Shown: positions 1-33,164 of the stretch, piece by piece
Numbering within the stretch: position 1 is the first letter of the stretch
Layout of the letters: the number at the start of each line of letters is the position of its first letter
Assembly: GCA_007692485.1 (NCBI GenBank)
Contig: REBY01000046.1
Location: forward strand, 1-33,164
From: Pseudomonadaceae bacterium
GTDB lineage: Bacteria; Pseudomonadota; Gammaproteobacteria; Pseudomonadales; Pseudomonadaceae
DNA: 33,164 bases
Direction: 5' to 3'
Position numbers and translations under genes: made by a program
Notes under the pieces: generated by a model
The model's database searches: none
Told to the model about the DNA's origin: nothing
Seen by the model: the letters and a program-made list of their open reading frames with translations, nothing else

Positions 1-1346
1 CGCTTCCAACCATTGATATTGCGCTGACGGGCTCGGGCCACACCTAGCGCAGCATCAGGCACATCTTGGTTGATCACTGAGCCTGCTGCTGTGGTTGCGT
101 TATCACCTACGCTTACCGGCGCAACAAGAGCAGTATTTGAACCAATAAACGCGTTGGCGCCAATATGCGTTTTATATTTGTTCACCCCATCGTAATTGCA
201 GGTAATAGTGCCGGCACCAACGTTGGCCTCTGCGCCTACACTGGCATCACCGACATAGGACAGGTGGTTGATCTTGGCTCCAGGCCCGATATCCACTTTT
301 TTGGTCTCGACAAAGTTACCGATTTTAGCCTGACTGGCCAACCGGGTACCCGGACGTAAACGGGCGTAAGGACCAACGACACAGTCGCTAGCCAATTCAG
401 CGCCGTCAATATGACTGAACGCCTTGATCACAGTGCCGCGCCCAATAACACAGTCCTTGAGCACGCAGTTAGGCTCAATGATCACACCATCAGCCAAAAC
501 AACCCGGCCTTCCAACACGACATTGATATCGATACTGATATCCTGGCCCACGCTGATCTCACCGCGAACATCCAGGCGTGCCGGATCTACCAGGGTGACA
601 CCTGCGGTCATCAGCTTTTCCGCCTGAAGGCGCTGGTAACTGCGTTCCAGGGTTGCCAGTTGCTGGCGGTTGTTGGCACCGAGAACTTCCTCCTCGGTGC
701 TGGCATGCGCTACTTCTACCGGCACGCCCTGCTCTACCGCTAAGGCCACAACATCGGTCAGATAGTACTCACCCTGAGCATTGTCACTGGATAAGCTGGT
801 TAACCAGTTGCTTATCTGACTACCCGGTAAGGCCATAATCCCGGTATTACCTTCACGTATAAGTCGTTGCTCTGCACTCGCGTCTTTCTGTTCAACAATC
901 GCCTGCACGCGACCTGCGGCATCGCGCACAATACGTCCATACCCACTGGGGTCATGCATCTGCACGGTCAACAGACCCAGTGCGGTGTCACCCGCCTGCT
1001 GGCTAAGCTGCCGCAAAGTATCTGCTTGCAGCAGCGGAACATCGCCGTAGAGCACCAGGACCTGCTCAGCCCCGTCTAATTGGGGCAATGCCTGAGCGAC
1101 AGCATGCCCGGTGCCCAGCTGCTCGGCTTGCACCACCCAGTTGATATCCGCCGCGGCCAATTGCTCGCGCACCCGTTCAGCACCATGTCCGATCACCACA
1201 TGTATCTGCTGCGGCTGCATTGCACGCGCACAGTCAAGCACATGCCCCAGCATTGGCTTACCCGCGACTGGGTGCAATACTTTGGGTAAGGTCGAGCGCA
1301 TGCGTGTGCCTTGTCCGGCAGCGAGAATGACAATATGCAGATTCAT
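1..1346 (-). CDS. glmU: Bifunctional GlmU: UDP-GlcNAc pyrophosphorylase / glucosamine-1-phosphate N-acetyltransferase (3' end cut by window)
   Basis: This cytoplasmic enzyme acetylates GlcN-1-P and then uridylates the product to UDP-GlcNAc, the precursor of peptidoglycan and LPS. The minus strand starts with ATG at 1346 and reads [16 protein letters not shown], the nucleotidyltransferase signature, followed by a [14 protein letters not shown] segment. The C-terminal half is a left-handed beta-helix with the acetyltransferase signature [10 protein letters not shown] near 165-215. The frame stays open to base 1, where it reads [11 protein letters not shown], the usual GlmU tail. About 448 residues are present, so only some six residues and the stop lie outside the window. 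It is the next gene after atpC, the normal pseudomonad position, but a hairpin terminator lies between them. A purine-rich AAGGGA stretch precedes the start. Confidence 0.97.
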
Positions 1347-1473
1347 GGGGCATCCCTTTGCTTGTAACGTGAGTCAGAGGGGGATGATAGCAAAGGCAAG
1401 TTAAGCTAGCTGCCTGAGTTTGGCATTGAAGACCGGAGGCTGGAAGCGGTAATAGCCGCTTTTTGCGTTAAAG

Positions 1474-1499
1474 AAAAAGGCAGCCGAAGCTGCCTTTTT
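1474..1499 (-). terminator. Intrinsic terminator after the ATP synthase operon
   Basis: A GGCAGC/GCTGCC stem with a four-base loop lies at 1479-1494, flanked by A5 (1474-1478) and T5 (1495-1499). On the minus strand it lies five bases beyond the atpC stop and ends in a U-run, so it should end most atp transcription before glmU. It is symmetric and could also work on the plus strand. Confidence 0.85.
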
Positions 1500-1503
1500 G
1501 CGG

Positions 1504-1947
1504 TTACCGGTTGTTAAACGCCGGTCCACCGTATTTCTTGCGCATTTCTTGCACGGTCCGCAGCTGGGCTGCAGCCTCGGCGAGACGGGCTGAGGCCGAC
1601 CCATAGTCGAACTCGGCGCCTTTCTCGTTGAGCGCTTTCTCTGCGGCTTTTTTTGCTTCCACAGCAGCTGCTTCATCGATGTCACCAGCACGGATAGCCG
1701 TGTCGGCAAGCACCTTGACCATGCTCGGCTGAACTTCCAGGTAGCCACCAGAGATGTAATACACCTCTTCGCTGCCATCCTGACGGATCACCCGAACCGG
1801 ACCCGGCTTAAGATCGGTGAGCAGTGGTGTGTGACCGGGCAAAATACCCAGATCACCCATGTTGCCATGGGCCACGACCATTTCGACCCGGCCGGAGAAC
1901 AGCTCTTCTTCCGCGCTAACGATATCGCAGTGTACTGTCATAGCCAT
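1504..1947 (-). CDS. atpC: F1Fo ATP synthase epsilon subunit
   Basis: The epsilon subunit is part of the F1 central stalk, couples gamma rotation to the c-ring and can inhibit ATP hydrolysis. The 147-residue product starts [19 protein letters not shown] and has the N-terminal beta-sandwich (about residues 1-85, with [15 protein letters not shown]) followed by the alpha-helical hairpin rich in Ala and Glu. It is slightly longer than the roughly 140 residues usual in the family because of a short C-terminal extension ([13 protein letters not shown]). It is the last gene of the atp operon, 42 bases after atpD, and is followed by a terminator. Confidence 0.97.
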
Positions 1948-1989
1948 AATCTTGCCTCGGTTCTGCGCCCGCTTGCGCGGGCGCTACCA

Positions 1990-3381
<1,392 letters not shown>

Positions 3382-3403
3382 CTAAAAGTTTGAAACCTGA
3401 CCG

Positions 3404-4264
3404 TTAAACCGCGGCGGCGCCGCCGACGATTTCCGAAATTTCCTGGGTGATCGCTGACTGACGGGCTTTGTTGTAAATAAGCTGCAAGCTGCTGATGATA
3501 TCGCCAGCATTGTCAGTCGCACTCTTCATCGCAATCATCCGCGCTGCTTGTTCGCAAGCATTGTTCTCGATCACTGCCTGATAGATCTGGGACTCGATAT
3601 AACGAGTCAGCAGACCATCCAGCAGTAACTGGGCGTCGGGCTCATAGACATAATCCCAATGGCCCTGCAGCTCTTCCTTGCTGGTCGGAACCAGGGGAAT
3701 CAACTGCTCGACCTTGGGCTGCTGAACCATGGTATTTACAAACCCATTGGACACCAGATACAAGCGATCGATACGGCCTTCCTGGTAGCCATCGAGCATC
3801 ACTTTGATGCTGCCGATCAGATCATTCAGGGACGGTGCTTCGCCCAAATCAGTGATCGCTGCTACCACGTTGCCGCCAAAGCTGCGGAAGAAGCTGGCGC
3901 CTTTGCTACCGATCACACAGAGGTCGGTTTCAACGTCTTTATCACGCCATTCCTTCATGTTCTGGATCAATGCCTTGAACAGGTTACCGTTCAAGCCACC
4001 ACAGAGACCACGATCGGTACTCACCACGATATAGCCGACCCGTTTTACTGTGCGCTCCTGCATAAAGGAGTGCTTGTATTCCGGGTTGGCATTGGCCAGA
4101 TGGCCAATTACCTGGCGAATACGCTCAGCGTAAGGACGGCTGGCGGTCATGCGCTGTTGAGCCCTGCGCATTTTACTGACCGCCACCTTTTCCATGGCGC
4201 TGGTGATCTTCTGCGTACTTTTAATACTCGCAATCTTAGTGCGAATCTCTTTTGCGCCTGCCAT
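3404..4264 (-). CDS. atpG: F1Fo ATP synthase gamma subunit
   Basis: The gamma subunit is the rotating shaft of F1. The 286-residue product begins [28 protein letters not shown], the long N-terminal helix, and ends with the partner helix containing [34 protein letters not shown], which inserts into the alpha3beta3 ring. The central Rossmann-like part contains [11 protein letters not shown]. It lies between atpA (73 bases upstream) and atpD (34 bases downstream). Confidence 0.98.
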
Positions 4265-4337
4265 ATGACACCTTTCAGGTTAGCCCGTAGCCGGGTCGCA
4301 CGAAGTGGAGCATGAAACAATCATGCCCCTACTCGGC

Positions 4338-5882
4338 TTACCAGCTTTGGGTTGCCTTGAAGTTCTCGATGCCAGACTTGATACCGGCTTCGATCTCGTC
4401 GTTATAGTCGCCCTTCTCGTTGATCTTGGCCATCAGATCGGCTTGATCACGTTTGAAGTAAGCGAGCAAAGCCTTCTCAAAGGCGCCGATCTTGTTCAGC
4501 TCGACGTCGGTCAAAAAGCCCTTCTCAGCGGCGAAAATGCTGACGGCCATCTCGGCAATCGACATCGGCGCATACTGGTTCTGTTTCATCAGCTCGGTCA
4601 CGCGCTGACCATGCTCCAGTTGCTTACGGGTCGCCTCATCGAGATCCGAAGCAAACTGAGCAAAAGCGGCCAGCTCACGGTACTGAGCCAAAGCGGTACG
4701 AATACCACCGGACAGTTTCTTGATGATCTTGGTCTGCGCTGAACCACCTACCCGAGATACCGAGACACCGGCGTTAACCGCTGGGCGCACGCCCGAGTTG
4801 AACAGGTTGGATTCAAGGAAGATCTGACCATCGGTGATTGAGATCACGTTGGTTGGTACGAAGGCAGATACGTCACCGGCCTGGGTTTCAATAATTGGCA
4901 AAGCGGTCAGTGAACCGGTCTTGCCTTTTACTGCACCCTTGGTGAACTGCTCGACGTAGTCTTCGTTGACGCGTGAGGCACGCTCAAGCAGACGACTGTG
5001 GAGATAGAAGACGTCACCCGGATAGGCTTCACGGCCCGGCGGACGACGCAGCAGCAGGGAGATCTGGCGATAAGCCACAGCCTGCTTGGACAAATCATCA
5101 TAAATGATCAGTGCGTCTTCACCGCGATCACGGAAGTACTCACCCATGGTGCAGCCGGCATAAGGTGCCAGGAACTGCAGGGAAGCCGGATCGGAGGCAG
5201 AAGCGGCGACGATGATGGTGTGATCCAGCGCGCCATGCTCTTCCAGCTTACGTACCACGCCTGCGATGGTCGATTGCTTCTGACCAACAGCCACGTAAAT
5301 ACACTTAACGCCGGAACCTTTCTGGTTGATGATGGCGTCAATTGCCATCGCCGTCTTACCCGTCTGGCGGTCACCAATGATCAGCTCACGCTGACCACGA
5401 CCGACCGGAATCATCGCATCGACTGACTTGTAGCCAGTCTGGATGGGCTGATCAACCGACTTACGCCAGATCACACCGGGGGCGACTTTCTCGACCGCAT
5501 CGGTTTCTTTGGCGTCGATAGTGCCCTTGCCGTCCAGCGGGTTACCCAGTGCGTCAACAACGCGACCCAGCAACTCGGGGCCGACCGGTACTTCCAGAAT
5601 ACGACCGGTACACTTAGCGGTCATACCTTCGGTCAAAGTCTGGTAATCACCCAGAATTACTGCGCCAACCGAGTCCTGCTCCAGGTTCAGTGCCATACCA
5701 TAGACACTGTCAGGGAACTCGATCATTTCACCGTACATCACATCGGCCAGGCCGTGGATACGGACAATACCGTCAGATACACTGACGACGGTACCGACAT
5801 TGCGAGCTTGAGAAGACACATCGAGTTGATCGATGCGCTTCTTGATAATTTCGCTAATTTCGGAAGGATTCAATTGCTGCAT
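4338..5882 (-). CDS. atpA: F1Fo ATP synthase alpha subunit
   Basis: This is the non-catalytic nucleotide-binding subunit of F1. The 514-residue product has an N-terminal beta-barrel, a P-loop GDRQTGKT at residues 170-177, the conserved segment [20 protein letters not shown] near 280-298, and the arginine finger (about Arg377) in the VSVSRVGG segment that completes the beta-subunit site. The N-terminus [20 protein letters not shown] is the helix that binds delta. Length and motifs are typical. It follows atpH by 15 bases in the operon. Confidence 0.99.
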
Positions 5883-5897
5883 GCCATGTCCCTCAAA

Positions 5898-6434
5898 TCA
5901 GGATTTCAACGCGTCTGCAAGCTTTACCAGCTTGCCGCGGACCGAACCATCGATAACCAGATCACCCGCCCGGATCACCACACCGCCCAATAGCGCGGGG
6001 TTGATCGTCAACTGCGGGGTTACTGCCCGGTCCAAGCGCTTAGACAGCGCAGTTACCAGCGTTTTCTGTTGATCTTCGCTCAGCTCGAAGGCACTTTCGA
6101 CTTCGACTGCAATGCTCCGATCGTGCTCCGCCTTGTGTTGCTCATAGAGCTCGGCGATAACCGGGATCAGGGGCAGCCGGTCATGATCAGCCAAGGTACG
6201 GATAAAGTTTCCGAACCCCGCATCAACATGACCTTCACACACCATCAGCAGGTCGTCAGCCTTGCGCGCCTGAGTCAAGCTCGGGTTGCGCACTCTATGT
6301 GCAAAGGCCGCATCGGCCATAACAGCACTGGCCAAGGCCAGCATACCGGACCAGGCATCAAGTGCCTGCGCGGCGGCTGCATGTTCGAATGCGGCTTTGG
6401 CGTAAGGCCGAGCTAGCGTATTCATAGTAGCCAT
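5898..6434 (-). CDS. atpH: F1Fo ATP synthase delta subunit
   Basis: The delta subunit joins the top of F1 to the b-subunit stator. The 178-residue product carries the N-terminal helical bundle starting TLARPYAKAAFEHA and the C-terminal segment LLGGVVIRAGDLVIDGSVRGKL, both typical of the OSCP/delta family. ATG codons occur at 6434 and 6425. The first is preferred because a GAGGCGAG ribosome-binding stretch lies just upstream, while the second has none. It starts 12 bases after the atpF stop. Confidence 0.97.
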   Translation of the reverse strand: MATMNTLARPYAKAAFEHAAAAQALDAWSGMLALASAVMADAAFAHRVRNPSLTQARKADDLLMVCEGHVDAGFGNFIRTLADHDRLPLIPVIAELYEQHKAEHDRSIAVEVESAFELSEDQQKTLVTALSKRLDRAVTPQLTINPALLGGVVIRAGDLVIDGSVRGKLVKLADALKS

Positions 6435-6446
6435 CGCTCGCCTCGC

Positions 6447-6917
6447 TTAGAGTTGTGAGGCCAGTTTGTTGACCAGCTCACTATGGGCCTTGGAATCGAT
6501 TTCCGACTCCAGAATATGCTCAGCACCTTTGACCGCCAGCACGGCGACCTCAGCACGGAGTTGTTCTTTGGCGCGATTGATCTCCTGGTCGATTTCGGCC
6601 TTGGCCGACTCGATCAGACGCTCACCTTCGGAACGTGCTTGTTGCTTGGCTTCCTCAATAATCTGGTTAGCGCTTTTGTTCGCCTTGTCCAGAATCTGGG
6701 CTGCCTGTTCCTTGGTGCCACGAAGGGTATCCGCAGCTTTGTCCTGAGCCAGACTCAGGTCACGCTGAGCGCGGCTTGCCGCGTCCAGACCTTCAGCGAT
6801 TTTTTTCTGGCGTTCATCCATGGCAGCCGTGATCGGCGGCCATACAAACTTCATGCAGAACCAGACAAAAAGAGCGAAGGCAATCGTTTGACCAAAAACA
6901 GTCAAGTTAATATCCAC
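6447..6917 (-). CDS. atpF: F1Fo ATP synthase b subunit (stator)
   Basis: The b subunit is the peripheral stalk. The 156-residue product has one N-terminal membrane helix (about residues 5-27, [23 protein letters not shown]) and a long charged coiled coil rich in Ala, Glu, Lys and Arg, with [22 protein letters not shown] near the C-terminus that contacts delta. Length is normal. It is separated from the upstream atpE by 91 bases containing two hairpins, the widest gap within the downstream part of the operon. Confidence 0.97.
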
Positions 6918-6969
6918 AGCGATTTACCTCGTGCTATTTGTTAATTCCCAGGTACTCAGAGTCGATTAA

Positions 6970-7007
6970 GGCAGGGCTAAAGCCCTGCCTGCTATCGAAA
7001 ACGATAG
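6970..7007 (-). promoter_or_regulatory. Two tandem hairpins in the atpE-atpF intergenic gap
   Basis: Read on the minus-strand mRNA, the first hairpin (6992-7007) has a CTATCG stem and a four-base loop and begins two bases after the atpE stop. The second (6970-6989) pairs GGCAGGGCT with AGCCCTGCC almost without a loop, and only two T follow it. The missing U-tract argues against a strong terminator. An RNA 3' stabiliser or partial attenuator for the high-copy c subunit is the likely role (inference). Confidence 0.6.
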
Positions 7008-7008
7008 A

Positions 7009-7269
<261 letters not shown>

Positions 7270-7303
7270 TTAAGTTGCAGTTGGTTGAAAAGGTATTACT
7301 ACA

Positions 7304-8541
<1,238 letters not shown>

Positions 8542-8632
8542 TTACCCTGCCTGCCTGTCAAAAAACGTGTTCGGGCCAGGAACACTTTGCTGCAACAATC
8601 CGGTGCATTTACAAGGCCAAAATAGCGCGAGG

Positions 8633-8661
8633 AGTATAGGGCGAATAGCCTTGGCGTTCAA
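8633..8661 (-). promoter_or_regulatory. Sigma70-type promoter of the atp operon
   Basis: On the minus strand TTGAAC (8656-8661) and TATACT (8633-8638) are separated by exactly 17 bases. They lie in the non-coding gap between parB and atpI, about 90 bases upstream of the atpI start. This lets the ATP synthase operon be expressed independently of mnmG-rsmG-parAB. Confidence 0.75.
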
Positions 8662-8699
8662 CCGTAGTGGTAGAAAATTCAATGTGCTCACCCCTATGT

Positions 8700-8722
8700 G
8701 TCGCGGCTTACCAGCCAGCGAC
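8700..8722. repeat. Short hairpin downstream of parB
   Basis: On the minus strand GTCGC pairs with GCGAC and GGCT pairs with AGCC across a GGTA loop, with one bulged T. It lies 15 bases after the parB stop and has no T-run, so it is at most a weak terminator or RNA end-stabiliser. Confidence 0.4.
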
Positions 8723-8737
8723 CGCTTAGCCACGCGC

Positions 8738-9607
8738 TTATTTGATATGTGCCAGGACTCCGTCCAGTTCATCCAGCGAGCTGTAACTAATGACCAGTTT
8801 GCCTTTACCACGAGCCCCGTGCTGAATTTTCACCTCGGCACCAAGACGTTCGGATAGATCGCTCTGCAGGTGCTCGATATTCGGATCCGGGCGTTGATTG
8901 GTCTGTGTTTGCCGCGGTTTGAGTAGCTGACGGACCAGCGCTTCGGTCTGTCGTACGGTCAGCCCTTTGGCTACAACCTGGCGGGCTGCAGCAGTCTGCT
9001 CATCGAGCGGGAGACCCAGCAGGGCACGGGCATGGCCCATTTCAATATCGCCGCGCTCAAGCAGCAATTTGACGTCATCCGGCAAAGCCATCAGGCGTAA
9101 CAGGTTGGTGATGCTGACCCGCGACTTACCCACGGCATTGGCCACTTGTTGCTGGGTCAGCTCGAATTCCTGCTGCAGACGGTGCAGCGCCATGGCCTCT
9201 TCAATCGGGTTGAGATCTTCGCGCTGAATATTCTCGATCAGCGCCATCGCAATCGCGGCTTCATCAGCCACGTCACGGATCACCGCCGGGATATGATCCA
9301 GACCGGCCTGCTGCGTAGCCCGCCAGCGGCGCTCACCGGCAATGATTTCATAGCGGCCACCGTCAATCGGGCGGACCACAATGGGTTGCATCACACCTTG
9401 GGCCTTGATCGATTCAGCCAGCTCTTCCAGTGCCTGCGGGTCCATATCCCGACGCGGTTGATACTTACCGCGCTGAATCAGATCAACCGGCAAGTCTTTG
9501 AGCAGGTGATCCTGCTGCAATTCGCCGTCGTGCTGACCTTGCGGGGCAGTGCTCTGTCCCAGCAAGGCATCCAGTCCTCGTCCCAAGCCACGTTTCTTGG
9601 CCGCCAT
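8738..9607 (-). CDS. parB: Chromosome-partitioning protein ParB
   Basis: ParB is a CTP-dependent DNA clamp that loads at parS and spreads to organise and segregate the origin. The 289-residue product begins MAAKKRGLGRGLDALLG, the N-terminal ParA-contact region. The CTP-binding motif GERRWRA is at residues 91-97 and ENIQRE is at 125-130. A helix-turn-helix (FELTQQQVANAVGKSRVSITNLLRLMALP) is near 153-181, followed by a C-terminal dimerisation domain. It follows parA by 23 bases. Two perfect parS sites occur about 14-15 kb away inside recF. Confidence 0.98.
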   Translation of the reverse strand: MAAKKRGLGRGLDALLGQSTAPQGQHDGELQQDHLLKDLPVDLIQRGKYQPRRDMDPQALEELAESIKAQGVMQPIVVRPIDGGRYEIIAGERRWRATQQAGLDHIPAVIRDVADEAAIAMALIENIQREDLNPIEEAMALHRLQQEFELTQQQVANAVGKSRVSITNLLRLMALPDDVKLLLERGDIEMGHARALLGLPLDEQTAAARQVVAKGLTVRQTEALVRQLLKPRQTQTNQRPDPNIEHLQSDLSERLGAEVKIQHGARGKGKLVISYSSLDELDGVLAHIK

Positions 9608-9630
9608 GGCGCTAATGTCCTTCGTTCTTG

Positions 9631-10434
9631 TTAATCGGTTACCGGAGCCGGTTGTTGTTTGCCGGCTGCCTGCTTGCTGCGTCGAATCAATTCACCCGCC
9701 ATGGCCAGATAGGCCACTGCACCACGGGATTGCTTGTCATAAACCAACGCGGGCATACCAAAACTCGGTGCTTCGGCCAGTCGTACGTTGCGCGGAATCA
9801 CGGTCTGGTATAACTGATCCGCAAAGTGCTGGCTAAGCTGGGCCGACACATCCTGAGTCAGGCTGTTGCGCGGGTCGTACATGGTGCGCAGCAAACCTTC
9901 AATCTGCAAGCCGGGATTCAACACACTGGTAATGCGATTGATGGTAGTAATCAGCGCTGAAAGACCTTCCAGCGCGTAATACTCACATTGCATGGGGATG
10001 ATGACGCCATCGGCAGCGACCAAGCCATTGACGGTGAGCATATTCAGCGACGGCGGACAATCGATGATGATGTAATCATATTTGCTGCGCACATTGGTCA
10101 AGGCGTAGCGCAAACGACTTTCTTTCATCTTGATATCAAGCAGCTCGACTTCTGCCGCAGTGAGATCGCCATTGGCCGGCAACAAGTCGTAACCGCCATG
10201 TTCTGAGGCAACTACGGTATCGGTGAAGTTACTACGCCCGGTAAGCAACTCATAAACCGAGTTATCCAGTTCGCTCTTGTCGATGCCACTACCCATGGTG
10301 GCATTGCCCTGAGGATCCAGGTCAACCAAGAGTACTTTGCGCTTGGTGGCGGCCAGTGAGGCAGCCAGATTGATACTGGTGGTCGTCTTGCCGACACCGC
10401 CTTTCTGGTTGGCTATGGCCAATACCTTGCCCAC
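9631..10434 (-). CDS. parA: Chromosome-partitioning ATPase ParA (Soj)
   Basis: This Walker-type ATPase binds DNA non-specifically and drives ParB-parS complexes apart. The 267-residue product has the deviant Walker A box KGGVGKTT at residues 11-18, LLVDLDPQGNAT (switch I) just before residue 50, and YDYIIIDCPPSL (Walker B). It lacks the N-terminal helix-turn-helix of plasmid type Ia ParA, so it is the chromosomal type. It starts with GTG at 10434, preceded at proper spacing by a full AGGAGG ribosome-binding site. It begins nine bases after the rsmG stop, within one operon. Confidence 0.98.
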   Translation of the reverse strand: MGKVLAIANQKGGVGKTTTSINLAASLAATKRKVLLVDLDPQGNATMGSGIDKSELDNSVYELLTGRSNFTDTVVASEHGGYDLLPANGDLTAAEVELLDIKMKESRLRYALTNVRSKYDYIIIDCPPSLNMLTVNGLVAADGVIIPMQCEYYALEGLSALITTINRITSVLNPGLQIEGLLRTMYDPRNSLTQDVSAQLSQHFADQLYQTVIPRNVRLAEAPSFGMPALVYDKQSRGAVAYLAMAGELIRRSKQAAGKQQPAPVTD

Positions 10435-10443
10435 TCTGACCTC

Positions 10444-11088
10444 CTATGCGTTCTGCTCATCCGGCTGTCGTTGCAGTATCAACAGATGGCGACTGCCCTG
10501 ACAACCCGGTACCTGCAAGGCATGACTGGCAAGCAGTTGAAAATCCATTGGCAGGGCGGCCAATTCATCGGCGGGATATTGCCCCTTCATGGCTAACCAG
10601 CGCGTGGTCGGTTTGGCCAAGTGACGGGTCAACTGGACAAAATCACTCAACGCGCTGAAGGCTCGGGAAACAATACCATCGAATGGCTGCTCAGGGCCAA
10701 AAGCTTCGACTCGGGTATTCACCACCGTCAAATTATTCAGCTTGAGCTCGATCCTGGCCTGGGTCAAAAAACGGGTTTTCTTGCCGTTGCTGTCAAGCAG
10801 GGTAAAGCTGGATGCAGGTTGCATGATGGCAAGGATCAGGCCTGGCATACCGCCACCGCTTCCCACATCCAGCCAATTGCCAGGTTCGATATAGGGCAGA
10901 ATACTCAGACTATCGAGCAAATGCCGGCTAACCATTTCATCCGGATCCCGCACTGCGGTGAGGTTATACGCCTTGTTCCATTTGTTCAGCAGGGCCATAT
11001 AGGCGAGCAACTGTTCGACTTGTGTGTCACTCAGCTCAAGCCCTAATTGTCTGGCTCCCTGACGCAGTTCCCTGGCGTGGTCAGTCAT
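10444..11088 (-). CDS. rsmG: 16S rRNA (guanine-527-N7)-methyltransferase RsmG (GidB)
   Basis: RsmG uses S-adenosylmethionine to methylate G527 of 16S rRNA, and its loss gives low-level streptomycin resistance in other bacteria. The 214-residue product contains the SAM-binding motif [12 protein letters not shown] at residues 73-84 and the upstream family segment [21 protein letters not shown] (41-61, final residue approximate). Length is normal. It lies four bases after mnmG and nine before parA, the conserved gidA-gidB-parA-parB cluster. Confidence 0.97.
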
Positions 11089-11092
11089 GCCT

Positions 11093-12991
11093 TCACGCCT
11101 CCTGGGCCAGACGGCGACCGCCCAATGCGTTGCGTTTTTTCAGATGGATCAACAGCAAACTGATAGCAGCCGGGGTAACCCCGGGGATACGCGAAGCCTG
11201 GCCCAGGGTTTGCGGACGGACATCAGCCAGTTTGTGGCGAATCTCATTCGACAGGCCGTTCAGCGCGGCATAGTCCAGGTCCTCAGGCAATGCCGTCCCT
11301 TCATGTTGGCGCAGCTTGTCAATCTCATCCTGCTGACGTTCGATATAGCCAGCGTATTTGCATTGGATCTCAACTTGTTCTGCAGCATCGCTGGCAACAT
11401 CACTGGCGCCAGTGAGTTCGCACAAAGCGGAATAATCAACTTCCGGACGGCGCAACAGATCGAGCAAATTATATTCATGATTCAATGGCGTGCCATAACG
11501 TTTGGCAAAAGCCTGACCTTCAGGGCTACTGGGTTGTACCCAAGTACCACGCAAACGCTGGGTTTCCTGCTCAATGGCTTCACGCTTGCTACTGAACACT
11601 GACCAGCGATGATCGTCCACCAGACCCAATTCACGGCCCTTTTCGGTCAGACGCAGATCGGCATTATCTTCACGCAGGACCAAGCGATATTCCGCTCGTG
11701 AGGTAAACATGCGATAAGGCTCACGAGTTCCCATAGTAATCAGGTCATCCACCAAGACGCCGATGTAGGCTTCATCACGTCGGGGGCACCAGGCTTCCTC
11801 ACCCTTGGCCCGGCGTGCGGCGTTAAGACCGGCTAACAACCCTTGGGCAGCTGCTTCTTCGTAACCGGTAGTCCCATTGATCTGACCGGCAAAGAACAGG
11901 CCATCAATCACCTTGGTTTCCAGTGAGTATTTCAAATCTTGCGGGTTGAAATAATCGTATTCGATAGCATAGCCAGGACGCAGGATATGCGCATTTTCCA
12001 GCCCCTGGATTGAGCGCACGATTTGCAATTGCACGTCAAAGGGTAGGCTGGTGGAAATGCCATTGGGATAGAGCTCGTGGGTAGTCAGGCCCTCGGGTTC
12101 GATAAACACCTGATGCTGATTTTTGTCGGCAAAGCGGTGAATCTTGTCTTCAATCGATGGGCAATAGCGCGGGCCAATCCCTTCAATAACCCCGGTGTAC
12201 ATGGGCGATCGATCGAGATTCTGGCGAATAATCTCGTGGGTTTTTTCGTTGGTGTAGGTAATCCAGCAATTGACTTGCTCGGGGTGCTCTTCCACTGACC
12301 CCATGAACGACATCACCGGTAAGGGGGTATCTCCCGGTTGCGCCTGCATCTGGCTGTAATCCACGGTTTTACCGTCAATCCGTGGTGGCGTGCCGGTTTT
12401 CAACCGATCAACGCGCAGGGGGAGTTCACGTAAGCGATCAGCCAGGGCTATGGCTGGTGGGTCACCGGCGCGGCCACCCGAGTAATTGTCCAGACCAATA
12501 TGGATTTTACCGCCCAGAAAAGTACCTGCGGTCAAAACCACATTATCCGCCTTGAAACGCAGGCCCATCTGCGTCACCACGCCCTTGGTCTGGCCTTGCT
12601 CGACAATCAGGTCATCACAGGCTTGCTGGAAGATCGACAAGTTGGGCTGGTTTTCCAGAATCTCGCGAATGGCCGCCTTGTACAGCACGCGATCAGCTTG
12701 GGCGCGAGTGGCTCGTACTGCTGGTCCCTTACGGCTGTTGAGTACACGAAACTGGATACCAGCACGATCGGTTGCCTTGGCCATTGCACCGCCCAAGGCA
12801 TCAATTTCCTTGACCAGATGGCTTTTACCAATGCCACCAATGGCCGGGTTACAGCTCATCTGACCGAGGGTTTCCACGTTGTGGCTGAGAAGCAGGGTTT
12901 TGCAGCCCATACGTGCAGACGCCAGTGCAGCTTCGGTACCGGCATGGCCGCCACCGACGACAATCACGTCAAAACGTTCGGGATAGTCCAC
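11093..12991 (-). CDS. mnmG: tRNA wobble-uridine carboxymethylaminomethyl synthase MnmG (GidA)
   Basis: MnmG is an FAD enzyme that, with MnmE, adds the carboxymethylaminomethyl group to U34 of certain tRNAs. The 632-residue product has the dinucleotide-binding motif [12 protein letters not shown] starting at residue 13, the family signature [11 protein letters not shown] with the catalytic cysteine at residue 277, and a C-terminal helical domain that binds MnmE. Translation starts with GTG at 12991 behind a GAGG ribosome-binding site. Its partner mnmE is about 3 kb away rather than adjacent, because of an inserted cassette. Confidence 0.98.
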
Positions 12992-13035
12992 AAAACACCT
13001 CGTTGCCCGGGTCTTCGGGCGTGGAAAAGGGGCTG

Positions 13036-13064
13036 ATTATAGGCGCTCAGTAAGAAAATTGCAG
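13036..13064 (-). promoter_or_regulatory. Probable promoter of mnmG-rsmG-parAB
   Basis: On the minus strand a perfect TATAAT (13036-13041) lies 44 bases upstream of the GTG start. A weak -35, CTGCAA (13059-13064), lies 17 bases before it. The promoter sits at the edge of the DnaA-box cluster, so DnaA binding or origin melting could affect it (inference). Confidence 0.6.
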
Positions 13065-13140
13065 CCATTGACTGTTTGTTTTTTGTACAGCTTAGTTTGT
13101 GTGCGTGGTTGACTGGGTATAAGCGGAGTTCTAATCAAAC

Positions 13141-13390
13141 AGAATAAAAGAAAAGGTTTAAAAGGATAGATACTACTACTGTATATGGTGAAGCCACTTT
13201 CTGTGGACAACCTACTTTACCTACTGATTAAAAAGGGTTTTTTTGAAGATAAAGGTTGTGCTGCGGTTGCGTGCAACCTCTGCATACCCCCCCTGACTTC
13301 CTGTGGACAACCATGGCTGTTATCCACAGCCTGGTTATCCACCGTTTTCGACCCCCGGTTATCACCATGGCTCATGGTCGCTTGTCCACA
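13141..13390. other. Second origin-like region beside mnmG (DnaA-box cluster with AT-rich motif)
   Basis: The gap between mnmG and the LysR gene carries no gene. The AT-rich motif GGTTTAAAAGGATAGATAC lies at 13155-13173. DnaA-box-like sites follow: TGTGGACAA at 13202-13210 and 13302-13310, the consensus TTATCCACA at 13320-13328, TTATCCACC at 13335-13343, the weaker TTATCACCA at 13359-13367, and TTGTCCACA at 13382-13390. The AT-rich motif matches one at 20045-20063 in 17 of 19 bases, and both are followed after about 28 bases by a TTTCTGTGGA box. Origins beside gidA/mnmG are known in enterics, and a second origin near this position has, from memory, been discussed for pseudomonads. Function here is not shown. 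Confidence 0.75.
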
Positions 13391-13406
13391 GAGCTCATGG
13401 GCTGAT

Positions 13407-14321
13407 TTAAGGCTGAAAATAATTGTCCCAGTAGGGTGGATCACCGTAAAAACCTTCAATAAAGTCGATAAAACAGCGAACTTTACTGGCCATCAGGGTG
13501 CGATGGGCATATACGGCATAGAGCCCCAGGGGTGCGGGGGCATAGTCTGGCAGGACGACTTGCAGGTCGCCGGCAGCCAGCGCCTCGCCACAGATAAAGG
13601 TGGGTTGCAGTGCAATGCCCAGGCCATTGATGGCAGCATTCACCAGTACATCACCATTGTTACAGATCAAAGTACTGGCGCCTGGTTGATGAGCACCGCG
13701 TAACCAAGCATACAAAGGCATACCCGGATCGGCTTCCATATAGCTGTAATGCAAATATTGATGCTGTTGTAGCTGTTCCGGGTGAGTGGGAACGCCATGT
13801 TTGGCCAGATAACCAGGCGACGCACAGAGCACAACGCGGATGGGGGCTATGGCTTTGGCAATCAGGGACGAGCTCTTCAACTGGCCAATACGCAGGGCAA
13901 TGTCAAAACCTTCTTCGACAATATCCACCTTGCGGTCATTCAACTGCAGATCAACGGTGACGCCCGGATGTGCCTGTTGAAAGGCACTCAGTAAAGCTGA
14001 CAAATGCCGGCTGCCAAAGGAAACGGGAGCACTGATACGCAATACACCTTGGGCGCTTTGCTGCAGATCGCCCATCAGGTTATCCAGTTCATCCATATCA
14101 GCCAGCACCTGCTGCGCGCGCTGGGCGTAATGGCTGCCAGCCTCGGTCAGGTGTACTTTGCGTGTGGTGCGATTGAGCAGACGCACACCCAATTGGCTTT
14201 CCAGTTGCGAGACGTACTTGCTCACCAGCTGCGGGGACATCTCGAGACGGTCAGCGGCACGGGTAAAGCTGCCTTCGCTAGCGACAGTGATAAAGGTGCG
14301 CATGGCAACGATGCGGTCCAT
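13407..14321 (-). CDS. LysR-family transcriptional regulator
   Basis: This is a DNA-binding regulator of the CrgA/AaeR-like branch. The 304-residue product has an N-terminal winged helix-turn-helix (about residues 1-60, with GSFTRAADRLEMSPQLVSKY and LLNRTTRKVHLTEAG) and a periplasmic-binding-protein-like effector domain (about 90-295). It is divergent from the doxX-like gene, with a 150-base shared control region containing a TTGC-N7-GCAA dyad, the usual arrangement for a LysR protein controlling its neighbour. The inducer cannot be read from sequence; an aromatic or quinone compound is a guess from the neighbours. Its stop lies 17 bases beyond the last DnaA-box-like site. Confidence 0.93.
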   Translation of the reverse strand: MDRIVAMRTFITVASEGSFTRAADRLEMSPQLVSKYVSQLESQLGVRLLNRTTRKVHLTEAGSHYAQRAQQVLADMDELDNLMGDLQQSAQGVLRISAPVSFGSRHLSALLSAFQQAHPGVTVDLQLNDRKVDIVEEGFDIALRIGQLKSSSLIAKAIAPIRVVLCASPGYLAKHGVPTHPEQLQQHQYLHYSYMEADPGMPLYAWLRGAHQPGASTLICNNGDVLVNAAINGLGIALQPTFICGEALAAGDLQVVLPDYAPAPLGLYAVYAHRTLMASKVRCFIDFIEGFYGDPPYWDNYFQP

Positions 14322-14359
14322 AAGCGACTCCGGCCTGGATTTAGGATTATCAATATTTC

Positions 14360-14376
14360 ATTGCTAATAATGCAAT
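14360..14376. promoter_or_regulatory. Probable LysR operator between the divergent genes
   Basis: ATTGC-N7-GCAAT is a perfect dyad containing the T-N11-A pattern (14362 and 14374) typical of LysR-type sites. It lies 38 bases before the regulator's start and 95 bases before the doxX-like gene. A weak minus-strand GATAAT -10 element overlaps the flank, compatible with autorepression of the regulator. Confidence 0.6.
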
Positions 14377-14471
14377 ATGAACGCTCTTATTTAAATTTAA
14401 TGTTGATAGTAGATTATCCCCAGTGCTTGCGCAGCCCGCAGCAGGCAATTCAATAACCTGGAGATATCGCA

Positions 14472-14918
14472 ATGAACACTGTTCTGATCCGCAACCTGTT
14501 AAGCAGCCACGCGGGCTACGCCGCCCTGGTTCTTCGTGTGCCTGTTGGCATCATCCTGGCAGCGCACGGCGCACAAAAACTCTTTGGCTGGTTTGGCGGT
14601 AACGGCTTGAGTGGCACGGCGCAGTGGATGGCCAGTATTGGTCTGGAACCAGGTTTGCTGATGGCGCTGTTGGCGGGTAGTGCCGAGTTCTTTGGTGGTC
14701 TGGCACTGATCCTGGGTCTCTTGACCCGGCCGGCAGCAGCGGTGTCGGCTTTTACTATGGTGGTAGCGATATTCAGCGTGCATATCAGTAATGGTCTGTT
14801 TATGAGCAACGGTGGTTATGAGTTTGCCCTGAGTTTGTTGGCAGCCACAGCAGCGCTGACACTTCAGGGTGGCGGTCGTTTTGCCCTCGACAACCTGTTG
14901 GCCCGTCGCCTGTCTTGA
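14472..14918 (+). CDS. DoxX family integral membrane protein
   Basis: DoxX-family proteins are small four-helix membrane proteins often linked to quinone, thiol or oxidative stress; their exact biochemistry is poorly defined. The 148-residue product has hydrophobic segments at about 16-37, 61-84, 86-105 and 115-135, and the family hallmark LRVPVGIILAAHGAQKLFGWFGG near residues 22-43. The ATG at 14472 follows a TGGAGA ribosome-binding site. It is 51 bases upstream of an extradiol dioxygenase gene in the same direction, probably one transcript under the divergent LysR gene. The pairing resembles catD-catE of Bacillus subtilis. Confidence 0.9.
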   Translation: MNTVLIRNLLSSHAGYAALVLRVPVGIILAAHGAQKLFGWFGGNGLSGTAQWMASIGLEPGLLMALLAGSAEFFGGLALILGLLTRPAAAVSAFTMVVAIFSVHISNGLFMSNGGYEFALSLLAATAALTLQGGGRFALDNLLARRLS

Positions 14919-14969
14919 GTCTTTATAGACCTGGATCCTGAATATGCAGGGCCCAATCAGGAGTTAGCT

Positions 14970-15788
14970 ATGTCACGCCATACTGATGTGCTGTATATCT
15001 CCCACGGGGGTGGGCCACTGCCCTTATTGGGAGACCCTGGCCATCAAGCGCTGGTCACCAGCCTGCAGGGCTATGTCAGTCGCTTGCGCCGCCCGGACGC
15101 CATAGTGGTAGTCAGTGCGCATTGGGAAGCCTGGGTGCCTACTCTGACGGCCGCTGAACAGCCCGAGTTGATCTACGACTACCATGGCTTTCCCGACGCC
15201 GCCTACCGCATCCGTTACCCGGCACCCGGATATCCGCAATTGGCCGATCAGATGCGGCAGCAATTGCAATCTGCTGGTATCAAGGCGGAACTGGATCAGC
15301 AACGCGGTTTTGATCATGGCGTCTTTGTACCGCTCAAGATCATGTACCCGGCAGCGGATATACCCTGTGTACAACTGTCACTGGTCAGCAGCCTGAGTGC
15401 CGAGCAACATCTGGCTATGGGCGCTGCACTGCGCAACTTGCCGGTGGCTAACCTGCTGGTGATTGGTTCAGGGTTTTCCTTTCACAATATGCGGGCCTTT
15501 TTCAATGGTGATACGCCGCAGGTGGAGACGATGAATCAGGCCTTTGAAGACTGGTTGCGCGATACCTGCAGCAATCCGGCATTGACGGAAGTCGAACGCT
15601 GGCAACGGCTAGCTCATTGGGAGCAGGCACCGCATGCGCGTTTTTGCCATCCACGGGAAGAACATTTACTGCCCTTGCAGGTCTGTTATGGATTGGCCGG
15701 CAAGGCCTGTGATCAGCATGAAAGTATCGAGGTGCTTAACCGCCAGGCGGGGATGTTTTATTGGGCGTTAGAAGGTCAATCTGATTGA
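14970..15788 (+). CDS. Class III extradiol ring-cleavage dioxygenase, DODA (4,5-DOPA dioxygenase) type
   Basis: Members of the LigB superfamily open catechol-type rings with a non-haem metal and oxygen. The 272-residue product carries the DODA hallmark SHGGGPLPLLGDP with metal-ligand His12, a second ligand His51 in VVVSAHWE, His116 in RGFDHGVFVPL (probable acid/base), and His227/His232 in RFCHPREEHLLPL. The length fits the bacterial YgiD/DODA group. The real substrate may be DOPA, another catechol or an unknown quinol. An AGGAG ribosome-binding site precedes ATG 14970. It ends facing mnmE, with a large hairpin element between. Confidence 0.92.
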   Translation: MSRHTDVLYISHGGGPLPLLGDPGHQALVTSLQGYVSRLRRPDAIVVVSAHWEAWVPTLTAAEQPELIYDYHGFPDAAYRIRYPAPGYPQLADQMRQQLQSAGIKAELDQQRGFDHGVFVPLKIMYPAADIPCVQLSLVSSLSAEQHLAMGAALRNLPVANLLVIGSGFSFHNMRAFFNGDTPQVETMNQAFEDWLRDTCSNPALTEVERWQRLAHWEQAPHARFCHPREEHLLPLQVCYGLAGKACDQHESIEVLNRQAGMFYWALEGQSD

Positions 15789-15803
15789 TTGCACAAACTT
15801 AGA

Positions 15804-15916
15804 TAGCCTGGTTGACGCAGACCGGTTGTGGACCGTTAGATGCCATGGATGGCATCTACGAGCCCCCAGGGAAGGGTTCACGGCGTGTCCACAACCGGTC
15901 TGCGTCAACCAGGCTA
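15804..15916. repeat. Cruciform-like element with perfect 30-bp inverted arms
   Basis: Bases 15804-15833 and 15887-15916 are exact inverted complements (30 of 30). The 53-base interior holds a second hairpin, TAGATGCCAT/ATGGCATCTA at 15838-15859, followed by a stretch containing CGAGCCCCCAGGGAAGGG and TTCACGGCG, where GAGCCC can pair with GGGTTC. A transcript would thus form a long stem with two inner hairpins. It lies between the convergent dioxygenase and mnmE genes. From memory, similar cores (GCCGTGAA...GGGGGCTCG on the other strand) recur between genes in Halomonas, Marinobacter and relatives; I cannot confirm this here. It has no coding capacity. Terminator, RNase III target or mobile hairpin are the options. 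Confidence 0.85.
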
Positions 15917-15967
15917 ATGCACCTGCACCTACCGCTTTGAATCAGAATCAATGTTTTACTGACAAGC

Positions 15968-17335
15968 TTATTTACCAATACAAAAACTGGAAAAGATCCG
16001 TCCCAGCAAGTCATCGGCGCTGAAAGCGCCGGTAATTTCCCCCAGTGCCTGCTGCGCCAGGCGCAGATCTTCGGCTAGCAGTTCGCCAGCGCCCAGCACG
16101 GTCAGCTGTTGGTGACCATGGTCGAGGAAGTCGCTGGCTTGCTGCAACGCTTCCAGGTGTCGGCGCCGCGCACTGAACAGACTTTCGGCTGTCTGTTCAA
16201 AGCCCATACAGGCTTTCAGGTGGTCACGCAGCAGGTCGATGCCCAAGCCCTGGCGGGCACTTAAATGCAGTTTGACCCGGCCATCGGCAGCTGTTTGCAA
16301 GCCGACCGCATCGCCACTCAAGTCAGCTTTATTGAAGATCAGCGTGGTTTTCGCCGGATCGGGTCTGTGCTGCAAGAACTCCGGCCATAACTGGTCCGGG
16401 TCGTTAGCTTCAGACTCCGTGGCGTCTATTACCAGCAGGATGCGGTCGGCATCAGCTAGGGCGGCCAGGGCGCGTTCAACGCCAATCTTTTCCACCACAT
16501 CATTGGTATCACGCAGGCCGGCGGTATCCACGATATGCAGCGGCATGCCGTCGATGTGGATATGTTCCCGGAGAATATCCCGGGTAGTACCGGCGATGTC
16601 GGTAACAATGGCGCTGTCTTTGCCGGCCAAGGCATTGAGCAGGCTGGATTTACCGGCGTTGGGCCGCCCGGCAATCACAACCGTCATACCGTCGCGCAAC
16701 AGGACGCCCTGCCCGGCTTCGCGTTGCACCTGGCGCAAGCGCTTGCGCACCTGCTGCAACTCGGCCAGCACATGCCCATCAGCAAGGAAGTCGATTTCCT
16801 CTTCGGGAAAGTCGATGGCGGCCTCGACATAGATACGCAAGGCAATCAGCGCTTCAGTAAGGTCATTGACCCGCTGGGAAAAGGCTCCTTGCAGTGAATG
16901 TACCGCATTGCGCGCGGCCTGCTCGGAACTGGCTTCAATCAGATCGGCGATGGCTTCGGCCTGTGCCAGGTCCAGCTTGTCATTCAAAAAGGCGCGTTCG
17001 CTGAATTCGCCCGGGCGGGCCAACCGTGCGCCGGCATCGAGGCAGGCCTTGAGCAACAAATCCATGACTACTGGGCCACCATGCCCATGCAGCTCGAGAA
17101 CATCTTCACCAGTAAAGGAGTGTGGGCCGGGGAAATACAGGGTTAAGCCTTGGTCCAGCACCTGCCCCTTAGCGCTGAAAGGGCCATAGTGGGCATGCCG
17201 GGGGCGTGGCGTCAGTCCAGCCAACTGTTGGCCAATGATGAGCGCTTGCGGGCCGGACAGGCGCACAATACCTACCCCGCCCTGACCGGGGGGCGTGGCA
17301 ATGGCGGCAATGGTATCAAGGGTGGTGTGGTTCAT
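15968..17335 (-). CDS. mnmE: tRNA modification GTPase MnmE (TrmE)
   Basis: MnmE is the GTP- and tetrahydrofolate-dependent partner of MnmG in U34 modification. The 455-residue product has an N-terminal folate-binding domain ([21 protein letters not shown]), a helical domain, and an inserted G domain with GRPNAGKS (223-230), DIAGTTRD (246-253), DTAG (270-273) and FNKADL. It ends in CIGK with the conserved Cys452. The ATG at 17335 is chosen over one at 17359: it has a CAGGAG ribosome-binding site and matches the usual N-terminus, whereas the upstream ATG falls inside the yidC terminator hairpin. Confidence 0.97.
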
Positions 17336-17357
17336 TCCGGCTCCTGCGGCAGAATGC

Positions 17358-17383
17358 AAAACGCCCCGCGAGGCGGGGCGTTT
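17358..17383 (-). terminator. Intrinsic terminator after yidC
   Basis: CGCCCCGC and GCGGGGCG form a perfect eight-pair stem around a three-base loop, flanked by A4 and T3-T4 runs. On the minus strand it lies about 20 bases after the yidC stop and just before the mnmE ribosome-binding site, so mnmE translation begins right behind it. Confidence 0.85.
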
Positions 17384-17401
17384 GCTGGGTATGGCCTTGG
17401 C

Positions 17402-19114
17402 TTATGCCTTGGCGCCCTTCTCAATCTGTCGGGTAATGTACCACTGTTGTGCGATCGACAGAATGTTGTTGACCACCCAGTACAGCACCAGGCCAGACGG
17501 GAACCAGAGGAAGAAGAAGGTAAAGATGATTGGCAGCATGCGCATCACCTTGGCCTGCATCGGGTCTGGTGGGGTCGGATTAAGCCGCTGCTGGATGAAC
17601 ATACTGGCGCCCATCAGGATCGGCAGGATGAAGTAGGGATCCTTTAGCGACAGGTCGGTGATCCAGCCTAGCCATTCGGCCTGGCGCATTTCGACACTTT
17701 CCATCAATACCCAGTAGAGCGCGATGAATACCGGCATCTGTACCAGAATCGGCAAACAACCACCCAAGGGGTTGATCTTCTCCTTCTTGTACAGCTCCAT
17801 CATCGCCTGGGACATTTTCTGCCGGTCATCCCCGAACTGCTCGCGCAAAGCCTGCAGTTTGGGACCAACGCGGCGCATATTGGCCATGGAACGGTAACTG
17901 GTAGCTGACAGCGGGAAGAACACCAGCTTGATCAGTACAGTCAGCAGGATAATGCTCCAGCCCCAGTTACCGACAAAGCTGTGAATCAAGCTCAGCACCC
18001 AGAACAAGGGCTGGGCAATCCACCAGAGGAAACCATAATCCACGGTCAGGTGCAGGCCGGGAGAGATTTCTTTCAGACGGTCCTGAGTTTTCGGACCCGC
18101 ATAGAAATCGGCCTGAATCACACCTTGCTCACCCGGAGCAACCTGAGTGGTCGGGCTGGTGAAACCAACAATAAAGTTGCCGTCACGGTCCAGACGCGTC
18201 TGATAGACATGGCTTTGTTCACTGCTGGGCACCCATGCGGATACGAAGTAGTGCTGCAGCCAGGCCATCCAGCCACCCTGCACCGTTTCGCGCAGGTTGC
18301 CACGGTTCATGTCGCGTTGGCTGATCTTGGTATAGGAGCCGTCCGCATCCCAATAGGCTGCACCTAAGTAGGTTGCCATACCGGTGGCGCCGCTACTGGA
18401 AGGGTCACCACTGTCATCACGCTTGATCTGGCCAAACAGGTTGCCTGTCCAGTTTTCACTGCTCTGATTGTCGATCAGGTATTCGACATTGATCAGGTAA
18501 TCACCGCGGTTGAAAGTGAACCGCTTGATGTAGGTAATGTCGTTTTCACTGAAGTAGAGATCGACCTGCAGGCTGTCTTCACCTTCGGCCAGCGTGAACT
18601 CGGATGCCTCAGCAGAAAACAGTGGACGTCCGGATTCACGTGCATCCGGTCCGTTACGACCGGTCAGGCCACTCTGGGCGATATACAGCCGGTTACTGCT
18701 CTGTTCCAGTAATTGGAACGGCAAATCTGGGCGATCACGATGACGGGGGTAGAGCGGCAGCGAGATGCTGACAATATCGCCACCACGCGGGTCAATGCTC
18801 AGGTTGAAGGCATCTGTTTGAACCCTAATCAGGTCCGAGCTGGCTGCTACCGGTTCAGTCGGTACGCTGGCGGGAATATCTACATCAGTCGGTTCAACCG
18901 CGACTGGCACATCATCGCTGGCACCGCCATTGTCTGTGGTCTGACGATCTTCACCCGGGCCCATACTGGGCAAGTCCATGGCTTCAACCTGTTGTTCAGT
19001 CTCGTCGACGCTGTCGCTGAGATCAGGCTGGCCATAATCGCGATTCCACTGCAACACCATCATGTAGGTAAGTACAAGCAAGGCAGCAATGAGGATATTT
19101 CGTTGCATGTTCAT
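17402..19114 (-). CDS. yidC: Membrane protein insertase YidC
   Basis: YidC inserts and folds inner-membrane proteins, alone or with SecYEG; the ATP synthase c subunit is a classic client. The 570-residue product has an N-terminal membrane helix ([18 protein letters not shown]), a low-complexity acidic linker (about 30-90), the large periplasmic beta-sandwich domain, and a C-terminal core of five helices. That core includes [27 protein letters not shown], whose arginine lies in the hydrophilic groove, and [23 protein letters not shown]. Its ATG overlaps the yidD stop as ATGA. Confidence 0.98.
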
Positions 19115-19371
19115 GGTTTGTTGGTCATCTCGGAAGGCGCGGATGAAGAGTCTGCAGCAGCAGGTGGAACCGGATCATACCCACCCGGGTGCCAGGGATG
19201 GCAACGGCCCAAACGACGGGCACTTAGCCAGCCACCTTTGAGCAGGCCATGTTGTTCAATGGCTTCCTGGGCATAACAGGAACAGGATGGATAGAAACGA
19301 CAATGACTGGCCATCATGGGACTGATAGCGTAGCGGTAAACCTTGATCAGTCCGATTGCGGCTTTACGCAT
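19111..19371 (-). CDS. yidD: Membrane protein insertion efficiency factor YidD
   Basis: YidD is a small membrane-associated helper of YidC. The 86-residue product has the family signature [12 protein letters not shown]...[19 protein letters not shown] with its clustered cysteines, then [16 protein letters not shown]. It overlaps rnpA by eight bases upstream and yidC by four bases downstream, so the three are translationally linked. Confidence 0.97.
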
Positions 19372-19762
19372 TGGATGATGGCGGTCCAGAGTTGGGCGAA
19401 CGGGCGCGTTTGCTGGCCGATCGGGCTATTCTGCGCCACATGTCCTGGTACAGGGCATGCAACTGGGCATTGTCCAGGTCACCCAAGCCCTTACGGGCGA
19501 GAATGACGATATCCAGCGTGCCTAGCAGGTCCTGATGATGTCGAAAGGACTCGCGGGCAATGCGTTTGATCTTGTTGCGATCAACGGCATGGCGGACGTG
19601 TTTCTTGGCAATGACCAGACCCAGTCGCGGATGGTCCAGGTTGTTTACCCGGGCCAATAGCAGAATGAGCGGCGCAGAAGCCTTGCAGGTGGTGTCACTG
19701 AAGACGGCTTTGTAATCGGCAGGTGTTAATAACCTGTGATCGCGGCTGAATTCATAGCCCAC
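19364..19762 (-). CDS. rnpA: Ribonuclease P protein component
   Basis: RnpA binds the RNase P RNA to process tRNA 5' leaders. The 132-residue product starts from GTG 19762 with the family-typical [17 protein letters not shown] and contains the RNR-like signature [17 protein letters not shown] (about 58-74) and [13 protein letters not shown] basic, Ser-rich C-terminal tail makes it slightly long. The Shine-Dalgarno site is weak, as often seen for this gene, and the start is 14 bases after the rpmH stop. Confidence 0.96.
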
Positions 19763-19776
19763 CTGGTGACCGGTGC

Positions 19777-19911
19777 TTAAGCTGACAGGCGCTTACGGCC
19801 TTTGGCACGACGACGGGCCAGCACGGCGCGGCCGTTCTTGGTGGCCATACGTGCACGGAAACCGTGGTTGCGCTTGCGCTTGAGTACGCTGGGTTGAAAT
19901 GTTCTTTTCAT
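19777..19911 (-). CDS. rpmH: 50S ribosomal protein L34
   Basis: L34 is a 44-residue, highly basic protein of the large ribosomal subunit. ATG at 19911 gives [20 protein letters not shown] and ends [13 protein letters not shown] with TAA at 19777-19779. This is the standard length and sequence for the family. It heads the rpmH-rnpA-yidD-yidC transcript beside oriC. Confidence 0.98.
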
Positions 19912-19969
19912 GATTCAGATACCTGAGTGATTCAAATCAAGGACTGTGAGCCCTTTCAAGGGACCGGCA

Positions 19970-19998
19970 ATTCTAGAGAAATGCCGGCCGCAGGTCAA
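19970..19998 (-). promoter_or_regulatory. Sigma70-type promoter of rpmH-rnpA-yidD-yidC
   Basis: On the minus strand TTGACC (19993-19998) and TAGAAT (19970-19975) are spaced by exactly 17 bases, each matching the consensus in five of six positions. The promoter is 58 bases from the rpmH start and points away from the AT-rich part of oriC. Confidence 0.8.
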
Positions 19999-20020
19999 TT
20001 TGATTTGCATGCCAAAGATG

Positions 20021-20395
20021 ATAATTCATCATAAATAAATCAAAGGGTTAAAAAGATAGATACAGTTAATGTAAATAAGGCCAGGTTTTCTGTGGATAGG
20101 TGTCGAAGGTGCCTGTATTCAGTAGCCTGGTGCCAGGTCAAACCTTGTGTACCAACAGTGTCTATCCTTTTGATGGGTTGTGCGTAGCCTGTGGGTAACA
20201 AGATGGTTTATCCACAGGGTGATTCATGCCCTGACTGACAACCAGCTTCTACACAGGTCTCAGGCGGCTTTACGCACAGGCCTCAGTGCGTACTTTCTGT
20301 CGCTATTAGCTGATTTTATTGTGTCTTTTATTCATGCAGGGGTGTTTTTAGATCGGGTTAAATCATTGGATCTTGTCTGCTCTTGGTGTGGATAA
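20021..20395. other. oriC: Chromosomal replication origin oriC between rpmH and dnaA
   Basis: The 597-base rpmH-dnaA gap has no gene. An AT-rich stretch (about 20021-20080) holds GGGTTAAAAAGATAGATAC at 20045-20063, resembling the reverse complement of E. coli 13-mers. An inverted partner, TCTATCCTTTT, lies at 20161-20171. DnaA boxes: TGTGGATAG (20091-20099), TGTGGGTAA (20190-20198), consensus TTATCCACA (20208-20216), TTCTACACA (20247-20255), TTACGCACA (20270-20278) and consensus TGTGGATAA (20387-20395). Position between rpmH and dnaA is the recognised pseudomonad oriC position. Confidence 0.93.
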
Positions 20396-20417
20396 CTTGG
20401 GCTTCAAGGGCTAGAAT
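20389..20417 (+). promoter_or_regulatory. Putative dnaA promoter overlapped by a DnaA box
   Basis: TGGATA (20389-20394) and TAGAAT (20412-20417) are 17 bases apart and lie about 92 bases before the dnaA GTG start. The -35 lies inside the perfect DnaA box TGTGGATAA (20387-20395), which suggests DnaA represses its own gene, as known in E. coli. Confidence 0.6.
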
Positions 20418-20508
20418 GTTGAGCTTGTCGGGTCGTAAGATGCTCTGTTTTGCACGAGCGCCCTGGTCGTAACTTTGTACTCACGGCTGACTGGCCATTG
20501 GGGGATTT

Positions 20509-21972
20509 GTGTCTGTTGCACTCTGGCAGCAATGCGTCGACTTTTTGCGTGATGAGCTTCCATCGCAACAATTCAATACATGGATTCGTCCATTGCAAGT
20601 GGACGGTGATCAAGATGAGCTGCGTCTGTATGCCCCCAATCGCTTTGTGCTTGATTGGGTGAATGACAAGTACCTTAGCCGCATTCAGGAACTGCTGGAT
20701 GATTTGTCTCAAGGGCAGGCCCCGATGGTTGCCTTGTTGATTGGCAGCCGGCGGCATGCTTCATCCTCTGCGCCTGTTGCTGCTGCAAGGAGTACCCAGG
20801 CCACCCCTCAGCAACAGCAGGCTGCAACTGCGCCAGTAATGCCCAGGGCGCAAATTACTGGGCAGGGTTTTGTACCGGATGCCGAAACCAGTCGCGAAGA
20901 GTCGATTAACAGTCGCCCACCGTCAGACCCATCACCTTCCTTGATCAAGCACACCAGTTATCTGAATCGTAGTTTTACCTTTGAGAACTTTGTTGAGGGT
21001 AAATCCAACCAGTTGGCTCGTGCTGCTGCCTGGCAAGTGGCAGATAATCCGAAACATGGTTACAACCCATTGTTTCTTTACGGTGGTGTGGGTTTGGGTA
21101 AAACTCACTTGATGCACGCGGTGGGTAATCATCTGTTAAAGAAGAACCCTGCTGCAAAAATCGTTTACCTGCATTCCGAGCGTTTTGTGGCCGACATGGT
21201 CAAGGCATTGCAAATGAATGCGATCAATGACTTTAAGCGTTACTACCGTTCGGTTGATGCGCTATTAATTGATGATATTCAGTTCTTCGCCAAGAAAGAG
21301 CGTTCGCAGGAAGAATTCTTCCATACGTTTAATGCACTGCTTGAAGGTGGCCAGCAGGTCATTCTGACCAGCGACCGTTACCCAAAAGAAATTGATGGGC
21401 TCGAAGAGCGCTTGAAATCGCGTTTCGGCTGGGGCCTGACGGTGGCCGTTGAGCCACCCGAACTGGAAACCCGGGTAGCCATTCTGATGAAAAAGGCTGA
21501 GCAGACACGGGTTGATCTGCCGCACGACGCCGCCTTCTTTATCGCCCAGCGAATCCGTTCCAATGTGCGTGAACTGGAAGGCGCGTTAAAACGGGTAACG
21601 GCCAGTGCCCACTTTATGGGCCGCGATATCAGCATTGAACTGATTCGCGAGTCATTGAAAGACCTGTTGGCATTGCAGGACAAGCTGGTCAGTATTGATA
21701 ATATCCAGCGTACCGTTGCCGAGTATTACAAAATCAAGATTGCTGACGTGCTGTCCAAGCGTCGCTCGCGGTCGGTAGCTCGCCCGCGTCAGGTTGCCAT
21801 GGCTTTGGCCAAGGAGTTGACCAATCATAGCTTGCCGGAAATTGGTGATGCTTTTGGCGGTCGAGACCACACCACTGTACTACATGCCACACGCAAGATT
21901 GCCGAACTACGCGAAGCGGATGCTGACATCCGTGAAGATTACAAGAACCTGCTGCGGACTCTGACCACCTGA
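20509..21972 (+). CDS. dnaA: Replication initiator DnaA
   Basis: DnaA is the AAA+ protein that binds DnaA boxes, melts oriC and loads the helicase. The 487-residue product has domain I ([20 protein letters not shown]), a variable Gln/Ala-rich domain II (about 80-140), the AAA+ core with Walker A GGVGLGKT (192-199) and Walker B LLIDDIQF (Asp255-Asp256), and the domain IV DNA-binding signature [15 protein letters not shown] near the C-terminus. The start is GTG with a GGGGGA ribosome-binding site. It is the first gene of dnaA-dnaN-recF-gyrB. A shorter domain II explains the length being just below the usual pseudomonad value. Confidence 0.99.
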
Positions 21973-22016
21973 CGGTGGCAGTGCCTGCGCAACCTGCACG
22001 AGGTCGAAGGAAGACT

Positions 22017-23120
22017 ATGCAATTTTCCATACAGCGCGAAGCCCTGTTAAAGCCCCTGCAATTGGTGGCCGGGGTAGTTGAACGGCGGCAAACCTTGCCG
22101 GTGTTATCCAATGTACTTTTGGTGGTGGATGACAATACCTTGTCGCTGACCGGGACAGACCTTGAAGTCGAACTGGTTGCGCGTATTCCTTTAGACGATG
22201 CCGCTGACAGTGGTGAAATAACGGTACCAGCGCGCAAGTTGATGGATATCTGCAAATCCTTGCCGGACGATGCGACCATTACCTTTACCCTGGAAGAGTC
22301 TAAAGCCAGCATCAAGACCGGACGTAGCCGCTTCTCGTTGAGTACGCTACCAGCCAGCGACTTCCCCAATGTGGAAGAAAGTCAGGGCTCGATCCAGTTC
22401 GCTGCTAGCCAGAAGACTTTGGGCCGCTTGATTGATCGCACCAGCTTTGCCATGGCGCAGCAGGATGTGCGTTATTACTTGAATGGCATGTTGCTGGAAA
22501 TCAATCACGGTCAATTGCGTTCAGTGGCTACCGATGGTCACCGTATGGCTATGTGTACCCTGGATGCGAATATTGAGAACAGTGAAAAGCATCAGATCAT
22601 TGTGCCCCGCAAGGGCATTCTTGAGCTCAGCCGCTTGCTGAACGAAACGGATGACCAAGTTAACGTGGTTATTGGTACTCACCATATCCGCGTTAGCACG
22701 GGTGACTTTACCTTTACCTCCAAGTTGGTCGACGGCAAATTCCCTGATTACGATCGCGTTTTACCGCGTGGCGGTGACAAGATCGTTTTGGCGGACCGGC
22801 ATGTGCTGCGTGATGCCTTTAGCCGTACTGCAATTCTTTCCAATGAGAAGTACCGCGGTATCCGCCTGATGCTTAGCGATGCGCTGCTAAAGATTCAGGC
22901 TAACAACCCTGAGCAGGAAGAGGCAGAAGAAGAGATTGGCGTTGACTATGCCGGTGCTCCTTTGGAAGTTGGTTTCAATGTCAGTTATCTGCTGGATGTA
23001 ATGAACGTCCTCAGTGGTGAGCAGGTCAAGTTGGTCATGTCTGACGCCAACAGCAGCGCCCTGGTTCAGGAAGCTGATTCTGATGACAGTCTTTATGTTG
23101 TCATGCCCATGCGCCTTTGA
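22017..23120 (+). CDS. dnaN: DNA polymerase III beta subunit (sliding clamp)
   Basis: The ring-shaped clamp tethers polymerase III to DNA. The 367-residue product begins MQFSIQREALLKPLQLVAGVVERRQTLPVLSN and ends VVMPMRL, the conserved C-terminus that forms the client-binding pocket. ATG 22017 is chosen because a GAAGGAAG ribosome-binding site precedes it and the N-terminus matches the family; a longer in-frame reading from 21975 would add 14 unrelated residues. It starts 44 bases after dnaA. Confidence 0.98.
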   Translation: MQFSIQREALLKPLQLVAGVVERRQTLPVLSNVLLVVDDNTLSLTGTDLEVELVARIPLDDAADSGEITVPARKLMDICKSLPDDATITFTLEESKASIKTGRSRFSLSTLPASDFPNVEESQGSIQFAASQKTLGRLIDRTSFAMAQQDVRYYLNGMLLEINHGQLRSVATDGHRMAMCTLDANIENSEKHQIIVPRKGILELSRLLNETDDQVNVVIGTHHIRVSTGDFTFTSKLVDGKFPDYDRVLPRGGDKIVLADRHVLRDAFSRTAILSNEKYRGIRLMLSDALLKIQANNPEQEEAEEEIGVDYAGAPLEVGFNVSYLLDVMNVLSGEQVKLVMSDANSSALVQEADSDDSLYVVMPMRL

Positions 23121-23129
23121 TGCGCTGAT

Positions 23130-26656
<3,527 letters not shown>

Positions 26657-26678
26657 CGTCAACCTAGGTAGACATAAT

Positions 26679-26712
26679 CCTCCGTCACCTGGTGTGACGG
26701 GGGATTTTTTTT
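26679..26712 (+). terminator. Intrinsic terminator after gyrB
   Basis: CCTCCGTCAC pairs with GTGACGGGGG (one G-T pair) around a five-base loop and is followed by eight T at 26705-26712. It ends the dnaA-dnaN-recF-gyrB transcript and lies 15 bases before the azlC start. Confidence 0.92.
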
Positions 26713-26726
26713 GTACGGAGTAAAGC

Positions 26727-27443
26727 ATGCGTGACAATCAAAGCGACCTTAGCCAGCTTGATCGGCGGCTGGTATGGCAAGGATTTAAACAGTTGGCACC
26801 CATCTCACTGTTTGTCATCGTGTTTGGTGCCGCCTTTGGCCTGGCAGCTACCCAGGCCGGTCTGACAGATAGCCTTAGTCTCAGCATGAGCGCGCTGGTC
26901 TTTGCCGGTGCCTCACAGTTTGCTGCTCTGGATCTGTGGGGTCCTCAGGTGCCCCTGTTTACCTTGCTACTCACTGTATTTGCCATCAACTCACGGCATC
27001 TGCTGATGGGTGCCACGCTCTACCCTTGGCTGCGCACGCTGCCTACTGCACAACGTTACGGCATCATGTTGGTGGTTTCCGATGCCAATTGGGCAATGTC
27101 GATGCAGGCGTTCGGGCGCAATCAACCAGGGCTGGGGTTGCTCTTTGGTGGCGGTTTGGCGTTGTGGAGTTTCTGGATCTTTGGTACCTGGTTGGGCGTT
27201 TATTTTGGTAACGCCATCCATGATCCGTTCAGCCTGGGGCTGGACATGGTGATGGGATGTTTCTTGTTGGCGCTGGTGGTGGGTGGTGACAAAAACCTGC
27301 GTATTCTGCTGATCTGGGTGGTTGCTGCCGGGGCTTCACTATTGGCTTTTCGTTATCTACCGGATAACAGCCACGTGGTGGTAGGCGCACTGGCCGGAGG
27401 TATCGCCGGTTTGCTCTGGACGGAGTCTGGTCATGTGGATTGA
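26727..27443 (+). CDS. azlC: AzlC family branched-chain amino acid exporter, large subunit
   Basis: AzlC with AzlD forms a two-component membrane exporter for branched-chain amino acids or related compounds (BrnFE/YgaZH type). The 238-residue product has six to seven hydrophobic segments and the family features GAAFGLAATQAGL, FAGASQFAAL and AINSRHLLMGATLYPWL. The ATG at 26727 is preceded by a GGAG site. It overlaps azlD by 11 bases. Substrate specificity cannot be told from sequence. It is not part of the usual Pseudomonas gyrB neighbourhood as I know it. Confidence 0.92.
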   Translation: MRDNQSDLSQLDRRLVWQGFKQLAPISLFVIVFGAAFGLAATQAGLTDSLSLSMSALVFAGASQFAALDLWGPQVPLFTLLLTVFAINSRHLLMGATLYPWLRTLPTAQRYGIMLVVSDANWAMSMQAFGRNQPGLGLLFGGGLALWSFWIFGTWLGVYFGNAIHDPFSLGLDMVMGCFLLALVVGGDKNLRILLIWVVAAGASLLAFRYLPDNSHVVVGALAGGIAGLLWTESGHVD

Positions 27444-27741
27444 AACCAGCGGTGTCAGTGCCCTAATGCTGATTTTTGCGATGGCTCTGGTGACGCTGTC
27501 GACGCGCTGGGGCGGCGTTTTTGTCATGTCCTACATACCCATAGGCTATCGGGTAAAGCAGTTCATCCAGGCCATGTCAGGCTCGGTTCTGGTGGCTTTG
27601 CTGGCCCCTTTGGCCCTGACGGGAGATCATGGCGCTCGACTGGCATTGCTGACCACCGCAGTCACCATGTTGCTGCTGAAGCGGCCATTGCCCGCGATTG
27701 CTGCCGGTATTCTGGTTGCCGCCCTGTACCGACAGCTGTGA
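27433..27741 (+). CDS. azlD: AzlD family branched-chain amino acid exporter, small subunit
   Basis: This is the small partner of AzlC. The 102-residue product has three to four hydrophobic segments and the family stretch LMLIFAMALVTLSTRWGGVF followed by LKRPLPAIAAGILVAAL. Its start lies within the azlC 3' end (11-base overlap) with a GGAG ribosome-binding site in the azlC codons, suggesting translational coupling and equal production. Confidence 0.9.
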   Translation: MWIETSGVSALMLIFAMALVTLSTRWGGVFVMSYIPIGYRVKQFIQAMSGSVLVALLAPLALTGDHGARLALLTTAVTMLLLKRPLPAIAAGILVAALYRQL

Positions 27742-27755
27742 GATGAGACGGATGA

Positions 27756-28883
27756 TTATTTGAAATCGTCGGTCAGGTCCTCGCCATCGTTCTGAATGCT
27801 CATGGTGCTGGCCTCTTTGGAAAAACCTTTCTCCAGTTTGGTTTTGAGCATGAAATCTGTTCGTGAGTCTGCAAACTTGAGGGCATTTTTCAGCGTTACT
27901 GCATTGCGATTGACCAGCACATGCAGGTGCTGGTCAAAGGTCTGTAGCCCCTGCTCCAGGCTACGGGTCATCGCGGTGCGAATCTCGTGCAGTTCATCCC
28001 GGGCGATCAAATCGATCACATAGGGTGTGCGCAGCATCAACTCGACAGCCGCAACACGCTTTTTGTTGACCCCGGGTACCAGGCGCTGACCTATAATGGC
28101 TGCAAGATTCATGGAAATGTCACTTAAAATCTGGTTTCTGCTCTCTTCCGGGAACAGATTGACCATGCGCTCAACCGCTTGCACGGTATTGGTCGCATGC
28201 AGGGTGGCAAGCACCAAATGGCCGGTTTCACTGTAGTGCAAGGCATGCTGCATGGACTCTCGATCACGGATTTCACCAATCATGATGACATCCGGGGATT
28301 CACGCAGTACGTTGCGCAGGGCTTCCCGGAAACTGTGGGTATCCAAGCCGACTTCACGCTGGTCAATGATGGATTGCTTGTGATCGTGCAGGAATTCAAT
28401 CGGGTCTTCGATGCAGACAATATGCCCGCCCCGGTTGCTGTTGCGGTAGTCGAGCATGGACGCCAAAGTGGTCGATTTTCCCGAGCCGGCAGCGCCTACG
28501 ACCAGGATCAGGCCACGATCAAGCATCACCAGCTTTTCCAGGCTGCGTGGCAGGCCAAGTTCAGCAATGCGGGGAATCTTGTTGCTGATGTGGCGGATGA
28601 CCATGGCCACTTCACCGCGCTGAAAATAAATATTGGTACGGAAGCGACCAACGCCAGGCAGGCCAACCGCGAGGTTCATTTCCAGATCACGTTCGAATTC
28701 CGCGGCCTGTTTTTCGCTCATCAACTGGTAGGCCAGCTGTTTGAGGTCGGCACTGCCTAGTGGTGTTTCTTCGAGGGATGAAAACTCACCTTCACGCTTC
28801 ATATTGACCGGCGCACCGACGCTGAAAAACAGATCAGAGCCGCCCTGCTCGACCAAGGTATGCAGATACTGAAAGACATCCAT
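27756..28883 (-). CDS. PilT/PilU family type IV pilus retraction-type ATPase (PilU-like)
   Basis: These hexameric secretion-type ATPases power pilus retraction. The 375-residue product has an N-terminal PAS-like domain (about 1-100) and a RecA-like core with Walker A GAAGSGKST (130-138), Asp box CIEDPIEFLHDHKQS, Walker B DVIMIGEIRD (Glu204) and His box LATLHATNTVQAVERMVNLFP. The C-terminus lacks PilT's AIRNLIRE and instead has the PilU-like RTAMTRSLEQGLQTFDQHL. PilU normally acts with PilT; no other pilus gene is in the window. The Walker A AA replaces the usual PT or GT. It lies convergent with azlD, 14 bases apart. Confidence 0.88.
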   Translation of the reverse strand: MDVFQYLHTLVEQGGSDLFFSVGAPVNMKREGEFSSLEETPLGSADLKQLAYQLMSEKQAAEFERDLEMNLAVGLPGVGRFRTNIYFQRGEVAMVIRHISNKIPRIAELGLPRSLEKLVMLDRGLILVVGAAGSGKSTTLASMLDYRNSNRGGHIVCIEDPIEFLHDHKQSIIDQREVGLDTHSFREALRNVLRESPDVIMIGEIRDRESMQHALHYSETGHLVLATLHATNTVQAVERMVNLFPEESRNQILSDISMNLAAIIGQRLVPGVNKKRVAAVELMLRTPYVIDLIARDELHEIRTAMTRSLEQGLQTFDQHLHVLVNRNAVTLKNALKFADSRTDFMLKTKLEKGFSKEASTMSIQNDGEDLTDDFK

Positions 28884-28961
28884 CGTGGCAAACTCGGTTG
28901 TTGGTTGTTTTAACCACAGAGTAGGGGGTCAGGCCTTATGGGTAAAGGGCAACAGCCAGGT

Positions 28962-29696
28962 TTACAAGGTCGACTTAACCTGGCTCAACGCCTCAGTGAT
29001 CCATTTTTCAGCACGCTGGTTGAGTTCAACAATGGCGCGTGGATCTGACCCTGTCGGGTACATGGCAGGCCCAATCATCACATCAATAGTGCCGGGCTTC
29101 TTGCCCCAGCCATGGCGCGGCCAGAAACAGCCGGCATTGTGCGCCACCGGAATAATGGGAACCTGGTTGGCGCAGGCCAGGGCTGCGCCACCACGGGAAA
29201 ATTTGATCGGGCTGCCAGGCAGCTTGCGCGTACCCTCAGGAAAAATCAGAATCCATAGACCTTCGGCCAACCGTTGACCGCCGATGCGGCTGAGTTGCTT
29301 GAGTGAATCCCGCGCATTACCCCGGTCAATGGCAATGGGTTTCATCAGTGCCAGGGCCCAGCCAAAGAAAGGCACATAGAGCAATTCCCGTTTAAGCAGC
29401 TGGGTTTGTGGCGCGAAGATGTGTTGCAGGAAAAAAGTTTCCCAGGTGCTCTGATGGTTGGCTAGTACAACACCATGCTGGGCGGGAATGTTATCCAGGC
29501 CACTGACCCGATAGCGAATGCCAACCAGGTACTTGGCCAGACCGATAGCCCACCGCGTCCACCACTGGATAACCACGCGGAAACGCCAACGAAACGGCAG
29601 CAAAGGCGAAATCAACAAGGCCACCGGCGCCCAGAGAATGGCACTGGTGGCGAGCAGAAAATAAAACAGCACAACCCGCAAGGGCATCAATGACAT
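28962..29696 (-). CDS. 1-acyl-sn-glycerol-3-phosphate acyltransferase (PlsC/LPLAT family)
   Basis: This enzyme probably acylates lysophosphatidic acid at the inner membrane in phospholipid synthesis. The 244-residue product has one or two N-terminal membrane segments (about 8-32). The catalytic motif appears as NHQSTWE (His81-x4-Glu86, where many relatives have Asp) and the substrate motif as FPEGTR (152-157). The place next to gmhB, glyS and glyQ matches the P. aeruginosa region downstream of gyrB, where an orthologue occurs. It starts two bases after the gmhB stop. Confidence 0.93.
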   Translation of the reverse strand: MSLMPLRVVLFYFLLATSAILWAPVALLISPLLPFRWRFRVVIQWWTRWAIGLAKYLVGIRYRVSGLDNIPAQHGVVLANHQSTWETFFLQHIFAPQTQLLKRELLYVPFFGWALALMKPIAIDRGNARDSLKQLSRIGGQRLAEGLWILIFPEGTRKLPGSPIKFSRGGAALACANQVPIIPVAHNAGCFWPRHGWGKKPGTIDVMIGPAMYPTGSDPRAIVELNQRAEKWITEALSQVKSTL

Positions 29697-29698
29697 GG

Positions 29699-30232
29699 TC
29701 AGGTTTCCAATAAGTGATCAGCGACGGCAGCCAGGTCGGCAAAGGTCTGGGTGCCAGCGGGTAATGACTGAGAAGCGGTTTTCTGCCCTTTCCCCGTCAG
29801 TACCAGATAGGGCGTGCAACCCATGCTGACGCCAGCTTGCAGATCACGCAGGCTGTCACCCACGGTAGGCACATTGTGCAGATCACAGGCAAAGTGTGCC
29901 GCAATCTGTTGGAACAGGCCGGATTTGGGTTTGCGACAATCACAGCCATCATTGGGCCCATGCGGACAATAGCGAATCAGGTCAACCTGACCGCCCTGCT
30001 CGGCCACCAATTGACGCAAGTGCGCATGCATGGCCTCCAGCGTTGCTGTACTGAAATAGCCACGGGCCAGGCCGGATTGGTTGGTTGCTATGGCAATGGT
30101 CCAGCCTGCGCGGCTCAGGCGTGCAATGGCGTCGATCGCGCCGGGCAGCGGCCGCCACTCCTCCAGCGACTTGACGAAGGCGTCAGAATCTTCATTGATG
30201 ACGCCATCGCGGTCGAGGATGATCAGTCGCAT
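29699..30232 (-). CDS. gmhB: D-glycero-beta-D-manno-heptose-1,7-bisphosphate 7-phosphatase
   Basis: This HAD-family phosphatase makes heptose-1-phosphate for the ADP-heptose used in the LPS inner core. The 177-residue product begins MRLIILDRDGVINEDSDAF, with nucleophile Asp7 and acid/base Asp9. It contains ATNQSG (motif II), the zinc-binding CPHGPNDGCDC loop and VGDSLRDLQAG (motif IV). ATG 30232 is preferred by comparison with relatives; GTG at 30241 would add MTG and neither has a strong ribosome-binding site. It lies close behind glyS. Confidence 0.94.
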   Translation of the reverse strand: MRLIILDRDGVINEDSDAFVKSLEEWRPLPGAIDAIARLSRAGWTIAIATNQSGLARGYFSTATLEAMHAHLRQLVAEQGGQVDLIRYCPHGPNDGCDCRKPKSGLFQQIAAHFACDLHNVPTVGDSLRDLQAGVSMGCTPYLVLTGKGQKTASQSLPAGTQTFADLAAVADHLLET

Positions 30233-30249
30233 GCCAGTCACCGGCTGAC

Positions 30250-32304
30250 TCAGCTGAGCAGCGAAATATCCGCCACCCCGAGGAACAGGCCACGCAAGCG
30301 GGCCAACAGGGCGTAGCGGTTATTGCGTACCGCCGGGTCTTCAGCGTTCACCAGTACCTGATCGAAGAAGGCATCTACCGGCGCTCTGAGCGCGGCCAGC
30401 TGTTCCAGGCTCTGCTGATACTTGCGTTCAGCAGCAAATGGCACAGCGGCTTGCTCAGCAGCTTGCAGTGCCTCGGCCAGTGCCTGCTCGGTAGCTTCCT
30501 GCAGCAAACCAGTATCGATCTGAGCGCTAACCGTGCTGTCGGCCTTGGCCAGAATATTCGATACCCGCTTGTTGGCGGCCGCCAGGGCTTCGGCTTCCGG
30601 CAAGCGGCGGAAGGCTTGTACCGCCTGAATGCGCTGATCAAAGTCCAGCGGCGAGACGGGATTGACCGCACGTACTGCCTGATACACGGCGATATCAATG
30701 CCTTCGTCTTCATAGCGTGCCCGCAGGCGATCGAAGATGAAATCCTGCACCTTGGATTGCAGGCCGTCGGCTTTGATCTTGTCGGCATACTGCGTAATCG
30801 CTACTTGCAGGGTGGCCCCCAGATCCAGCTCCAGACGTTTTTCGATCAGGATGCGCAATACCCCGAGCGCGGCCCGACGTAGGGCATAGGGGTCTTTGCT
30901 GCCCGTCGGTAGCATACCGATCCCGAAGATGCCGACCAGGGTATCCAGCTTATCGGCCAGCGCCACGGTAGCGCCGGTGTCCGTGCTGGGCAGTTCGCCA
31001 CCCGCTCCGCGTGGCATGTATTGTTCGTTCAGGGCCAGCGCGACGTCATTCGACTCGCCATCGTGGCGGGCATAGTAATAACCGGCGATACCTTGAAGTT
31101 CAGGGAATTCACCGACCATTTCGGTCGCCAGGTCACACTTGCTGAGCAAACCGGCACGGCGCGCGAGTGTGGCATCGCTGCCAATCTGTTCGGCAATCCA
31201 GCCGGCCAGTGCCGAGACGCGCTCAGCCTTGTCCAGCACAGTGCCCAGTTCAGCCTGAAAGACTACTTTGGCCAATTGGGCATTACGGTTTTCCAGCGGC
31301 TGCTTCTGATCCTGCTTGAAGAAAAATTCGGCATCGGTCAGGCGTGGGCGGACTACTTTCTCGTTACCGGAAATGATCTGCTGTGGGTCTTCACTGTCGA
31401 TATTGGCAACGGTAATAAAGCGTGGCAGCAGTTTGCCCTGAGCATCCAGCAGACAAAAATACTTCTGATTGTCTTGCATGGTTGAGATCAATGCTTCTTG
31501 TGGCACGTTGAGGAAGCGTTCCTCGAAACTGCACACCAGCGGCACCGGCCATTCAACCAGTGCGGTGACTTCATCCAGCAGGCTGTCAGGCATGATCGCG
31601 GTGCCCTGTTGCTCGGCTGCCAGTTGCTCGACGCGTTGGCGAATCATCTCACGGCGTTCGGCAAAATCAGCCACCACAAACGCCTGACGCAAATCTTCGG
31701 CGTAATTGGCTGGGGCACTGATATGGATGTTGGCCGGATGGTGGAAGCGATGGCCGCGCGACTGGTTGCCGGCTTGTTGTGCCAGAATCTCACAGGGGAT
31801 GATCTGGTCACCAAAGAGCATCACCAACCACTGGGTCGGGCGCACAAATTCGGTTTTGCGTGCAGCCCAGCGCATGCGTTTGGGGATCGGCAGTTTTGCC
31901 AACGCATGATCGACAATAGCCGGCAGCAGCTCGACGGCGGGCTGGCCGGGAATACTTTTGCTGTAGCGCAGTTTGGGGCCAGACTGGTCAATCTCGCTCA
32001 GCTCGACGCCACATTTGCGCGCAAAGCCCAAGGCTGCCTTGGTGGGTGCGCCGTCAGCATCGAAAGCGGCTTGCAGCGGTGGCCCATCGAGTTGCTGGCT
32101 GCGGTCAGGTTGCTGGCTGCTCAATTGCTCAACCAGAATCGCCAGACGGCGTGGCGCGGCGTAGTAGCGGGCACTCTGGTAGTCCAGGCCCTGTTCATCA
32201 AGGCCACTGGTAACCCCGTGCAAAAAGGCCTCAGCCAGGTTTTTTAGCGCCTTGGGCGGCAGCTCTTCAGTACCCAGTTCAACCAGAAAATCGGCAGACG
32301 ACAT
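30250..32304 (-). CDS. glyS: Glycine-tRNA ligase beta subunit
   Basis: This is the large subunit of the bacterial alpha2beta2 glycyl-tRNA synthetase, which binds tRNA-Gly. The 684-residue product starts [20 protein letters not shown], typical of the family, contains the conserved [21 protein letters not shown] and [26 protein letters not shown] segments, and has an HD-like and anticodon-binding C-terminal half. The length is normal. Its ATG overlaps the glyQ stop by one base (TAATG), so the subunits are translationally coupled. Confidence 0.98.
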
Positions 32305-33164
32305 TATTCAGCCTCCTTGAGCTTGGCCAGGACTTCATCGCGCAGCTCGACAGGAGCCATGGGGAAGCCAAGACGGGCACGTGCATGCAGATAACTCTGG
32401 GCAATGGCTCGAGCCAGGCTGCGTACCCGCAGGATGTAACGCTGCCGTTCAGTGACCGAGATAGCCCGGCGCGCATCCAGCAGGTTGAAGGTGTGCGAGG
32501 CACGCACCACCATTTCATAGGCGGGCAACGGCAGGTTTAATTCGATCAGGCGGTTGGCTTCGCTTTCAAAGTGATCGAAATGCTCGAAGAGCTTCTCGAC
32601 ATGGGCGTGCTCGAAGTTGTAGGTCGACTGTTCAACCTCGTTCTGGTGGAACACGTCGCCGTAGGTCACCTTGCCGAAGGGGCCGTCGGAGTAGATCAGG
32701 TCATACACCGAATCGACGCCCTGCAGGTACATGGCCAGACGCTCCAGGCCATAGGTGATTTCACCGGTGACCGGGTAGCACTCGATCCCGCCGACCTGCT
32801 GGAAATAGGTGAACTGGGTCACTTCCATACCATTGAGCCAGACTTCCCAACCCAAGCCCCAGGCGCCCAAAGTCGGCGATTCCCAGTTATCTTCGACAAA
32901 GCGCACGTCATGCACCAGCGGGTCGAGCCCGATATGCCGCAAGGAGTCGAGGTACAGCTCCTGGATATTCTCCGGATTGGGCTTCAGTACCACCTGAAAC
33001 TGATAGTAATGTTGCAGGCGGTTGGGGTTATCCCCGTAACGACCATCGGCCGGGCGGCGGCTGGGCTGCACATAGGCTGCGTTCCAGGTTTCCGGGCCAA
33101 TGGCGCGCAGGAAGGTAGCGGTGTGGAAGGTGCCGGCACCCATTTCCATGTCGTAGGGCTGCAG
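32304..33164 (-). CDS. glyQ: Glycine-tRNA ligase alpha subunit (5' end cut by window)
   Basis: This is the catalytic subunit that activates glycine. The visible 286 codons run in frame to the window edge, beginning [25 protein letters not shown], so roughly 30 N-terminal residues including the start are outside. Class II synthetase segments are visible: [24 protein letters not shown] (motif 2 area), [20 protein letters not shown] and [22 protein letters not shown]. An internal ATG at 33149 is not the start, because the upstream residues are conserved. Confidence 0.97.

Follow-up and report, generated by a model that had tools for sequence, protein, structure and literature searches.

Does the gap upstream of mnmG in a pseudomonad chromosome hold a second replication origin beside the one at dnaA, and if so, is it used? 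The usual description of a bacterial chromosome gives it a single origin. The question is raised by a 33,164-nucleotide stretch of DNA from a Pseudomonadaceae bacterium (GenBank assembly GCA_007692485.1, contig REBY01000046.1, positions 1 to 33,164), which is referred to as the window throughout. A sequence-only reading had noticed a cluster of DnaA boxes and an AT-rich 19-mer between mnmG and a gene for a LysR-type regulator, had compared them with the oriC beside dnaA, and had left it undecided whether this copy fires, titrates DnaA, or is a relic. It had also mentioned that two origin regions have been discussed for pseudomonads. This is indeed already in print. P. aeruginosa has two autonomously replicating origins, only one of which is essential in the laboratory (PMC4403523). 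The oriC of P. aeruginosa is placed beside dnaA and dnaN in the available part of PMC3642087, and that of P. putida is placed between rpmH and dnaA in the available part of PMC3056050.

Results

Genomic setting

The window derives from a Halopseudomonas-like genome (2.8 Mb in 209 contigs). Its MnmG is 86-88% identical to the proteins of named Halopseudomonas species and 94-96% identical to those of two genus mates, G111 and G121. The minus strand carries, in order, the atp operon, parB, parA, rsmG, and mnmG (gidA; 11093-12991), an ORF whose translation matches annotated E. coli mnmG and whose promoter side faces the AT-rich element described below. The mnmG gap with its module follows. Beyond it lie the LysR-type regulator gene (13407-14321, minus strand, labeled by eye), two plus-strand genes, and then mnmE, yidC, rnpA, and rpmH on the minus strand. 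The rpmH-dnaA gap comes next, followed on the plus strand by dnaA (20509-21972, an ORF matching annotated E. coli dnaA), dnaN, recF, and gyrB. Thirteen gene names were backed by matches to annotated E. coli genes; parA, parB, rpmH, and the inserted genes were named by eye.

The LysR gene belongs to an insertion that separates mnmE from mnmG in some lineages; it is present in G121 (locus L125), partially matched in L126, and absent from G111 (L127), where mnmE and mnmG are separated by ~480 bp. The mnmE-mnmG interval beside the module (13407-15788 in the window) often carries inserted genes (28 loci). The inserted ORF length pointing away from mnmG exceeded that pointing towards it in 23 of 28 loci, a count that omitted genes lying less than 480 bp from mnmG, the LysR gene of the window among them. 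Two parS-like palindromes, GTTCCACGTGGAAC, lie inside recF (23552-23565 and 24185-24198). The least stable 80-bp stretch of the window (14338-14417) is located between the LysR gene and the plus-strand gene that follows it, which looks DoxX-like by eye, and the sole box-like word in it is TTATCCCCA at 14414.

Two modules with one box grid

Five DnaA boxes with at most one mismatch were found in 13141-13390, whereas 2000 dinucleotide shuffles yielded a mean of 0.086 and never more than two; the box cluster first noticed by reading is thus real, and the box-richest 250-bp intervals of the whole stretch begin at 13151 and 13201. The R1-like box TTGTCCACA (13202-13210, minus strand), which differs from the consensus, adjoins a putative AT-rich unwinding element (DUE; 13146-13192, minus strand) and marks the best site of the window, with a grid score of 35.3. 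Box scan and grid test located a second TTGTCCACA at 13302-13310 (minus strand, +100 from R1), the consensus box TTATCCACA at 13320-13328 (plus strand, +118), and TTATCCACC at 13335-13343 (plus strand, +133). Another TTGTCCACA found by box scan at 13382-13390 (plus strand, +180) takes the place of E. coli R4, which is also 180 bp from R1. Between the boxes lies a short element of the CACAACCTT type on the minus strand (13245-13261), recognized from conserved columns in a 13-genome alignment and similar to its dnaA-side counterpart (mB-dB comparison).

The DUE is matched by an HMM (see below) and holds the 19-mer at 13155-13173. As had been stated, the oriC 19-mer GGGTTAAAAAGATAGATAC (20045-20063) agrees with it at 17 of 19 positions. 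It is the sole other place in the window with at least 14 matches, and 17 was never reached between shuffled pairs of the two gaps (300 shuffles; maximum of 16, reached 8 times). The distance from the 19-mer to the word TTTCTGTGGA, which begins at 13198 on the mnmG side and at 20087 on the dnaA side, is nearly equal in both places, as claimed, but amounts to 24 and 23 bases instead of about 28. From +18 to +46 past R1, the mnmG module is 72% AT. Its DUE carries, on the minus strand, the in-phase run CAG TAG TAG TAT, which resembles DnaA-trios (3'-GAT-5') and starts 20 nt after R1; the rule applied here found only two in-phase trio triplets in the dnaA module.

On the dnaA side, a putative DUE (20040-20085, minus strand) contains the 19-mer and is covered by HMM hits at 20099-20048 and 20098-20047. 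The R1-like box CTATCCACA (20091-20099, minus strand) scored 35.0, the second best value in the window. It is followed by TTACCCACA at 20190-20198 (minus strand, +99) and TTATCCACA at 20208-20216 (plus strand, +117), both from box scan and grid test, and by TTACGCACA at 20270-20278 (plus strand, +179), from box scan and pattern search. A dnaA-proximal box TTATCCACA (20387-20395, minus strand), conserved in aligned relatives, probably serves dnaA autoregulation.

The boxes of the two modules form a shared grid that went beyond the boxes and 19-mer described earlier. The starts at 13202/13302/13320/13382 correspond to 20091/20190/20208/20270, i.e. to offsets from R1 of 0/+100/+118/+180 and 0/+99/+117/+179, with the same order, the same orientations, and a spacing that agrees within 1 bp. 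In both, the second box has the same orientation as R1, and the third and fourth are opposed. The suspicion that order and spacing are shared beyond chance was confirmed by box shuffles, grid tests, and pattern counts alike. A three-box pattern occurred twice in the window, with 0.00 expected; a slightly looser one occurred exactly twice in the 2.8-Mb assembly of the window, where a reversed control pattern gave no hit. Such exact patterns were not very sensitive when tried on known loci and were used for uniqueness only; there they also failed to find the G111 copy at mnmG and, in G589, the only copy left, which is on the dnaA side. A scan for grid plus AT content ranked the two modules first in the window (mnmG 35.3, dnaA 35.0, next site 24.8) and in 410 kb of the relative G111 (mnmG 35.8, dnaA 35.0, next site 26.9). 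The box grid and the score threshold were chosen after the loci had been seen; the checks on them were the shuffles, E. coli, and other families. Judged from its sequence, the window holds two related modules ~6.9 kb apart, as had been suggested, each with its own R1, putative DUE, and box grid.

Counterparts outside the family

The link that had been drawn to enteric origins held up well. Like the mnmG module, E. coli oriC lies upstream of mnmG in the same polarity, with its DUE on the mnmG side. By reading, R1 points into the DUE after a spacer of ~14-15 nt in both (~14 nt in E. coli), and an R4-type opposed box follows 180 bp from R1 (13202/13382 in the window). The two differ in the middle opposed box, which is at -106 in E. 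coli and at -117/118 in the Pseudomonadaceae grid. E. coli oriC contains 11 GATC sites, whereas none is found in 13141-13406, and the IHF consensus WATCAANNNNTTR, searched for in this form, is likewise missing from that interval. Furthermore, a second module is present at dnaA in the window, and E. coli oriC was not detected by either of the sequence HMMs described below. When the Pseudomonadaceae-derived grid was run over 49.5 kb of E. coli DNA, oriC nevertheless ranked first (29.1), followed by 27.4 at the R4 box (its other edge) and then 25.0. As far as letters can tell, the mnmG module is a real, conserved oriC-type architecture, presumably DnaA-dependent, which occupies the E. coli place and lacks the GATC and IHF features.

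Among 27 other genomes of the order, a score of at least 30 was reached at mnmG only in nine, at dnaA only in one, and at both in one. In four of the 27, the gap is covered in part or hardly at all by the dnaA locus, and the dnaA counts are therefore lower bounds. This distribution indicates that the place of the origin unit differs between families and that the Pseudomonadaceae hold both places. Two outgroup loci (L080, a Cellvibrionales MAG, and L081, a Porticoccus MAG) carry the rnpA-yidC-mnmE block in inverted orientation, with the rpmH end towards mnmG. The skew of the inverted block is positive (+0.076 and +0.087, respectively), compared with -0.048 in the uninverted L078.

Conservation and natural loss

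Conservation was assessed in 80 loci, nearly all from Pseudomonadaceae: the best 80 of 569 confirmed loci plus the window and three near relatives, minus four outgroups (L078-L081). A full mnmG gap was available in 79 and a full dnaA gap in 67. Within this best-80-of-569 set, a grid score of at least 28 was found at mnmG in 78 of 79 loci (shuffles 0/1580), at dnaA in 64 of 67 (shuffles 0/1340), and at both in 63 of 67. Under a strict rule, R1 stood beside a stretch of at least 70% AT in 61 of the 79 mnmG gaps and in 25 of the 67 dnaA gaps. With the motif words listed for gammaBOriS in the available part of PMC7174414, the genus word TCTATCCACAGAA occurred at mnmG in 28/79 and at dnaA in 6/67 loci of the same set and the family word TATAAAGCTTA in 1/79 and 6/67; these counts did not settle which gap gammaBOriS took.

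In the window and three near relatives, the pairwise identity of R1 plus DUE on the mnmG side was 0.81 and that of the box cluster 0.77, compared with 0.54-0.57 for three spacer stretches. Without the window, the identity of R1 plus DUE rose to 0.91; with and without it, the spacers span 0.52-0.60. On the dnaA side, the DUE has hardly changed among the nearest relatives. The 19-mer itself, tried as the conserved unit, was rejected; it is the lineage version of a longer R1-plus-AT element.

The single exception to the mnmG grid is Azotobacter beijerinckii (L075/L284), in which the mnmE-mnmG gap measures 246 bp; three genus mates keep the grid. An apparent degraded R1-DUE remnant is visible in this gap, and the GC skew of the species is uninformative. 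At dnaA, the exceptions are L002, L069, and L053. In L002 and L069, the dnaA-side R1 has three mismatches and the remaining grid is kept. In L053 (Pseudomonas sp. N040; G588:C1:466801-466990), the rpmH-dnaA gap has no recognizable grid or AT element, and the mnmG grid is retained. A search of 398 genomes at 1e-60 returned no relative of the N040 dnaA gap, so that the loss of the dnaA module in N040 rests on one assembly. The reciprocal natural losses in A. beijerinckii and N040 suggest that each copy can suffice.

Could the mnmG module be a functionless relic of an ancestral mnmG-side origin? The nine genomes of other families with the grid at mnmG only (at least 30 there, below 30 at dnaA) imply that the site can be old, and one species, A. 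beijerinckii, has lost it. The retention of the grid in all but one locus of the set and the excess identity of R1 plus DUE over the spacers, with or without the window, nevertheless make this reading very improbable.

Sequence models and lineage co-variation

HMMs of the R1-DUE unit were built from 70 mnmG modules and from 60 dnaA modules, with the clade of the window excluded. At E ≤ 10, each matched the two modules and nothing else, both in the window and in the 410 kb of G111. The mnmG-trained model matched 13209-13146 with an E-value of 1.6e-6. Cross-detection was weak when taken alone: the mnmG model gave 0.3 and 0.19 at the dnaA sites, and the dnaA model gave 0.00066 and 0.032 at the mnmG sites. 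When 39 class-level loci were scanned, all 11 hits of one model and 9 of the 10 hits of the other fell into the dnaA, mnmG, or dnaN-dnaA gap. Because the hits were almost confined to these three origin-type gaps, the models do recognize an origin-type unit. Hits in the dnaN-dnaA gap of other gammaproteobacteria were obtained in L167, L172, L184, L191, and L196 with both models and in L205 with one (E 9.2), i.e. in six loci with the mnmG model and five with the dnaA model, at weak E-values of 0.0017 to 9.2. The rpmH-dnaA oriC of Pseudomonas (oriI) has the same grid and R1-DUE unit as the mnmG module, each HMM finding both kinds. The mnmG module differs from it in lying upstream of mnmG instead of between rpmH and dnaA, in base usage of R1, and in details of the DUE.

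The 60-nt R1-anchored DUEs of the two modules resembled each other across species, and the likeness within a genome exceeded that between clade representatives (p 0.0006 for 24 representatives; p 0.0019 for 10). An earlier form of the test, thinned to six representatives, gave p 0.036. Seven control pairs of neighboring segments showed no within-genome excess (p 0.21-0.92), and the pair of box-side segments co-varied more weakly (p 0.013 for 24 and 0.070 for 10). DUE similarity dropped with the distance between species. The similarity within a genome was not above that seen between very close relatives (self 14.8 versus 16.7 predicted); these values give no sign of recent gene conversion and mark the result as co-variation by lineage. 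A single DnaA imposing one preference on both modules explains this co-variation, and exchange of sequence between the modules is possible. Taken together with the conservation across the family and the species that keeps only the mnmG copy, the co-variation with the dnaA copy argues that the mnmG module is not a relic.

A role in DnaA titration or regulation (as at datA or DARS), or DnaA control of the mnmG promoter, in place of an origin function, appears distinctly unlikely as well. The box cluster does stand in a promoter region, and the mnmG promoter and leader are conserved, but this conserved promoter region is some way downstream of the boxes. Moreover, an AT element at a fixed distance, a 180-bp opposed grid like that of the dnaA side and in part that of E. 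coli oriC, and co-variation of the DUE are not known to be required for either use. datA and DARS are not known to have a DUE, whereas that of the mnmG module is conserved.

Strand asymmetry and the place of initiation

The cumulative GC skew of the window is lowest over 11.0-13.5 kb (-1.20 to -1.21) and has risen to approximately -0.6 by 20 kb. Read in the direction of mnmG, the block between the modules had negative skew in 83 of 83 loci (several genomes counted twice), for which gene composition could be the cause. Class-level controls scattered around zero, and the family offset was small: 55 of 60 values were negative when all sites were used, and only 35 of 60 at 4-fold sites. Taken by itself, the rnpA-yidC-mnmE block discriminates weakly by its 4-fold skew. 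At loci with long inserts, the skew of the insert was negative in 22 of 28 (two outgroups included and some genomes counted twice).

In six genomes of the Halopseudomonas group, the skew minimum within 50 kb of mnmG was closer to mnmG than to dnaA in five. The exception was G119, with a minimum nearer dnaA and log-odds against mnmG in both block and insert ORFs; in G082 and G104, the minimum was located 5.8-5.9 kb beyond the mnmG start. Of the 14 ORFs inserted between mnmE and mnmG in these six genomes, 12 pointed away from mnmG. ORF-wise log-odds for forks running leftward from mnmG summed to +11.1 for 18 block ORFs (including one antisense ORF of G104 from the simple ORF caller) and to +10.7 for 14 insert ORFs; these sums are overstated because the genomes are related and one short G111 gene contributes 4.2 of the +11.1. 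In N040, the minimum of cumulative GC skew over 160 kb is situated 27 bp upstream of the mnmG start, and the gene-wise log-odds are small (+1.43).

These data could be read as making the mnmG module the main or only origin of the lineage, with the dnaA-side module serving chiefly dnaA autoregulation and as a reserve. The skew minimum is near mnmG in the window, in five of six relatives, and in N040; both log-odds sums point the same way; and the dnaA-side R1 is degenerate in L002 and L069. We nevertheless regard this extreme form as unlikely. The relatives are not independent, a single short gene carries much of one sum, and gene composition biases skew. Furthermore, the dnaA-side grid is present in 64 of 67 loci of the best-80-of-569 set, its DUE is hardly altered in the closest relatives, and the DUE of this side melts in vivo in P. 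aeruginosa, according to the available part of PMC5109545.

The portion of that paper at hand maps the in vivo open complex of P. aeruginosa to the rpmH-dnaA module, the mnmG gap lying outside this portion; the dnaA-side DUE opens 18-46 nt past R1 upon depletion of the helicase operator DciA (PMC5109545). Together with the essentiality of one of the two P. aeruginosa origins (PMC4403523) and the survival of A. beijerinckii without an mnmG module, this would fit a model in which the dnaA-side module alone fires and the mnmG module is a DnaA-binding helper for initiation or its timing, acting via looping or as a stress reserve. Such a division of labor is unlikely in our view. In near relatives, R1 plus DUE at mnmG is conserved at least as well as the box cluster (0.81 and 0.77); N040 keeps the mnmG module alone and has its skew minimum there; and in Halopseudomonas, the skew and the orientation of insert genes favor fork divergence near mnmG. 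As to which copy fires, strand asymmetry leans towards mnmG, and the published work on P. aeruginosa leans towards dnaA.

Discussion

We consider it likely that a second oriC module is present in full in the mnmG gap, matching the enteric oriC in position and architecture and being a sister to the one between rpmH and dnaA, that both modules are initiation-competent and largely redundant, and that, in the history of the lineage, the mnmG copy has been used no less often than the dnaA copy. The anatomy of the module, its conservation, the shared grid, the lineage co-variation, and the reciprocal natural losses were observed directly. That DnaA binds the mnmG module, melts it, and fires it is what we infer from them.

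In the basal unwinding system of B. subtilis, DnaA bound to boxes that flank the site of melting continues along the trios and captures bases of one strand (available part of PMC10721633). By analogy, DnaA would fill R1 (13202) and the boxes at +100, +118, +133, and +180 in the mnmG module. A DnaA oligomer may then run from R1 over the ~15-nt spacer into the AT element (from 13192 to 13146), capture the strand carrying the TAG-type trios, and melt the element. The helicase would be loaded at the melted site, and forks would leave both ways. Because the interval that opens in P. aeruginosa is, at mnmG, the AT-rich one that holds the trio-like run, the mnmG module would be expected to melt as the dnaA-side DUE of P. 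aeruginosa does.

The arrangement differs from the known cases of paired box clusters. In Bacillus subtilis and Helicobacter pylori, whose origins are bipartite, two clusters of DnaA boxes likewise lie near dnaA on the same chromosome; according to the available part of PMC4285127, their DUE is in one sub-region and the clusters are separated by a spacer gene, usually dnaA, of up to ~2 kb. Here, in contrast, each module has its own putative DUE, and the two are ~7 kb apart. DoriC 10 describes two potential oriCs, predicted by Ori-Finder, in some Gammaproteobacteria and keeps the gidA-adjacent one for its GATC content; the portion of its text available neither names Pseudomonas nor mentions a paired grid (PMC6323995). 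In the literature searched, from which subscription papers were mostly absent, we recognized no report of the twin grid, of the reciprocal losses, or of natural single-module species. The second autonomously replicating origin of P. aeruginosa, known as oriII and reportedly described by Yee and Smith (1990), Smith (1991), and Jiang (2006), is likewise a second DnaA-type origin in a pseudomonad and may correspond to the mnmG gap.

For the family as a whole, we tentatively propose a broader scheme, which is plausible although slightly less probable than its negation. Chromosomes of Pseudomonadaceae may carry two initiation-competent copies of oriC and may represent a living intermediate in the switch from a dnaA-side origin to the mnmG-side origin of enterics. 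The copies would be matched to one DnaA, either could be lost, and in Halopseudomonas the mnmG copy would be the main start.

A family with two modules and two natural single-module species make the question of a second pseudomonad origin directly testable. The twin modules also bear on the annotation of Pseudomonas origins, which in the literature cited looks beside dnaA, and on the way in which oriC changed place between dnaA and mnmG in gammaproteobacteria.
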